DNA from: Dissulfurimicrobium hydrothermale
Lineage (GTDB): Bacteria; Desulfobacterota; Dissulfuribacteria; Dissulfuribacterales; Sh68
DNA: 64,000 bases
Direction of reading: 5' to 3'
Assembly (NCBI RefSeq): GCF_022026155.1
Contig: NZ_CP085041.1
Coordinates: forward strand, 714,306 to 778,305
The notes beneath the pieces were generated by a model. That model made no database searches, was not told where the DNA came from, and worked only from the letters and a program-made list of their open reading frames with translations. Below are positions 1 to 64,000 of this stretch, piece after piece. The translations under genes were made by a program, and so were the position numbers. Positions within the stretch are counted from its first letter, which is position 1, and every line of letters begins with the position of its first letter.

Positions 1-1
1 A

Positions 2-1666
2 AGGCGCCAGGACCTCATTCTGATGTCAAAAAATGCGCGGGATCTCGTGCGAGGAATGCCTGCCGAGGAACTTTTTTGGACCATCAAGGCCGTTGGGCCG
101 CAGGATGCGCTTCAGATCGTAGATATGGCGGCGCCCTCACAGCTACAATTCATCTTTGATTTTGATTGGTGGCGCAAGGACAACCTTGTGCCTGAAAAGA
201 TCATAGCCTGGCTCATACTTCTCTTCGAGGCCGGGGAGGAGACACCTGGGGCGTGGATACGCTGGATCTCGAAACAGGACGAGACGCTCCTGCCCCTGAT
301 CCTGCGGCGTTTTGTACAGATACAGAAGCGCTCTGACGACCTTGACCTTCAGGAGGCGCGGGATGTGCTCCCTGCCTTTACCCTGGATGACGTATATTTC
401 ATCGCCTTTAAAAGAGATGAGTTAGCACCGCTTATGAGCCGTTTCTTGAACGAGATTATAGCTGGATCCGAGGGCCTTTACAGGGATGTGATGGAGACCA
501 TCCTGTGGGAGACCGACGCAGAGGGCCTTGAGACCGCTTTTCGGTTGAGAAACGCCAGGCTCAGTGACTTAGGCATACTAGATTATTACAGTTCCTTGGA
601 TATCTATGCCCCCATAACCCAGGATCAGGTAAGAAAGATAGACGACGTCGGATGTGACATCCTGGGTTCGAACGCAGAAGAAGATCTGATGCCGGCGTTC
701 ATTCCGACGCTCTATATGGGGGATTATCCAGCCCTCCGCGAGGCAGTAATGGGAATCGCAGGTTCGCAGGCCATGGAGAGGATTATATTTGAATGGGTTG
801 GCGCTGCCAACAAGATCTTGATGGCAGAGAATGTCGATCTGGACGATCTTGAGGCGCAGAGGAAGACGCTTCTGAGTGTAGCCGCCGCCCTGAATCTTGC
901 GATCGAGTTGCTTGCAGCTGGGGAAAAAGGGGCCCATCCTGTTGATATTCTAAGGGAGTGTGTACTTGAAGACCTGGTTCGTCTTGCAAATACAAAGATT
1001 AGGGCATTGAGATCGAGGGTCAGGCGTATGATGGATGAGGGTCTCATCTCGAGGGAGTTCCTCCACCTGCCTGATTCATGGGAATATCTCTTGGAAGGTC
1101 TTGTCGTGACGCCGAGGCCGAGGTTTTGGGACCCCGATGTCGGCGACTATGTCGATTTTCAGGGCATTGCACAGGTCAAGCAGGCTGAAGATCGGTTGAA
1201 TGAGATAGAGACCTGGGGCCTCTTGATGGCAAGGATTGAGCCGCACTGGGGCGTATGGCGTGACACCCTCTCATTCAAACACACCAATTTCAGGCAATTC
1301 AGGGAGTTGACCTGGCAGCAGGCCCTGCTTACGGCCTTGGCCAACAAGGCCCTTGGAGGTGAGCTTGTCATAAGACCGGTTAGGGGAAAAGACCTCATGC
1401 GCTTAAGAGACATCTGGTTCGGGTCAGGGTGGAAGGGCGAAGGCGCGGTCCCGTCTGGTGCGGTTGTGATTGAGGAGGCCATGTCGGCCGTAAGACCGTT
1501 GGCCGTCAAGTCCGGTGTTGAAATCGACACCCTTCACCGGATGATAGTTGGGATGTTGAACGGTTTTTACGACGAGATAAAGGGGCTTGTCCCTGACGCA
1601 GAGATAGACGGCAGGTTCATCGCCGCCGTGTGGACAGAGATCGGGCCGGACGCAGGGGATCAGTAG
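2..1666 (+). CDS. DUF6178 family protein, 5' truncated by window edge
   Basis: A long acidic, mostly helical soluble protein without signal peptide or membrane segment. I recognise it as the DUF6178 family, typical of Desulfobacterota and of unknown function. The first ATG is at position 23, but the frame stays open to base 2 and the residues before that Met (RQDLIL) read as natural sequence. I therefore take the Met as internal and the gene as starting outside the window. The 3' end overlaps the convergent pilX-like gene by seven bases. No catalytic motif was seen. Family assignment is from memory of conserved N-terminal wording (ALxPxxxxF, GPQDALQIV). Confidence 0.7.
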   Translation, partial: RRQDLILMSKNARDLVRGMPAEELFWTIKAVGPQDALQIVDMAAPSQLQFIFDFDWWRKDNLVPEKIIAWLILLFEAGEETPGAWIRWISKQDETLLPLILRRFVQIQKRSDDLDLQEARDVLPAFTLDDVYFIAFKRDELAPLMSRFLNEIIAGSEGLYRDVMETILWETDAEGLETAFRLRNARLSDLGILDYYSSLDIYAPITQDQVRKIDDVGCDILGSNAEEDLMPAFIPTLYMGDYPALREAVMGIAGSQAMERIIFEWVGAANKILMAENVDLDDLEAQRKTLLSVAAALNLAIELLAAGEKGAHPVDILRECVLEDLVRLANTKIRALRSRVRRMMDEGLISREFLHLPDSWEYLLEGLVVTPRPRFWDPDVGDYVDFQGIAQVKQAEDRLNEIETWGLLMARIEPHWGVWRDTLSFKHTNFRQFRELTWQQALLTALANKALGGELVIRPVRGKDLMRLRDIWFGSGWKGEGAVPSGAVVIEEAMSAVRPLAVKSGVEIDTLHRMIVGMLNGFYDEIKGLVPDAEIDGRFIAAVWTEIGPDAGDQ

Positions 1667-2280
1667 GCGTAAAGCACGGACAGCTGTGCGTTTTCGCGGG
1701 GATTTACTGCATTTTGGCCCTGTATCTCGATACGGTACATGTATGGAAGGTGCTGGGGAACGACAACGCCTCCGCCTGAGGTTGCCACTCCTTCCCCTTC
1801 GAGCTGTACATCTGATTGGGAGCTGTTGCCAGGGACCGTGTCGACTATCTTGGCAAATACGGTGATGTCTGGCTGAGATGCCGGGAATTGGAAACGAAAG
1901 GCCAGATCAGGGTTTGTTGTGGGGTTTAACAAATTGCCGAGCCCGCAGGTGTTCCAATTGGTGCCTGTATTCAATGTGGTCAATTTAGCGGTAAAACATG
2001 CATCGGAGGCCTGGGCGTTCAGCAGGCCGCCGTAATTCCCCAATGAACTCAAAGAGGCGCCAGCTGTGTTGCTAATAGCCCTTGGTATGACGTCTTTGGT
2101 CATTATGTCGAGGATGCCGTAAGAGGCCTCGAGTGCGGTCTGATAGCGTTTTTGAGAGCCGCTAGACCAAATGCCGCTCTGCACCATCACGAGCAGACCC
2201 CCGATCATCAGGAGCCCTATTACTGCAAGCAGCATGGCAGTGATCAGTGCCACGCCCTTTTCGTTTTCCAATATCTTCAT
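1660..2280 (-). CDS. pilX: PilX-like minor pilin assembly protein
   Basis: 206 residues. The N-terminus is a type IV prepilin-like segment: a short charged leader (MKILENEK), Gly, then a long hydrophobic helix (VALITAMLLAVIGLLMIGG). That start, with ALITAM in place of the classical FTLIE, is the PilX signature. The rest is a polar periplasmic domain with two cysteines (about residues 95 and 112) that could form a disulfide. It is the last gene of the pilin operon, 7 bases after pilW. In known systems PilX joins PilV, PilW, FimU/FimT and PilY1 in a tip complex that primes pilus assembly. Subunit-level naming rests on order and N-terminus only. Confidence 0.75.
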   Translation of the reverse strand: MKILENEKGVALITAMLLAVIGLLMIGGLLVMVQSGIWSSGSQKRYQTALEASYGILDIMTKDVIPRAISNTAGASLSSLGNYGGLLNAQASDACFTAKLTTLNTGTNWNTCGLGNLLNPTTNPDLAFRFQFPASQPDITVFAKIVDTVPGNSSQSDVQLEGEGVATSGGGVVVPQHLPYMYRIEIQGQNAVNPRENAQLSVLYAY

Positions 2281-2287
2281 AGACGCC

Positions 2288-3424
2288 TTACCTCAGATTT
2301 TCGGGCTTGACTGACAACGTATAGACCTTCCATCGGTAGTTTTGCCAGTTGCCGCCTATGGTAGCGGCAAGGTCGAATTCATGGCCAGTCGTGGCACCAT
2401 CGCCTACGATGACCTTGCTGTTTGGGTAGGTATAATTCCTGTCCATATTGCCCTCATGGGACAGGACATAAACCCTTACCTCTTTAAGCTGATCTCTGAT
2501 CTGTTCGGCGGTCAGGCCGTTCAGGCCATTTGCACCCGTTATGGTATCAACGACGCCGTCTCCATTGGTGTCGAGGCGGTACGCCACCTGAAAATCCGCT
2601 ACACAGTCCATGAGCGGGAGAAAGGTTTGGCCTCCATCAGCCTGATTGATCGTGGCCTTTTCAAGGACGCCCGTATTGGGGGCGCAGTGGGCAGGGACAT
2701 TGGCGTTGCTTATGAAGTAATCGGCCCTGTTGAACGGCATCCTGAGGTTGTTATCGTGACCGACCCCATAGATAATATACTCGCCTGGATTTTGAGGCGA
2801 AAATGCAGGCGAAAAGGGGGCTGTAGAGAAGTTGGTCCAAAACGCCCCTCCATTCATCACAAGCTGCCGGTATGACCCGTTGCCCGCATCGGGCCTTATG
2901 ACGATTACCTTGTCACTGTCAGTCAGGTCATCGACTCCCCATGTATGAACCGTGACGTTGTTGGCGGTGTCGCGCACGACGTAAGTCCATCGCTGGGCGG
3001 TATTGCTCTGACCAACTATGGTCGATTTGATGACCAGGTAATCAGAATTGTTCAGGCCTACGTTGTCGCCGCTCACCACCGCCCTTGGAATTCCATTCGG
3101 TGCGTCGTTATAGGCTACCGCAGGGTTTGTCGCCGCTTCGGAATAGTTGATGACCGCTGGGTCCTGCGCCGACGGGTTTTGAAATGACCACGGGAGGCCG
3201 TAACCCGCATGTTCGATGTCGTTTCGCAATATATCAAGCCCTATAGAGGACTCCAGTTTTGTCTCGGCTATGCCGGATTGTTGTTCGGTATGCCCAATCA
3301 ATTTTGTAAAGGTGTTGGTGATTGCGGCCATGATTATGCCCAGTATGGCCATATAGACCATCAGCTCTATCAAAGAAAAGCCTAATTGAGAAAAAATATC
3401 TGGTTTTAAAATAGTCTTTTTCAT
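2288..3424 (-). CDS. pilW: PilW-like minor pilin
   Basis: 378 residues. The prepilin peptidase site is clear: QLG followed by FSLIELMVYMAI, with Glu at +5 of the mature chain and a hydrophobic helix after it. The large C-terminal region matches PilW-type minor pilins in length. A calcium-loop-like motif DTNGDGVVD lies near residue 285 (bases about 2547-2575). The start codon overlaps the pilV stop by one base (TGATG), which suggests translational coupling. Expected role: pseudopilin of the priming/tip complex with PilY1. Confidence 0.8.
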   Translation of the reverse strand: MKKTILKPDIFSQLGFSLIELMVYMAILGIIMAAITNTFTKLIGHTEQQSGIAETKLESSIGLDILRNDIEHAGYGLPWSFQNPSAQDPAVINYSEAATNPAVAYNDAPNGIPRAVVSGDNVGLNNSDYLVIKSTIVGQSNTAQRWTYVVRDTANNVTVHTWGVDDLTDSDKVIVIRPDAGNGSYRQLVMNGGAFWTNFSTAPFSPAFSPQNPGEYIIYGVGHDNNLRMPFNRADYFISNANVPAHCAPNTGVLEKATINQADGGQTFLPLMDCVADFQVAYRLDTNGDGVVDTITGANGLNGLTAEQIRDQLKEVRVYVLSHEGNMDRNYTYPNSKVIVGDGATTGHEFDLAATIGGNWQNYRWKVYTLSVKPENLR

Positions 3425-3828
3425 CAGATGTCATTTACTATAATAGAGCTTATTGTATGTTGATAGTTGATGCCCTTATCACTCCATGTTACCTGTACAT
3501 CTATTCTTTTTATGTCTGTTGTAATATCTGTCACTCTGTCGCTTGTATTGTAATTTATTTGCCCGCTTCTTATATTTCTGACGACGGATACTGGATTGGT
3601 CCAATTCGGTGCCGTCGCCGCCAATGAGGCAAATGGAAGGTCCTTAAGCCTGTTCATCTCTTCCTCGGCGACATTTATCGCCTCATCCCTGAGCACATTG
3701 GTTTTGTTGTTCGCAATGGCTGAATTGAGGCCGGCAAGGATCCCGAGCATGGCGATCATGAAGATAAACATGGCGATCATCAGCTCAACCAGTGAAAATC
3801 CTTTATCTTGCCTGGCAATTAGTTGCAT
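3424..3828 (-). CDS. pilV: PilV-like minor pilin
   Basis: 134 residues with a short basic leader (MQLIARQDKG) and a mature N-terminus FSLVELMIAMFIFMIAMLGI, the typical type IV prepilin methylation/cleavage site with Glu+5. The downstream AINVAEEEMNRLKDLPF resembles the alpha1-C region of PilV proteins. It overlaps the upstream fimT-like gene by 26 bases and touches pilW, so the four prepilin genes form one coupled set. Expected product: minor pilin at the pilus tip. Confidence 0.8.
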   Translation of the reverse strand: MQLIARQDKGFSLVELMIAMFIFMIAMLGILAGLNSAIANNKTNVLRDEAINVAEEEMNRLKDLPFASLAATAPNWTNPVSVVRNIRSGQINYNTSDRVTDITTDIKRIDVQVTWSDKGINYQHTISSIIVNDI

Positions 3829-4318
3829 TGCAAGCGACCCCCCAATTTATCTTTCCCATATTGATCCTTGTTTGACTTATGATGATGCAGTTATATGCAG
3901 GATTTTGTTGTGAAAATATACAGATTGTCTGATTTTGGCCTGGCGGTATTGTAAGTAGTCCACGCCTATCGAATGTCATGGTATTTGCAGCATAAGTTAT
4001 TGGGAAATTAGCATATTGTATTGTGGTTGTTGCAACTCCTGCGTCTATATTTCCGTCTCCGTCAGCGTCAGGTCCTATGATCATTGTATTAGGAGTTAGA
4101 TTCACTATATAATTTATGTTTTGTTTCATTGCGTCGTTTCTTGCCCTCATCAAGGCAGCATAGCTTTCTTTGGTATAGCGTTCTATTGTATAGCGTTCAT
4201 TCCATTGATTGAAGCCCATGACTGCGATGCTCGCCAGGATAGCCATTATCGCTATCACCACCATTAGCTCGATCAATGTAAAGCCTTTCCGTCCTCTCAT
4301 ACTATTTTTCCTGGACAT
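3803..4318 (-). CDS. fimT: FimT/GspH-type pseudopilin
   Basis: 171 residues. Prepilin motif GRKG/FTLIELMVVIAIMAILASIA is textbook, followed by the alpha-helix and the RARNDAMKQN segment of GspH/FimT proteins. A calcium-loop-like DADGDGNID sits near residue 87 (bases about 4045-4071). Five cysteines occur in the last 40 residues, possibly disulfides. The gene overlaps the end of pilY1 by 17 bases; a second Met seven residues on (base 4300) would begin just past the pilY1 stop and is an equally possible start. FimT versus FimU versus GspH naming is not resolvable by eye. Confidence 0.75.
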   Translation of the reverse strand: MSRKNSMRGRKGFTLIELMVVIAIMAILASIAVMGFNQWNERYTIERYTKESYAALMRARNDAMKQNINYIVNLTPNTMIIGPDADGDGNIDAGVATTTIQYANFPITYAANTMTFDRRGLLTIPPGQNQTICIFSQQNPAYNCIIISQTRINMGKINWGVACNATNCQAR

Positions 4319-7300
4319 GGATGACCTTTTTAATGGGCAGGGGATTTGTAACGACCATCAGGCCTTGTCCGGTCGGCGGAACGCCGAGGATGGCGTTGCT
4401 CTTTCTGTTGGAGCTGTTGGGGAATGTCCCTGTTTTATTTGACAGATCCAGCTCCTTTATCTCGCCTGTCGAGACCTGTATCATGACCTTGCCTTGCAGG
4501 GCATAGCCCACGCTTCCGCCCGTCTTGTAGTCGATCGTCCAGAGATATGTGCTTCCGCCGTAGCCGCAGATATCCGCAGATGGGGCGAACGTCAGGAAAA
4601 AGACCGCGCCGTTCGTGCTCGAGGTCGGGTTCGAAATAACCCTCTCCGCGCCGAAGTTCGAATTTGCTGGATCTAGGTTTATGAACCAGCCGGTTTTGCC
4701 ACTTGGCAGGTCTCCATTGGTCGTTGTTATGCTGCCTGTCTGGTCCTGGAGCGTGGTTTTGTCAAAAGCGGTATTGCAGCTAAGGGCGATATCTGAATTG
4801 ATATAGCATGGCTCCTGTATTCCATATAGCTTCCGCTGGGTTGTCAGGTCATCAGTCTTGTAGAAATATCGCCCTTCGCCGAAATAGAGCCAGAGGAGGC
4901 CGTTTTTTCTGTCAAGAAGTTTTGCGATGGAGCCGGTGACAGGCCCTATCCCGTCGATTACCTTGCTTACAGTCCACTGACTCGGGTCAGGATTGTCGTC
5001 CATTATAAGCCGCAATACCCCGCCGCCCCATGTTGGATTGCTGGTATTACAATTTGCGGTGCATTGCGTATAACCGACATAGACTGCATCGTCAGAATAG
5101 TTGCCTGCATTGTTTGTATCGTTTCTTTCAAGGTCAATGGTGGCGTTCTGAAGAGATCCTGCAAAGGCATTGGTAATACCTGTATCTATCGTTCGGAGAA
5201 GCGCCCCAGTCTTCATATCCAGGATAAAGAGTTTGAGGTTTTGGTCGGATACCGCCTTGAATTCATGGGAACCTGTATCTATGGGCCCGGTCGGGCCGGA
5301 TGCAATGACTGCAAACCACCTGCCATTATTGTTCCTGTTACCCTCCCTGACTATTGCAGGTGCGATATTGGTAAATCCAAGCGATGGATCGCTGAACTCC
5401 CACAAAAGCACAGGATTATCTTGATTTGTCACATCCAGTGCGAAATAGGATGACATCCCCACTGGATTGCCTGATGAATCCAGCAGAGGCGCGCCAACCT
5501 TTGTGGTCGGATTGGGATTTTGGCAGGTCTGGTTGCCCTGACAATCGGTGTCAACATCACAAGGTGTGCCATTGATATTCCCGTTACAGGTCTTTTTTAT
5601 CGATGCCCCGCCGAATCCCATGCTCCCCATTACAACTGTACTCCAGCTTGTATTGGTCAGATCAAGATTGCCGCCAGCTTGGGTTGTAATCTTTGGGCAG
5701 TCCCAGTAGTTGGCCTGGCTGCATGTTGATGGCTTGTTTATGCTCGCATCCACCAGGGTAATCGGCCCGTCTACCATATAGATGTGACAGTAATTGGGAT
5801 CTAAAAGATACTGGAGGTAGGGCAGGACGTTTTTGGGTATGAATGCCCAGCTTTCTGTCCCGATCCCGCCGGTGCCGGTCCCGCCGGTCAGCATCGCTTT
5901 TTGCCAGGGTTGTTGCGGTTGCAGCGCCGGCGGAGACGACCAGGTCTGCGCCAGTTTGCCCAATCTGAAGGCATGGAGCATCCCGTCGTTCGCCCCGACA
6001 AAGACGCGGCCCCTGTTGGCGTAATCATTGCTGTTTACAAAGTCAGAATAGGTTTGATCGTTATAACCCGATGGAGCAGGCAGATGGTAATTGTTCAGAG
6101 GGCTTGGCCCCATGATGCGCGGTGTGGAGTTTATGATGTCTCCAAGCTTCCAGACATTAGTCTCCCCTGTATCAATAGTTCCGTTGTTGTTGATATCTAT
6201 CGAGACGGTCCTGTTCCTGCCGATTGCCGTACAATCGGAACAACCGGAGCAAGCAAGCCCTGTGGACGCGCAGACCTGATCATATCCACGGATGTAGTTT
6301 ATTATCTTTTTTGCCGCTGGATCAGAGCCAGCCATTAGGTAAGGCGCAAGAGTAGAAGAGTTAGAGGTGGAAAATGGAATTATTCCTGTGTTTTTATCCA
6401 CCCATGTCTTGATCCACCTGCTCGACGGATCGGTCCACCAGAGATTGAACCCTGCCCGCCAGATGGCCTTTGCATCTTCTATTGGCACCGTGTCGATGTT
6501 TGTGTCGCAGCTTCCGTTTCCATCCGTATCTTGGCATCTCGATTCCATGGTCTTCTGCTGGCTGTTGTCAAAATAGAAGTTCGCAATGTAGTCATTTTTC
6601 AGATCAAGCAGTGTGTATGGAGGAGAGGCCGTATCGCCTTCCCTGACCGTATCCTCCCTTATCTGCGAATAGGTAAAGTATGGATCCATATAATACCAGT
6701 AGTTCATCAGGTCGCTTATCCAGGATATCTCTGTCTGTCCGAAGGTACGTTTGGGATAAAAGAGTGCCTGGATGAGGTTGGCGCCGCTGCCCTCGCTGGA
6801 CGAAAGCACTGAGACGGCCGTACCGGATGAGGCCCGACGGAGGATGTCAAGGATCGCGTTCATGATGGTGTCTTTTATGCCCTGTGCATCCGAGGCGTTG
6901 TAAAAGGTGTCGGGTATGCCGTCCCCGTTGGCGTCCCAGTCGGGCGATGACGCAGGCAGCGGCGTGCATCCACTGCCATTGCCGCTTCCGCAGTCGTCCA
7001 TGTAGCAGGCGCCTTGAGGGTAGCCTGCAAGGCTGTCAGGCCAGGTCCTTCCAGCCGTGTTGAACGAGCCGTACATGGCCACGTTCTTGAGTGCTGTCTC
7101 ACCAGTACCTCCAAGGAAGAGACCTATGGCGTAAACGGCGTTTACATTGGTTTGGATGTTGGTTGCAAGGTTTGTGAAGCCCTCGTGCATCTGATAGGCG
7201 GGCATGACGGGGTCGGATGGACTGCCAGAACACCCGGGAGTGTTCCACTGACCGTCCGACATCAGGATCGTGAAGTTCTTGGCGCAAGGAACAAGTGAGC

Positions 7301-8282
7301 AGTTAGTCCCGCCTCCATCGCATACATACATGGGGTCTTTCCATCTGTCGCCGCTTCCTGATTGTGGGGCCAGGCCGCCGTATTGAGGGTCGGTCTGGCT
7401 GAAATAATTGAAGGTATCCCACATGGCCGGGCCTGTGGGCGTGCCTCCGCTGGGAGCAGAGGAGTTTATAGAGGTGATGAGGTTCATATAGGGGAATTGG
7501 GTGCTGGTGCTGTTCGGCGCGGTAAAGTCACCTATATAGACCTTGCCATCGCTTCTTATGCCGGAGCCGCTGAAAAACATCGCGCCTATCCGGGGCCTCA
7601 GGCTCATATTCTCGAACTGGAACACGAGCCCGCCGTACACCCTGCTCCACGGGACCTTTACCTTTTGACCTCCATCAGTCAGGAGGATACATCCTCCTAT
7701 GGTGTTGTTGCATACCGAGCCGACCTTGCCTGAATTGCCAGGTTGCTGCCACAGCTCAGGGTCGCACTGATTTTTATCGAATGTTTTATTTCCGGTGCAT
7801 GAGGCCGGATTACCCCCTGTCATGGCCCAGCGTACAAGATCGATCCTGTGCATGAGATGATAATTGAGGCAACTTCCCATGTAACGTTTGGAGGATGAAG
7901 TAGAAATGCCAGTGGTATTTTTGGGGCATTTGGTCAGGGCAGTAGAGTCTGTCGTCTCCACCCAATAATTATTGCTTGAATCGTACATATATTTTTTATC
8001 AGGCGTAAAATATCCCTCCTCAGTACCCTGGTATGTCCAGCCGCAACCACTGCTCGAGGTGCAGCAATTAGATTTTGAGCTATCAGGATTATAAGCGCAC
8101 CAGCTCATTGAACCGCTGACATCGACCGTCAGCATGACATTTGGCTGCACGGCCTCGGTGACAAATGGCGGCGTCTGACAGTAGTCATTCATTGCAGCAT
8201 ATGACAGCGCCCCTGTAAACAATGGGCCACTGAGACCTAAAAAGACCACTAGCCAGCAGATTGTCCCGGAGAATCCTTTCAT
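4302..8282 (-). CDS. pilY1: PilY1-type pilus tip adhesin/biogenesis factor
   Basis: 1326 residues. After a signal peptide (hydrophobic stretch about residues 7-28) comes a von Willebrand A-like domain with the MIDAS start DVSGSMSW near residue 54 and SDGQW further on. The C-terminal half has the repeated ANDGMLHAF and SMGFGG-type blades of the PilY1 beta-propeller. Several calcium-loop-like motifs are visible: DANGDGIPD near residue 454, DTDGNGSCD near 588, DINNNGTID near 697. Many cysteines fit an exported, disulfide-bonded protein. PilY1 caps type IV pili, and in Pseudomonas it controls retraction through calcium. It lies 5 bases after a small secreted-protein gene and overlaps fimT. Confidence 0.88.
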   Translation of the reverse strand: MKGFSGTICWLVVFLGLSGPLFTGALSYAAMNDYCQTPPFVTEAVQPNVMLTVDVSGSMSWCAYNPDSSKSNCCTSSSGCGWTYQGTEEGYFTPDKKYMYDSSNNYWVETTDSTALTKCPKNTTGISTSSSKRYMGSCLNYHLMHRIDLVRWAMTGGNPASCTGNKTFDKNQCDPELWQQPGNSGKVGSVCNNTIGGCILLTDGGQKVKVPWSRVYGGLVFQFENMSLRPRIGAMFFSGSGIRSDGKVYIGDFTAPNSTSTQFPYMNLITSINSSAPSGGTPTGPAMWDTFNYFSQTDPQYGGLAPQSGSGDRWKDPMYVCDGGGTNCSLVPCAKNFTILMSDGQWNTPGCSGSPSDPVMPAYQMHEGFTNLATNIQTNVNAVYAIGLFLGGTGETALKNVAMYGSFNTAGRTWPDSLAGYPQGACYMDDCGSGNGSGCTPLPASSPDWDANGDGIPDTFYNASDAQGIKDTIMNAILDILRRASSGTAVSVLSSSEGSGANLIQALFYPKRTFGQTEISWISDLMNYWYYMDPYFTYSQIREDTVREGDTASPPYTLLDLKNDYIANFYFDNSQQKTMESRCQDTDGNGSCDTNIDTVPIEDAKAIWRAGFNLWWTDPSSRWIKTWVDKNTGIIPFSTSNSSTLAPYLMAGSDPAAKKIINYIRGYDQVCASTGLACSGCSDCTAIGRNRTVSIDINNNGTIDTGETNVWKLGDIINSTPRIMGPSPLNNYHLPAPSGYNDQTYSDFVNSNDYANRGRVFVGANDGMLHAFRLGKLAQTWSSPPALQPQQPWQKAMLTGGTGTGGIGTESWAFIPKNVLPYLQYLLDPNYCHIYMVDGPITLVDASINKPSTCSQANYWDCPKITTQAGGNLDLTNTSWSTVVMGSMGFGGASIKKTCNGNINGTPCDVDTDCQGNQTCQNPNPTTKVGAPLLDSSGNPVGMSSYFALDVTNQDNPVLLWEFSDPSLGFTNIAPAIVREGNRNNNGRWFAVIASGPTGPIDTGSHEFKAVSDQNLKLFILDMKTGALLRTIDTGITNAFAGSLQNATIDLERNDTNNAGNYSDDAVYVGYTQCTANCNTSNPTWGGGVLRLIMDDNPDPSQWTVSKVIDGIGPVTGSIAKLLDRKNGLLWLYFGEGRYFYKTDDLTTQRKLYGIQEPCYINSDIALSCNTAFDKTTLQDQTGSITTTNGDLPSGKTGWFINLDPANSNFGAERVISNPTSSTNGAVFFLTFAPSADICGYGGSTYLWTIDYKTGGSVGYALQGKVMIQVSTGEIKELDLSNKTGTFPNSSNRKSNAILGVPPTGQGLMVVTNPLPIKKVIHVQEK

Positions 8283-8287
8283 AACGC

Positions 8288-8587
8288 CTACTCCCTGATG
8301 AGGATTTTATGGATGATATTGTCGTTGCAATGGCTGCTGTCTATGGGAAAGCATTTCTTTTCACCGACGATAAAGAGCGAAGCGGCTTGGGGCGCGATTA
8401 GTTGAAACTGTCTTACGCCAGGGCAACTGCCGGACTTCACATCCACTGTAACCATGCCTGTCTTGATATTCACATTCTTCACGACCCCGCACAGGAACAG
8501 CTCATCCTTCGCAAGGGCTTCATAAGGAACAAGGCAGAAAGAGAGAAGTAAAAGCAGACAAATAAACAGATATCTGTTCGGTTCCAT
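8288..8587 (-). CDS. Small secreted protein heading the pil operon, unknown function
   Basis: 99 residues. Residues 5-26 form a strong signal peptide with a likely cleavage after ALA. The mature part (about 73 residues) is rich in beta-type sequence with four cysteines (C33, C54, C78, C87 approximately), suggesting two disulfides. I do not recognise the family. It is the first gene after the sigma54 promoter and ends five bases before pilY1, so it is co-transcribed with the pilin genes. A role as a periplasmic partner of PilY1 or the minor pilins is an inference from position only. Start: ATG about 30 bases below the predicted transcription start. Confidence 0.7.
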   Translation of the reverse strand: MEPNRYLFICLLLLLSFCLVPYEALAKDELFLCGVVKNVNIKTGMVTVDVKSGSCPGVRQFQLIAPQAASLFIVGEKKCFPIDSSHCNDNIIHKILIRE

Positions 8588-8628
8588 AAAACCTCCGTAA
8601 GCTTTGCTGATTTTATAAAGAAATTAAA

Positions 8629-8644
8629 GCAAGCCTTGTGCCAA
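8629..8644 (-). promoter_or_regulatory. Sigma54 (RpoN) promoter of the pil operon
   Basis: Reading the minus strand, the sequence is TTGGCACAAGGCTTGC. It carries the -24 GG and -12 GC with exactly ten bases between them, matching the RpoN consensus TGGCAC-N5-TTGC at every conserved base. Transcription would begin near 8617, about 30 bases before the small secreted-protein gene. Pilin genes are classic sigma54/PilR targets. Confidence 0.85.
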
Positions 8645-8706
8645 AATTTTTGGTCAAAATTTTTTAGTGATTTCAAAATAAAAAGTAAGATTCGAAACTG
8701 TCATTG

Positions 8707-8741
8707 GGTAACTTTTTGCCCATATTGGGTAGCAAGTTACC
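8707..8741. promoter_or_regulatory. Palindrome, candidate enhancer-binding-protein site
   Basis: A 35-base dyad with perfect 8-base outer arms (GGTAACTT at 8707-8714, AAGTTACC at 8734-8741) and inner CCCA/TGGG pairs on the same centre (8724). It lies about 65 bases upstream of the -24 element, where an NtrC/PilR-type activator would bind. It could also serve the divergent ModE-like gene at 8853. Binding protein unknown. Confidence 0.5.
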
Positions 8742-8852
8742 GTAATTTTTTCGATGTCATCTCAGATAACGTGAAATCCTGGCATAGGCGAAACGCTGCC
8801 TGATCTGTATTCTTGCCTTGACATGGCATGCCCGATGTTATTTTATTAGAAT

Positions 8853-9266
8853 ATGTCTAGGAGATTGCGCCCCAAATTTGCCCCGTCAGACAAGGATAAG
8901 GCCCTGCCGGATGTGTCCCTTTCAAAAGACGGCTACGTCATCAAGGGCCGCATATGGATCGAGGGGCCGGGCGGGGAGACATTTCTTGGGTTCGGCAGGG
9001 TCACACTCCTTCAAAGGATAGCCGAGTACGGCTCCATATCGCAGGCTGCGCGTTCAATGGACATGTCTTACAAGCACGCTTGGGACCTCGTTGATTCCAT
9101 GAATCGGGGCGCCGGACGCCTGCTTGTCGAGACCTCGACCGGTGGCAAGGGCGGAGGCGGGACGCGGCTTACGGACGCCGGCAGGGAGGCGATTCGTCTC
9201 TTTTGGGAGCTTTATGGTGAATTTAAGGCCTTTTTAAATGAAAAAACTGAGAAATTTATATTTTAG
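8853..9266 (+). CDS. ModE-like winged-helix regulator without ligand domain
   Basis: 137 residues. Residues about 45-125 match the N-terminal winged-helix domain of ModE (LLQRIAEYGSISQAARSMDMSYKHAWDLVD), the LysR-like HTH with the wing GGxGGGGTxLTxxG. ModE normally continues into two molybdate-binding TOBE domains; here the protein ends after the HTH. Such short ModE-domain proteins are common and their effector is often unknown. The basic N-terminal 30 residues are poorly conserved and the true start may be later; no good ribosome site precedes the ATG. A methyltransferase gene follows after 11 bases. Confidence 0.75.
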   Translation: MSRRLRPKFAPSDKDKALPDVSLSKDGYVIKGRIWIEGPGGETFLGFGRVTLLQRIAEYGSISQAARSMDMSYKHAWDLVDSMNRGAGRLLVETSTGGKGGGGTRLTDAGREAIRLFWELYGEFKAFLNEKTEKFIF

Positions 9267-9277
9267 GTCTTAATGAT

Positions 9278-10087
9278 ATGCAGCTTCCGAAGATTGATTG
9301 GAGCAGGCTTTGGAAAGAGGCAAGGGCCAGGGAAAAGAGGCGCAAGGGACCGGATGTGTGGGACAGGCGCGCCCCATCTTTTGCAAAACATGCCTCAAAG
9401 AGCCCTTATGTAAGGGAGTTCATTAGGATCCTGTCGCCGGAGCCGTCCTGGAGTGTCCTGGATGTGGGCTCCGGACCGGGCACACTCGCGATCCCGCTGG
9501 CCGATAAGGTCAGGGAGATTACAGCGATAGATTTTTCCGGGGCCATGATTGAACTCCTAAAGAAGGAATGCGCCTGCCGCGGGATAAAAAACATAACGGC
9601 TGTCAAGGCCTCGTGGGAAGACGACTGGAATGCTGTCGGCATCTGGCCCCATGATGTAGCCATAGCCTCGAGGTCCATTGTCGTGGATGACCTCGAGGCC
9701 GCGCTTTTAAAGCTTGATGGCATTGCCAGAAAACAGGTCTATATCTCCGCCCCGGTTGGGGACGGCCCTATGGACAGGAGGCTCTTTGAGGCCGTGGGCC
9801 GGGATTTCCCCGAACGGCCCGACTACATATATGTCTACAATCTCCTTCATCAGCTCGGGATACTGGCCGATGTCACCTTTATTACCCTTCGGGACAAAAA
9901 GACATACGACAGCTTCGGCGAGGCCTTTGAGTCGAATAAATGGATGTTTGATAATATCACGCCGGAAGAAGAAGAAAGGCTTGAAAACTACCTGAAAGAC
10001 CACCTTGCGCCTGAAGGGGGAGGGCTTTCAATGTCATACGAACGCCTTGTCCGCTGGGCGGTCATAAGCTGGAAAAAACAAGCCTGA
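9278..10087 (+). CDS. Class I SAM-dependent methyltransferase
   Basis: 269 residues. Motif I is clear (VLDVGSGPGTLAIPLA, about residues 62-77), followed by the acidic loop AIDFSGAMIELLKK and a motif-IV-like stretch. No signal peptide or membrane segment. The substrate cannot be read from sequence. The gene follows the ModE-like regulator closely (11-base gap) and is probably co-transcribed, which might hint at metal- or cofactor-related methylation, but that is speculation. Confidence 0.75.
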   Translation: MQLPKIDWSRLWKEARAREKRRKGPDVWDRRAPSFAKHASKSPYVREFIRILSPEPSWSVLDVGSGPGTLAIPLADKVREITAIDFSGAMIELLKKECACRGIKNITAVKASWEDDWNAVGIWPHDVAIASRSIVVDDLEAALLKLDGIARKQVYISAPVGDGPMDRRLFEAVGRDFPERPDYIYVYNLLHQLGILADVTFITLRDKKTYDSFGEAFESNKWMFDNITPEEEERLENYLKDHLAPEGGGLSMSYERLVRWAVISWKKQA

Positions 10088-10286
10088 CCAGCCTGCCCAA
10101 AATAAGTAGCTCGGATTCAAGACATATTCTCACGGTCGGCTTTTTGTCAAATGCCGGCAGTACAGGCAGTGTCGATATCTCCGACTTGAGGTAGCGGCCC
10201 TGTGCTGTCGCTAGATGGCGGTGGCTGCAGGTTGTTTGTTATCTGTTGATCTTGAATTTAGATGCTCAGAGCTATTGCATGTTACA

Positions 10287-10312
10287 CTGAAAGTTAGCTA
10301 AATAAACTTTAG
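10287..10312. promoter_or_regulatory. Inverted repeat upstream of Cus-type efflux genes
   Basis: The gap 10088-10339 has no gene. Near its end CTGAAAGTT (10287-10295) is mirrored by AACTTTAG (10305-10312), an imperfect dyad about 30 bases before the tolC-like start. It may be an operator for a metal-responsive regulator. It does not resemble the CueR or CsoR sites I know, and no regulator gene adjoins. Confidence 0.3.
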
Positions 10313-10339
10313 CCAGTTTTTGAGTTGAGAGGGGACGTC

Positions 10340-11635
10340 ATGAATCCTTTTTTTGCCTTCTTTCTGGCGATGGTGTTTGCCTTGTCGGCCTGGTCAGGCG
10401 GGGCGGTTTATGCCGCAGGGCCCCAGCCTGCTGAAGACCTTGCCCACCTTATCGATGCAGCCCTGGCCAACAATCCTGAAATCAAGGCCTCAGAGGCCCG
10501 CTGGCAGGCCTATAAAAACCGTATCGCACAGGCCCGTTCACTTGACGATCCGATGCTGACGTTTAAGATACAAAATGGAGTACTGAAGACCCCTCTCGAT
10601 TTCCAAAAAGACAGTATGACCGCCAAGGTGATAGGCGTAAGTCAGCAGATCCCGTTTTGGGGCAAGCGGGAGCTCAAGGGAGAGGCGGCGAGTCATGAGG
10701 CCGAGGCCTTAAAATGGGATGTCGATGAACGCAAGCTCGAGTTGGCCAGGATGGTCAAGGAGACTTGGTACCGACTTTATTATGTTGACAAGGCGACGGC
10801 CGTTGTCGATAACAATATAAAAGTGATCGGCGGCTTCATTACCATTGCCGAGACGAGATATGCGGTCGGCCAAGGGGTACAGCAGGATATCTACAAGGCG
10901 CAGGTGGAGCGATCCAAGATGCTCGACATGCGTATATCCCTTGAGCAGCAGCGGAAAAGCCTTGAGGCGACCCTCAACAACCTCCTCTATCGGCCAGCCG
11001 ATACGCCGGTCGGCGCGATCCCTGACTTTGACCTGACGCCGCTCAATCTCTCAGCAGAAGAACTGCGAAAAGAGGCCTATAAAGACCGACCGAAGCTCAA
11101 GGCCCTTCAGGCCCTGATCGAGAAGGCCAATGCGGGCTACAGGCTCGCAGAAAGGGAATTTTATCCGGACTTCAACGTATCGTTAGAATATATGCAGCGG
11201 GAACCGGCCATGGGCGGTGAGGGTCTTGATATGTATTCCCTTGGGCTCACCTTCAATCTGCCCGTGCGGCGCGCACGACGCTATGCAATGGCGGCCGAGG
11301 CCGCTGCAGAGGAGGCCGAGGCCAGGGCTGAATTGAACAGCCTTAGAAACGACATCGATTCCGGCATCGTAGATCTCCTCGCCCAAATGAAAAAGCGACA
11401 GAAGCTTATAACGCTCTACAAGACAGGCATCATCCCACAGGCCGAACAGGATCTGGAGTCCGCAACCATAAATTATCGGGTGGGCAAGGTGGATTTTTTG
11501 ACCCTTCTGGACAGCCTGATGACCCTCTTCAACTATGAGCGTGAATATTATGAATCCATTGCCGATTACCAGATAAAGCTTGCTGGACTGGAGGCATTGG
11601 TTGGCAAGGAGCTGGGCAGACAAAATCAACCGTGA
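10340..11635 (+). CDS. TolC-family outer membrane channel of a Cu/Ag efflux system
   Basis: 431 residues from ATG 10340, chosen over the upstream TTG because GAGAGGGG lies just before it and a signal peptide follows (FFAFFLAMVFALSAWSGGAVYA). The body is the long-helix repeat pattern of TolC/CusC proteins: ALANNPEIKASEARWQAYKNR in the first half, TINYRVGKVDFLTLLDSL in the second. It should form the trimeric outer-membrane duct of the tripartite pump encoded downstream. Its stop overlaps the region just before the membrane-fusion gene. Confidence 0.88.
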   Translation: MNPFFAFFLAMVFALSAWSGGAVYAAGPQPAEDLAHLIDAALANNPEIKASEARWQAYKNRIAQARSLDDPMLTFKIQNGVLKTPLDFQKDSMTAKVIGVSQQIPFWGKRELKGEAASHEAEALKWDVDERKLELARMVKETWYRLYYVDKATAVVDNNIKVIGGFITIAETRYAVGQGVQQDIYKAQVERSKMLDMRISLEQQRKSLEATLNNLLYRPADTPVGAIPDFDLTPLNLSAEELRKEAYKDRPKLKALQALIEKANAGYRLAEREFYPDFNVSLEYMQREPAMGGEGLDMYSLGLTFNLPVRRARRYAMAAEAAAEEAEARAELNSLRNDIDSGIVDLLAQMKKRQKLITLYKTGIIPQAEQDLESATINYRVGKVDFLTLLDSLMTLFNYEREYYESIADYQIKLAGLEALVGKELGRQNQP

Positions 11636-11646
11636 GGTCCTTCATC

Positions 11647-13044
11647 ATGACCAATGGAAAAAAGATTGTGATATCCATGTTTATCCTCTCTATGCTCTTC
11701 CTAGGATGCTATCTTTGGCAACAGAAATGGCATATTCCATTCTGGCCAGGACAGGCAGGTGGGCAGACGGCGCAGTATTATTACACATGCCCCATGCACC
11801 CGTTTATTATCAGGGACAAGCCAGGAAACTGCCCGATATGCGGCATGACTTTGGTCAAGGTCAAGAAGGCGCCGGGCGTCCAGGCGGCCGCTCAGGCCGG
11901 CGCCAAGGTGGCTACAAAAGAGATGGCGGATTTGAGAGGGGTTTCTCTGTCACCAACCCAGATGGTCATGGCCAACGTTGCGGTCACAGAGGTGAAGCGG
12001 ATGCCGCTTTCCAGAGAGATCGACGCCGTGGGCATCGTTACATATGACCAGGCGCGGCAGGCCAAGGTGACTTCGTGGGTGTCGGGGCGGATCGACAGGT
12101 TGTATGTCAACAAGGTGGGTGATTATGTCTCGGTCAAGAGGCCGGTGGCCGAGATCTACTCACCTGACCTTGTGTCGAGCCAGGAGGAATATTTACTTGC
12201 CGTCAGGAGCCGAGATCAGTTGAAAGATTCACCCATTGCGGCCATCTCCCAGGAAGGGGAAGGGCTTGTCGCATCCGCCAGGGAGAGGCTTAAGCTCTTT
12301 GGATTGAAGGACCAACAGATCAAGGCATTGGAAAAGGCGGGGCGGCCCGATATCCACCTCCCGATCTATACGCCCCTTTCCGGCGTTGTGATCGATAAGC
12401 TCGTCCAGGAAGGGCAGTATGTGAACGTGGGCGAACCCCTTTTCGATATTGCCGACCTCTCTACCGTCTGGGTCGAGATGGAGGTCTATGAAAACGAGTT
12501 TCCATTCTTGAAGATCGGACAGGAGGCCGATATCGTTTCCCAATCTTTCCCAGGCAAGACCTTTCACGGCCGCATCTCTTACATCTATCCCTTTCTTGAC
12601 CCGAAGACCCGCACCGTAAGGGCGAGGGTGGAGATACACAACCCAGGTCTGGAGCTGAAGCCCAATATGTTCGTTGACGTCTCTGTTAAGGCGCCTCTTG
12701 GCGAGGTCCTTGCAGTTCCGGTGACCGCCGTGATTGAGACAGGCAGACGTAAGGTGGTCTGGGTTGAGACGGGGCAGGATAGGTTTGTGCCGCACTATAT
12801 CGAGACCGGTGTCAGGGCAAGAGGCTATGTCCAGGTCCTTTCCGGCCTCAAAGAGGGTGATATGGTCGCATCATCAGGCGGTTACCTGATCGATTCAGAG
12901 GCTCAATTGAGGTCGGGCAGTGGGCAGGGCTCCATGTCGGGGATGAAGATGCCCGGGGATGACAAGGGCGCATCTGCGCCAGCGCCGAAGCCAAAACCGA
13001 ATCCCAAAAACGGCGATCTGAAGATGGATGGCATGAAGATGTGA
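11647..13044 (+). CDS. cusB: CusB-like periplasmic adaptor with N-terminal heavy-metal-binding domain
   Basis: 465 residues from ATG 11647 (GAGG nine bases upstream); a GTG at 11632 overlapping the tolC stop is possible. An N-terminal membrane anchor/signal (VISMFILSMLFLGCYLW, Cys possibly lipidated) is followed by the heavy-metal-binding module YYTCPMHPF...PGNCPICGM, then the barrel-sandwich, lipoyl-like and beta-barrel domains of RND adaptors. The C-terminus is Met-rich (MSGMKM, LKMDGMKM), a typical Cu(I)/Ag(I) ligand tail. It links the inner-membrane pump to the outer channel and delivers metal. Confidence 0.9.
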   Translation: MTNGKKIVISMFILSMLFLGCYLWQQKWHIPFWPGQAGGQTAQYYYTCPMHPFIIRDKPGNCPICGMTLVKVKKAPGVQAAAQAGAKVATKEMADLRGVSLSPTQMVMANVAVTEVKRMPLSREIDAVGIVTYDQARQAKVTSWVSGRIDRLYVNKVGDYVSVKRPVAEIYSPDLVSSQEEYLLAVRSRDQLKDSPIAAISQEGEGLVASARERLKLFGLKDQQIKALEKAGRPDIHLPIYTPLSGVVIDKLVQEGQYVNVGEPLFDIADLSTVWVEMEVYENEFPFLKIGQEADIVSQSFPGKTFHGRISYIYPFLDPKTRTVRARVEIHNPGLELKPNMFVDVSVKAPLGEVLAVPVTAVIETGRRKVVWVETGQDRFVPHYIETGVRARGYVQVLSGLKEGDMVASSGGYLIDSEAQLRSGSGQGSMSGMKMPGDDKGASAPAPKPKPNPKNGDLKMDGMKM

Positions 13045-13080
13045 TTTTATCGGGCAAAAAGCAAAAAGGATAATTACCCC

Positions 13081-16000
13081 ATGATCGAACGCATAATAGA
13101 ATATTCCGCCCGAAACAGGGTCATCATCCTGATGATCTTTGCCCTTGTCATTGCCTGGGGGATCTGGGCGGTCTATCATACGCCTGTCGACGCCATCCCT
13201 GACCTCTCCGACAACCAGGTGATCGTATATACCGAATATCCGGGCCGTTCGCCCCAGGTGGTAGAGGACCAGGTGACCTATCCTTTGGTAGTGAACCTCC
13301 AGGGGCTTCCTATGGTCAAGGCGGTGAGGGCGTCGAGTGCCTTCGGCTTTTCTATGATCTACGTGATATTTGACGACAAGGCCGACATCTATTGGGCCAG
13401 GACCAGGGTGTTGGAACGACTCAATTATGCGGCATCGTTTCTGCCTCCAGGGGTCACGCCGACCCTCGGCCCCGATGGTACCGGCGTGGGTCAGGTCTTC
13501 TGGTACACCATCGAAGGCAAAGGCTATGATCTGGAAAAGCTCAGGACCATTCAAGACTGGTTTGTCCGCTATCAATTGGAAACCGTCCCTGGGGTGGCCG
13601 AGGTGGCCTCCATCGGCGGCTATGTGCGCGAGTACCAGATCGACCTCGATCCCAATAAGCTCCTTGCCTACAATATCAATATCAGGGATGTCGTAGATGC
13701 AGTTAAACGCTCCAACAGCGAGGTCGGTGGCCGGATACTGGAGCAGTCCGATGCCGAGTACCTGATCCGCGGTACTGGTTATGTCCAATCCCTTCATGAC
13801 CTGGAAGATATTGTTGTGGGCGCTGATGCGCGCGGTACGCCGGTCTATGTGAAGAATCTGGGTGTTGTCCAGCTTGGCGGCGCCATCCGCCGCGGTCTTT
13901 TGGACGTAAACGGCAAGGGTGAGGCGGTTGGCGGGATCGTTGTCATGCGTTACGGAGAAAACGCCAAGGACGTAATCGACCGGGTCAAGGAGAAGATCAA
14001 GTCCCTGAAAAAGGGCCTCCCCCCTGGAGTGAAGATCGTCACCCGCTATGACCGGTCAGACCTCATCGAGCGCTCCATCCATACCTTGAAGCGGGCCCTG
14101 ACGGAAGAGTCGATAGTCGTATCCCTCGTGGTGTTGATCTTCCTTCTCCACTTCCAGAGCGCCATGGTGATCGTCATCACCCTTCCCATTGCCGTCTTGA
14201 TCTCCTTTATCGCCATGAAGCTCATTGGAGTCACCTCAAATATCATGTCGCTGGGTGGGATTGCCATCGCCATTGGCGTCCTGGTGGATGCCGGGGTGAT
14301 CATGGTGGAAAACTGCTACCGGCACCTCACGGAACTCCCCCCTGAAGAACGGCGGGAAAAACGGCTGGAGGTCGTCATAGCTTCGGCAAAGCAGGTGGGC
14401 AGGGCCATCTTCTTTTCGCTGGCCATCATCGTCCTCTCCTTTGTCCCTGTCTTCATGCTTGAAGGGCAGGAGGGGAAGCTCTTTCATCCCCTAGCCTTTA
14501 CAAAGACCTTTTCCATGATCGGTTCGGCGATGATCGCCATCACACTCGTGCCGGTACTGATGTACTACCTGATGCGCGGCAAGATGCCGCCGGAAAGCGC
14601 AAACCCGGTCTCCTCATTTTTTATCAGGCTCTATTCGCCGGTGATAAAGTGGGTGCTCAAACACAAGAAGACCACTATCTTTCTGAACATCCTGGCATTA
14701 GGGATTGCCATACCCATGTTCATGTCCATCGGCAGCGAGTTCATGCCGCCGCTCGATGAGGGCTCGCTTCTCTACATGCCGGTGACCCTGCCGAATATTG
14801 CCATCACCGAGGCGAAGCGGCTTATCCAGGTTCAGGACGCCATTATCAAGAGCCAGCCGGAGGTGGAGAGCGTCCTTGGCAAGGTGGGGCGGGCTGAGAC
14901 CGCCACCGATCCGGCGCCGATCTCTATGTTCGAGACGATTATCACCTTGAAGCCCAAGGATATGTGGCGGCCGGGCATTACCAAAAACGACATCATCTCA
15001 GAGCTGGACGCCAAGCTTCAGATCCCGGGGGTGCGTAACGGTTGGACCCAGCCTATCATCAATCGGATCAACATGCTTTCGACAGGGGTACGGACCGATC
15101 TCGGGGTAAAGATATTCGGCAGCGATTTAAGTGTGTTGCAAGATCTTGCTGTTAAAGCCGAGGGGATATTGAAGACCGTTCCCGGTGCTGCGGACGTGGT
15201 GGCGGAGCGTGTAACCGGAGGTGACTATATCGACATAGACGTGGATAGGGAGGCGGCGGCCCGTTACGGCGTGCAGGTACAGGATGTTCAGGACGTAATC
15301 GAAACGGCCCTTGGTGGTGAGCGGATTACCACCTTTGTCAATGGCAGGGATCGGTTTCCGATCCGGGTCAGGTACCTTCGCGACTACCGGGACAGCATCC
15401 AAAAGATCCGACGCATCCTTGTCTCAGGCATGGACGGGGCGCAAATACCCCTGTCTCTTGTGACAAAGGTAAGGGTGACCACCGGCGCACCCGAGATCGC
15501 AAGCGAAGGCGGGTTGTTGCGTTCCATCGTGTTTTTAAACGTCCACGGCAGGGACATGGGGGGATTCGTCAGGGATGCCAAGCGGGTGTTGGAAAGGAAA
15601 CTAAGGCTGCCGCCAGGCTACTATGTCTTATGGTCTGGCCAGTGGGAGAATCAGGTCAGGGCGAAGAAGCGGCTTGAGATACTTATTCCGGCAGGGATGC
15701 TGATCATCTTCATCCTCCTCTACTTTACCTTTCGTTCGGCGCTTGAGGCGTCCATGGTCATGCTCTCGGTGCCATTCGCCCTGGTAGGCGGGGTTTATCT
15801 TGTAAAGGCCCTTGGTTATAACATGTCGGTCGCGGTCTGGGTCGGTTTCATCGCCCTCTACGGGATAGCAGTGGAGACCGGCGTGGTGATGGTCATCTAC
15901 CTCCACGAGGCCCTGGACAAGCGGCTCATTAAAGGCCCGATCACCGAGCAGGATATCTACGACGCCACCTTTGAGGGGGCAGTACTCAGGCTTCGGCCAA

Positions 16001-16218
16001 AGCTCATGACCGTGGCGGTTGCCTTGCTGGGTCTCGTGCCGATCATGTGGTCGGACGGTACAGGCGCCGACGTGATGAAGCCTATTGCAGCGCCGATGAT
16101 CGGCGGCATGATCTCGTCGGCCATCCACGTCCTCATCATGACGCCGGTGATCTTTGTCCTCATGAAGACACATGATCTCAAAAAGGGTAAGCTGAAATAT
16201 TCAGGCATGAAACATTAA
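13081..16218 (+). CDS. cusA: CusA-like heavy-metal RND efflux pump
   Basis: 1045 residues, the usual RND length with twelve membrane helices. The start (RNRVIILMIFALVIAWGIW), the VDAIPDLSDNQVIVYTEYPGR periplasmic block and IAIGVLVDAGVIMVENCYRH in TM4 (the proton-relay Asp) mark the heavy-metal-efflux subfamily. Methionines in LYMPVTLPN, PAPISMFETI and NRINMLSTGVRT lie where CusA places its Cu/Ag-binding triad (M573, M623, M672), so copper/silver rather than Zn/Co/Cd specificity is likely. It follows cusB by 36 bases. No two-component regulator is encoded nearby. Confidence 0.92.
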   Translation: MIERIIEYSARNRVIILMIFALVIAWGIWAVYHTPVDAIPDLSDNQVIVYTEYPGRSPQVVEDQVTYPLVVNLQGLPMVKAVRASSAFGFSMIYVIFDDKADIYWARTRVLERLNYAASFLPPGVTPTLGPDGTGVGQVFWYTIEGKGYDLEKLRTIQDWFVRYQLETVPGVAEVASIGGYVREYQIDLDPNKLLAYNINIRDVVDAVKRSNSEVGGRILEQSDAEYLIRGTGYVQSLHDLEDIVVGADARGTPVYVKNLGVVQLGGAIRRGLLDVNGKGEAVGGIVVMRYGENAKDVIDRVKEKIKSLKKGLPPGVKIVTRYDRSDLIERSIHTLKRALTEESIVVSLVVLIFLLHFQSAMVIVITLPIAVLISFIAMKLIGVTSNIMSLGGIAIAIGVLVDAGVIMVENCYRHLTELPPEERREKRLEVVIASAKQVGRAIFFSLAIIVLSFVPVFMLEGQEGKLFHPLAFTKTFSMIGSAMIAITLVPVLMYYLMRGKMPPESANPVSSFFIRLYSPVIKWVLKHKKTTIFLNILALGIAIPMFMSIGSEFMPPLDEGSLLYMPVTLPNIAITEAKRLIQVQDAIIKSQPEVESVLGKVGRAETATDPAPISMFETIITLKPKDMWRPGITKNDIISELDAKLQIPGVRNGWTQPIINRINMLSTGVRTDLGVKIFGSDLSVLQDLAVKAEGILKTVPGAADVVAERVTGGDYIDIDVDREAAARYGVQVQDVQDVIETALGGERITTFVNGRDRFPIRVRYLRDYRDSIQKIRRILVSGMDGAQIPLSLVTKVRVTTGAPEIASEGGLLRSIVFLNVHGRDMGGFVRDAKRVLERKLRLPPGYYVLWSGQWENQVRAKKRLEILIPAGMLIIFILLYFTFRSALEASMVMLSVPFALVGGVYLVKALGYNMSVAVWVGFIALYGIAVETGVVMVIYLHEALDKRLIKGPITEQDIYDATFEGAVLRLRPKLMTVAVALLGLVPIMWSDGTGADVMKPIAAPMIGGMISSAIHVLIMTPVIFVLMKTHDLKKGKLKYSGMKH

Positions 16219-16279
16219 TCGGCAGGGGTGTGGCATGTCTTGCCCCCGCCGAGAAAATACAAGCAAAAGGAGAATGAAC

Positions 16280-16795
16280 ATGAAAAAACATACGGTCACC
16301 ATTGCATTGGCGGTCCTGGCGTTTGCAATCCCACCGACATCTATGGTCTCGGCCATGGAGCATGGGCGGCAGGGCCCGACGTCGTCTTCTATGCCCATGA
16401 CCGGACAGATGGACCATGGTCAGCACATGATGGACATGGGGACGAAAGCCTATGAAACAGTCGTCGACGGCGTAAAGGCGATCTTTAAGGTCATCGATAT
16501 GAGGGAGCGGATGAAGGGTATGGGCATGGTCATGCCTGAGGGCATTAAGGATACCCACCACGTCATGGTGGCCTTTAAGGATGCTAAGACCGGCAAGCCT
16601 ATTACCGAAGGCGAGGTCAGGATGAAGATCGTCGGGCCGGACAAGGCTGAGCAGGTGAAGGATCTGATGGGCATGGGAGATCACTTCGGGGCCGATTTCG
16701 ATCTCTCAAAGAAGGGCAGATATGGCGTCATGTGTAAGTTCAAGCTCAAGGACGGCAAGGTGAGAGAGGCCAAATTCTGGTATGAAGTAAAGTAA
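16280..16795 (+). CDS. Met/His-rich periplasmic protein, probable metal-binding partner
   Basis: 171 residues from the ATG at 16280, placed 7-8 bases after AGGAG; earlier in-frame starts lack this. A signal peptide (TVTIALAVLAFAIPP...VSA) precedes a segment packed with Met and His (MPMTGQMDHGQHMMDMG, MKGMGMVMPEG). The C-terminal half (GKPITEGEVRMKIVGPDK to FWYEVK) has the beta-sandwich wording of FixH/YtkA-like domains. It is the fourth gene of the efflux cluster (61 bases after cusA). A role in periplasmic Cu(I)/Ag(I) buffering or delivery is inferred from composition and context; it is not CusF-like in sequence. Confidence 0.7.
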   Translation: MKKHTVTIALAVLAFAIPPTSMVSAMEHGRQGPTSSSMPMTGQMDHGQHMMDMGTKAYETVVDGVKAIFKVIDMRERMKGMGMVMPEGIKDTHHVMVAFKDAKTGKPITEGEVRMKIVGPDKAEQVKDLMGMGDHFGADFDLSKKGRYGVMCKFKLKDGKVREAKFWYEVK

Positions 16796-16803
16796 TTTAT
16801 ATT

Positions 16804-16920
16804 TAGCGTGGAATTCCGGGAGCTATCACATGAGCAATCATCGCAAGTTGCCAAAGCTATTTGAGTTGTGCCTTTTGAAGGCAGGGCGATTAACGCTGGC
16901 GCTCCTGGAATTCCACGCTA
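16804..16920. repeat. 117-bp element bounded by 20-bp inverted repeats
   Basis: TAGCGTGGAATTCCGGGAGC (16804-16823) is mirrored by GCTCCTGGAATTCCACGCTA (16901-16920) with one mismatch in 20. No target-site duplication is visible. It fills much of the gap between two convergent genes and resembles a miniature inverted-repeat element. It could alternatively act as a long stem-loop in the efflux transcript. Confidence 0.6.
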
Positions 16921-17030
16921 CTGAAGTCCGTATATGGGGCCGCTCGTTCAGTCATTCCATTCGGAAATCACAAATCGCAGATGACCGGCAATGCCAGGCG
17001 TGTTATTGCTATAAGTAACAATCTCAAAAA

Positions 17031-17054
17031 AGCGGAAGGTGCAAACCTTCCGCT
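17031..17054 (-). terminator. Intrinsic terminator of the YtkA/FixH-like gene
   Basis: Perfect 10-base stem AGCGGAAGGT/ACCTTCCGCT with a four-base loop. Read on the minus strand it is followed by a run of six T (complement of 17025-17030). It lies about 30 bases below the stop of the gene ending at 17086. Confidence 0.85.
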
Positions 17055-17085
17055 GTCCCAGCAAAAACCAATATTTTCTGCGGAC

Positions 17086-17493
17086 TTATTTTACATCAAT
17101 ATCGAATGACGTGTTGATATGTTTATTGCCGTTTGCTGCTGCCACATCGACAATCCAGCGCCCCTGCATCGTAAATTCGACCGTGGCGACGCATGAGGAA
17201 CCCTTATGTTCCAGATCCACTGGTGCAACCATATATGCCATCTTTTCCACCTTTTGGGTAATCTTCTCTTCTTGCATATAAGCCCGCAATCTTACGACAG
17301 GATTTGTCAAAGGCTTCCCTGTTGGATCGGTAACAGTAATTTTTAAGGTATTGTCTCCGACATGCGGCGGCATTTTTTCAAAGGCAATGGCTACAGTGTA
17401 GTCATCCACCTTCTGTTTCATTGCTCCATCTGCCGCATACGCTGCCCCTTCCACAAACAGTAAAACAATTACCCAAATAATGACATTCTTCAT
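17086..17493 (-). CDS. Periplasmic FixH/YtkA-like domain protein
   Basis: 135 residues with a signal peptide (NVIIWVIVLLFVEGAAYA) and a single Ig-like domain: YTVAIAFEKMPPHVGDNTLKI, then TDPTGKPLTNPVVRLRAYM and MQGRWIVDVAAA. This is the YtkA-like/FixH-type fold found beside copper transport and cytochrome oxidase genes. It is convergent with the Met/His-rich protein, which carries a similar domain, so both may be periplasmic helpers of metal handling. A Shine-Dalgarno GGAAG precedes the ATG. Function unproven. Confidence 0.65.
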   Translation of the reverse strand: MKNVIIWVIVLLFVEGAAYAADGAMKQKVDDYTVAIAFEKMPPHVGDNTLKITVTDPTGKPLTNPVVRLRAYMQEEKITQKVEKMAYMVAPVDLEHKGSSCVATVEFTMQGRWIVDVAAANGNKHINTSFDIDVK

Positions 17494-17571
17494 CTGCTTC
17501 CTCTTAATAAAATTGGATTAGAATCGAACCAACATGACTACTGAATTAGAGTATGGGCGTTATTTTATTTG

Positions 17572-18168
17572 TTAAGACTCCTTTTCCATCCCCAGTCTCT
17601 TTTCAATCTCGGAGTTTATCTCAAGCATCTTTTTGTATCCTGGGTCACTCCCATCCAGGAGTTTTTCAAAGTCTATATCCCGAAGAAGGCCTATGACCGA
17701 TGCCGTTTTTTGCGCCCGCGCCTCTATCTCATCAAGCGCCTTGCCCTGCTGGTCGTCAAGACCGCTAGTTTCCCTTAGTCGCCTCACATCGATCTCTGTT
17801 ACGAGCGCTGCGTTCAAAAAATAATGTGAAAGGACCATCACGAGCTGTCTTACCGCACGGAGAACGCTCGCCCGTTTTTCGTTTTCATATCTGAGCGCAG
17901 CAAGTCTCCTTTTTCTTTCGATCACCATGCCTGCAAGCAGGCCTGCCACCCCGCAAAGGGATATAAAGGTAAAGGACATGGGCAGCATCTGTCTGGAGAA
18001 GATAAGATGCGCAAAGGATGAAAGGCCATGGGCGCCCGGCTCAATATCCAGCTTTCCATGGGAGGTGAACAGGCTCAAGACAAGCATCATGTAAGGATGC
18101 GCAAAGAGTGCTCCAGCCGCAATACCGACTGCAAAACATATTGTTTTAAAAGGCATCTTTCCCTTCAT
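17572..18168 (-). CDS. Membrane protein with histidine-kinase-like dimerisation helix but no ATPase domain
   Basis: 198 residues from the ATG at 18168; an earlier ATG would run into the neighbouring amidotransferase gene. Two membrane helices (about residues 8-34 and 66-83) enclose a periplasmic loop. The cytoplasmic part contains VLSHYFLNAALVTEIDVRRL, resembling the H-box of HisKA domains, and a second helix ALDEIEARAQKTASVIGLLRDI like HisKA helix 2. The chain ends about 30 residues later with no N, G1 or G2 boxes. It may be a phosphotransfer or signalling half-protein, or a degenerate kinase. I do not recognise a named family. Confidence 0.5.
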   Translation of the reverse strand: MKGKMPFKTICFAVGIAAGALFAHPYMMLVLSLFTSHGKLDIEPGAHGLSSFAHLIFSRQMLPMSFTFISLCGVAGLLAGMVIERKRRLAALRYENEKRASVLRAVRQLVMVLSHYFLNAALVTEIDVRRLRETSGLDDQQGKALDEIEARAQKTASVIGLLRDIDFEKLLDGSDPGYKKMLEINSEIEKRLGMEKES

Positions 18169-18199
18169 GAAAACCGCATGGAAGGAATTGAAATTTGAT

Positions 18200-18898
18200 T
18201 CATGCCTGCCTTTCCATTGCATCGAGCAGGGCATGGAGGTTTTTCTTTAATTCAATAAAAAGGGTCTCAGTTCCAAGAAGCTTATCCGCTTTTTGTATGA
18301 ATTCTCCTTCCTCAAGGAGTTCCTCCTGGCAACCTCTTACAATGGCCTCAATGCTTTCTCTTGTGGACTCCATGTGAAATTGCAGCCCTACGACCCTTTC
18401 CCCATAGACAAAGGCCTGATTGGCGCATGCCATGGAAGATGCGATGTGGAGGGCGCTTTCGGGTATTGCAAAGGTATCGCCGTGCCAGTGGAAGGCCTTG
18501 AATGTGGCGGGCAGACCTTTAAATATCGGCGAATTCCATCCGTGAGGCGTGAGGGAGACGTCGAACCACCCGATCTCCTTCACTATGTTCCTGCGCACGG
18601 GGGCTCCAAGCACATTTGCAAGGAGCTGTGCGCCAAGACAGACCCCAAGGATCAATTTGTCAGCCTTGATAGACGCTTCAATAAATTTTTTTTCTTTGGA
18701 GAGCCATGGGTATCTGTCCTCGTCGTAGACGCCCATCGACCCACCCATTACGATCAGCCAGTCGAAGGCGTCAACCTCGGGCAGTGGATCGCCCTTATAT
18801 ACGTGAACACCCGATACGGTATAGCCCTTTTCAGCGGCCCATCCGCCTATGGCCCCGATCCCCTCGAATGATTCGTGCTGTATGTAGCATATGCGCAT
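18200..18898 (-). CDS. Class I glutamine amidotransferase (GMP-synthase-like)
   Basis: 232 residues. The nucleophile elbow GVCLGAQLLA (Cys near residue 92) and the histidine/glutamate pair in LQFHMEST supply the full catalytic triad of class I glutaminases. VMGGSMGVYDEDRYPWL is the glycine-rich oxyanion segment. There is no fused synthase domain, so it is a free-standing amidase of the GuaA-like/YfeJ group; its partner is unknown. It lies 18 bases after the DAHP synthase gene on the same strand and may be co-transcribed. Confidence 0.8.
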   Translation of the reverse strand: MRICYIQHESFEGIGAIGGWAAEKGYTVSGVHVYKGDPLPEVDAFDWLIVMGGSMGVYDEDRYPWLSKEKKFIEASIKADKLILGVCLGAQLLANVLGAPVRRNIVKEIGWFDVSLTPHGWNSPIFKGLPATFKAFHWHGDTFAIPESALHIASSMACANQAFVYGERVVGLQFHMESTRESIEAIVRGCQEELLEEGEFIQKADKLLGTETLFIELKKNLHALLDAMERQA

Positions 18899-18916
18899 AC
18901 CGCTCCCTCGCCATAT

Positions 18917-20047
18917 TTATGCATGCCATTTCTTAAATAATTCCCGTTCAGCAAGGGCCTTGCGTTCCTCATAGGCCTTTCTCGTTATCCTAACGTCCTC
19001 TAGGAAGTGGTCAAGTTCTTTCATGGTAAGGGCCTGCGGTCCATCGCACAGCGCCAGTTCGGGCCTTGGATGGAACTCTACCAGGATCATGTTTGCCCCT
19101 GCAATGACGCCCTGGGCCGTTGCATGAAATATATCAAGGATGCCGTCAGCAGCCCTGTCCTTTGTCCCGACGGAATGGGTCGGGTCTATGCATACCGGGA
19201 GTCTGGTAAGACGTTTGATCACCGGCACATGGGAAAAATCAACGAGGTTTCGGTGCGGGTCGCCAAGCCTTGTCTTTACACCTCTCAGACAGAATATGAT
19301 CTTGCGGTTGCCTTCGCTTGCTATATATTCACAGGCGTTCAGCGCCTCCTCGATGCTGAGCCCCATGCCTCTTTTATAGAGGACCGGAAATTCCTGCTGT
19401 GAACCAGCGGCCTTCAACAGTTCGAAGTTCTGCGCATTCCTGGTGCCTATCTGGAGCATGACGCCGGTTGGCCTTCCGGCCTTTTCAAGCGCATCTGCAA
19501 TTTCGTCTATATGGTCCTCTCTAAGGACCTCCATTGCTATCACCTTGATCCCGTATTTTCCGGCCAGTTCGAACACCCACGGGAGGCAATCCTTGCCATG
19601 GCCCTGGAAGTCATATGGGCTTGTGCGGGGCTTGTATGCGCCCATCCGGGCTGTGACGACCCCAGTCCTCTGGAGGTTCTTGAGTATGATTTCTACATGT
19701 TCTCGGGTATCGACCGCACATGGTCCTATGAATGTATGCAGGGAGTTCTGATCAAAGTAAAGGCCATTGTATTCAAACCCGATCTGGTCCAGTTGCCCGC
19801 CGTGGCGTCCTATCAGACGGTACTTACTCGAGACGCGTACTACCTTTTCGACACCTGGCATGTGTTCGATGGTCTCGGTCGGTATGTGGTGGGTAGGCCC
19901 TATGAGATATATCTCAGTAACCGTACGGCTTACGCCACTCACCTCTGATATCTTGGTCTTTATGTCGGGAAATTGGCGTAGATATTCAAGTATCCCACTC
20001 ACCTCCGGGCCGTTCGGCTCGACCTCTGGCTTAATAATGATTATCAT
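18917..20047 (-). CDS. aroF: 3-deoxy-7-phosphoheptulonate (DAHP) synthase
   Basis: 376 residues from MIIIIKPEV at 20047. An N-terminal ferredoxin-like domain of about 90 residues precedes the TIM-barrel, as in class I-beta enzymes. Diagnostic segments: IGPCAVDT, YKPRTSPYDFQG, MLQIGTRNAQNF, VLYKRGMG, FCLRGVKTR and VCIDPTHSVG, holding the metal- and PEP-binding Cys, His and Arg. It condenses PEP with erythrose 4-phosphate, the first step of the shikimate pathway. The frame can be extended upstream, but that part enters a repeat element, supporting the start chosen. Confidence 0.92.
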   Translation of the reverse strand: MIIIIKPEVEPNGPEVSGILEYLRQFPDIKTKISEVSGVSRTVTEIYLIGPTHHIPTETIEHMPGVEKVVRVSSKYRLIGRHGGQLDQIGFEYNGLYFDQNSLHTFIGPCAVDTREHVEIILKNLQRTGVVTARMGAYKPRTSPYDFQGHGKDCLPWVFELAGKYGIKVIAMEVLREDHIDEIADALEKAGRPTGVMLQIGTRNAQNFELLKAAGSQQEFPVLYKRGMGLSIEEALNACEYIASEGNRKIIFCLRGVKTRLGDPHRNLVDFSHVPVIKRLTRLPVCIDPTHSVGTKDRAADGILDIFHATAQGVIAGANMILVEFHPRPELALCDGPQALTMKELDHFLEDVRITRKAYEERKALAERELFKKWHA

Positions 20048-20089
20048 GACGTTACCTCTTTTTTTCTGATTTTTTCTGAAGTTAGTCTT

Positions 20090-20255
20090 GATGGCGTCGC
20101 AAAAAACGCCGACTGCCATGTTGCTCTGCCTCCTTCGTCACCACGGCGTACGGGGCGTACAGGAGGTATGCCTTATTCCTTAGGATCTGCACGCCTTGCA
20201 TTGACGATTTTTGCTTAACCATCTCATGTCAATGACTTTTTTACGAGACCATCAA
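20090..20255. repeat. 166-bp element with imperfect terminal inverted repeats
   Basis: The left end TTGATGGCGTCGCAAAAAA and the right end, read in reverse, TTGATGGTCTCGTAAAAAA agree in 16 of 19 positions. Sequences of this type (a GTCTCGTAAAAAAG end with GCGTACGGGGCGTAC inside) are, as I recall, dispersed repeats in Desulfobacterota genomes. It sits between aroF and feoA and reaches within 43 bases of the aroF start. Confidence 0.55.
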
Positions 20256-20331
20256 TTTTTTATACTTTCACAGATTATGCAAATAAATGCAAGTACTGCC
20301 CGACATATAAGTAAGGCTACCATAATGGTCT

Positions 20332-20559
20332 TTAGACCTTTTCCACAATGATCTCCCTTGCCTCTTCATGACGAAGGCTTACGTGGTAGCCTTTTATCAG
20401 GTATTCTACTGGGTCTTTAAGTGGGGCGTATTTTACCACCTCCACCTCTGCCATAGCTACAAAACCCATCTCAAGTAGTCTTTTTTTAAATGGGCCTCTG
20501 GCGAGTATCTTTACAACCCGGGCTTTTTCACCGGTATGGAGGTCATCAAGTGTCGTCAC
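20332..20559 (-). CDS. feoA: FeoA-domain protein
   Basis: 75 residues from GTG at 20559 (AAAGGG about eight bases upstream); a TTG ten codons earlier is possible. The SH3-like FeoA pattern is intact: GEKARVVKIL, RRLLEMGF-type (KKRLLEMGFVAMAEVEVV), APLKDPVEYLIKGYHVSLR and a terminal EAREIIVE. FeoA assists the Fe(II) transporter FeoB, but no feoB or feoC lies nearby, so this copy is a lone FeoA whose transporter is elsewhere or which serves another role. Confidence 0.85.
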   Translation of the reverse strand: MTTLDDLHTGEKARVVKILARGPFKKRLLEMGFVAMAEVEVVKYAPLKDPVEYLIKGYHVSLRHEEAREIIVEKV

Positions 20560-20769
20560 CGCTGTTTCCCTTTCATGCTTGCAATACAATTAAGCCTTTT
20601 ACAGAAGGGCTGTTATCCTCATTCCGGACAAAGGCCTTTTTTATTTCATTAGGTTCCATTGAGTTCCCTTCGGCAGACAGAAACGAAAGGGCAAAATGGC
20701 AGTAAAATTTTAATAAGGTCAATATGCAAGAAGGCATCTTTGACCCCTATTGGATAACTTTACAGACAA

Positions 20770-20800
20770 AAAAAGGGGCAACTCTTCGTAGCCCCTTTTT
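20770..20800 (-). terminator. Intrinsic terminator of the cold-shock gene
   Basis: AAAAAGGGGC (20770-20779) pairs with GCCCCTTTTT (20791-20800) around an 11-base loop, about 20 bases after the stop of the cold-shock gene. The A/T flanks give U-runs in both directions, so it may also work on the plus strand. Confidence 0.85.
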
Positions 20801-20818
20801 GGCGAAGTTATCTAAAAT

Positions 20819-21022
20819 TTAATGCGTTGGGCGCACATTGGAGGCCTGCGGACCTTTCGGGCCGTTTACCACATCGAATTCCACCTCTTGGCCTTCACTT
20901 AGGGACTTGAATCCTTCAGACTGAATTGCACTGAAATGAACGAACACATCAGGTCCTTTTTCCTGCGAGATGAACCCGAATCCTTTTTGATCATTAAACC
21001 ATTTAACGGTACCTTTTGCCAT
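20819..21022 (-). CDS. cspA: CspA-family cold-shock protein
   Basis: 67 residues forming a single cold-shock domain. RNP1 (KGFGFI) and RNP2 (VFVHF) are intact, with the usual start GTVKWFNDQ. The ATG at 21022 is preferred over the one two codons earlier because AGGAG lies eight bases ahead of it. It binds single-stranded RNA/DNA and melts secondary structure. Monocistronic: it has its own terminator, and a leader of well over 100 bases separates it from any other gene. Confidence 0.95.
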
Positions 21023-21028
21023 GGACAT

Positions 21029-21321
21029 TGCTCCTTTCCTTGTGATTTAGGATTTAGATATTTCTGGGCATTTTACCCATACGTTGCACTACCGATGGTT
21101 CGAAACGCCCAGACGGAAAGGTCCGTCCTTCTGCTGATTTTCTACGTCCATCGAGTGTAAACCTGTTGTTCATTGGTGATTCAATTAAATTATTGGATTT
21201 GACTTGGGGGGATTTTCTTGCAAGATAATAACTTAGAAATTTGCACTACTCTCCCGATCGTTACCTCACCTTCTTTTCAATAAATGATAGGGCATGTCCG
21301 TCATTTCGTCAAGTAAAAATT
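21029..21321 (-). promoter_or_regulatory. Probable structured leader of the cold-shock gene; no gene seen
   Basis: This gap between pyrD and cspA has no credible ORF. The part next to cspA has a perfect six-base hairpin (GACGGA at 21112-21117 with TCCGTC at 21122-21127) and a strong AAGGAAAGGAG. csp genes commonly have long thermosensing leaders, but I cannot identify a conserved cold box here. Confidence 0.3.
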
Positions 21322-22275
21322 TCAATCTCGAGGGATAGGCAGGTCATCTATCCGTAGAAAGTTGTTTTTTTTCATATAATCCCTCACCCCTGCTATGATA
21401 TCGATGGCTACAGAAGGTTTTACCAGCGTGGCAGTCCCGACCTCGATGGCCGACGCCCCTGCCATAAGGAACTCAAGTGCATCGCTGGCGCTTGATATCC
21501 CGCCTATCCCTATAATCGGCACGTCGATCGCCCCGGCCACCTGCCATACCATGCGAAGGGCTATGGGTTTGATGGCGGGACCAGAGAGGCCGCCGACGAC
21601 ATTTCCAAGGGCTGGGCGTCTCTTGTCGATGTCTATAGCCATTCCAAGAGGGGTGTTTATGAGGGAGATGGCATCTGCCCCTGCCGCCGTGACCGCTCTG
21701 GCTATTTCGACTATATCCGTCACGTTGGGCGAGAGCTTGACGATTACAGGAAGGCCGGTTGCGGCCTTTACGGCCCTTGTTACCCCTGCCGCAGCGTTCG
21801 GGTCCGCGCCGATGGCCAGTCCGCCTGCCAGCACATTAGGGCATGAGATATTCACCTCTATTGCATCTATCCCGTCTGTCCCGTCAATGCGTCTTGCCAG
21901 ACTTGCGTATTCTTCTTGAGAGTTTCCGAGGATGTTGACAATGACCCTGGTATTGATCTTTCTGAGCCAGGGCAGCTTATCCCTGATAAACGCCTCTATC
22001 CCTATATTTTCAAGACCTATGGAGTTCAGGAGGCCGCACGGCGTCTCTGCTATGCGGGGCGGGGGGTTGCCCTGCCTTGGCTTCAGGGACAGACCCTTTA
22101 CGACGATTCCGCCAAGTGCGCTGAGATCGATAAGGTCGCCTATCTCCACCCCATAGCCGCATGTCCCTGAGGCAAGGAGTACTGGATTTTTCAACTTCAA
22201 TCCACCTACATCAACAGACATATCCGGAGATATATCCTGGTCTTGCGGCATTTTTACCCTGGTCGTTTTCTTCAT
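21322..22275 (-). CDS. pyrD: Dihydroorotate dehydrogenase, catalytic subunit (type 1B)
   Basis: 317 residues from ATG 22275, which overlaps the pyrK stop as ATGA; a shorter start at MSVDVGGLKLKNPVL is also possible. FMN-binding TIM barrel with LASGTCGYG, NSIGLENIG, VNISCPNVLAGG (catalytic Cys of type 1 enzymes), VKLSPNVTD and GIGGI. It oxidises dihydroorotate to orotate in pyrimidine synthesis; with PyrK it forms the NAD-dependent heterotetramer. Last gene of a five-gene minus-strand operon. Confidence 0.93.
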   Translation of the reverse strand: MKKTTRVKMPQDQDISPDMSVDVGGLKLKNPVLLASGTCGYGVEIGDLIDLSALGGIVVKGLSLKPRQGNPPPRIAETPCGLLNSIGLENIGIEAFIRDKLPWLRKINTRVIVNILGNSQEEYASLARRIDGTDGIDAIEVNISCPNVLAGGLAIGADPNAAAGVTRAVKAATGLPVIVKLSPNVTDIVEIARAVTAAGADAISLINTPLGMAIDIDKRRPALGNVVGGLSGPAIKPIALRMVWQVAGAIDVPIIGIGGISSASDALEFLMAGASAIEVGTATLVKPSVAIDIIAGVRDYMKKNNFLRIDDLPIPRD

Positions 22276-23069
22276 ATCTCCCAGTCTATCTCCGTTGAAT
22301 CTGTCACAGGCCCGTCTTTGCAGACATGAAGATAACCCCCGCTGGTCTTTTTGACCGCGCAGCCAAGGCATGCCCCTATGCCACAGGCCATCCCAGCCTC
22401 AAGCGAGGCCTCACACCTCGTTCCAAACTTGACTGTAAGGTCGTGTACAGCCCTCATCATGGGCCATGGACCGCAGGTATGGATCAATACATTTTTCTTA
22501 GAGAGGCATAGCTCCTTTTCAAGCATAGCCGTCACAAGACCCTTTTCGCCGAGGCTTCCATCTTCGGTAGTGATTAGGAGTCGTTCCGCGGATGCCTCAA
22601 ATGTCTTGACGACCGGCAATATCTCTCCTTTCGTCTTGGCGCCTAGTATCACGCTGAACGCGCCTTCAAGCCTTTTTGCCAGGAAATGCAGCGGCGCCAC
22701 GCCCATTCCGCCTCCGGCAAGGATGCGAGGTCCGCTGTGGTCAAGCCTGAATCCCCTGCCCAATGGCCCGATGATATCCAGGGAGTCACCCTCTTTTTTT
22801 TGAGAGAGGATATCCGTGCCCCGCCCTGTGACCTTATAGAGAAAGGATATATCCCCACTGTCTCCACTGTCGAAGATGGAAAGTGGCCGGCGAAGGAGCG
22901 GGTCAGACCGCAGATTGCCGTTTACGCTGAGCATGCAGAACTGTCCGGGTCTTGCGGCCCTGGCTATCTCCGGCGCCAGGATGGTCATAAGGAAGACGTC
23001 GTCAGACAACTTTTCGTTTTTTTTGATCTCTGCGCTCAGATCATATCTTGCCAAAGTTACATCCTCCAT
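22272..23069 (-). CDS. pyrK: Dihydroorotate dehydrogenase electron-transfer subunit
   Basis: 265 residues: FAD-binding barrel with RRPLSIF (the RxxS flavin motif), NAD-binding domain with ILAGGMGVAPLHFLA, and a C-terminal [2Fe-2S] loop holding four cysteines in GMACGIGACLGCAVKK and HVCKDG. It passes electrons from PyrD to NAD. It overlaps the ubiA-like gene by 13 bases and pyrD by four, so it belongs to the same transcript as the menaquinone genes. Confidence 0.92.
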   Translation of the reverse strand: MEDVTLARYDLSAEIKKNEKLSDDVFLMTILAPEIARAARPGQFCMLSVNGNLRSDPLLRRPLSIFDSGDSGDISFLYKVTGRGTDILSQKKEGDSLDIIGPLGRGFRLDHSGPRILAGGGMGVAPLHFLAKRLEGAFSVILGAKTKGEILPVVKTFEASAERLLITTEDGSLGEKGLVTAMLEKELCLSKKNVLIHTCGPWPMMRAVHDLTVKFGTRCEASLEAGMACGIGACLGCAVKKTSGGYLHVCKDGPVTDSTEIDWEI

Positions 23070-23923
23070 GTGAGGGATATGGCCGTGGCGGTAAACAAGA
23101 TGATGCTTATGGCCGCGTTGCAGTTAAAAAATGCGGCGTCCATCTTTGAAAGGTCATCGGGCTTTACAAGCCTTCCTTGTGCAAACAGCAGTACAAAGAC
23201 CGCAAGGACGCCGGCAAAGTATATCCAATTTAGACGAGCGAGCAATCCCGCCGATGCAAAGAGGATGAAGGCAGCCATATGTGATAGCCTCGATATGATG
23301 AATGCCTTTTTTGCGCCGAATGCGGCAGGAATGGATTTCAGCCCCTCCTTCCGGTCGAATTCCGTATCGAGGCAGGCGTAGAGGATATCAAAGCCGGCCA
23401 TCCAGAATAGAAACCCAAGACTCAATACAATGGGCACAGACTCGATGTCGCCCCTGACCGCTATCCAGCCGGCGGTCGGGGCTATCCCGATCGAAAGGCC
23501 GAGAAAGATATGACAGAGGAATGTGAACCGTTTCATGTATGAATACAGCAGCAGGAGTGCAAGGACAAACGGAGAAAGGATGAATGCAAGGTGGTTAAGT
23601 TCATACGCCGACAGAAAATACAGCATGGCGGCGGCTATCGTTAGGCCCCAGGCTTCTTTCAGTCTTATGTCCCCCCTAGGCAGGGCACGTTGCGCCGTTC
23701 TGGGATTTTTTGCATCAAAAGGGAGGTCAACGATGCGGTTGAAGGTCATTGCGGTGGTCCTTGCCCCAACCATACCAACAAGGATCCAGAGGGAGGTCTT
23801 TAAATCAGGTGGGCCGCCTGCGGCCAGAAAGGCCCCGAGGAAGGCAAAGGGCAGGGCGAAGACGGTGTGTTCAAACTTGATCATCTCAAGGATCGTCTTT
23901 GTCTTTTTTATAACATAGGTCAT
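23057..23923 (-). CDS. mqnP: UbiA-family prenyltransferase, probable MqnP
   Basis: 288 residues from ATG 23923, which overlaps the ubiX stop by ATGA. Polytopic membrane protein (about eight helices). The first aspartate-rich motif is NRIVDLPFDAKNPRT and the second is DTEFDRKEGLKSIP, the Mg-diphosphate sites of the family. Together with the UbiX- and UbiD-like genes upstream it forms the set that attaches the prenyl tail and decarboxylates 1,4-dihydroxy-6-naphthoate in the futalosine menaquinone route. Substrate choice (naphthoate versus 4-hydroxybenzoate) is inferred from the lineage and context. Confidence 0.82.
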   Translation of the reverse strand: MTYVIKKTKTILEMIKFEHTVFALPFAFLGAFLAAGGPPDLKTSLWILVGMVGARTTAMTFNRIVDLPFDAKNPRTAQRALPRGDIRLKEAWGLTIAAAMLYFLSAYELNHLAFILSPFVLALLLLYSYMKRFTFLCHIFLGLSIGIAPTAGWIAVRGDIESVPIVLSLGFLFWMAGFDILYACLDTEFDRKEGLKSIPAAFGAKKAFIISRLSHMAAFILFASAGLLARLNWIYFAGVLAVFVLLFAQGRLVKPDDLSKMDAAFFNCNAAISIILFTATAISLTWRM

Positions 23924-24519
23924 ACGCCGCATCTCCCTTCCCATCGTTTTAGGTTTTCTATATTAAAACCTAGGAATTCTGCTATCCTTCCTGCAAAAAA
24001 CAAGGCCATCTCGTCAATGTTCCTTGGTTTGTGATAGAAGCTAGGCATGGCCGGATAAATGACCGCACCCGCCTCCTCTGCCAAGAGCATATTCCTTAAA
24101 TGTATGCGGTTGAAGGGGGTTTCCCTTGGGACGAGTACAAGCGGGCGTCTTTCCTTCAAAAAGCAGTCCGCCGCCCTGTGTATGAGATTTCCACTTATGC
24201 CGTGGGCGATTGCTGCAAGGGTACCCATGGTGCATGGGAGGATCACCATTGCCTGCCATCTTGCACTGCCGCTCGCGGGCCGGGCCGTAAGGTCATCCAC
24301 CCCGTACACGACATCGGCTGTTTTCTTCAGCATCCTGCATCCTTCGTCTCCAAGTTCAAGTCTCGTCACCTCCATGCCAGCCTTGGATATGACAAGGTGG
24401 ACCTCTTGGCCAAGGTCTTTCATTATCCCCATGAATTTCAGGCTGTAGATGGCTCCGCTTGCGCCTGTGATCGCGAGGAGGACAGGGGCATTTTCTGTCC
24501 AGTTTATTTGGTTTGTCAC
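23920..24519 (-). CDS. ubiX: UbiX-type flavin prenyltransferase
   Basis: 199 residues. Typical flavoprotein motifs: ITGASGAIYSLKFM at the N-terminus, LPCTMGTLAAIAHG in the middle, RRPLVLVPRETPFNRIHLRNM near residue 130-150 and AMPSFYHKP after it. It joins dimethylallyl phosphate to FMN to make the prenylated FMN cofactor needed by UbiD decarboxylases. It starts three bases after the ubiD-like stop, which fits direct supply to that enzyme. Confidence 0.93.
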   Translation of the reverse strand: MTNQINWTENAPVLLAITGASGAIYSLKFMGIMKDLGQEVHLVISKAGMEVTRLELGDEGCRMLKKTADVVYGVDDLTARPASGSARWQAMVILPCTMGTLAAIAHGISGNLIHRAADCFLKERRPLVLVPRETPFNRIHLRNMLLAEEAGAVIYPAMPSFYHKPRNIDEMALFFAGRIAEFLGFNIENLKRWEGRCGV

Positions 24520-24522
24520 TTC

Positions 24523-25980
24523 TCAGCCCCTCCGATCAAGACCGAGTTTGGGCCACAGCCTGTCTATCCTGGTCTTTACATCCCTGTCCATCTCTATTAT
24601 ATCCGGCCATTTTCTCATAAAACCCTCCTCCGGCCATTTTTTGGTACAATCTATGCCCATCTTGCTCCCGTAATGCGGAAGCGGCGAGGCGTGGTCAAGG
24701 GCGTCTACCGGGCCGTCTACAAATACCGTGTCGCGCCGCGGATCCACGTTGTTTCCAAGTCTCCAGAGGCAGTGAGAGACGTCTTGGACGTCTACTTCTT
24801 TGTCAAAGACACAAATGATCTTGGAGAACATCATCTGACCCAGACCCCAAATGGCGTGCATGACCTTCTTGGCATGACCCGGATAGCGCTTGTCTATGGA
24901 AATGAAGACTAGGTTGTGGAAGATGCCCTCGATAGGCAGGTTCATATCGATGACCTCGGGCATGGTCTTTTTGATCAGAGGTAAAAAAAGTCGTTCGGTG
25001 GCCTTTGCCATGTAACAGTCTTCCTGAGGGGGTCTGCCTACTATCGTAGCCGGGTATATGGCGTCTTTTCGGTGGGTCATGCAGGTTACATGGAAGACCG
25101 GGTAGAGATCGGCAAGGGAATAATAACCCGTGTGGTCGCCGAACGGGCCCTCCATACGTCTCTCACCGGGTTCCACATAACCTTCAAGCACGATCTGTGA
25201 ATAGGCCGGGACCTCGAGGTCAATGGTCAGGCATTTAACGAGCTCGACAGGTTCGTTTCTTAAAAATCCGGCGAAGATCACCTCGTCTATGTCTTCAGGG
25301 AGCGGGGCTGTGGCCGCGTAGGTCATGGCTGGATCAGGGCCTATGGCGACCGCCACTGGGAGGCGTTTTCTTAGGCGCTCTGCGACCCTGTAGTGCTGGG
25401 CGCCCCCTTTGTGGGCGTGCCAGTGCATGCCGGTGGTGTTTTTGTCAAATATCTGCATCCTATACATGCCAGCGTTTCTTATGCCTGTCTCAGGGTGCCG
25501 GGTAAACACAACCGGAAGCGTGATGAACGGCCCCCCATCCTCGGGCCAGCAGTGAAGCACGGGTAGAAGGCCTAGATCAACATCTTCCCCCTTATAGACC
25601 ACCTCTTGACACCTGGCCTTTTTGACCAGTTTTGGCATGGCCGAGTCCATGCGTCTGAGTTTCGGGATGAGCCTCAGCTTCTTGATTATGGTGTCCGGCG
25701 CCTCCGCCTCGATAAAGTCCATGACCTCTTCGCCAAGGGCGTTTAGGTTAGGCACTTCAAGGGCCATAGCCATCCTTTTATAGGAACCGAAGGCGTTTGT
25801 AAGTACAGACATCTTGAAACCCCGGACATTTTCGAACAGCAGCGCGGGGCCATAGCGTTTTGATACCCTGTCCGTTATCTCGGTTATCTCAAGACGTGGG
25901 CTCACCGGTTCCTTTATGCGGACCAGTTCGCCTGCGGCGTCAAGCCTCTTTACAAATTCCTGCAGATCGCGGTAGGCCAT
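24523..25980 (-). CDS. mqnL: UbiD-family decarboxylase, probable menaquinone-pathway MqnL
   Basis: 485 residues from MAYRDLQEFV at 25980, where AAAGGAG gives a good ribosome site; the frame extends further upstream without one. Family landmarks: GMYRMQIFDKNTTGMHWHAHKGG (prFMN/metal pocket), the E-R-E region EGPFGDHTGYYS, and PGHAKKVMHAIWGLGQMMFSK. As first gene of the operon with ubiX and the UbiA protein, it most likely decarboxylates the prenylated naphthoate on the futalosine route. UbiD in ubiquinone synthesis is less likely in an anaerobe. Confidence 0.85.
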   Translation of the reverse strand: MAYRDLQEFVKRLDAAGELVRIKEPVSPRLEITEITDRVSKRYGPALLFENVRGFKMSVLTNAFGSYKRMAMALEVPNLNALGEEVMDFIEAEAPDTIIKKLRLIPKLRRMDSAMPKLVKKARCQEVVYKGEDVDLGLLPVLHCWPEDGGPFITLPVVFTRHPETGIRNAGMYRMQIFDKNTTGMHWHAHKGGAQHYRVAERLRKRLPVAVAIGPDPAMTYAATAPLPEDIDEVIFAGFLRNEPVELVKCLTIDLEVPAYSQIVLEGYVEPGERRMEGPFGDHTGYYSLADLYPVFHVTCMTHRKDAIYPATIVGRPPQEDCYMAKATERLFLPLIKKTMPEVIDMNLPIEGIFHNLVFISIDKRYPGHAKKVMHAIWGLGQMMFSKIICVFDKEVDVQDVSHCLWRLGNNVDPRRDTVFVDGPVDALDHASPLPHYGSKMGIDCTKKWPEEGFMRKWPDIIEMDRDVKTRIDRLWPKLGLDRRG

Positions 25981-26197
25981 GAAAGCTCCTTTGTTTAAGG
26001 AAAATTTAACGGTTGTTCTCAGCAAGTGTAAGGTCTTTTGTAAAAAAGGCAAGAAATGCAACGTGGGTTACCTGTATCTTTTTACATCCATTACCTTACA
26101 TGTATCTGCTATCCATTCCGGATATGCATGAATCCATTATGAAAGAGTTGTAGACCTAGTTGGTGAATACAATAATGAAGTTAGACTGGTGATTTAG

Positions 26198-26341
26198 AAA
26201 TTGGTTTATACACAGCACGCCCGGAAAGATGCTCAGAAACTATTTTTAGCAGTTTGAAAGAAGAAACACAGTCACTTTTGATGGTTCTGCGTGAAAATCC
26301 ATTTAAAATCCACTACTTAAAAATTGGCTGGTGATTTGTCC
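26198..26341 (+). pseudogene. Relic of a Txe/YoeB-type toxin gene
   Basis: Translated from AAA at 26198 the start reads KLVYTQHARKDAQKL, strongly like the KLVYTKxAxKDAKKL opening of Txe/YoeB toxins. The next frame then gives SSLKEETQSLLMVLRENPFKI, matching the family's LLEILRENPF block, and the first frame returns with LAGDLS (family LVGDLS). Two frame changes and stops make it non-functional. The rest of the domain is missing where intron-like sequence begins. No antitoxin gene could be read upstream. Confidence 0.55.
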
Positions 26342-26369
26342 ATTCACCCTCAATAATGACTACGTCCTC

Positions 26370-27810
26370 TGTACGTGAATCTCGCTGCCTGATTTCGAGG
26401 ATAGCGAAAGTATTAGCCTAAGGCAAGGGCGCCGCCGCGAGGTGGGGCCTAAAGGAAGCCGGAGTGCAAAGCTGTGAGCCGACGAACAGAAACGTCATAT
26501 AAGATATAAGGCGAGTCTCCGGGTAAGACAGCACAGCATGCCAGAGCCCTGGATTGATTGCGCGCCATTCAGACGCTTACCCGTTGGACGTCCCATTTTA
26601 CTGTCCTGCAAAATGCTCAGGGGATACGGTAAATGGCGCGGTTGTGCAGTGGAAGTTGATGCTCGCCGTCCATGGCTCAACCCCCTATCGGGCACCTGCG
26701 TCTGTCCCATTCCGCGGTCCTGCGGAATGGTAACGTCCTTATCCGGGGAGACCTGTCTCTAATGCTGGGCAGATTCCTGTTCAGTGAGAATATGGCAGGG
26801 GCTATAGGTACCCAAATGTCCCGGCTTCTCCAGGAGGGAGTTTTTGCCTGGGAGGGATACGAACCCAAGGAAAGCGGATAGGACAGGAAATTGTCCAGCG
26901 CCATACTGGGCAACCTTTGTGGTGAAGGGGCAGGAGTCAGCAGGGGCCATAGCAGGCGAAGGAATCTGCCATGGGCGCCGTGGCAGTTAGAAATGAGCCC
27001 TGGAAAACAGGGATAGACTCACCTCGCCGAAGGGCCGAACACGAAGAAAGGGGGAATACATCTATGAGTTCTGACACGTTGTTGAATCTGTACGGGGGAG
27101 AGGTGGCAGTGCGCGTCATGGAAAGGCGGACTGCTGGTTTTGATCTGCTTGAGCATATACTTGAGCCTGACAACCTCAACCGTGCCTGGAAACAGGTAAA
27201 GGCTAACAAAGGGCTCCAGGAGCTGATGGAGTTACCATAGCGCAGTTTCCGGCATACATCGAGGAGAGATGGCACGGTATAGGCGCTGCCATACTGGATG
27301 AACATATGTCCTATCTCCGGTCCTGAGGCTGAAGATACCGAAACGTGACAGAGGAACGCCCTTGGATACTACCCTAATGGACCGAGTGATCCAGCAGGCC
27401 ATGGCCCAGGTTCTAATGCCGATGTTCGACCCGGAGTTCCCGGAATCGAGCTTTAGTTTCCGTTCGGGCCGTTCCGCGTATAACCAGTCTACCAGGTACG
27501 GAACTACATCATAAAGCAGGGTTACAGGATAGCAGTGACATGGCCCTTGCGGGATTTTTCGATATGGTAAACCAGGATGTGCTGATGAGCCGCATATCCC
27601 GCAAGGTTAAGGATAAGAGGGTTCTTGGGCTCATCAGCCGGTATCTCCGTGCCGGTGTGGTCAACAAGGGACGCCCGTAGGCCATCCGCAAGGGCATGCC
27701 CCAGTGAGGGCTTTTTTCACCGCTTCTTGCAAATATCCTGAAGATGACCTGGATAGGGAACTTGAGGAAAGGGAGTCCTCGATTTGTAAGATATGCTGAT
27801 GACTTTATCT
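26370..27810 (+). mobile_element. Truncated group II intron
   Basis: The stretch from about 26370 to 27060 is non-coding but has the character of group II intron domains I-IV, including AACAGAAACGTCATATAAG near 26490 and GTCAGCAGGGGCCATAGCAG at about 26935 just before the ORF. A broken intron reverse transcriptase follows (27064 on) and stops just after its YADD box. The remaining RT, maturase and domains V and VI are absent, so the intron cannot splice or move. The left boundary is uncertain because I could not place a clean GUGYG start. Confidence 0.75.
27064..27808 (+). pseudogene. ltrA: Intron-encoded reverse transcriptase (LtrA-like), frameshifted and truncated
   Basis: The opening LLEHILEPDNLNRAWKQVKANKG is the standard N-terminus of group II intron RTs. 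After an early frameshift, readable pieces in changing frames are AQFPAYIEERWHG, LKIPKR, MDRVIQQAMAQVLMPMFDPE, FSFRSGRSAYNQ, LAGFFDMVNQDVLMSRIS, LGLISRYLRAGVVNKG and finally RFVRYADDFI with the catalytic YADD. Several stops and indels interrupt it. The thumb and maturase regions are deleted. Confidence 0.85.
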
Positions 27811-27818
27811 AAAGTAAA

Positions 27819-27863
27819 GCCGGCGTAGGATGTGCCTTGTTCCTCAGCACATCCTACGCCGGC
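27819..27863 (-). terminator. Strong hairpin after the octaheme cytochrome gene
   Basis: A perfect 17-base stem (GCCGGCGTAGGATGTGC at 27819-27835 with its complement at 27847-27863) and 11-base loop. It begins 16 bases after the cytochrome stop codon. The following minus-strand T-run (TTTACTTT) is short, so it may work as a terminator or as an mRNA-stabilising end. Confidence 0.7.
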
Positions 27864-27878
27864 TATTTACAACAGAGG

Positions 27879-29210
27879 TCACTTCCCGTAGCGTTTCTGG
27901 TAGAACTCCTGGATCTTCGCGCGATCCTCCTTGGAGAGCCCCTGCTTCAGCCAGCAGTTGGCCGGTTCGTTGAGGACCTCGGCCGTGACGCCCGGCAGAA
28001 GTGCTTCCGCCTCGGGAAGGAACCTGCTGTAGAAGTCCTTCGCCACATCGTAAAAACCGTGCCACTGGACATAGTCGGGCCCCATCATGGAGGCCCCCAT
28101 GCGGGCTCTACGACCTTCGTGATGCCAGATCTCGAAGTAGTCCCACTGGATCTTCTTAGAGAAGGGGGATGGACCAAGTTTGCCCGCTGCCTGGAGCTTG
28201 GCCATGATGACCTTGGCGGGCTCTCCGAACTTGTGGTTGTAGAGCTCCACGGCGTAATCGTACTGGACATAGAAGTTGTTGACCCAGTCCGAGGCGTGAC
28301 AGTTGAAGCAGACCTTCTCCATCTCATTGCGTTTCTGCTGCCAGTTGGCCGTGTGGATCGATACCTCTGGCCTGAGCGTCCAGGAGAGGCGCGTGCCAAC
28401 GTCATGGGTCTTGGCCACTCCTTTGGCTGCGCCCATGTGGCAGGTGGCGCAGGTGGGGGCGGCATTGTAATCCTTCCCCAGGATCCAGGAACGCGAATCG
28501 AGATTCATCCGCCCCTTCAGAGTGGCATAGGTGACGCCGTGTTTGCTCTCGGCATAGATCTCCTCTTGGGGATGGTCGGGGCCCAGGTGGCAGTAGCCGC
28601 AGCCCTCTGGCTGACGGGCGATAGAGACAGAGAAGGTATGGCGGCTGTGGCAGACGGAGCAGGAGCCCTTGGAACCGTCGGGGTTGATGCGACCGATGCC
28701 CTCGTTGGGCCAGGTGGCGGGGTCAAGCTTGCCGTTTTTGAGCACCTTTACGGTGCTGCCGTGGCATTGAACGCAGCCACTCACTGTCGCTGGCGGTCCC
28801 TCCACCACGTCGCCGAGCACGTTGTCAAGCGAACCCAGAATCTTACCTGCTTGAGCGTGATGGCTAGCCTCGAACTGGGCTGTCTCGTCGGGATGGCATT
28901 GGCTGCACTGCTTGGGGGTGACGACGACGGAGATGCGGTGGCCGTAGTGCTCGAAGCCGTCGGGACGGCCCTTGTCTACCTGGTGGCACTCGAAACATGC
29001 GATGCCCGCCTTTGCGTGCCGGCTCTGCGCCCACTGTTGCACTACCACTGGGTCCGCCTCCTTCTCGTGGCAGGCGATGCAAGCCCTGCTCTCAGGAGAG
29101 TTGGCCGCCAGAAGTGCCTTCATGGCGGACGCAGTCTTTGGGCCTACTGCGAGGATCAAGGCCGCTAAGGTGGCTAAAATGATAGAGAAATGGTACCAAC
29201 CTTTCCTCAT
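27879..29210 (-). CDS. Octaheme c-type cytochrome of the hydroxylamine oxidoreductase family
   Basis: 443 residues from ATG 29210 (AGGAAAG just ahead); an upstream ATG lacks a ribosome site. A signal peptide (FSIILATLAALILAVGPKTASA) sends it to the periplasm. Eight CxxCH sites are present: CIACH, CFECH, CSQCH, CVQCH, CSVCH, CGYCH, CATCH, CFNCH. The C-terminal HHEGRRARMGASMMGPDY...WHGFYDVAKDFY is the conserved HAO-family ending. Such proteins oxidise hydroxylamine (nitrifiers, anammox) or reduce nitrite/NO (epsilon-type). A Tyr in GPDYVQWHG may be the residue that cross-links the P460 heme in true HAO. No partner cytochrome gene adjoins. Composition is richer in GC than the neighbours and mobile relics flank both sides. 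Confidence 0.88.
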   Translation of the reverse strand: MRKGWYHFSIILATLAALILAVGPKTASAMKALLAANSPESRACIACHEKEADPVVVQQWAQSRHAKAGIACFECHQVDKGRPDGFEHYGHRISVVVTPKQCSQCHPDETAQFEASHHAQAGKILGSLDNVLGDVVEGPPATVSGCVQCHGSTVKVLKNGKLDPATWPNEGIGRINPDGSKGSCSVCHSRHTFSVSIARQPEGCGYCHLGPDHPQEEIYAESKHGVTYATLKGRMNLDSRSWILGKDYNAAPTCATCHMGAAKGVAKTHDVGTRLSWTLRPEVSIHTANWQQKRNEMEKVCFNCHASDWVNNFYVQYDYAVELYNHKFGEPAKVIMAKLQAAGKLGPSPFSKKIQWDYFEIWHHEGRRARMGASMMGPDYVQWHGFYDVAKDFYSRFLPEAEALLPGVTAEVLNEPANCWLKQGLSKEDRAKIQEFYQKRYGK

Positions 29211-29267
29211 GGTCTTTCCTTTCTTGGCAGTTTGATAAAAATTCCCTATTATAAGGGGAGCATAAAA

Positions 29268-29530
29268 AAATGATACTGTCAACTATTTTGTGTGAATTTT
29301 AAAATAGGCAAATTGGGTCGCACCTTGCCTATTGGATTTGACCTCCAGGTCAGTTCCATTTTTAATGATATAAATGCGAGAAGCCTGTAACAGGCATCCT
29401 CCCCGGCTACGATCTCCATGGGCCTTGTCCTGCGCCTGAATTCCTTGTTTAGCCGCTCAATGATGTTCGTTGTCCGCAATGATATCCATTCCTCTTCCGG
29501 AAAGTTGAAGAATGTCAGACAGGAATACCT
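29268..29530 (-). pseudogene. 3' end of an IS256-type (mutator) transposase with IS right end
   Basis: Minus-strand translation gives FFNFPEEEWISLRTTN, ERLNKEFRRRTRPMEIVAGE and a final ILKFTQNS stop at 29279, the C-terminus of IS256-family transposases (normally about 400 residues). The catalytic DDE region is missing. ATACTGTCAACTATTTTGTGTGAA at the end resembles the terminal repeat of such elements. It lies about 60 bases upstream of the octaheme cytochrome start. Confidence 0.8.
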
Positions 29531-29565
29531 TCTCAAGACCCGAAAGTCCATCCATAATCCCAAGC

Positions 29566-29859
29566 ATGACCGATCCGCTACCTTTGATACAGAACCCCCT
29601 GGGATATCCGCTGTTAGATGATTTGCCTCGCCCTTGGACCGTTTATATTCATTACGACCCAGATAGTGCGTCAGCTCCGCTTGTTTTTGTTATTTGGGAT
29701 AACAAATATTATATAAGTGTGCCCCTTTTTTACCCTATTTTATTTTCACATAAGAAAAGTTATAATATTTATTTTTTTCCATTTGGCTATAAGTTGTGGA
29801 ATCAGCTCCGGCGGGTCCTGAATATCTGCATCGATTGGAATGACAGCCATTCCAGATGA
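29566..29859 (+). other. Gap with a doubtful 97-residue reading frame
   Basis: Between the IS256 relic and the next relic, one frame starting MTDPLPLIQNPLGYPLL is open for 97 codons. Its first half (LPRPWTVYIHYDPDSASAP) reads like protein, while the second half is AT-rich and low-complexity-like. I do not recognise a family. The stretch also holds an 8-base hairpin (29686-29706, TTTGTTAT/ATAACAAA) and a 7-base one at 29837-29855. It may be another decayed fragment. Confidence 0.2.
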
Positions 29860-30029
29860 AAAATCAAGCCCTGTCGTTAAAGCTGCTCCTTTTGATTAGA
29901 TACCTCCCCCGGTAACAAACCCTACCCCCCATTGTCAAGACAAAAAACAGGCCTCTTTACAGGCCTCTTTAAGGTGGATTAATTGAAATAGTCGTGATTT
30001 AATCTGATACTTCTTGTATAGATGGAATG

Positions 30030-30183
30030 AAATAATGAAATAAGGAGGAGTCAGATGACAACGGATCAGAAGATTATCAAGAACAAGCTTGGGCTGCCGG
30101 ACAACACCGCCCTTGCAAGTTTTGAGTTCTTCATGTGCAATCATGACAAACTGTTTTTGTTGTCAATGCAAGTCATTTTATAA
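30030..30183 (+). pseudogene. 5' remnant of an IS481-like transposase gene
   Basis: ATG at 30055 sits eight bases after a strong AAGGAGGAG and starts MTTDQKIIKNKLGL, which I recognise as the usual N-terminus of IS481-like helix-turn-helix/integrase transposases of this bacterial group. After residue 14 the similarity ends and the frame runs into a stop at 30181. The catalytic part is lost. The fragment's promoter and ribosome site remain just upstream of rarA. Confidence 0.5.
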
Positions 30184-30202
30184 TGGGAAAAGAAGACCAG
30201 CC

Positions 30203-31528
30203 ATGAAAGAAGGTGGAAATATCCCGCTTGCCGAGCGTATGAGACCGGCAGATCTGAGTGAGGTTGTGGGCCAGCAGCACCTCCTTGGGCCCGGCAAGGT
30301 CTTGAGCGGCATAATAGCCGGCGGCAGGCTCCCATCCATAATACTCTGGGGGCCGCCAGGCTCAGGAAAGACGACCATTGCAAGGCTTCTGGCCAGGGCC
30401 GTGAATGCGAATTTTGTGAGTTTTTCCGCGGTGCTCTCTGGGGTTAAAGAATTGAGGGCGGTGATAGAAGAGGCCAGGGCGGATACGAAAAAGTACTTGC
30501 GGCCAACGATCCTCTTTGTGGATGAGATACACAGGTTTAACAAGGCCCAGCAGGACGCCTTTCTCCCCCATGTGGAACAGGGGGTCATAACGCTCATAGG
30601 CGCGACCACGGAAAATCCGTCTTTTGAGATCATCTCGCCGCTTCTTTCAAGGTGCAAGGTCCTGACCCTTGATCCCCTTGACGAAGTGGCCTTGAAAACG
30701 ATCCTTGACCGGGCGCTGGCGGACAGGGAAAGGGGATTGGGTGCGCTTGAGCTCTCTATAGAGCCTGAGGCTGCGGAATTGCTGATAGGACGCGCGGATG
30801 GAGATGCAAGGACGCTTCTGAACAACCTTGAACTTTCCGGGGAGCTTGCCGCCTCTGCAAGGGCTGAGGGCAAGGGGGCGCTTATAACCGTAGGTCTTGT
30901 AGAAGAGGCGATACAGCAGAAGGCCTTGCGCTACGACAAGGCCGGTGAGGAACACTACAATCTTATCTCCGCCTTTCACAAGAGCCTGAGGGGCAGCGAC
31001 CCTGATGCCGCCCTTTACTGGATGGCGCGGATGTTGGCGGCAGGGGAGGAGGCGCATTATATCGCAAGGCGGATGATCCGCTTTGCGTCAGAAGACGTGG
31101 GGAATGCAGATCCTAGCGCCCTCTCGATAGCTGTTTCTGCCCTGCAGGCGTTTGATTTTCTTGGTCCGACGGAAGGCGAACTCGCCCTCGCCCAGGCCGT
31201 GGTATATCTTGCAACCGCGCCCAAGAGCAACGCAGTCTATATGGCCTATGGCGATGCACAGGCGGACGCTAGGCGGCTCGGTTCCCTTGCTGTGCCGCTT
31301 CACATAAGAAATGCCCCGACGAGGCTCATGAAGGAGCTGGGCTACGGTGAGGGTTACCACTACGCCCATGACTATCCGGACGCCCTTGTACCGCAGGAAT
31401 ATCTGCCGGCTGAGCTCAAAAACCGCATATACTATAGGCCTACTGACAGGGGATACGAGCATATTGTTAAGGAGCGTCTTGAAAAGTGGCGGAAGATCCT
31501 TGCACAGCGAAGGGCTATCAAGAGGTAG
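30203..31528 (+). CDS. rarA: Replication-associated recombination protein A (RarA/MgsA)
   Basis: 441 residues from MKEGGNIPLAERMRP at 30203; the longer frame before it runs through the transposase relic and is unlikely to be coding. AAA+ ATPase with Walker A GPPGSGKTTIA, Walker B VDEIHRFN, sensor 1 GATTENPSFE and arginine finger SRC. The C-terminal tetramerisation region includes HKSLRGSDPDAALYWMARM. It acts at stalled forks with SSB and the clamp loader. Length is normal. Confidence 0.94.
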   Translation: MKEGGNIPLAERMRPADLSEVVGQQHLLGPGKVLSGIIAGGRLPSIILWGPPGSGKTTIARLLARAVNANFVSFSAVLSGVKELRAVIEEARADTKKYLRPTILFVDEIHRFNKAQQDAFLPHVEQGVITLIGATTENPSFEIISPLLSRCKVLTLDPLDEVALKTILDRALADRERGLGALELSIEPEAAELLIGRADGDARTLLNNLELSGELAASARAEGKGALITVGLVEEAIQQKALRYDKAGEEHYNLISAFHKSLRGSDPDAALYWMARMLAAGEEAHYIARRMIRFASEDVGNADPSALSIAVSALQAFDFLGPTEGELALAQAVVYLATAPKSNAVYMAYGDAQADARRLGSLAVPLHIRNAPTRLMKELGYGEGYHYAHDYPDALVPQEYLPAELKNRIYYRPTDRGYEHIVKERLEKWRKILAQRRAIKR

Positions 31529-31629
31529 TAATCTCTGATTTGAATTTTGCCTTGCACGATCCCGACGTCGGTGATTGACACGGCTGTGGAGTTTTGTTAT
31601 CAGAGTGATGTTGATTTGTCCATCCAGAT

Positions 31630-31717
31630 GCCGGAGTGGTGGAACTGGTAGACGCGCTGGACTCAAAATCCAGTAGGCCCTGCGCCTGTGAGAGTTCGAT
31701 TCTCTCCTCCGGCACCA
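31630..31717 (+). tRNA. tRNA-Leu (anticodon CAA)
   Basis: Acceptor GCCGGAG pairs with CTCCGGC at the 3' end, followed by A and an encoded CCA. The anticodon stem CTGGA/TCCAG encloses loop CTCAAAA with anticodon CAA at 31664-31666. A long class II variable arm and T arm GAGAG-TTCGATT-CTCTC complete it. It reads UUG codons. Confidence 0.97.
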
Positions 31718-31817
31718 TCAGGTTTATCAGGTTTATCGAAAATTTGTCCCGCAGCCCTTTATATCAGATAGATTGGGCTTATAATAGGCCTAAATTTATA
31801 TATCGGGTATCCCTTCC

Positions 31818-32366
31818 ATGATAGGTTTCGACACCTCGGTGTTTCCAACGCTTAATTTTCGTTCCAGGGAGGAGTTCTGGGGTCTTGTCGACCGACTTAG
31901 GGCGTTTTTTGACCGTTATTGCAAGGGACATCCGGCAATTGAGGAAAAGGCGGTTATGCTCAAGACCGCATTCGATAGGCTCGATCCCTTTATCCAGTCT
32001 TATACAGCCGAGGTCTGTCCTTATTGCGGCACCGTTTGTTGTGCGATGCGTCACGGCGTCCCGGAATTTGCTGATATCGTCGGGTTTCTTGCGATGGGTC
32101 TAGATGTACCGCTCTATGACCTCAGCCGCGATATGGGTGGCGCATGCCAATTCATGGGCAAGGCTGGCTGTTCGCTCAGGCGGATTGAAAGGCCGTATAG
32201 ATGCACCTGGTATTTCTGCGACCCGCTTCTTAAGCAGATCGAGATAGGGCCTGTTTCCCATTACAGGCGTTTTATAAGGGATGTGGAAGGGCTGGCGGCG
32301 GCGCGGGGAGGGCTCATGGCGGTGTTTTATGGGATATGGTCGGAAAAGGCTGGAGATCGGCCATGA
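31818..32366 (+). CDS. YkgJ-like cysteine-cluster protein
   Basis: 182 residues, soluble. Cysteines are grouped as CPYCGTVCC (about residues 67-75), a Cys in GGACQF, GKAGCSL and YRCTWYFCDP (about 105-135). The spacing with RP(Y)xC resembles the YkgJ family (CC...CxFL...GCxLxxxRPxxCrxxxC), which is thought to bind zinc or an iron-sulfur cluster. Function unknown. Its stop overlaps the start of the CDP-alcohol transferase gene (ATGA), so the two are translationally coupled. Confidence 0.6.
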   Translation: MIGFDTSVFPTLNFRSREEFWGLVDRLRAFFDRYCKGHPAIEEKAVMLKTAFDRLDPFIQSYTAEVCPYCGTVCCAMRHGVPEFADIVGFLAMGLDVPLYDLSRDMGGACQFMGKAGCSLRRIERPYRCTWYFCDPLLKQIEIGPVSHYRRFIRDVEGLAAARGGLMAVFYGIWSEKAGDRP

Positions 32367-33403
32367 GGCTTACAGCCAATCACCTTACAGTCTTAAGGGT
32401 TGCACTCCTCCCGCTTCCATATTTCCTCGTCTATGGTGGAAAGATGGAGCGTGTGGCAGCCGTAGCCGCCTTTGCAGTCCTTGGGATCACCGATTATTTG
32501 GACGGCCTGCTTGCCAGGAGGGACGGCGGCACCAAGCTAGGCGCCTTATTGGATCCTTTGGCTGATAAGATCTTTGCGGCGGTTACCTTGATTCCCATTG
32601 TGGACCTCCGCATCCTCCCCATGTGGGTTGTATGGCCTATTTTTTTACGTGAGTTCCTGGTGACGGAGATGAGGAGGTTTCTCTTGGTGGAGAGGCTCGA
32701 ACTCCCAGTCACAGAGCTTGCAAAGATCAAGACGACGCTCCAGATGACCGGTGCTGGCCTTATTTTGCTTACCGATGTATTTCCTGACAAGACGGTATCT
32801 GCAGCCTTTCTTTCAGGGGCCTTGCTTGCAAGCCTTTTTCTGGCAATAGGGCTCTATTGGCGCAACGGTTATGTTTCTGAAAGGATAAAGACCGCCCTCG
32901 GGTTTCTCGTTTTGGGGCTTTTCGTGCTCATATTTTTTAGTGCGCCGACGGCGAATCTTGTATATGGCATCGTGATGCTAGGCATAACCTTTATCTCTGC
33001 TTGGCGTTACATAACAGCTGGGTTGCCCGCTTGTGCAAAAAAAGGTCTCTTGGTCCAAGGTCGGCTCATTCTTGCCCTTGCATTTCCTCTCATCCCATTG
33101 GGGCTTATGACCAACGTCCAGACTGGCGTAACTGGCGTTGTCGTCTTCATTATTGTTTTTGAATTTGTCGCCCAAGGTATCGACATGTGGGCCCTCAAAG
33201 AAGGCCTTGTGGATATGGCATGGGTCAAGCCTTTTGTATGTCTGCCGGCCGGCATGGTTATATTGGCCGTTGGCGTCAACATCTTTGGGTCTTCCGATGG
33301 CATCAGGTTATATCTGTTGGCGACTTCTTTAATGTCGGGCGGCTATTTGATCCTTGACGGCTTGATCCATCGGCGTCTAATCTGGAGGCAACGATGTATC
33401 TGA
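32363..33403 (+). CDS. CDP-alcohol phosphatidyltransferase with extra C-terminal membrane domain
   Basis: 346 residues. The N-terminal 170 carry the full CDP-alcohol transferase signature DYLDGLLARRDGGTKLGALLDPLAD (split here: DYLDGLLAR, then G and DxxxD), closest to PgsA-type phosphatidylglycerophosphate synthases of about 180-200 residues. The remaining 170 residues add about six hydrophobic helices not found in ordinary PgsA. The start is coupled to the upstream cysteine-cluster gene, and the end overlaps dgt by ten bases. It likely makes a phospholipid headgroup at the inner membrane; the extra domain is unexplained. Confidence 0.8.
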   Translation: MRLTANHLTVLRVALLPLPYFLVYGGKMERVAAVAAFAVLGITDYLDGLLARRDGGTKLGALLDPLADKIFAAVTLIPIVDLRILPMWVVWPIFLREFLVTEMRRFLLVERLELPVTELAKIKTTLQMTGAGLILLTDVFPDKTVSAAFLSGALLASLFLAIGLYWRNGYVSERIKTALGFLVLGLFVLIFFSAPTANLVYGIVMLGITFISAWRYITAGLPACAKKGLLVQGRLILALAFPLIPLGLMTNVQTGVTGVVVFIIVFEFVAQGIDMWALKEGLVDMAWVKPFVCLPAGMVILAVGVNIFGSSDGIRLYLLATSLMSGGYLILDGLIHRRLIWRQRCI

Positions 33404-34512
33404 ACAATGGAAATGAACTTTATGAAGGGAGAGGAGGGCGGGCATTTTCAACCGTCAGGGAAGAGATAGAGGCCAGGGAAAGGATCATTCTTTGCAAACA
33501 GGCCTGTCTCAGTTCGGAGACGAGGGGCAGGCGTGTATATGTTGCGCCTTGTCCTATCAGGACGGCGTTTCAGAGGGATAGGGATCGCATCGTTTATTCC
33601 AAGGCGTTTAGACGCCTTAAGCACAAGACCCAGGTCTTTCTCTCACCCATGGGAGATCACTATCGGACCCGTCTTACACATACCCTGGAGGTGGCTGAAA
33701 TCGCCCGCACGATAGCGAGGGCGCTGCGCCTTAATGAAGACCTCGCCGAGGCTGTAGCGCTGGCCCATGATCTGGGCCATACGCCTTTTGGTCATGCCGG
33801 TGAGACCATTTTGAATGAGATCGTGCCGGGCGGTTTCTCGCATTGTTCTCAGAGTATCAGGGTGGTTGACGTGCTTGAAAACGGTGGCATGGGTCTGAAT
33901 CTGACTTATGAAGTAAGGGACGGTATCCTCAAGCACTCCAAGGGGTTCGGTGAGATCATCCCGAAAAACCTGGATGACTGGGCCCAGACCGTTGAGGGTA
34001 GGGTGGTCAGGATAGCAGATGTAATAGCATATTTGAGCCATGACCTTGATGACGCTATAAGAAGCAGTGTAATAAGTGAAAGCGATGTCCCTGTTGAGTG
34101 CCAGGAGGTCCTTGGAGAGAGTCACAGTGCCAGGATCTCTTCCATGATAAGGGATGTGATTCAGAATACCAAGGTCACCGATGATGGCGAGATGGTTTTG
34201 GGTATAAGCGGGCATGTTTATGATGCAATGCTCGAATTGAGGGCATTTTTGTATGAAAACGTTTATCGCGCCCCACAGGTCCATAATGAATTTGAAAAGG
34301 CAAGGAAGATACTCTTTGATCTCTATAACTATTTTCTTACCCATAGAGACAGGTTCTTCAAGGAAAGGAGGAGATTCCTCGAGGAGGACGTAGTAGATAC
34401 TGAAAACAACGTCTCCTATGAGAGGAGTGTCTGCGATTTTATAGCAGGGATGACGGATCGCTACGCCCAGGATCTTTTTACCAGGATATTCGTGCCCTCA
34501 CCTTATGTCTGA
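33394..34512 (+). CDS. dgt: Deoxyguanosinetriphosphate triphosphohydrolase-like protein
   Basis: 372 residues, HD-superfamily. Metal ligands are visible in RLTHTLEVAEIAR and the HD pair in AHDLGHTPFGHAGE; AFRRLKHKTQVF and RVVRIADVIAYLSHDLDDA are further hallmarks. It removes triphosphate from dNTPs and so tunes nucleotide pools. It matches the shorter, broad-specificity dGTPase class rather than E. coli Dgt (about 500 residues). It overlaps the neighbours at both ends. Confidence 0.9.
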   Translation: MYLNNGNELYEGRGGRAFSTVREEIEARERIILCKQACLSSETRGRRVYVAPCPIRTAFQRDRDRIVYSKAFRRLKHKTQVFLSPMGDHYRTRLTHTLEVAEIARTIARALRLNEDLAEAVALAHDLGHTPFGHAGETILNEIVPGGFSHCSQSIRVVDVLENGGMGLNLTYEVRDGILKHSKGFGEIIPKNLDDWAQTVEGRVVRIADVIAYLSHDLDDAIRSSVISESDVPVECQEVLGESHSARISSMIRDVIQNTKVTDDGEMVLGISGHVYDAMLELRAFLYENVYRAPQVHNEFEKARKILFDLYNYFLTHRDRFFKERRRFLEEDVVDTENNVSYERSVCDFIAGMTDRYAQDLFTRIFVPSPYV

Positions 34513-35366
34513 ATTGAGACGGCGGTTCCCCCCAGACCCGGCTCATCAGGCGGAATAATCCCTTTAGGGACGATGCCTGCCGCCTCTCCGCCTAGAATAT
34601 ATCCCCCGTCAAGTCGGATTATTGCCCCTGTCATAAAGGTAGCGTCCCTGACGAGAAAATTGACCGCCTGTGCGACTTCATGGACTGCACCCGTGCGCTT
34701 TAGCAGGGTGTGATCGATGATGGCCTTCTTTTCATCTTCGCAGAGCAACCCCCATCCCCTTGTCCCTGGGCCGTGGCGTGTATCAAAGAAGCCTAGCATC
34801 AGTTCATTCACCCGTACCTCCGGTGCCGCCTCCCTTGCCCATGTCTCTGTAAGCGTCCGAATGGCCCTGTTTGACAGGGAATAGCAGTCGTGAAACACCT
34901 TTGCCGCTGGACCGCACCTGCCTATAATTCCTGCTATGGACGATATGTTTACCACGGTCCCGTTTCCGGTTTTTTTTAAAAGAGGTAGGGCCTGTTTAAA
35001 GAGCATCCACTTTGCGGTGATGGTCGTGTTGAATTCAAGCTCCCACTGTCTCTTGGTATATTCGCCATGCACTATCGGCCAACCTCCGCGCTCTATGTTG
35101 TTTATGAGTATGTCGAGGCGCCCGAAACGCCTCATTGTCTCGTCTATCACCTTCTCGGCACCCCCGGGTGCCGTAAGATCGACCGCCACCGCGTGGTATT
35201 CTGCGCCCGCGTTCCTTAGTGTTTTGTGCATGTTGGGCAGTTCTTCTAGCCAGTCGTAATATGTTACCACGCACTGAACCCTCATCCTTGCAAGGCCTGC
35301 CGCTATGGCAAGGCCTATTCCCTTTATGGCGCCGGTCACGATGGCTGTTTTCCCAGAGAGTTTCAT
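34503..35366 (-). CDS. Short-chain dehydrogenase/reductase, atypical active site
   Basis: 287 residues. Rossmann start KTAIVTGAIKGIGLAIA and NNIER identify the SDR fold; NISSIAG supplies the catalytic Ser. The Tyr motif reads YSLSN where nearly all SDRs have YxxxK, so the lysine is replaced by Asn. A C-terminal GGYILGG after RLDG is normal. Oxidoreductase activity may be lost or altered. It converges on dgt with a ten-base overlap. Substrate unknown. Confidence 0.8.
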   Translation of the reverse strand: MKLSGKTAIVTGAIKGIGLAIAAGLARMRVQCVVTYYDWLEELPNMHKTLRNAGAEYHAVAVDLTAPGGAEKVIDETMRRFGRLDILINNIERGGWPIVHGEYTKRQWELEFNTTITAKWMLFKQALPLLKKTGNGTVVNISSIAGIIGRCGPAAKVFHDCYSLSNRAIRTLTETWAREAAPEVRVNELMLGFFDTRHGPGTRGWGLLCEDEKKAIIDHTLLKRTGAVHEVAQAVNFLVRDATFMTGAIIRLDGGYILGGEAAGIVPKGIIPPDEPGLGGTAVSIQT

Positions 35367-35475
35367 TGCAACCCTTTGTTTATCTTGTCAATAATTAAAA
35401 TTTATGGCCTTTAAAGATATTTTATATTATAATATAAAAATAAAAATTTTTCTTTAACCTCCACAGGAGAACCCG

Positions 35476-36270
35476 ATGTACGCACCCAAAGACAGCCAGG
35501 GTCCCATTGTCCCTGTAAGATTTGATCTGAACAGTAATTTTACCTTTTCATGCGGAAAGGATTCCGCTTGTTTTACGAAGTGTTGCAGAAATATCAAGAT
35601 CATGCTTACTCCTTATGACATTATCATGATGAAAAAGGAGCTAGGCCTGACCTCAGATGAATTTCTTTTTTTATTTACTGAGCCTGGCTTGATCGCGGCT
35701 ACCGAGCTCCCAATCCCGATCTTGAAGGTCATGGATGAAGAAATCAGGGCCTGCCCGTTTCTCAAGGAAACCGGCTGCTCAATATATAGCGTAAGGCCGC
35801 TTACGTGCAGGTACTATCCTCTTGGGGCAGGCATATTCCACAATAGAGACGCATCGTCTGACGAGCGTTTTTTCGCTATGATAAAGGAACCACACTGCCT
35901 AGGGCATTTATCGGAAAGGGAGTGGACGGTCAGGGAATGGATTGAAAATCAAGGGATAAATCGATATGAAGAGGTGAATGCAGGCTGGGTTGGATTGATC
36001 CTCAAGAGGAAATCCCTTGGCCCATTTGTGGATATCTCCGAAAAGACCTTGCAGATGTTCTTTATGGCCTGTTACAACATAGACGCCTTCAGGCGTTTTG
36101 TGTTCGAGAGCAGGTTTCTGGATATCTATATAGTTCCCAAAGAGAGGCAGGAAGAGATTATTGCGGATGATGTGTCGGCCCTCGATTTCGGTGTTAAGTG
36201 GTTGGAAACGACACTTCTGGGATCCAGAAATTTCAGCATTAGACAATACTCCACAGATGCGATAGATTAA
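35476..36270 (+). CDS. YkgJ-family zinc/iron-chelating cysteine-cluster protein
   Basis: 264 residues. N-terminal cluster FSCGKDSACFTKCCRNIKI, then CPFLKETGCSIYSVRPLTCRYYPLG is the diagnostic YkgJ signature. The eight or so cysteines should bind Zn or Fe-S; function is unknown. The C-terminal 130 residues contain no recognised motif. The start has AGGAG about eight bases upstream. It lies just ahead of the ribosomal operon promoter and is a second YkgJ-like protein within 4 kb. Confidence 0.85.
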   Translation: MYAPKDSQGPIVPVRFDLNSNFTFSCGKDSACFTKCCRNIKIMLTPYDIIMMKKELGLTSDEFLFLFTEPGLIAATELPIPILKVMDEEIRACPFLKETGCSIYSVRPLTCRYYPLGAGIFHNRDASSDERFFAMIKEPHCLGHLSEREWTVREWIENQGINRYEEVNAGWVGLILKRKSLGPFVDISEKTLQMFFMACYNIDAFRRFVFESRFLDIYIVPKERQEEIIADDVSALDFGVKWLETTLLGSRNFSIRQYSTDAID

Positions 36271-36276
36271 AAAGGC

Positions 36277-36305
36277 TTGACAATATCTGTTTAAACCAGT
36301 ATTAA
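36277..36305 (+). promoter_or_regulatory. Sigma70 promoter of the str/S10 ribosomal operon
   Basis: TTGACA (36277-36282) and TATTAA (36300-36305) with exactly 17 bases between. A 100-base leader then precedes rpsL. The -35 is a perfect consensus and the -10 matches four of six bases. Confidence 0.8.
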
Positions 36306-36406
36306 ATGCGAACTTTGTTTGTAGTGTTCAGATCACGCTTGCGTAGAGCAAAAGCCTGCAAGGACGTGGAACGATTTTTATTTTTTTGGCAATTTGAGGT
36401 GTATTG

Positions 36407-36778
36407 ATGCCGACAATTAATCAATTGGTCCGCAAGGGCAGGGAAAAGATCAAAAAGAAGACCAAGGCGCCTGCGCTTGATGCATGCCCGCAACGCCGAG
36501 GGGTATGTACTAGGGTTTATACCACTACCCCAAAGAAACCTAACTCGGCCCTGCGGAAGGTGGCTCGTGTAAGGCTTACGAATGGTATGGAGGTTACTTC
36601 TTATATACCCGGTATCGGCCATAACCTTCAGGAACACTCGGTGGTTCTCATTAGGGGCGGTCGTGTCAAAGATCTCCCCGGCGTCAGATATCACATTATC
36701 AGGGGTACACTTGATGCCCTTGGTGTTCAAGATAGGCGCAGAGGGCGTTCAAAATATGGCACCAAGCGTCCAAAATAG
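36407..36778 (+). CDS. rpsL: 30S ribosomal protein S12
   Basis: 123 residues from ATG 36407. [16 protein letters not shown] and [12 protein letters not shown] are universal S12 segments; the lysines at the streptomycin sites (PKKPN and VKD) are wild type. S12 sits at the decoding centre. First gene of the str operon behind the 36277 promoter. Confidence 0.98.
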
Positions 36779-36810
36779 TATGTCCAGCAAAACTTATGGG
36801 AGTGTATTAG

Positions 36811-37296
<486 letters not shown>

Positions 37297-37316
37297 ATGC
37301 TTGAGGAGGAATAGTC

Positions 37317-38507
37317 ATGAGCAAGAAGAAGTTTGAGCGTACAAAACCGCATGTTAACGTAGGCACGATAGGCCATATCGATCATGGCAAGACGACGCTG
37401 ACTGCAGCTATAACAAGGGTGCTGGCCGAGAAGGGCAAGGCTGAGTTCGTTCCGTTCGACCAGATAGACAAGGCCCCTGAGGAGCGTGAACGTGGCATAA
37501 CCATAGCCACCGCCCATGTAGAATACGAGACCGACAAGCGCCACTATGCCCATGTGGACTGCCCTGGCCATGCCGACTATATAAAGAATATGATAACCGG
37601 TGCCGCACAGATGGATGGCGCCATATTGGTGGTAGGCGCTGATGACGGCCCGATGCCCCAGACCAGGGAGCACATACTCCTTGCCCGTCAGGTAGGCGTG
37701 CCGGCCATGGTGGTGTTTCTGAATAAGTGTGATATGGTGGACGATCCGGAGCTCCTGGAGCTCGTAGAGCTCGAGTTAAGGGAGCTCCTTACCAAGTACG
37801 AGTTCCCGGGCGATGAGGTGCCTATAATAAGGGGTAGCGCCCTTGAGGCCCTCAACAACCCAACTGATCCTGAAAAGACCAAGTGCATCTTGGACCTTAT
37901 GGATGCAATAGACAACTACATACCAGAGCCCAAACGCGACATAGACAAGCCCTTCCTGATGCCTGTCGAGGATGTCTTCAGTATAAGCGGCCGCGGCACT
38001 GTGGTCACCGGCAGGGTGGAGCGCGGTGTGATAAAGGTGGGTGACGAGGTGGAGCTTGTAGGTATACGCCCCACACAAAAGACTGTATGTACAGGCCTTG
38101 AGATGTTCAGGAAGATACTTGACGAAGGCCGGGCCGGAGACAACATAGGTGTACTGTTGAGAGGTACCAAGAGGGACGAGGTGGAGCGCGGCCAGGTGGT
38201 TGCAAAGCCGGGCAGCATCACCCCTCACAAGAAGTTCAAGGCGGAGGTCTATGTCCTGAGCAAGGAAGAGGGCGGCAGACATACCCCGTTCTTCTCGGGT
38301 TACCGTCCCCAGTTCTATTTCAGGACCACGGACGTCACCGGAATAGTTACGCTTCCTGCAGGGGTTGAGATGGTCATGCCTGGGGATAATGTCTCCATAG
38401 AGGTTGATATGATACAGCCCATAGCCATGGAAGAAGGCCTCAGGTTCGCCATCCGTGAAGGGGGCCGTACCGTAGGCGCAGGTGTGGTGAGTAAGATTAT
38501 AGAATAA
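37317..38507 (+). CDS. tuf: Elongation factor Tu
   Basis: 396 residues. GTPase motifs intact: GHIDHGKTT (G1), [11 protein letters not shown] (G2), DCPGHADY (G3), NKCDMVDD (G4) and GSALEAL (G5). Domains II and III follow at normal length. It delivers aminoacyl-tRNA to the ribosome. AGGAGG lies nine bases upstream. Only one tuf copy is in the window, directly between rpsG and rpsJ. Confidence 0.98.
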
Positions 38508-38526
38508 TTAGGCGAGGAATCGAGGG

Positions 38527-38838
38527 ATGATCCCAACGGGCAAGATAAGAATCCGTCTTAAGGCTTATGATCATAAGCAGCTGGATAAATCGGTAGGAGA
38601 GATAGTTGATACCGCAAAAAGGACGGGTGCGCGTATAGCCGGTCCCATACCGCTCCCTACGTCGATAGGACGTTATACCGTTTTGCGTTCGCCCCATATA
38701 GATAAAAAGTCCAGAGAGCAGTTTGAATTGAGGACACACAAGAGGCTTGTAGATATCTTGGATCCGACGCAGCAGACGATAGATGCCCTTATGCAGTTGG
38801 AGCTTTCAGCCGGCGTCGATGTAGAAATAAAACTTTAA
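38527..38838 (+). CDS. rpsJ: 30S ribosomal protein S10
   Basis: 103 residues: [22 protein letters not shown] start and the [11 protein letters not shown] loop are diagnostic. S10 is also NusE, the antitermination factor. It opens the S10 operon but only 20 bases separate it from tuf, so no separate promoter region is visible. Confidence 0.98.
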
Positions 38839-38879
38839 TAATTGTTATTGTATAAATTTTAGCTGTAGAGGGTACTTAG

Positions 38880-39509
38880 ATGTTAGGATTAAAGGGCCTG
38901 ATGGGCCGTAAGATTGGAATGACCAAGACCTTTTTGAGCACGGGGCAGTCGATTGCCGTTACGATTTTGGAGGTTGGTCCTTGCGCTGTGCTCCAGAAAA
39001 AGACACGGGATGTTGACGGCTATGACGCCCTGCAAATAGGTTTCCGCGCCAAACCTCTAGGAAGACTCAACATGCCTGAACTTGGAAAGATCAAAAAGAT
39101 TGGGCTTGATCACGGGTTTTATCATATATCCGAATGTCAAGTTGATGATATCGACGCATTCGAGTTGGGCCAGATATTGACCTTAAAAGATCTTGACCTA
39201 CGCCAATTGGTTGATATCGTCGGGGTCAGCAAGGGCCGTGGATTTGCCGGTACAGTAAAGAGACATGGTTTCAGCAGAGGCCCTATGGCCCATGGATCAA
39301 AACACCATCGGGAGATGGGATCGGTGGGGCAGAGTGCATTTCCTTCACGCGTTATTAAAGGCAAGCGTATGCCTGGGCGTATGGGCGGCAAAAGGGTGAC
39401 TGTAAAAAATTCAATGGTGGTTGATATGCGGCCTGAAGAAAACCTTCTTCTGGTCAAGGGGAGTGTGCCGGGGGCGACAAACCAGCTTGTCTATATAAAA
39501 TGTAAATAG
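38880..39509 (+). CDS. rplC: 50S ribosomal protein L3
   Basis: 209 residues. GLMGRKIGMTKTF at the start and GFAGTVKRHGFSRGPMAHGSK in the core are diagnostic; the Gln-bearing loop near the peptidyl-transferase centre is present (MGSVGQSAFPSRV). GTACTTAG-type spacing gives a weak ribosome site 5-8 bases ahead. Early 50S assembly protein. Confidence 0.98.
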   Translation: MLGLKGLMGRKIGMTKTFLSTGQSIAVTILEVGPCAVLQKKTRDVDGYDALQIGFRAKPLGRLNMPELGKIKKIGLDHGFYHISECQVDDIDAFELGQILTLKDLDLRQLVDIVGVSKGRGFAGTVKRHGFSRGPMAHGSKHHREMGSVGQSAFPSRVIKGKRMPGRMGGKRVTVKNSMVVDMRPEENLLLVKGSVPGATNQLVYIKCK

Positions 39510-39524
39510 AGGAGACAAAGTAAG

Positions 39525-40148
39525 ATGGCAACCCTGGCGGTTTATGATTCACAAAGGCAAAAGATATCCGATATAGAGGTAAGTGACCAGATATTTAATA
39601 TCACGCCGAAAGAGGGCGTGCTGCACGAGGTCGTCAAATGGCAACTGGCTAAAAGACGGTCAGGCAATGCAAGTACAAAGGAACGGAGCGAGGTCAGCGG
39701 GGGCGGTAAGAAACCATGGCGTCAAAAGGGTACGGGTCGTGCACGGGCAGGCAGTAATACATCCCCTCTCTGGAGGAGAGGCGGTGCAGTCTTCGGACCT
39801 AAACCGAGGAGTTATTTTTACAACATCCCTAAGAAGCTTCGAAGACTTGCTTTGAGGATGGCGCTCAGCGCCAAGCGTCTCGAAGATAATTTGTACGTGG
39901 TGCGCGATTTCGGGCTGGAGCGGATTAAAACAAAGGATTTCAGTGGATTTTTAAAGCGGTTTGATGTAAATAAGGCGATCATTGTGATCGATGGTGAAGA
40001 TAGGATGCTGGAGTTGTCAGCAAGGAATATACCCAATATCAAGATCCTTTCACAGGAGGCCCTTAATGTCTTTGACCTCCTCAAATACAGGCATCTGATA
40101 TTGAAAGAGTCAGCTGTTGGATTGATAGAGGAGAGACTGCAACCATGA
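39525..40148 (+). CDS. rplD: 50S ribosomal protein L4
   Basis: 207 residues. The exit-tunnel loop is visible in GGGKKPWRQKGTGRARAGS and SPLWRRGGAVFGPKPR. In E. coli L4 also represses the S10 operon, but no S10 leader of that type is seen here. The stop overlaps rplW (ATGA). Confidence 0.97.
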   Translation: MATLAVYDSQRQKISDIEVSDQIFNITPKEGVLHEVVKWQLAKRRSGNASTKERSEVSGGGKKPWRQKGTGRARAGSNTSPLWRRGGAVFGPKPRSYFYNIPKKLRRLALRMALSAKRLEDNLYVVRDFGLERIKTKDFSGFLKRFDVNKAIIVIDGEDRMLELSARNIPNIKILSQEALNVFDLLKYRHLILKESAVGLIEERLQP

Positions 40149-40435
40149 GGGACCTTTATTCGGTGATACATTCACCTCTTTTAACCGAGAAGGCCACGTT
40201 CCAGAAAGAACTGGGTAATCAGGTGGTTTTCAGGGTAGATAGGTGTGCCAATAAGATAGAGATAAAAAGGGCCGTAGAGCAGCTTTTCAAGGTAAAGGTT
40301 CAAGATGTCCAGACAGCTGTTATAAAAGGCAAGACAAAAAGGGTTGGACGATTTCACGGAAGGCGTGCCGATACCAAAAAGGCTGTAGTAAGACTTAGGC
40401 CCGGCGATACTATAGATTTCTTTTCTGAGGTTTAA
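40145..40435 (+). CDS. rplW: 50S ribosomal protein L23
   Basis: 96 residues: [13 protein letters not shown] and [21 protein letters not shown] identify L23; [13 protein letters not shown] follows. It lines the tunnel exit and docks SRP and trigger factor. Four-base overlap with rplD indicates coupled translation. Confidence 0.97.
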
Positions 40436-40436
40436 G

Positions 40437-41261
40437 ATGGCTATCAAAAAGTATAAACCTACATCCTCGGGCAGACGTTTCATGACCGTTTTGAAGGATG
40501 AAACCTTGACAGACAAGGCCCCCGAGAGGTGTCTGATCGAGCCGCTGAAGAAGAGCGGGGGTAGGAACAATTACGGCAGGGTTACTGCAAGACATAGAGG
40601 CGGCGGCCATAAAAGATACTATAGGATAGTAGATTTTAAGAGGGATAAGATGTCAGTTCCGGCAAGGGTTGCGGCGATCGAATATGATCCCAACAGGTCC
40701 GCCAATATTGCATTGTTGCACTATGCCGATGGCGAAAAAAGATATATCTTGGCGCCGCTTGGTCTAAACAAGGGCGATATGGTCATTTCAGATGCGTCGG
40801 CCGATGTGAGACCCGGCAATTGTATGCAACTAAAAAATATACCATTGGGTACATTGGTGCATAACATTGAAATGAGGCCCAATAAAGGCGGGCAGATTGT
40901 AAGAAGTGCGGGTACGGCTGCGCAGGTGATGGCTAAAGAAGGGAATCGTGTTCAATTGAGACTTCCAAGCGGCGAGGTCAGGGTCTTTTTGGGTTCCTGT
41001 ATGGCGACGATCGGTCAGGTTGGGAATCTCGACCACGAGAATATTTCTCTTGGCAAGGCCGGTAGGAGCCGTTGGCTTGGAATAAGGCCAAGTGTAAGGG
41101 GTGTAGCAATGAACCCTGTGGATCATCCGATGGGCGGCGGTGAAGGCAAGTCATCAGGTGGAAGACATCCTTGCAGTCCATGGGGTTGGCCTACAAAGGG
41201 TTATAAAACCAGGAAAAAGAAACCAAGTGATGTATTTATTATAAAACCTAGAAAGAAATAA
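40437..41261 (+). CDS. rplB: 50S ribosomal protein L2
   Basis: 274 residues. [20 protein letters not shown] near residue 45 and the C-terminal [18 protein letters not shown] (with the catalytically important His) are universal. The chain ends [20 protein letters not shown]-like. It starts one base after the rplW stop. Required for subunit joining and peptidyl transfer. Confidence 0.98.
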
Positions 41262-41281
41262 TCCATTTAAGAGGTATTAAG

Positions 41282-41563
41282 GTGCCAAGGTCAGTAAAGA
41301 AAGGTCCGTTTATAGATGAACACCTGATGAAAAAGGTTCAGGCTGCGCTGGAGACCAACGATAGGCGTGTCATAAAGACCTGGTCGCGGAGGTCCATGAT
41401 AGTTCCGCAGATGGTTGGCATGACTTTTGCTGTTCATAACGGCCGGAAATTTATACCTGTATTTGTCACGGAAAATATGGTCGGCCACAAACTAGGGGAG
41501 TTTTCACCTACAAGGACATATCATGGCCATTCTGCAGACAAAAAGACCAAGGTTCGTAAATAA
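41282..41563 (+). CDS. rpsS: 30S ribosomal protein S19
   Basis: 93 residues, GTG start 41282 with AGAGG eight bases ahead. [27 protein letters not shown] and [16 protein letters not shown] are diagnostic. It forms the S13-S19 head complex. Confidence 0.97.
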
Positions 41564-41583
41564 GAAAAAGGCGGGGTAAATAG

Positions 41584-41916
41584 ATGGAAGCAAGGGCAGT
41601 GGCTAAATATATCAGGGTCTCGCCGCAAAAGGCCAGATTGGTGGCGGATTTGGTGAGGAACAAGAAGGCCGGTGAAGCGATGCAGATTTTGGGTGTATTG
41701 CCTCAGAAATCGGCGAGATTTTTAAAAAAGGTGTTGGAATCAGCGATAGCAAATGCGGATCAGAATCCTAATATAGATGTTGATACGCTATATATAAAAA
41801 AACTTTTAATCGACAATGGTCCACAGTTAAAAAGGATACGTCCAAGGGCTCAGGGCAGGGCGTTTGGTATATTGCATAGGCTTGCTCATATAACCGTTGT
41901 TTTGGATGAGGCTTGA
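41584..41916 (+). CDS. rplV: 50S ribosomal protein L22
   Basis: 110 residues: YIRVSPQKARLVADLVRNKK at the start, the tunnel hairpin region GPQLKRIRPRAQGRAFGI and HITVVLDE at the end. Normal length. L22 reaches into the exit tunnel and binds all 23S domains. Confidence 0.97.
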   Translation: MEARAVAKYIRVSPQKARLVADLVRNKKAGEAMQILGVLPQKSARFLKKVLESAIANADQNPNIDVDTLYIKKLLIDNGPQLKRIRPRAQGRAFGILHRLAHITVVLDEA

Positions 41917-41935
41917 TTAGGGAGAGGAGGCAGTT

Positions 41936-42595
41936 TTGGGGCAAAAAGTTAATCCGGTAGGTCTTAGATTGAAAATAACAAGGACGTGGGATTCTAGGTG
42001 GTATGCAGGGAAGGATTATCCGGCGCTTGTTATAGAGGATCAAAGATTAAGAGATTACATAAAAAATAGACTTTATCACGCTGGTATATCAAGAATAGAG
42101 ATAGAACGTGCAGCGCAGCGATTGAGATTGCGCATAAATTGCGCCAGGCCGGGGATAGTTATAGGTAAAAAGGGCGCAGAGATAGAGATGCTGAAAAAAG
42201 ATATCGAAAAGATGATTAGCCGGCCTGTTATGATTGATATAATAGAAGTCCGCAGACCAGAAATTGATGCACAACTTGTGGCTGAAAATGTAGCCGGGCA
42301 GCTGCTCCATAGGGTTTCGTTCCGCAGGGCAATGAAAAAGGCGGTGAATATGGCCTTGAAGTTCGGCGCCCAGGGGATCAGGATTGCTTGCTCGGGGCGT
42401 CTGGGGGGAGCGGAGATGTCAAGGCGTGAGTGGTATCTCGAAGGGCGCGTCCCTTTGCATACATTGAGGGCAGACATTGATTATGGACTTGCCGAGGCAA
42501 AGACTACATATGGAGTTATAGGTGTAAAGGTCTGGATCTTTAAAGGTGAGATACTGCCCGAAAAAGAATCCCAGATCCTCCCTATAGCCGTTTAA
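41936..42595 (+). CDS. rpsC: 30S ribosomal protein S3
   Basis: 219 residues from a TTG start supported by GAGGAGG six bases ahead. [12 protein letters not shown], the KH motif [12 protein letters not shown] and [14 protein letters not shown] are diagnostic. It shapes the mRNA entry channel. Confidence 0.97.
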
Positions 42596-42604
42596 GAGGT
42601 TGAT

Positions 42605-43021
42605 ATGCTTAGTCCCAAGAAGACAAAATACAGAAAGCAACAGAAGGGTAGGATAGGAGGGGTTGCGTACAAAGGTTCAACCCTGGCCTTTGGAGATTTT
42701 GGGCTTAAGGCTACGAAGAGCGGCCGCATCACCGCCCAGCAGATCGAGGCTGCACGTATTGCCATCAATCGTTTCGTTCGAAGGAGGGGCAAGGTCTGGA
42801 TAAGGGTTTTCCCTGATAAGCCGGTAAGTAAAAAACCAGCGGAGACAAGAATGGGTAGCGGTAAGGGTCCTGTAGAGATGTGGATTGCGCCTGTGCGTGC
42901 AGGCCGTATTTTGTATGAAATGGAGGGTGTTGATGAGGCCTCGGCAAGGGAGGCCTTTCGTTTGGCCGCACATAAATTGTCAATTCCAACCAAGTTTGTA
43001 TCCAGGAGTGAAGTGATATGA
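42605..43021 (+). CDS. rplP: 50S ribosomal protein L16
   Basis: 138 residues: [29 protein letters not shown] and [16 protein letters not shown] are universal. It organises the A-site region of the 50S. The stop overlaps rpmC by ATGA. Confidence 0.98.
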
Positions 43022-43209
43022 TCCCGGCTAAGGAATTGAGGATGCTGACAGTTGAAGAGCTCATTAAAAAAGAAAGCGACTTAAGGCATGAACTTTTTAA
43101 TTTAAGATTTCAACATGGGACTCATCAACTTGAAAATATAATGCGCATAAGATCGGTTAGACGTGATATTGCCAGGATACAAACTATTATAAATGAATTA
43201 CGATCTTGA
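43018..43209 (+). CDS. rpmC: 50S ribosomal protein L29
   Basis: 63 residues: [21 protein letters not shown] then ELFNLRFQ and [13 protein letters not shown]. Two-helix protein near the tunnel exit. From here the coding sequence becomes clearly richer in A and T. Confidence 0.96.
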
Positions 43210-43230
43210 TAAAATAAGTTGGAGATCTTG

Positions 43231-43491
43231 ATGGAGAGTGTAAAGAAGCAGAAAAAAACATTTGTTGGGATTGTTGCCAGCAATAAAATGGATAAAACAG
43301 TAGTTATTATTGTTAACCGTCGTTTTAAACATCCAATATATGGTAAGTACATTCAGCACCGTAAAAAATATATGGCACATGATCCACATAATAGTTGTAA
43401 TATAGGTGATAAAATATTAATAGAAGAAAGTAAACCGATTAGCAGACGAAAGCGGTGGATAGTAAGAGAGATTTTGGAAAAAGCTGTCTAA
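43231..43491 (+). CDS. rpsQ: 30S ribosomal protein S17
   Basis: 86 residues from ATG 43231, with GGAG seven bases ahead; a TTG four codons earlier overlaps that site and is rejected. [26 protein letters not shown] and [17 protein letters not shown] are diagnostic of this 16S-binding OB-fold protein. Confidence 0.96.
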
Positions 43492-43510
43492 GAAATGGGA
43501 GGGATCATTT

Positions 43511-43879
43511 ATGATCCAACAAGAAACTACATTAAGAGTTGCAGATAATTCAGGGGCCAAAGTAGTTAGTTGTATCAGAGTACTGGGTGGAACAAAGCGT
43601 AGATATGCAAGTATTGGTGATTTAATAGTTGTAGCAGTTAAAGAAGCACTGCCTGATTCCAAAGTAAAAAAGGGTGATGTTGCAAAAGCTGTTATTGTCC
43701 GTACTAAAAAAGAGTTGTCAAGACCTGATGGATCGTTGATTCGCTTCGATGAGAATGCAGCAGTCCTTGTCAATCAATATGGAGAACCGATAGGTACACG
43801 TATTTTTGGGCCAGTCGCAAGGGAGCTAAGAGCAAAGAGATATATGAAAATAATTTCTTTAGCTCCTGAAGTTTTATAA
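43511..43879 (+). CDS. rplN: 50S ribosomal protein L14
   Basis: 122 residues: [33 protein letters not shown] and [13 protein letters not shown] are universal. It bridges to the 30S and is the binding site of RsfS. AGGGA lies upstream. Codon use is AT-rich. Confidence 0.98.
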
Positions 43880-43900
43880 GATATTGGGAGCGGTGCTGCT

Positions 43901-44233
43901 ATGAAGGTTTCAAAGACAAATTTACGCAAAAATGACCGTGTAATTGTTTTAGCCGGTAAAGATAAAGCAAAAGTAGGTAAAATTATAGAGATATTACCTG
44001 GTAAATACAGAGCACGTGTTGAAGGTATAAATATTATTAAAAAACATACGAAACCGGGTCCTGGTTCTAAAGGTGGTATTGTAGAAAAAGAGGCATCGAT
44101 ACATATATCCAATCTTATGCTTTTATGTCCTAAATGCACAAAACCAACCAGAATATCTCATAAATTCTTAGAAAATGGGAAAAAGATTCGTGTTTGTAAA
44201 AAATGTGGAGATGCAATTCCAGATGCAAATTAA
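43901..44233 (+). CDS. rplX: 50S ribosomal protein L24
   Basis: 110 residues. KOW motif KNDRVIVLAGKDKAKVGKI, then EGINIIKKHTKPGPGSKGGIVEKE. The C-terminus has a CxxC...CxxC pair (LCPKCTKPTRIS and RVCKKCGDA), a zinc-ribbon extension seen in many bacterial L24 proteins. Assembly initiator of the 50S. Confidence 0.97.
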   Translation: MKVSKTNLRKNDRVIVLAGKDKAKVGKIIEILPGKYRARVEGINIIKKHTKPGPGSKGGIVEKEASIHISNLMLLCPKCTKPTRISHKFLENGKKIRVCKKCGDAIPDAN

Positions 44234-44254
44234 GATAAGGTTGGAGGCATTTTA

Positions 44255-44794
44255 ATGGTTCTTATAGAACAACAATATAAAGAAATAGCCGTTCCAAAAT
44301 TGATGGAACAGTTTGGATATGTTAACGCATTTCAAGTTCCAAGATTGGAAAAGGTAGTTCTTAATATGGGTCTGGGAGAGGCTATACAGAATCCCAAAAT
44401 TATAGATAGTGCAATGGAAGAGTTGACCAGGATAGCTGGACAAAGGGCGGTTGTAACTAGGGCAAAAAAATCGATCGCTGCTTTTAAACTAAGGACAGGA
44501 GTTCCTATCGGTTGTACTGTTACTTTGAGAAGACAGAGAATGTATGATTTTTTGACAAAACTTATACATATTGCCATTCCAAGAATTAGAGATTTTAGAG
44601 GTATATCTCCAAAAGGATTTGACGGCAGAGGGAATTATACGCTAGGTATAAAAGAACATATAATTTTCCCTGAAATAGAATACGATAAGGTAGATAAGAT
44701 TAAAGGACTTAATATTACTATTGTAACTACAGCTAAAACCGATCAAGAAGCTAGATATCTTTTAAATGCAATTGGCATGCCTTTTCGTAAGTAA
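44255..44794 (+). CDS. rplE: 50S ribosomal protein L5
   Basis: 179 residues: NVMGLG-type [18 protein letters not shown]-type [19 protein letters not shown], and [20 protein letters not shown] are diagnostic. It binds 5S rRNA and contacts P-site tRNA. Normal length. Confidence 0.98.
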
Positions 44795-44812
44795 AAGGAT
44801 AAGGAGGTAAAA

Positions 44813-44998
44813 TTGTCTAGAAAGGCATTATTGATAAAAGCTCAACGCAAAGCTAAATTTAAAATTAGACAATATAATAGATGTCCATTATGTGGACGTC
44901 CAAGAGCTTTTTTGCGCAAATTTGGTATTTGTAGAATATGTTTTAGAAAAATGGTTTCAACGGGGCATATACCTGGAGTGGTTAAGGCTAGTTGGTAG
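44813..44998 (+). CDS. rpsZ: 30S ribosomal protein S14, zinc-binding short form (type Z)
   Basis: 61 residues from a TTG start with AAGGAGG eight bases upstream. The two CxxC pairs, [10 protein letters not shown] and [10 protein letters not shown], mark the zinc-containing C+ form rather than the 101-residue zinc-free S14. It belongs to the 30S head. Confidence 0.97.
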
Positions 44999-45026
44999 AT
45001 CAAACATTAGGCTAGGAGATACATAT

Positions 45027-45422
45027 ATGGGAATGACTGATCCAATAGCTGATATGTTGACACGTATCAGAAATGCAATATCTGCGAGACATGATCGTGT
45101 CGATATGCCTTCGTCGAAGTTAAAAATAAATATTGCTAAACTCATGAAAGACGAAGGATATATATTAAATTATCGTATTATAAAAGAAAATGGTAAAGAT
45201 GTGTTAAGGATTGCTTTAAAATATGTTGATAAAAATCCAATTATTTTAGGATTGAAAAGAATTAGTAAGCCAGGAAGAAGAATATATTGCAGCCATAATA
45301 AGTTACCTACTATTCGCGGAGGGTTGGGAATTGCCGTAATATCGACATCAAAGGGAATTTTGACTGATGTTCAGGCTAAAAATAATAAAGTTGGCGGTGA
45401 GTTGCTTTGTGCAATTTGGTAA
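45027..45422 (+). CDS. rpsH: 30S ribosomal protein S8
   Basis: 131 residues from ATG 45027 (TAGGAG eight bases ahead). The longer open frame upstream overlaps rpsZ and has no S8 similarity. MTDPIADMLTRIRNA at the start and GGLGIAVISTSKGILTD near the end are diagnostic. It binds 16S helix 21 and in E. coli represses spc. Confidence 0.97.
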   Translation: MGMTDPIADMLTRIRNAISARHDRVDMPSSKLKINIAKLMKDEGYILNYRIIKENGKDVLRIALKYVDKNPIILGLKRISKPGRRIYCSHNKLPTIRGGLGIAVISTSKGILTDVQAKNNKVGGELLCAIW

Positions 45423-45437
45423 ACAGGAGAAATATTA

Positions 45438-45992
45438 ATGTCTCGAATTGGTAAGAAACCTATTCCTTTGCCCTCGGGAGTAAAGGTAAATATAGAAGAC
45501 AATAAAATTACTATAAGTGGGCCTAAGGGAATTTTGGTTAGACAAATTAGTCCATTGGTAACTGTTGAATTAGTTGATAATCAATTACTTGTTAAAAATA
45601 TGAATGATTCACGGCAGTCTCATTCTATACATGGCCTTACCCGTACATTGTTAAATAATATGATTATAGGTGTTGCAAATGGATTTCAAAAAGAACTTAT
45701 AGTTACGGGGGTTGGTTATAAGATTGAAGAAAAGGGCGATAAATTAATCTTTAATTTAGGACATTCTCATCCCATTGAATTTCCGTTGCCGAAAGGAATA
45801 ACGGCTAAAGTTGATAGACAAAAAATAGTACGCATAATTTTAGAAGGATATGATAAAGAATTATTGGGATTAGTAGCTTCTAAGATTAGGGCATTAAGGC
45901 CGCCAGAACCTTATAAAGGCAAGGGTATTCAATTTGCCGATGAAAATATCATTCGTAAGGCAGGCAAAACAGCTACTAAATCAAAAAAATAA
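45438..45992 (+). CDS. rplF: 50S ribosomal protein L6
   Basis: 184 residues: MSRIGKKPIPLPSGVKV and GHSHPIEFPLPKGI, with the C-terminal RPPEPYKGKGIQFADE. Strong AGGAG upstream. Located near the factor-binding centre. AT-rich like its neighbours. Confidence 0.98.
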   Translation: MSRIGKKPIPLPSGVKVNIEDNKITISGPKGILVRQISPLVTVELVDNQLLVKNMNDSRQSHSIHGLTRTLLNNMIIGVANGFQKELIVTGVGYKIEEKGDKLIFNLGHSHPIEFPLPKGITAKVDRQKIVRIILEGYDKELLGLVASKIRALRPPEPYKGKGIQFADENIIRKAGKTATKSKK

Positions 45993-46022
45993 AATATAAT
46001 TTCAAGACGTTGGAAAATATAA

Positions 46023-46403
46023 ATGAAAAATCTTAACAAAAAGATACAAGCAAGATTAAAAAGAAAAAAACGTATTCGTAAAAAATTGTTTGGCAATGCC
46101 GAACGCCCCAGACTTTCGGTATTTAGAACAACGAAGCATATTTATGCCCAGATCATTGATGATGAACAACATAGAACATTGGTGTCGGTTTCGAGTCTAT
46201 CTAAAGAATTGAGGGAAAAGATCGCTTCATCTGAAACGGGCAGCGGGAAAAAGGATATTGCTAGGCACGTTGGCCAATTATTAGCTATCCGCGCCAAAGA
46301 TATTGGCATAGCAAAGGTTGCCTTTGATCGTAATGGTTATCTATACCATGGAAGGGTGAAGGTTTTGGCTGAAGCTGCCAGAGAAGGCGGCCTCGAATTT
46401 TAG
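46023..46403 (+). CDS. rplR: 50S ribosomal protein L18
   Basis: 126 residues: [20 protein letters not shown] and [25 protein letters not shown] are diagnostic of the 5S rRNA-binding L18. The first half is AT-rich and the second half returns to the GC level of the rest of the cluster. Confidence 0.97.
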
Positions 46404-46419
46404 GAAATGAGAGGAAAAA

Positions 46420-46929
46420 ATGATGGTAATGCAGGAAAAAACTGCATCTGAACAGGGATATATTGAAAAAATAGTCTCTATAAACAGGGTTGCTAAGGTT
46501 GTTAAGGGGGGAAGGAGATTCAGTTTCAGCGCCCTTGCAATAGTAGGTGATGGAGCAGGGAAGGTTGGTTTTGCCGTAGGAAAGGCAAAAGAAGTACCTG
46601 ATGCGTTCCGTAAGGCCTCGGAAAAGGCCCGTAAGCGTATGATTGAAATCCCGATGCATGGTAAGACTATACCGCATGAGATTATCGGGGAATTCGGTGC
46701 AGGAAGGGTCTTTCTCAGGCCAGCTTCGCCAGGAACCGGGGTTATAGCTGGGGCAGTTGTCAGGGCTATCATGGAGGCGGCTGGTGTGCAGGACATATTG
46801 TCAAAGAGCCTTGGCACAAACAACCCTCACAATATCGTTCATGCAGCATTTAAGGGGTTAGAGATGTTGAAGACCTCCACGGCTGCAGCAAAGATGAGAT
46901 CTACGACATCGGAAGAAAATTTAAGTTAA
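46420..46929 (+). CDS. rpsE: 30S ribosomal protein S5
   Basis: 169 residues. [21 protein letters not shown] (read as [14 protein letters not shown]), [17 protein letters not shown] and [13 protein letters not shown] are diagnostic. A second Met two codons in may be the start. Helps decoding fidelity. rplO follows after 15 bases with no rpmD (L30) between, where it is often found. Confidence 0.97.
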
Positions 46930-46944
46930 GAGAAGAATGTAATT

Positions 46945-47409
46945 ATGATCGCACTAGATAGATTAAGACCGCATACAGGCGCAAAGAAGTCAAAAAAACG
47001 AGTAGGTCGGGGTGACGGCTCCGGTCATGGCAAGACTGCGTGTAGGGGCGAAAAGGGCCAGCGGGCACGTACAGGCGGATCTATATCCCCTGGCTTCGAA
47101 GGGGGACAGATGCCCCTATACAGGCAATTGCCCAAGAGAGGCTTTAAAAATCCATTTAAAAAGATATATGGTGTGCTCAATATCAAAGACCTCGAGGCAT
47201 TTCCTGATGGTAGTGTCATAGATATAGAGTCAGCCAAAAAGAGCGGTTTGATGGGCAAGCGATTTGATCTTCTTAAGATACTTAGCGAGGGAGATATTCA
47301 CAAGGCTATAATTGTGAAGGCCCATGCAGCCAGTTCTGCTGCGATAAAAAAGATAGAGGCTGCAGGCGGAAGGGTTGAGCTATTATCCGACAATGAGGTC
47401 AGGCTTTAA
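46945..47409 (+). CDS. rplO: 50S ribosomal protein L15
   Basis: 154 residues: KKSKKRVGRGDGSGHGKT, GFEGGQMPLYRQLPKRGFKN and a C-terminal L15 core SSAAIKKIEAAGG. The stop codon shares one base with the secY start, implying coupled translation. Confidence 0.97.
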   Translation: MIALDRLRPHTGAKKSKKRVGRGDGSGHGKTACRGEKGQRARTGGSISPGFEGGQMPLYRQLPKRGFKNPFKKIYGVLNIKDLEAFPDGSVIDIESAKKSGLMGKRFDLLKILSEGDIHKAIIVKAHAASSAAIKKIEAAGGRVELLSDNEVRL

Positions 47410-48710
47410 TGAGAGGGATCGAGAGTCTTGCTCAGACTCCTGAATTAAGAAAACGTATAGGCTTTACCTTATTGATGCTTGCTGTTTATAGGGTAGGTGT
47501 ACAGATACCCGCGCCTGGAATTGACGCAACTGCATTGGCGTCTTTTTTTGCAAGGGCTCAGGGTACATTGTTCGGACTCTTTGATATGTTTTCCGGTGGT
47601 GCCTTGCAGAAGCTTTCCATTTTTGCATTGGGCATTATGCCATACATAAGTGCATCGATAATCCTTCAGCTCCTGACTGTGGCCATACCTAAACTCGAGG
47701 CCTTGAAAAAAGAAGGAGAGAGTGGTCGTAAGAAGATTAGTCAATATACAAGATATGGAACGGTTTTCCTGAGCGTAATTCAGGGACTAGGAATTGCTAT
47801 AGGCCTAGAAAGCATGACGGCGCCTAATGGGGTGCATGTAGTTGCAATTCCTGGATGGGGTTTCAGATTATTGACAGCGCTTACGCTGATGTCTGGGACC
47901 ATATTTCTAATGTGGTTAGGAGAACAAATAACGGAGAGGGGGATAGGTAACGGTATATCTCTGATTATATTTGCAGGCATAGTTGCCCGTTTACCTTCAG
48001 CTATAATAAATACATTCAATCTTATGAAAACAGGCGAGATTAATTTTGTTCTTTTATTGTTTTTGTTGGTTATGATGGTATTTATTGTAGGATTTATATG
48101 TTTTATGGAAAGGGCCTATAGGCGGATTCCTATACATTATGCCAAACGAGTAGTAGGCAGGAAGATTTATGGTGGGCAGACTTCGCATTTGCCGCTCAAA
48201 ATCAACACTGCAGGCGTTATACCTCCGATATTTGCATCATCAATAATAATGTTTCCTGCTACAATAGCTAATTTTATTCAGACTCCATGGATGCAGAAAT
48301 TTGCTCAATTGATGAGGCCTGGTAGTTTAGTTTATGAAACTATTTTTGTAATCTTAATCATTTTCTTCTGTTATTTTTATACAGCTATAACGTACAATCC
48401 TATTGATATAGCAGATAATTTAAAAAAATATGGAGGATATATACCAGGTATAAGGCCTGGAAGAAAAACTTCAGAATTTATAGATACTATTTTGACGAGA
48501 ATTACCTTGATTGGTGCGATTTATATATCGTTCATATGTGTGCTTCCAAGCATATTGATTGTCAATTTCAATGTGCCATTTTATTTTGGAGGTACTGCTT
48601 TGTTGATAGTTGTTGGTGTTGCAATGGATACGATGGGCCAAATAGAATCGCATTTAATTACAAGAAATTATGAGGGATTTATTAAGGGCGTAAAACTCAA
48701 AGGCAGATAG
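47409..48710 (+). CDS. secY: Protein translocase subunit SecY
   Basis: 433 residues with ten membrane helices. RIGFTLLMLAVYRVGVQIPAPG, IMPYISASIILQLL (plug/TM2 area), YAKRVVGRKIYGGQTSHLPLKIN and PGRKTSEFIDTILTRITLIG are diagnostic. Forms the SecYEG channel. adk, which often sits after secY, is absent; map follows after 7 bases. The 3' half is AT-rich. Confidence 0.97.
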   Translation: MRGIESLAQTPELRKRIGFTLLMLAVYRVGVQIPAPGIDATALASFFARAQGTLFGLFDMFSGGALQKLSIFALGIMPYISASIILQLLTVAIPKLEALKKEGESGRKKISQYTRYGTVFLSVIQGLGIAIGLESMTAPNGVHVVAIPGWGFRLLTALTLMSGTIFLMWLGEQITERGIGNGISLIIFAGIVARLPSAIINTFNLMKTGEINFVLLLFLLVMMVFIVGFICFMERAYRRIPIHYAKRVVGRKIYGGQTSHLPLKINTAGVIPPIFASSIIMFPATIANFIQTPWMQKFAQLMRPGSLVYETIFVILIIFFCYFYTAITYNPIDIADNLKKYGGYIPGIRPGRKTSEFIDTILTRITLIGAIYISFICVLPSILIVNFNVPFYFGGTALLIVVGVAMDTMGQIESHLITRNYEGFIKGVKLKGR

Positions 48711-48717
48711 TATCCAG

Positions 48718-49494
48718 GTGAAAAAATATAAAGCTGGCAGGGTTATAACTCTCAAATCTCCATCTGAGATTGAAAAAATGAGGGTTGCCAATCAAATTGT
48801 TGCCAAGATTTTGAGAGAGCTTTCAGGGATATTGAGAGCGGGGATTACTACATACGATTTGGATAAGATCGCAGAAGAAAAGATAAAATTGTATGGAGCT
48901 ACACCTGCGTTTAAGGGTTATTTTGGTTATCCCGCAGCGACTTGCATATCTGTCAATAATGAGGTAGTCCACGGCATACCATCAAAGAAACGGATTCTGA
49001 AAGAAGGGGATGTAGTTAGTATTGATTTGGGAGTTGTTTTTGATGGTTATTACGGCGATGCCGCAATAACCGCTGCAGTGGTTGTTGGTTCAGAAGAGGG
49101 TGAACGATTGATAAATGTTACGAGGAATGCCCTAATGCTAGGCATAAAAGAGGCATTGCCAGGGGCGAATCTGGGGAATATATCCTCGGCGATTCAAGAA
49201 TATGTAGAAGGTGCAAATTTTAGCGTAGTCCGCAAGTTTGTAGGTCATGGTATAGGAAGAGCGCTTCACGAACCCCCAGAGGTGCCGAATTACGGCAAGC
49301 GTGGGACAGGGCCTATACTGAAGGAAGGAATGGTTTTGGCCATTGAGCCGATGGTAAATGCAGGTGGTCATGATGTAAAGATTTTGGATGACGGATGGAC
49401 GGTCGTAACCGTAGACGGTTCTTTATCTGCACATTTTGAGCATACAATTGCCGTTACGAGGTATGGTCCTGAGATATTAAGTGGTCTTGATTGA
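48718..49494 (+). CDS. map: Methionine aminopeptidase, type I
   Basis: 258 residues from GTG 48718. The five metal ligands are in place: Asp in VSIDLGVVFDGYYGDAA (two), His in VGHGIGRALHE, and Glu in MVLAIEPMV and HFEHTIAV. It removes the initiator Met from nascent proteins and is co-transcribed with secY. Confidence 0.95.
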   Translation: MKKYKAGRVITLKSPSEIEKMRVANQIVAKILRELSGILRAGITTYDLDKIAEEKIKLYGATPAFKGYFGYPAATCISVNNEVVHGIPSKKRILKEGDVVSIDLGVVFDGYYGDAAITAAVVVGSEEGERLINVTRNALMLGIKEALPGANLGNISSAIQEYVEGANFSVVRKFVGHGIGRALHEPPEVPNYGKRGTGPILKEGMVLAIEPMVNAGGHDVKILDDGWTVVTVDGSLSAHFEHTIAVTRYGPEILSGLD

Positions 49495-49544
49495 GCTTAT
49501 CTATTTGCTTGCAGAATTAAAAATTAGACAACAAAGTCGGGTAA

Positions 49545-49763
49545 ATGTCAAAAGGTGATGCTATACAGTTAGAGGGTAAGGTTTTGGAGACATTGCCAAA
49601 TGCGATGTTTCGTGTAGAGTTGGAAAATGGCCACAAGATTTTGGCCCATATATCCGGTAAGATGCGGATGCATTATATAAGGATATTGCCAGGTGATAGA
49701 GTAACTGTTGAGGTGTCTCCATATGACCTTACACGCGGCAGGATTGTTTACCGTGCAAAATAG
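49545..49763 (+). CDS. infA: Translation initiation factor IF-1
   Basis: 72 residues: [42 protein letters not shown] and [17 protein letters not shown]-fold factor that binds the 30S A-site. Usual place between map and rpmJ. Confidence 0.98.
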
Positions 49764-49785
49764 TTTTTATTTAAGAGGAATAAAT

Positions 49786-49899
49786 ATGAAAGTCAGTGCA
49801 TCAGTTAAAAGGCGTTGTAAGAATTGTATCGTAATCCGCCGCAAAGGCGTGGTTAGGGTTATTTGCAAAAATCCGCGCCACAAACAGCGTCAAGGTTAA
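49786..49899 (+). CDS. rpmJ: 50S ribosomal protein L36
   Basis: 37 residues read directly: [14 protein letters not shown], then [11 protein letters not shown]. The CxxC...C...H zinc site makes it the C+ form. GAGG lies nine bases ahead. The frame upstream of this ATG is not L36-like. Confidence 0.97.
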
Positions 49900-49913
49900 A
49901 AAAGGGGGTTAAG

Positions 49914-50282
49914 GTGGCCAGAATAGCAGGAGTGGATTTGCCTAAAAATAAGAGGCTTGAAGTTGCGCTGACATATATATATGGCATAGGCCGTGCTACA
50001 GCGCAAAATATACTTAAAAAGGCAGCTATCGATTTTAATAAAAAAACCGATGAATTAACCGATGACGATATAACATCCCTGAGAAAGATTATAGATACAG
50101 AATATAAAGTGGAAGGTGACCTGCGCAGGGACGTATCCATGAATATCAAAAGACTGATGGATTTGGGTTGTTACAGGGGTCTTCGACACCGCAAGGGGCT
50201 TCCTGTCAGGGGGCAGCGTACAAAGACAAACGCCAGAACTAGAAAAGGTCCGGGTTCTTCATTAATTAAGAAGAAGGGTTAA
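49914..50282 (+). CDS. rpsM: 30S ribosomal protein S13
   Basis: 122 residues from GTG 49914 after AAAGGGGG; the longer frame before it overlaps rpm[30 protein letters not shown] and [20 protein letters not shown] are diagnostic. Contacts both subunits and tRNA. Confidence 0.97.
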
Positions 50283-50306
50283 TCGTCATTAACTGGAGGA
50301 AAAGCT

Positions 50307-50693
50307 ATGGCTCCACCAAAAAAGGGTGGTCGTAAAGAGAAGAAAAATCTGCCAGAAGGAATAGCGCATATCCAAGCTACATTTAACAATACTATAGTCA
50401 CAATAACCGACAAACAAGGCAATACGGTTTCTTGGGCCAGTTCCGGTACCCAGGGGTTTAAAGGTTCAAGGAAAGGCACCCCCTTTGCCGCGCAAATCGC
50501 AGCGGAAACGGCGGCGCGCAAGGCGGCCGAGCATGGCATGAGGAGTGTTGAGGTTCATATAAACGGTCCCGGTTCAGGCAGAGAAGCGGCGCTAAGGGCC
50601 TTGCAGATGGCTGGTTTTCAGATAAAGGTGATCAAAGATGTCACGCCTATACCTCATAACGGTTGCAGACCGCCAAAGAGGCGCAGGGTTTAA
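50307..50693 (+). CDS. rpsK: 30S ribosomal protein S11
   Basis: 128 residues: [42 protein letters not shown] and [16 protein letters not shown]. Platform protein of the 30S. GGAGG is seen seven bases ahead. Confidence 0.98.
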
Positions 50694-50720
50694 GAATCTT
50701 TAAGGTCGTGGAGGAATACA

Positions 50721-51347
50721 TTGGCTAGATATATTGAGGCGCGCTGTAGGATTTGTAGAAGGGAGGGCATCAAGCTCTTTTTGAAAGGCGAGAGGTGTCT
50801 TTCTGATAAATGTTCCTTTGAAAGGCGTGGTTATGCGCCTGGTCAGCATGGACAGATGAGGGCCAAGATCTCGGATTACGGCGTTCGTTTGAGAGAGAAA
50901 CAGCGTCTTAGACGGGTATATGGTGTACAAGAGGCGCAGTTCAGGGGTTATTTCGATCTTGCTGATAGGCAGAAAGGGGTTACGGGCGTTAATTTGCTGC
51001 GCTGTTTGGAGAGGCGGCTTGATAATGTGGTGTACAGGCTCGGATTTGCAGAATCTCGCTTTCAGGCAAGGCAGCTTGTCAGACATGGTTTCTTTTCTGT
51101 AAACAATAAACGGGTAAATATGCCTTCATTTTTAGTATCTCCTGGTGATGTGATCGACGTAATGGATAAGGAAAATGTCATATTGCCCATTAGACAATCA
51201 CAGGAAGCCATAGCGCGCAGAGGCGTGCCGGAATGGCTTGAGCTTGATGCAGAAAAGTTGCAAGGAAGGGTTAAATCTCTGCCAGAGAGATCTCATATAA
51301 CCTTGCCTATAAATGAACAACTTATTGTTGAATTCTATTCAAAATAG
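50721..51347 (+). CDS. rpsD: 30S ribosomal protein S4, zinc-binding form
   Basis: 208 residues from a TTG start supported by GGAGG. The N-terminus has four cysteines (CRICRREG and [12 protein letters not shown]), the zinc-binding C+ form. [20 protein letters not shown] and [20 protein letters not shown] confirm S4. Starts 16S folding. Confidence 0.97.
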
Positions 51348-51381
51348 TCAGGTAAAATTACTGCAGGGATAAGCTCAGATT

Positions 51382-52419
51382 ATGACTAATCAACAAGCCC
51401 CTTATTATAGAAATTGGCGTGAATTAATTACCCCTAATAAAATAGAGAAGCATGAGGGGTTCACACGTAATTATGCTAAATTTAGCTGTGAACCTCTCGA
51501 AAGAGGCTATGGTATTACGCTTGGTAATGCCCTAAGAAGGATATTGCTTTCTTCAATTCAGGGTGCAGCGATAGTTTCGGTCAAAATAGACAATGTATTG
51601 CATGAATTGTCTAGTGTGCCAGGCATTATTGAAGATGTAACCGATATTGTATTGAATCTCAAAGGAGTACGTTTAAAGCTATTTAAAGACGAAAGCAGCA
51701 TACTTATACTTGACAAAAAAGGTGCGTGTGAGGTTAAGGCAGGCGATATCATTGCCCCAAATGGAGGGGTGGAAATTTTGAATCCTGAGCACCATATAGC
51801 TACCCTATCATCTGAAGGCGAACTCCATATGGAGATGGTAGCTAAGTGGGGAAAAGGATATGTTCCTGCTGAAAGGAATAAGGATCCAGGGCAACCAGTT
51901 GGGACGATAGCGATTGATGCCTTGTTTTCGCCTGTTTCAAAGGTTAATTTTGTGGTTACGCGGGCCAGGGTTGGCCAGATGACCGATTATGACAAATTGA
52001 CGATGGAGATATGGACGGATGGAAGTGTAGCCCCTGACGAGGCCCTTGGCTATGCGGCTAAGATATTGAAAAAGCAGCTTTCCGTCTTTATCTCTTTCGA
52101 CGAGGAGCAGGAGTCTACGTCTGAGCATGAATCAATAGATATACATACGATAAGTGACTATCTTAACCGCAAGATAGACGAGCTTGAATTCTCGGTACGC
52201 TCTGCTAATTGTCTAAAGAATGCCAACATACATTATATCGGCGACCTCGTACAGAAGACGGAGCAAGAGATGCTCAAGACAAAAAATTTTGGCAGGAAAT
52301 CGTTGAAAGAGATAAAAGAGGTTTTGGGCAACATGAATCTACACTTGGGTATGAAACTGGATGGATGGGTCTCGCCTAGAAAGGGCAAAGAAAAAACTGC
52401 CCAACAAGAAGAGGAGTAA
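51382..52419 (+). CDS. rpoA: RNA polymerase alpha subunit
   Basis: 345 residues. N-terminal dimerisation domain with [21 protein letters not shown] and the C-terminal domain with [22 protein letters not shown] and [14 protein letters not shown], which bind UP elements and activators. Standard length and place between rpsD and rplQ. Confidence 0.98.
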
Positions 52420-52422
52420 GTT

Positions 52423-52932
52423 ATGCGACATAGGAGACAGACGAGAAAGCTTGGGGTCAAGACGGCCCATCGTATCGCCATGTTGAGGAATATGGTCAGT
52501 TCATTGCTGGAGCATGGGAGGATTGTTACAACGGTGCCGAGAGGTAAGGAACTCCGCAAGGTCGCCGACAAGATGATCTCTCTGGCCAAGGAGGGGGGTC
52601 TTCATGCCAGAAGGCAGGCCTTGTCCGTAATTCGCCGTCGGGAGTTGGTTGACAGACTGTTTAACTATTGGGGTCAACAATTTGTTAACAAAAACGGCGG
52701 CTATAGCCGTCTTGTACCCATCGGTCAGCGAAGAGGTGATGCGGCCATGTTGGCCATCGTCGAGCTGGCTACGGATTCGCTTAAAAGGCCCAAGTCAACC
52801 AGCCCAAGGCCTTTGAGAGATAAAAAGAAGGCCGTTTCAAAAGAGGCGACTTCCACTTCTCGGCCATCCGATGTTGATACAAAGGAGGCCTCTGTCTCAG
52901 AGCCTGGTAGCGATCTTCAGGCCGCTGTATAA
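52423..52932 (+). CDS. rplQ: 50S ribosomal protein L17 with C-terminal extension
   Basis: 169 residues. The L17 core is residues 1-120 (MRHRRQTRKLGVKTAHR, LLEHGRIVTTVPRGKELR, YSRLVPIGQRRGDAA). A tail of about 45 residues rich in Ser, Lys, Pro and acidic residues follows, a common but variable extension of L17. Last gene of the alpha operon. Confidence 0.96.
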   Translation: MRHRRQTRKLGVKTAHRIAMLRNMVSSLLEHGRIVTTVPRGKELRKVADKMISLAKEGGLHARRQALSVIRRRELVDRLFNYWGQQFVNKNGGYSRLVPIGQRRGDAAMLAIVELATDSLKRPKSTSPRPLRDKKKAVSKEATSTSRPSDVDTKEASVSEPGSDLQAAV

Positions 52933-52952
52933 GTTTTTAGGACGGGTTTTTT

Positions 52953-52970
52953 GCAACAAGCTTGCTTTTT
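52953..52970 (+). terminator. Weak candidate terminator after rplQ
   Basis: GCAA-CAAGC-TTGC followed by TTTTT, about 20 bases after the rplQ stop. The stem is only four bases, so support is poor. Confidence 0.25.
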
Positions 52971-52976
52971 GGTTTT

Positions 52977-53738
52977 CTAGAAGGTCGAGTGTTTTTTTAC
53001 AGTCCGTGCCACTGTAAATACATCAATGTGTTTTGTGCCAGCCTTTTTGAGAGCCAGTGCACAGGCATTTACTGTTGAGCCTGTTGTGAATATGTCGTCT
53101 ATTATTGTTACAGCTTCAGGCGACGGATCTGCAGTATTTCTTGCGCAAAATGCATCCCTTACGTTTTTTATACGCTTTTGTGCGTCAAGCCCTGTTTGAG
53201 AGAGCGTCTTTTTGTTTCTTGAGATAAGCCCTGTGTATATTGGAAGATCGGGGAATATCCCCTTTGCCAGATCAAGGGCCTGGTTGAAACCCCTTTCTCT
53301 CAGCCTTGAGATGTGCAGCGGGACTGGTATCAGGAGTGTTGGATTGGATAATCCCGAAGGCCATGCCTCTAGATATCTTTTCGTCAGATTGCAAATGGTT
53401 TTCAGGGCGTATCTGTCGTCGTGAAATTTGATTTTTTTTATCAAAATGCGTATAGGGCCATCATATTCAAAGATGGCCCTGGCTGCCTTAAAGATAGGTG
53501 GATTTTTGAGGCATGCGCCGCAGATATGGTCTTCGCCGCTTAGCGAAACAAAAGGCATGCCGCATATAGTACATAGTGGATGCTCGATTTTTTTGATCTT
53601 TGAGAGGCAATCTGCGCAGAGCCCTCCTTGGTAGGCATTTTCAAGCCTTGCGCCGCATGCGGCGCAAAGGCATGGGAAAAATATCTCATCCAGGATGTTT
53701 AACGCCGCCAGCGCAATCTTTGTCAGCATATTTTGCAT
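52977..53738 (-). CDS. comF: ComF family protein
   Basis: 253 residues. The N-terminus has zinc-ribbon cysteines (CLCAACGARLEN, CADC, CTICGMPF, CGACLKN). The C-terminal phosphoribosyltransferase-like domain ends with VTIIDDIFTTGSTVNACA, the PRPP-binding loop. ComF supports DNA uptake in competent bacteria and its role elsewhere is unclear. It is convergent with rplQ and followed upstream by icd. Normal length. Confidence 0.9.
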   Translation of the reverse strand: MQNMLTKIALAALNILDEIFFPCLCAACGARLENAYQGGLCADCLSKIKKIEHPLCTICGMPFVSLSGEDHICGACLKNPPIFKAARAIFEYDGPIRILIKKIKFHDDRYALKTICNLTKRYLEAWPSGLSNPTLLIPVPLHISRLRERGFNQALDLAKGIFPDLPIYTGLISRNKKTLSQTGLDAQKRIKNVRDAFCARNTADPSPEAVTIIDDIFTTGSTVNACALALKKAGTKHIDVFTVARTVKKHSTF

Positions 53739-53807
53739 CAGAATAACAGACCTCGTCGATCGGCAGCAAGATCAGCCGACAATGAGGTTGTGTATCGGTT
53801 TTACATT

Positions 53808-55025
53808 TTACATTGCTTCAATGATGCAATCGGCGAATTCAGAGCATTTAACCTCTTTTGCGCCATCGATTTGTCTTGCAAGGTCATATGTGACCCTTTT
53901 TTTGCCGATGGCGGCCTCGATTGCGCCAAGGATCAAACCGCCTGCCTCTCTCCAGCCTATGTATTCGAGCATCATGGCGCCTGATAGGATCAGGGATCCG
54001 GGGTTTACTTTATCTAGGCCGGCATATTTAGGTGCAGTTCCGTGTGTGGCCTCGAAGACTGCAAAGCCGTCCCCGATATTTGCGCCTGGCGCCATCCCCA
54101 GACCGCCTACCTGTGCAGCGAGGGCGTCGGAGATGTAGTCGCCGTTAAGGTTTGGGGTCACGAGCACGCTGTATTCCCTAGGCCTCAGAAGTATTTGTTG
54201 GAACATCGCGTCGGCAATGCGGTCTTTGACGACGATCTTACCGTCAGGGATATCCCCACCGTAGTTATCGTGCAGATCTTGTTCGGTAATGATCACATCA
54301 GGGAATTCCCTCCGGGCAAGTTCATAGCCCCAATTTCTAAATGCCCCTTCGGTGAATTTCATAATATTCCCCTTATGCACTAGTGTGACACTGTCTCTTT
54401 TGTTGGAAATGGCATATTGAATGGCCTTTCTCATGAGTCTGTATGTACAAAATCTGCTGATGGGCTTTATGCCTATGCCGGAATCCGGCCGCACAGTCTT
54501 TCCCATTTCCTTTTTAAGGAATGTTATGATCTTTTGGGCCTCGCTCGATCCCTCTTCCCACTCGATGCCTGCATAGACATCTTCGGTGTTTTCCCTGAAG
54601 ATCACCATATCTATGTCTTCAGGCCTCTTAACAGGGCTTGGTGTGCCCTTGAAGTATCTGACTGGACGTACACAGGCATAGAGATCGAGCTCTTGCCTCA
54701 ATGTGACATTGAGGCTTCTTATCCCTTTGCCGACAGGGGTCGTGAGGGGACCCTTGATAGCTACAACATGTTCTTTTATGATATCAAGGGTCTCGTCAGG
54801 CAACCATTTGCCGGTTTCATTAAAGGCCTTTTCGCCGGCCAAGACCTCTCTCCATTCAATCTTCCTTTTGCCGTTATAGGCCCTTTCCACTGCGGCATTC
54901 AACACCCTATTAGTCGCCTTCCATATATCAGGGCCAACTCCATCTCCTTCAATATATGGGATCACCGGGAAGTCCGGCGTGTCCAGGCCCCTTTCAGTTA
55001 TAGTTATCTTTTGTTTTGCTGGCAT
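53808..55025 (-). CDS. icd: Isocitrate dehydrogenase, NADP-dependent
   Basis: 405 residues. The phosphorylatable/catalytic Ser is in [20 protein letters not shown]; metal-binding Asp residues in the DNYGGDI and [11 protein letters not shown] segments. [19 protein letters not shown] contains the KY pair that selects NADP over NAD. It converts isocitrate to 2-oxoglutarate. Monocistronic in appearance, 57 bases below lon. Confidence 0.95.
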
Positions 55026-55082
55026 GCCAAGGTCTCCTTCAGAGTTTTTAGGCCTTGAAACTATACAGAAAATGGTCGATCG

Positions 55083-57479
55083 TCAATGATCTTGCCGCGT
55101 TTTAGCCGGTCTTTTTGCGCGCCCATCATGAACGGAATTCGTTTCAAATACTATTTTTTGCGCCTCGCTTATTTTGGAGACCAGATGGATTTTAAGCGTA
55201 TCTTGGATGTAACTGGGGATCTCTTCGAGATCGGGCGCATTCCGCTTAGGGATGATTACCTCTTTTATCCCAGCCCTATGCGCAGCCAGCACCTTCTCTT
55301 TGATGCCGCCTACAGGCAAGACCAGTCCTCTCAGCGTTATCTCGCCGGTCATTGCAACTTGAGGCCTTGCATGGCGATTTGTCAGGAGAGAAATGAGTGC
55401 CATTGTGATGGCGACTCCTGCTGAAGGCCCGTCTTTCGGGATGGCGCCGGCAGGTACATGTATATGTATATCCATATCTTTAAGGTTCTCACTGGGCACC
55501 TTCAATTGCACCGCCTTGGCCTTTATATAGCTAAGGGCGGTTTGTGCAGATTCTTTCATTACATCACCAAGTTTACCTGTGAGGATGAGCTTCCCAGATC
55601 CATTCATTTTGGTGGCTTCAATAAAGAGTATCTCGCCCCCTGCAGGGGTCCAAGCCAGGCCGGTGGCGACCCCTGGTATCTTGGTCCTTTCGGCCACATC
55701 ATATATAAACCGCGGCGGGCCGAGATATTCTTTCAGATTAGATGTCTTTATGATGGTCTTTGCGGTTTTGCCCTTTGCAACATCCTTGGCTACCGCCCTG
55801 CAGATCGCGGCAATCTGTCTTTCAAGGTCTCTCACACCGGCTTCTCGGGTATATTCGCTTATGATCTTCAGGAGTGCCCCTTTTTCAATGCCCAGGTTTG
55901 AATTTTTGAGTCCGTGCGCATCGAGCTGTCTTGGGATTAGATACCTCCTGGCTATCTCCATTTTTTCTTCGTGGGTGTAGCCGTTGAGTTCAATGACCTC
56001 CATCCTGTCAAGCAGCGGGGCAGGGATGGTATCAAGGACGTTGGCAGTGGCGATAAAAATGATCTTCGAGAGGTCGAACTCAATGCCGAGATAGTGATCG
56101 GAAAACTTGGAATTCTGTTCGGGGTCCAGCACCTCGAGGAGTGCAGAGGCCGGATCCCCTCTGAAATCCATTCCTATTTTATCTATTTCATCGAGCATAA
56201 ATACCGGGTTTTTGACACCTACCTTTCTTAGCCCTTGAATGATGCGCCCGGGCATGGCGCCGACGTATGTCCGTCTATGTCCCCTTATTTCAGCCTCATC
56301 TCGCATACCTCCGAGTGCTATCCTTAGAAATTTGCGCCCAAGGGAGCGGGCTATAGACCTGCCGAGCGATGTCTTGCCTGTGCCTGGCGGGCCAGCAAAA
56401 CAGAGGATCGGCCCCTTTGCGTCAGGCTTCAATTTCCTGACGGCCAGGTATTCCAGGATGCGTTTTTTGACCTTTTCAAGATCATAGTGGTCCTTGTTTA
56501 ATATGTCTTCTGCGGTGTCAAGATCCAGACGGTCTTCGGTTGTCTCATTCCATGGCAGTGCTATCAACCAGTCGATATAGGTCTGCGCAACCGTGTATTC
56601 TGACGACGAAGGGTGCATTTTTGAGAGTCGTTCGAGCTCGCGTTCGGCCTCTTCCATCACCTCGGGAGGCAATCCTTTCGCCTTTAGTTTTTCTCTCAGG
56701 CCAGCCGTGCCGTCTGTCCTTTCATCACCTTCGCCAAGTTCCTTCTTGATGGCCTTAAGTTGCTCCCTGAGGTAGAATTCCCTTTGGGTCTTATCCAACT
56801 GCCCCTTTACCTCTGATTGTATCTTGTGGCCCAGGTCCAATATCTCTATCTGCTGCGTCAGTATCTTGAGGACCATTGTGAGGCGTTCCTTCACATTCAA
56901 ACTCTCAAGTACCCCCTGTTTTTCAATGGGCGGGATATTCAGATGACTTACGGCTATATCAGCCAATACCCCTGGCTCGTCTATTGATGAGATCAGCCCG
57001 CCGAGCTCGTTCGGAAGGTTTGGCGAAAATTCAAGTATCTTTGCAAACGCCTGTCTGATATTGATTACAAGTGCCTGGGTCTCAAGGTCTCTGCCTACCG
57101 CCTCTTCTACGGTCTCCACCTTGGCCTTGAGATAGGGGTCAGTCTTTACTATTTCCAATATGCGGATCCTGGATACGCTCTGTAGGATGAGTTTAGCGTG
57201 ACCTTCTTCATTTTTTGCCATACGCAGGATCAGTGCCGCAGTTGCTATCTTTGGCGCGGATCTTCCTGCCTCAATTTCGCCGTCTCCGGCTGTATTCAAA
57301 AACGCCACGGTCCGGTCTGTTGCGAGGGCATCGTCTATGAGTTTGATGAGGTTGGGCTGATCGGTCATCCAGGGTATCACCATATGCGGGAAAAGGACTA
57401 TATCCTTGCTCGGGATGACAGGCAGCTCTCGAATCGTGCTGTGGTTGGTCTTTTCCTTTACCTCGTTGTTTCTATCCAT
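55083..57479 (-). CDS. lon: ATP-dependent protease Lon
   Basis: 798 residues from [10 protein letters not shown] at 57479; a TTG five codons earlier overlaps the TTGAGG ribosome site. N-terminal substrate domain ([19 protein letters not shown]), AAA+ module with [15 protein letters not shown] and [10 protein letters not shown], and protease domain with catalytic Ser in [10 protein letters not shown] and Lys in [15 protein letters not shown]. Cytoplasmic quality-control protease. The hsp20 gene lies 11 bases upstream, so the pair is likely a heat-shock operon. Confidence 0.95.
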
Positions 57480-57490
57480 AAAAAAATACC

Positions 57491-57928
57491 TCAAGAAATC
57501 TCTATTTTGATCTTTTTTTGGATACGGCGCGGTATTTTCACTATCAAAAGGCCATTTTCGTAACTGGCATCCGCTTGATCTACCTCGACTTCACATGGCA
57601 ATCGGATGATTCGCTCGAATCGGCCGTAGTTTATTTCCATTTGATAAAAATGCACCTCGCCTTCATTTCTAGGCTGGGGCCTGTGTCCAGAAAGATGGAG
57701 GAGCCTGTCTTTGACGGCCAGATACAGGCTATCTACCTCCACTCCAGATATATCTGCTACGATATAGATATCTTCCTGGGTCATGTATACGTCCAGCGCA
57801 GGGACCCATCCCTGTGCCGGCGACATGATAGACATGGAGGAGATACGAAAAAGGTCCTGCAGTACCTGCCCCAGGCTGTCCCCTGGTCTTCCCGAGTAAT
57901 CTTCAACTTTTATTTTTATAGTCGCCAT
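57491..57928 (-). CDS. Hsp20-family small heat shock protein
   Basis: 145 residues with an alpha-crystallin domain (PALDVYMTQEDIYIVADISGV to ENGLLIVKIPRR). The family's terminal GLLxIxIP is GLLIVKIP. It should hold unfolding proteins. The gap of 11 bases to lon suggests co-expression. No CIRCE element was seen upstream. Confidence 0.9.
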   Translation of the reverse strand: MATIKIKVEDYSGRPGDSLGQVLQDLFRISSMSIMSPAQGWVPALDVYMTQEDIYIVADISGVEVDSLYLAVKDRLLHLSGHRPQPRNEGEVHFYQMEINYGRFERIIRLPCEVEVDQADASYENGLLIVKIPRRIQKKIKIEIS

Positions 57929-57999
57929 TCCTTATCCTCCTGAGGCGGTTTTGTCTTTCTGGATCAAATAAGAATCAAAGATAATCTAAAACCCAGGGC

Positions 58000-58028
58000 T
58001 TGACGGTGCAACCCATCTGGTTTAAAAG
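58000..58028 (+). promoter_or_regulatory. Candidate sigma70 promoter of rpsF operon
   Basis: TTGACG (58000-58005) and TAAAAG (58023-58028) spaced by 17 bases, 100 bases ahead of rpsF in the divergent gap with hsp20. The -10 is a poor match. Confidence 0.4.
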
Positions 58029-58127
58029 ATATCTCTTCAGAGGTTTTTTTACCTCCTTGCCCTGAAAGAAGTGCTTTTTCCTTTTTAAGGGCCTATTTTG
58101 CCATGTCCAGAGGGAGGCATACAATTA

Positions 58128-58535
58128 ATGAAATTACGTCATTATGAAACATTTTACCTTCTTCATCCCGACCTGAACGATGAAGAGCGGAATGCAATCG
58201 CAGAGAAATTAGAAAAGATAATCACTGACAAAGACGGCCGGGTCGTAAAGACCGATCCATGGCCGTTAAAAAGACTCGCCTATAAAATAGATAAGCAGAC
58301 GCATGGTTATTATGTCCTGATGGAGTACGGCGCTTCTGCTGAAACAGTTTTTGAGGTCAACAGAGAATTGCGGCTGAATGATATGGTGCTCAGATTCATG
58401 ACGTCGAAACTTGGTGAAAAGTTTGATTACGATGCGATACTGAAGGCCTATCAAGATAAGGCCTCTAAGAAAGCCGCCGAAGAAGGCGGCGAGGCCGGGG
58501 AAACGGCTGTACAGGAGTTGGAAGGAGAGATATAG
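58128..58535 (+). CDS. rpsF: 30S ribosomal protein S6
   Basis: 135 residues from ATG 58128; ten further codons upstream lack S6 similarity. MKLRHYETFYLLHPDLNDEE and KRLAYKIDKQTHGYYVLMEY are diagnostic. The C-terminal 30 residues are Glu/Ala-rich, as in many S6 proteins. Pairs with S18. Confidence 0.96.
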   Translation: MKLRHYETFYLLHPDLNDEERNAIAEKLEKIITDKDGRVVKTDPWPLKRLAYKIDKQTHGYYVLMEYGASAETVFEVNRELRLNDMVLRFMTSKLGEKFDYDAILKAYQDKASKKAAEEGGEAGETAVQELEGEI

Positions 58536-58538
58536 GGA

Positions 58539-58811
58539 ATGCAGCAAGAAGACAAGACAACAAGCCATTTAAAACGTCGTCGCGTTTATGTGCGCAAAAA
58601 GATTTGTAGATTTTGCGCCGACAAGACCATCGTTATCGATTATAAAGACTATAATTTGCTTAAGCATTTCATAACCGAGAGAGGCAAGATATTGTCGAGC
58701 CGTATCACCGGCACATGCGCCAAACATCAAAGGCGCTTGACCACGGCCATAAAGCAGTCAAGGGTAATGGCACTTTTGCCGTTTACCTCAGCGCATGCCC
58801 TAAAAGATTGA
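58539..58811 (+). CDS. rpsR: 30S ribosomal protein S18
   Basis: 90 residues. [41 protein letters not shown] and [15 protein letters not shown] identify S18. The CRFC and TGTC cysteines fit the zinc-binding form. Three bases after rpsF. Confidence 0.97.
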
Positions 58812-58857
58812 TGTCTGTGGCGCCTGGCATTGAGCGGCGTCTAGGTTGTTTATTTGC

Positions 58858-59805
58858 ATGGGGGTATCCTTGGTTCGCAACGGACCGTTTGGGAGATGGG
58901 CTGTTATTCTGCTAGTTTTGGCAAGTCCGTATCTAACGGTCGGATTTGGATCTTTATCGCAATTTTTCATACCTGGTCTACTTGTCGGTATGATGCGGGA
59001 TATCGACATAAAATATGCATGCCTTATTGTTGGGGCGGCGTTTATTTCAGCCGCCTTGTTGCTGCTAAAGGTTGCCGCAGCCGGAAATGTGATACTGCTC
59101 GTCCAGATTTTAGGTTGTGCGATATTGCTACTTTTTGCCAGGTCTAAGGTCTGGTCGGGTCCGAAGACGTTTCTTGCCTGTCTTATATATTTCTTACTGT
59201 ATGTAGTTTCAGTAATGGCTGTTGGTTCAAACGGCAACCTTTTTTTTGCATATAGTGAGGCAAAAAGGGCGGTGATCAACGACCTTGAGCAGGCGGCGAG
59301 TCTGTACAATAATACACATAGGCCTGAGTTTGAGGCCTTGCTCAATCAGTTTAAGACCATCGTTGCAAATTTTCTGCCCAGTCTTGTAGGGTTGAGCTTT
59401 TTGACGGCAAGTCTTGTGAATGTGTTTATAGGGGCGCGTCTTATCCATAAGGGTCATCCTCAGAAAGGGGTCTTCGGACCAGAGTTTCCTATGTGGAAAA
59501 TGCTTGACCACCTCGTATGGCTCGGTATCTTGGCTGGTGCCTTGGCATTGTTCGGGCAAGGCTGGTATGTGGTCTGCGCTGAAAATTGCCTGTTGTTCAT
59601 AGGCGGGATATATTTTGTACAAGGTCTTTCGGTAATGTCTTTTTTCTTCAAGGTCTTCAACACCCCAGCATTCATAAAGTGGCCTGTGATCTTTTTGCTT
59701 ACAGTTCAATGGTATGGCATCTTGACTGTAGCGACCATAGGTCTCTTTGATGTATGGTTCGATTTCAGGTCTAAGGCCACAATGACGCCGCCAAGGGGGG
59801 TTTAA
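58858..59805 (+). CDS. DUF2232 membrane protein (YybS-like)
   Basis: 315 residues from ATG 58858; a TTG at 58846 is possible. Eight or so hydrophobic helices, with the DUF2232 layout including VGLSFLTASLVNVFIGARL near residue 185 and FVQGLSVMSFFF near 265. Genes of this family sit between rpsR and rplI in many Desulfobacterota and Firmicutes (YybS in Bacillus). Function unknown. Confidence 0.75.
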   Translation: MGVSLVRNGPFGRWAVILLVLASPYLTVGFGSLSQFFIPGLLVGMMRDIDIKYACLIVGAAFISAALLLLKVAAAGNVILLVQILGCAILLLFARSKVWSGPKTFLACLIYFLLYVVSVMAVGSNGNLFFAYSEAKRAVINDLEQAASLYNNTHRPEFEALLNQFKTIVANFLPSLVGLSFLTASLVNVFIGARLIHKGHPQKGVFGPEFPMWKMLDHLVWLGILAGALALFGQGWYVVCAENCLLFIGGIYFVQGLSVMSFFFKVFNTPAFIKWPVIFLLTVQWYGILTVATIGLFDVWFDFRSKATMTPPRGV

Positions 59806-59834
59806 GCAAATTCATTCATTATGGAGGTATATTA

Positions 59835-60284
59835 ATGGAGATCATCCTGAGAGAGAGCGTTCGGCCGCTTGGGAAGGCCGGCGATGTGGTTAAGGTTGCG
59901 TCTGGCTATGCCAGGAACTACTTGATTCCAAAAGGGTTTGCACTCCCGTTTGACAAGAAGAATATGGACCAGATAGAGCGCCAGCGCAGCATGATACTTG
60001 CCAGGGCCTCGAAGCTCAAGGCCGAGTATGAGGCGCTTGCAGCCAAGCTTGGGGGATTGGACATAGAGATAAAGGTGCGCGTCGGCGAAGAAGGCAGACT
60101 CTATGGCTCAGTCACAAGCATGGATATCGCCAAGGCCGTTGAGTCAAAGGGTTATGTGATCGATCGCCGTAAGATATATATGGACGAACCCATAAAATCC
60201 GTGGGCGAATTCGATATACCAGTGAAGCTCAGCAGCGATGTTAGCGCGTCTCTTAAGGTTAAAGTAATGCCTATGGAGCAATAA
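59835..60284 (+). CDS. rplI: 50S ribosomal protein L9
   Basis: 149 residues: MEIILRESVRPLGKAGDVV, VASGYARNYLIPKGFA and LYGSVTSMDIAKAV. Two-domain elongated protein. GGAGG is seen ahead. Followed by dnaB after two bases, the standard order. Confidence 0.98.
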   Translation: MEIILRESVRPLGKAGDVVKVASGYARNYLIPKGFALPFDKKNMDQIERQRSMILARASKLKAEYEALAAKLGGLDIEIKVRVGEEGRLYGSVTSMDIAKAVESKGYVIDRRKIYMDEPIKSVGEFDIPVKLSSDVSASLKVKVMPMEQ

Positions 60285-60286
60285 TT

Positions 60287-61657
60287 TTGGCCCTCGTCCG
60301 ATTGAAATCCATAGAGCGGTCGGCTGGCTATAGGATGCCACCCCAGAATGTTGAGGCCGAGCAGTGTGTTCTGGGGGGTATTCTCATAGAAGACGGTGCC
60401 ATCTTGAAGGTTGTTGACACCTTAAGCCCTGGAGATTTTTATAGGGAGGCTCATGGCGTCATCTATGAGGCGATGCTTGATCTCTTTGCCAGAAATGAGC
60501 CTCAAGACCTTATAACGGTCAACAATCTCCTCAAGTCCAAGGGGCAGTTGGATGTTGTGGGCGGGACCTCCTATCTGGCCGAACTCGCTGAGGTGGTGCC
60601 GGTTGCATCCAACATAGAATATTATGCAAAGATCGTTAGAGATAAGGCGGTGTTGCGTAGACTTATCCAGGCATCCTCCGATATAGCTACCCTGTGCTAT
60701 GAAGAGTCTGGAGACGTAGATCAGATAATCGAATCCGCCGAGTCTTCCATCTTTGAGATATCCCAGCAAAAGATACGACAAGCATTTTATCCATTAAACG
60801 GCATCTTGAAGGACAGCATCAAAAAGGTTGAGGCCCTCTATGAAAACAAGAGCCTGATTACAGGCATATCGAGTGGATTTGAAGAACTTGATCAGTTGAC
60901 CGCAGGCTTCCAGCCATCTGATTTCATTATCATAGCCGGACGTCCTAGTATGGGCAAGACCGCATTTGCATTAAATATCGCCCAAAAGGCGGCGATCGAT
61001 CAAAATATAGCGGTAGCCATCTTTTCACTTGAGATGTCCAAGGAACAGCTCGCCCTCAGGATGCTATGTTCAGAGGCGAGGGTTAATGCACAAAATGTCA
61101 GAACGGGTTTTTTAAGCGAGCATGACTGGCCTGCCTTGATAAACGCTGCCGGGCGCCTCTCGGAGGCCCCTATATTTATAGACGACACCCCTGCTGCATC
61201 GGTTCTTGAGATGAGGGCTAAGGCGAGAAGGCTCAAAGGCGAACATGATCTTGGGCTGGTGATCGTGGATTATCTGCAGCTTATGCGCGGCAGAGGTCAG
61301 AGTGAGAGACGCGAGCAGGAGATATCGGAGATATCGCGTTCGTTGAAGGCCATGGCAAAGGAACTGAATGTGCCGGTGATAGCCCTTTCCCAATTAAACC
61401 GCAAGGTTGAGGATAGGCCTCATAAAAAGCCCCAGATGGCGGATTTGAGGGAGTCAGGTGCCATTGAGCAGGATGCGGATGTGATTATTTTCATTTATAG
61501 AGATGAGGTCTATAATCCTAGCGAAGACAATCCTAATAGGGGCAAGGCCGAGATAAACGTAGCAAAACAGAGAAACGGTCCTACGGGCGTTGTTCAATTG
61601 GCCTTTGTATCAAAATATTCAACCTTTGCAAACCTGTCGCGGGAGAGTGAGAATTAG
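60287..61657 (+). CDS. dnaB: Replicative DNA helicase DnaB
   Basis: 456 residues from TTG 60287 (GGAG nine bases ahead, inside rplI); a Met at MPPQNVEAEQCVLGG is the alternative. Walker A GRPSMGKTAFALNIA, Walker B VIVDYLQLM, and SRSLKAMAKELNVPVIALSQLNR with arginine finger are intact. No intein is present. Confidence 0.96.
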   Translation: MALVRLKSIERSAGYRMPPQNVEAEQCVLGGILIEDGAILKVVDTLSPGDFYREAHGVIYEAMLDLFARNEPQDLITVNNLLKSKGQLDVVGGTSYLAELAEVVPVASNIEYYAKIVRDKAVLRRLIQASSDIATLCYEESGDVDQIIESAESSIFEISQQKIRQAFYPLNGILKDSIKKVEALYENKSLITGISSGFEELDQLTAGFQPSDFIIIAGRPSMGKTAFALNIAQKAAIDQNIAVAIFSLEMSKEQLALRMLCSEARVNAQNVRTGFLSEHDWPALINAAGRLSEAPIFIDDTPAASVLEMRAKARRLKGEHDLGLVIVDYLQLMRGRGQSERREQEISEISRSLKAMAKELNVPVIALSQLNRKVEDRPHKKPQMADLRESGAIEQDADVIIFIYRDEVYNPSEDNPNRGKAEINVAKQRNGPTGVVQLAFVSKYSTFANLSRESEN

Positions 61658-62330
61658 TCCGGTATATCCTGCACCTTCCGTGGCCTCAATCCTGGCTCGG
61701 TTGTTTGAAGAATCCGGCATTGATCCCACCGAAAGGGTGTTATCCGACCTGATGGCCTATATATTTGAGCTTGAATCATGGAATAGGCGGATAAACCTTA
61801 CAGGGATCACTGACCCGAGAGAGATGGCCTTGAGGCATGTCGGCGACACCATCCTTGTTGCGCTTCATACCCCGGAGGGCGCAAATACGGTGCTCGATAT
61901 CGGCACAGGGGCTGGCGTGCCAGGGCTTGTTTTGAAGCTTATAAGGCAGGACCTCGAGGTTGCGCTTGTTGACGCAGTCCGCAAAAAGGTCTCATTTTTG
62001 AGGTATTTGATCGCCAAGATGGGACTTTCAGGGGTCTGGGCGGAACATGGCAGGATTGGCCTGGATGACGTGCCAATACGAAGGCCTCGTGAGGGGTTTG
62101 ACCTTGTAATCAGCCAGGCGGTAGGTCCATTAGACAGGATTGTCGAGATTGCCAGTGGTCTTGTAAGGGAAGGGGGTTTGATTGTATCGTTAAAAGGGCC
62201 CAAGGGGATAGAGGAATTGAAGGCTAAAGAAGGCTGGCTTACGAGCAAGGGTTGGGTTGCAAGGCCAGTTGAGACCCGGACCCCGGCGGCTGGGTATAGA
62301 CGCTGCCTGATCCTTGTCCGCAAGAGATAG
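61647..62330 (+). CDS. rsmG: 16S rRNA (guanine-N7)-methyltransferase RsmG
   Basis: 227 residues if started at GTG 61647, overlapping the dnaB end; another GTG at 61680 is possible. ELESWNRRINLTGITDPREM, DIGTGAGVPGLVLKL (SAM motif I) and RAVGPL-type SQAVGPLDRIVE are typical. It methylates G527 of 16S rRNA; loss causes low-level streptomycin resistance. Confidence 0.9.
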   Translation: MRISPVYPAPSVASILARLFEESGIDPTERVLSDLMAYIFELESWNRRINLTGITDPREMALRHVGDTILVALHTPEGANTVLDIGTGAGVPGLVLKLIRQDLEVALVDAVRKKVSFLRYLIAKMGLSGVWAEHGRIGLDDVPIRRPREGFDLVISQAVGPLDRIVEIASGLVREGGLIVSLKGPKGIEELKAKEGWLTSKGWVARPVETRTPAAGYRRCLILVRKR

Positions 62331-62332
62331 CC

Positions 62333-62836
62333 ATGATTCTGCACCCCAATTGGCACAGAGATATCATGCTCCTGCTGTGTTTAGGGTGTGCAAATTCTAT
62401 CCCATTGGCGGCTACATTGTTTCTCAAGGAACGACTCGCCATGCCGGTTGACCTCGGTCTTTCTTTCCTTGACGGTCAGCCGCTTTTCGGACCCCACAAG
62501 ACATGGAGGGGTCTGATCCTTTCGATATTTGGGACCACTGCCGTATGTAGTCTTTTTTATTTTCCGGGGGCATGGCTGGGTGCAAAGATAGCCGTCTTTT
62601 CCATGGTCGGCGATCTTCTTTCAAGCTTTATAAAGAGACGGCTGCGGTTTGGATCGGGCAACAGTGTCATAGGTCTTGATCAAGGCCTTGAGTCCTTTTT
62701 GCCGCTTTGGTGTATAAAAAGGGAAATTGGTCTGGAGTGGGGCGAGATAGCCATCATAGTGCTTGTTTTTTTGATTTTAGAGCTTATTATCTCTCCGGTG
62801 CTCTATAGGTTTCATATGAGGAGCGATCCGTTTTAG
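62333..62836 (+). CDS. CarS-like (CDP-archaeol synthase family) membrane protein
   Basis: 167 residues, about four membrane helices. LDGQPLFGPHKTWRGLILS and SMVGDLLSSFIKRRLRFGSG, with IGLDQGLESFLPLW, match the CarS/CDP-archaeol synthase family (CdsA-related). In archaea it makes CDP-archaeol; bacterial members exist and their lipid substrate is unknown. It starts three bases after rsmG and ends directly before the PHP gene. Confidence 0.8.
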   Translation: MILHPNWHRDIMLLLCLGCANSIPLAATLFLKERLAMPVDLGLSFLDGQPLFGPHKTWRGLILSIFGTTAVCSLFYFPGAWLGAKIAVFSMVGDLLSSFIKRRLRFGSGNSVIGLDQGLESFLPLWCIKREIGLEWGEIAIIVLVFLILELIISPVLYRFHMRSDPF

Positions 62837-62845
62837 GTGACGACC

Positions 62846-63532
62846 ATGCCTCTTTTAAAGGCCGATCTACATATCCATACCTCTGAAGACCCTCAAGACG
62901 TGGTTTTTTACAGCGCCGTCGAACTCATAGACATGGCCCACGGTCTCGGCTATTCAGTCCTGTCGATAACTAACCACGACCATCTCACCTATAGCGGTTA
63001 CCTTAGAGACTACGCAAAGGAAAGAGGGATAGTTCTTATCCCCGGCATGGAGGCCACTATTGAAGGGCGACATGTGCTCCTTTACAACTTGGATTTCGCA
63101 TCCGTGGACCGCGGCAGTCTCCGAGGTCTCAGGGGATTGAAGACCCCTCAAGGCCTTGTAATCGCCCCTCACCCTTATTATCCAAGCCCCAAGGCATTAA
63201 GAGGGCTTTTAAGGCCCAATATAACCCTTTTCGACGCCATAGAGTTTTGTCATTTTTATACAGAGCACCTCAGCTTCAATAGGGCTGCACAGCGGATCGC
63301 AGAGGAATGCCGTCTGCCAATGGTTGGGACATCTGACGCCCACCAAAGGTCACAGTTCCATACCACTTATTCCTTGATCGATGCGGAACCCGATCCCGAA
63401 TCCATCGTTGAGGCTGTAAAATCGGGCAGGGTTAGGGTGGTCACACGCCCCCTTGATCTATCCTTTTTGGCCAAGATCAATATAAAGATGGCATGGAGGA
63501 ACCAGGTTGTAAAATTATATAAGAGGTGGTAA
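62846..63532 (+). CDS. PHP-domain phosphoesterase
   Basis: 228 residues from ATG 62846 (AGGTGA ahead). Metal ligands: ADLHIHTSEDP, ITNHDHLTY, IPGMEATI, IAPHPYYP, EFCHFY and GTSDAHQ. This His/Asp pattern matches stand-alone PHP proteins such as RNase AM/YciV-like or histidinol-phosphatase-like enzymes. Substrate not resolvable. Probably co-transcribed with the carS-like gene. Confidence 0.85.
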   Translation: MPLLKADLHIHTSEDPQDVVFYSAVELIDMAHGLGYSVLSITNHDHLTYSGYLRDYAKERGIVLIPGMEATIEGRHVLLYNLDFASVDRGSLRGLRGLKTPQGLVIAPHPYYPSPKALRGLLRPNITLFDAIEFCHFYTEHLSFNRAAQRIAEECRLPMVGTSDAHQRSQFHTTYSLIDAEPDPESIVEAVKSGRVRVVTRPLDLSFLAKINIKMAWRNQVVKLYKRW

Positions 63533-63544
63533 GGGTTTAGTTTT

Positions 63545-64000
63545 TTATAGATTCGGCAGTTGCAGGTCCGGACCTTTGTATGTCTCCTCGGGTGTGAAGG
63601 ACGTTCCAGCCTTCTTTTCTACGACTATGAGCGATTCGGGCAATGGACCTGTATGCACGGTCTCAGAGGGTCTTATAAGGCCCATTACCCCAGCGTAAGG
63701 CGCATTCAGACCTTCGATGGCCTTAAGTAGTGTATCGGCATCCAGGGTCTGCAGATTTTTGATGCCTGCCGCCAAGAGGTTTATTGCATCCCAGCCGGCA
63801 CCCGCGGCGAGCATCTCGGCTGGGGAGAGATTGTCTATCTTATTTCCCATATCAAGTTCGAAACGTATTACAGCCACTTTGCACGGGTGGTCGTCTTTCA
63901 GTCCTTGGTTTGCCAAAAGGGGAGGGGCTATGATAAAAAAGCGGGCAGTGGCGCCGGCTTCTTTTGGCGTTTCATCGTTCAGCATTGCAGCCGATACGGC
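63545..64000 (-). CDS. Branched-chain-amino-acid-type periplasmic binding protein, truncated by window edge
   Basis: The C-terminal 151 residues only; the frame is open to the window edge (AVSAA before the internal Met). The segment LSPAEMLAAGAGWDAINLLAAGI and DADTLLKAIEGLNAPYAGVMG resembles the second lobe of LivK/Leu-binding proteins of ABC transporters, which end with a helix pattern of this kind. Ligand unknown. Confidence 0.7.
   Translation of the reverse strand, partial: AVSAAMLNDETPKEAGATARFFIIAPPLLANQGLKDDHPCKVAVIRFELDMGNKIDNLSPAEMLAAGAGWDAINLLAAGIKNLQTLDADTLLKAIEGLNAPYAGVMGLIRPSETVHTGPLPESLIVVEKKAGTSFTPEETYKGPDLQLPNL

Follow-up and report, generated by a model that had tools for sequence, protein, structure and literature searches.

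In genome annotations, members of this octaheme cytochrome family often bear the name hydroxylamine dehydrogenase, which suggests nitrification. One gene of the family lies among remnants of mobile elements in the genome of Dissulfurimicrobium hydrothermale, and the locus raises the question of what kind of enzyme this gene encodes, how it came to be there, and what it may do in its host. We analysed the 64,000 nt stretch of contig NZ_CP085041.1 that surrounds it (positions 714,306 to 778,305), here called the window; coordinates given without a locus name are positions within it. The features at the locus are:

26431-27035, plus strand: group II intron RNA remnants (Rfam RF02001 at 26431-26663, 74 bits; RF01998 at 26899-27035)
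27060-27812, plus strand: decayed intron-encoded reverse transcriptase (PF00078, E 9e-6)
27818-27864, minus strand: putative terminator directly 3' of the octaheme gene, a perfect 18-bp inverted repeat with an 11-nt loop
27879-29210, minus strand: octaheme c-type cytochrome gene including its stop codon, 443 aa with an N-terminal Sec-like signal (ORF, motifs, Pfam and PDB matches, model)
29211-29240, minus strand: purine-rich leader with a ribosome-binding-like sequence, AAGAAAGGAAAG, ahead of the octaheme ATG (direct reading)
29272-29563, minus strand: C-terminal remnant of an IS256-family transposase with element end (PF00872)
29922-29947, no strand assigned: IS3-family element end of 26 bp (copies elsewhere in the host genome)
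30056-30181, plus strand: short ORF without Pfam match, probably the "IS481-like" relic of an earlier note on this DNA

The octaheme gene is a single unbroken ORF, with its ATG at 29210 and its stop codon ending at 27879, and codes for eight CxxCH motifs. The protein matches the Pfam profile Multi-haem_cyto (PF13447, E 1.6e-23). Its closest PDB sequences are IhOCC (4qo5), then HAO, HAOr, and HDH. The earlier note had described an intact eight-CxxCH protein, and the uninterrupted frame together with these matches to the HAO superfamily bears this out.

The relic field around the gene is real, but differs slightly from its first description. The group II intron relic reported on the 3' side is corroborated by the two Rfam matches and the PF00078 fragment. 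The reverse transcriptase remnant carries frameshifts and stops and breaks off just past the YADD motif, so that the ORF is broken and truncated, and the Rfam search of this flank returned no domain V match. The reported IS256 relic upstream was also recovered, as 61 C-terminal residues that match Transposase_mut (PF00872, E 1e-11), together with a 59-bp element end that recurs elsewhere in the host genome at 92%. The "IS481-like" assignment could not be confirmed, while the IS3-family end had been overlooked. IS3-family copies of about 1.29 kb that are 99.5% identical are found elsewhere in the host genome (loci L159 and L160). Between 29248 and 29282, a TTGACA on the IS256 end (29282-29277) points outward and a perfect TATAAT (29253-29248) lies in the octaheme leader. 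A hybrid promoter composed of these two elements was considered and rejected: they are spaced 23 nt apart, and a consensus scan of the minus strand was empty.

The protein does not match the ammonia-forming nitrite reductases of the octaheme (ONR) or pentaheme (NrfA) type. All eight heme motifs are CxxCH, with no CxxCK as at the catalytic heme of ONR and NrfA, the NrfA profile models score below cut-off, and the AF2 model of the protein (pLDDT 88.6) reaches VIA-align Z scores of only about 11 with NrfA and ONR. The best fold match of the model is IhOCC 4qo5 (Z 31.4 over 379 residues, 32% identity); Z is 21-24 to HAO, HAOr, and HDH, with 22-24 to 1fgj/4n4j.

The active site bears on the direction in which an enzyme with this fold may work. 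The Asp267-His268 pair of Nitrosomonas europaea HAO corresponds, in an alignment through the PDB chains, to Asp212-His213, which is invariant in all 45 family members aligned. The position of the cross-linking Tyr467 is taken by Trp383, and this tryptophan is likewise invariant (45/45 relatives aligned). In the same register, a Trp occupies this position in the reducing HAO 6h5l as well. The register of Trp383 was set from the conserved Pro and Gly around the motif and thus comes from alignments, not from superposed structures. With Trp383 in place of the cross-linking tyrosine, no P460 would be expected to form, which would favour reduction. Two publications describe octahemes that lack the cross-link tyrosine as reductive, and as the great majority of those found outside anammox bacteria (PMC12758564, PMC8940962).

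Judged from its sequence, the enzyme thus falls outside the classical HAOs: it keeps the Asp-His pair, but has Trp383 where these carry the P460 tyrosine. It has the eight-heme fold of P460-type HAO, and lacks both the cross-link tyrosine and dedicated partners nearby. With the reductive octahemes it shares membership of the HAO superfamily without this tyrosine, and homology to an assayed member. The earlier note had placed the protein in the HAO family by an HAO C-terminal signature. The family assignment stands in the broad sense, as a reductive-type octaheme without the P460 tyrosine, but the signature does not, as Tyr467 is the very residue that defines HAO in that region. Both the lack of this tyrosine and the gene neighbourhood point away from nitrification.

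The assayed member is BOGUAY_0691, the orange cytochrome of Beggiatoaceae. Both terminal PCR primers of BOGUAY_0691 are present without mismatch in a locus from a Guaymas Basin MAG (L020), the product of which has the same length of 511 aa; from the exact primers and equal length, we take the L020 protein to be the orange octaheme itself or one nearly identical to it. Aligned over 451 columns, it shares 50% identity with the window protein. Three activities have been described for BOGUAY_0691 in vitro, as a nitrite reductase, as a hydroxylamine oxidase, and as a hydrazine oxidase; the nitrite reductase activity was 0.31 umol/min/mg for the partially purified native protein and much lower for the recombinant one (PMC6449678). 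As the protein is also described as an oxidase in vitro, and showed low activity towards nitrite once purified, these assays do not settle the direction in vivo.

The window protein might accordingly be seen as an oxidative hydroxylamine oxidoreductase or hydrazine dehydrogenase, which would oxidise NH2OH or N2H4 with the quinone pool or periplasmic cytochromes as electron acceptors. It has the HAO superfamily and the Asp-His pair in common with such enzymes, and its 50%-identical relative is described as oxidising both substrates in vitro. The invariant Trp at the cross-link position argues against this, as do a score of 83 with the NCBIfam HDH model (cut-off 900) and the surroundings of the gene. 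Among the ORFs at 22000-36000, none codes for an adjoining NrfH, HaoB, c554, or cM552, in agreement with the earlier note, and the complete host genome has neither a heme-copper oxidase nor a heme-copper NO reductase. We consider an oxidative role unlikely. An NrfH-like quinol partner elsewhere in the genome, which the earlier note had proposed to look for, did not turn up either: no NapC/NrfH protein exceeds the Pfam cut-off in the complete host genome.

A scan of one genome per species yielded 58 octaheme loci. The four closest to the window gene (L005 to L008), from MAGs labelled Acidobacteria or Aminicenantes, all share one gene cluster in which order and strand are conserved and the octaheme gene comes last: an Rrf2-type regulator (PF02082), a hemerythrin (PF01814), a single-chain NO reductase (qNOR; PF22085 and PF00115), a cupin (PF07883), and the octaheme cytochrome. 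The cluster occupies the following positions:

L005, 4003-9242: Rrf2 to octaheme
L006, 3973-9242: Rrf2 to octaheme
L007, 4052-9287: Rrf2 to octaheme
L008, 4060-9256: Rrf2 to octaheme

A more distant octaheme gene (58% identity, L009) is directly followed by a NorC-like gene. Elsewhere in the family, the neighbours are NapC-type tetrahemes (in the order of the host), a pentaheme (in another clade), or Rnf genes (in Spirochaetes). Ozemobacter-type genomes carry paired, adjoining octaheme genes (L026, 7923-10869; L027, 1701-4716).

The search for recognised NO-forming nitrite reductases covered NirK (TIGR02376) and NirS-type cytochrome d1 (PF02239). NirK is found neither in the cluster-bearing genomes, which are draft MAGs, nor in the host; cytochrome d1 is not found in these draft MAGs and gives only a marginal match in the host. 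It is conceivable, though we hold it to be doubtful, that the relatives have a partial denitrification module without nir genes, in which the octaheme fills the place of the NO-forming nitrite reductase, and that the octaheme travels between phyla alone and is kept without an NO reductase in the host. In such a module, the octaheme would convert nitrite to NO and the qNOR would convert NO to N2O, with Rrf2 and hemerythrin for the sensing and buffering of NO. Our literature search found no paper linking octaheme, NO reductase, and Acidobacteria. The Rrf2-hemerythrin-qNOR-cupin-octaheme cluster, in draft genomes that yielded neither NirK nor NirS, is a concrete candidate for an NO and N2O source that has so far gone unrecognised, and one that can be tested; of all parts of this analysis, it most deserves such a test.

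Octaheme scaffolds can act as wires, and the window protein might be a pure electron-transfer cytochrome, serving metals or other proteins, with no substrate chemistry of its own. That no partner enzyme adjoins it in the window would fit. However, Asp212-His213 is invariant, as in the catalytic HAOs, the nearest relatives are consistently linked to an NO reductase, and nitrite reductase activity has been measured in the 50%-identical relative. We judge a role in electron transfer only to be improbable, on a par with an oxidative role.

The gene might also be a dying one, intact by chance after its transfer and no longer used, given that it stands alone among decayed elements and without the qNOR cluster that is present elsewhere. 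The pattern of substitutions speaks against this. Pairwise dN/dS between the window gene and the nearest MAG gene is 0.08, and although 57 base changes could be polarised, only 8 polarised amino acid changes fall on the window branch (6 on the L005 branch), none of them at a heme-binding Cys or His. The eight heme motifs, the signal, the leader, and the terminator are all retained. From these substitution patterns, we conclude that the gene is kept under purifying selection, and a gene in decay is still less probable than the two preceding alternatives. The proposal that it was kept while the mobile sequences decayed fits the intact frame and these values.

As to its origin, the closest homologues of the window protein are encoded by two MAGs labelled Acidobacteria (87%-89% amino acid identity), followed by a third such MAG at 76% and an Aminicenantes-labelled one at 77%; these phylum labels, and with them the phylum of the donor, are those of the record titles. 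DNA identity to the nearest two MAG genes is 85%, and the homology is confined to the gene. The host RpoB, in contrast, is only 52% identical to RpoB of the two nearest octaheme MAGs (tblastn), while it is 58%-61% identical to that of Deltaproteobacteria-labelled genomes and 86% to that of the single genome available from its family. The tree places the window protein with the two nearest MAGs (support 100/99), in a clade of five members (100/100) that is separate from the homologues found in the host order. Although distant octaheme homologues occur in many genomes of this order, none of its other 45 genomes has a close copy; matches with E <= 1e-82 are found in only two of them, at 49% and 56% identity. 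The tree and this survey of the order both favour the acquisition that the earlier note had proposed. In AU tests, a clade that unites the window protein with the nearest homologues of the order is rejected (p 1.6e-5), as is one that unites it with a larger set of these (p 1.5e-4). A clade of the four nearest MAG proteins that leaves out the window protein is not quite rejected (p 0.063); the window protein may thus be sister to all four, and nesting alone does not fix the direction of transfer.

Composition points the same way. GC3 of the octaheme gene is 0.777, the highest among the gene calls of the window, compared to 0.577 +/- 0.065 for the 38 other genes called in the window when the ribosomal stretch is set aside (z 3.1), and the MAG copies have a GC3 of 0.82-0.92. 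On the window branch, 42 GC>AT changes are opposed by 8 AT>GC changes, as would be expected if the gene drifts from a GC-rich donor towards its host. The G+C contrast noted earlier had been taken against ribosomal genes, which are an AT-rich outlier in the window, and that comparison falls away; the contrast itself holds via GC3. Within the ribosomal operon, the stretch from about L14 to L6 (43511-45989) has a GC3 of 0.22-0.25 with seemingly sharp edges, compared to about 0.5 in the ribosomal genes before it and 0.58 in most of the window. It is possible that this part of the operon was replaced from an AT-rich source. In an empty-site comparison at the octaheme locus, mgsA was found in relatives, but ubiD/ubiX do not adjoin it there, so that no empty site came out of this comparison.

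From the tree, the gene-confined DNA identity, the composition, and the absence of a close copy in the order, we consider it well supported that the octaheme gene was acquired from outside, from a lineage close to the Acidobacteria-labelled MAGs. The window thus offers a well-documented case in which the octaheme crossed between phyla without its neighbours. That this acquisition was "recent", as had been claimed, is unsupported: with a dS of 0.93 between the window gene and its nearest known relatives, the date of transfer is not fixed. Vertical inheritance with loss in the sampled relatives, the closeness to the MAGs being due to reverse transfer or shared conservation, could appeal to the distant homologues in the order and to a direction that the tree alone leaves unfixed, but it is very improbable in the face of the AU tests, the RpoB identity of 52% as against 89% for the octaheme, the top-ranking GC3, and the five-gene cluster common to the MAG loci and absent from the window.

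Our best reading of the window gene is an orphaned periplasmic nitrite or N-oxide reductase. We consider it fairly likely that it codes for a soluble periplasmic octaheme of the reductive type, acquired horizontally, which reduces a nitrogen oxide, most likely nitrite, and works alone in its host. Electrons would be taken up by the bis-His hemes and passed on to heme 4 (CVQCH, residues 146-150), with a predicted open site lined by Asp212 and His213. There the nitrogen oxide, most likely nitrite, would be reduced to NO, hydroxylamine, or ammonium. In the relatives, the adjoining qNOR could remove NO formed as product or by-product. In a host without NO reductase, the octaheme would act by itself, probably in detoxification of nitrite or hydroxylamine or in ammonification beside an epsilon-HAO-like octaheme and Hcp, and would receive its electrons from a cytochrome or quinol donor that is not dedicated to it.

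The host has two further octahemes, one of 509 aa that is IhOCC-like and one of 423 aa that is epsilon-HAO-like. The former (L152, 421-6052) is preceded by a c554-like multiheme protein and lies in an oxidative-stress cluster with a Fur/PerR-type regulator, rubrerythrin, peroxiredoxin, desulfoferrodoxin, and ferritin. The latter (L153, 840-5949) lies beside an Hcp-type prismane, a ferredoxin, and a NapH-like Fe-S protein; these genes resemble the reverse-HURM inventory (PMC3701875), but without NapC. Any of the proteins from these two clusters could serve as donor to the acquired octaheme.

The octaheme itself is ordinary in kind, a reductive octaheme cytochrome, and is informative through the context of its relatives. 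Its closest solved fold, IhOCC from Ignicoccus hospitalis (4qo5), has, according to the alignment, Val at the position of His213 and Phe at that of Trp383, and carries a long insert before heme 8; it is archaeal and, going by its published title, membrane-associated. The anammox HAOr (Kustc0457/0458, 6h5l) shares the Asp-His pair, the Trp at the cross-link position, and the fold (Z 23), but is only 27% identical and has a partner subunit without counterpart beside the window gene. N. europaea HAO (1fgj) shares the eight CxxCH motifs, the fold (Z 23), and Asp267-His268, and differs by the Tyr467 cross-link and its HaoB, c554, and cM552 neighbours, both of which are missing for the window gene. 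The epsilon-HAO/reverse-HURM system of Campylobacterota likewise has a reductive octaheme without the critical tyrosine (PMC3701875); it has a NapC/CycB-like partner, which the window gene lacks, and the L153 octaheme of the host is closer to it. BOGUAY_0691 differs in its length of 511 aa, its extra loops, its placement on another branch of the tree, and the lack of an NO reductase neighbour in L020, but shares with the window octaheme the eight CxxCH motifs, the Trp at the cross-link position, and a soluble form with a signal.
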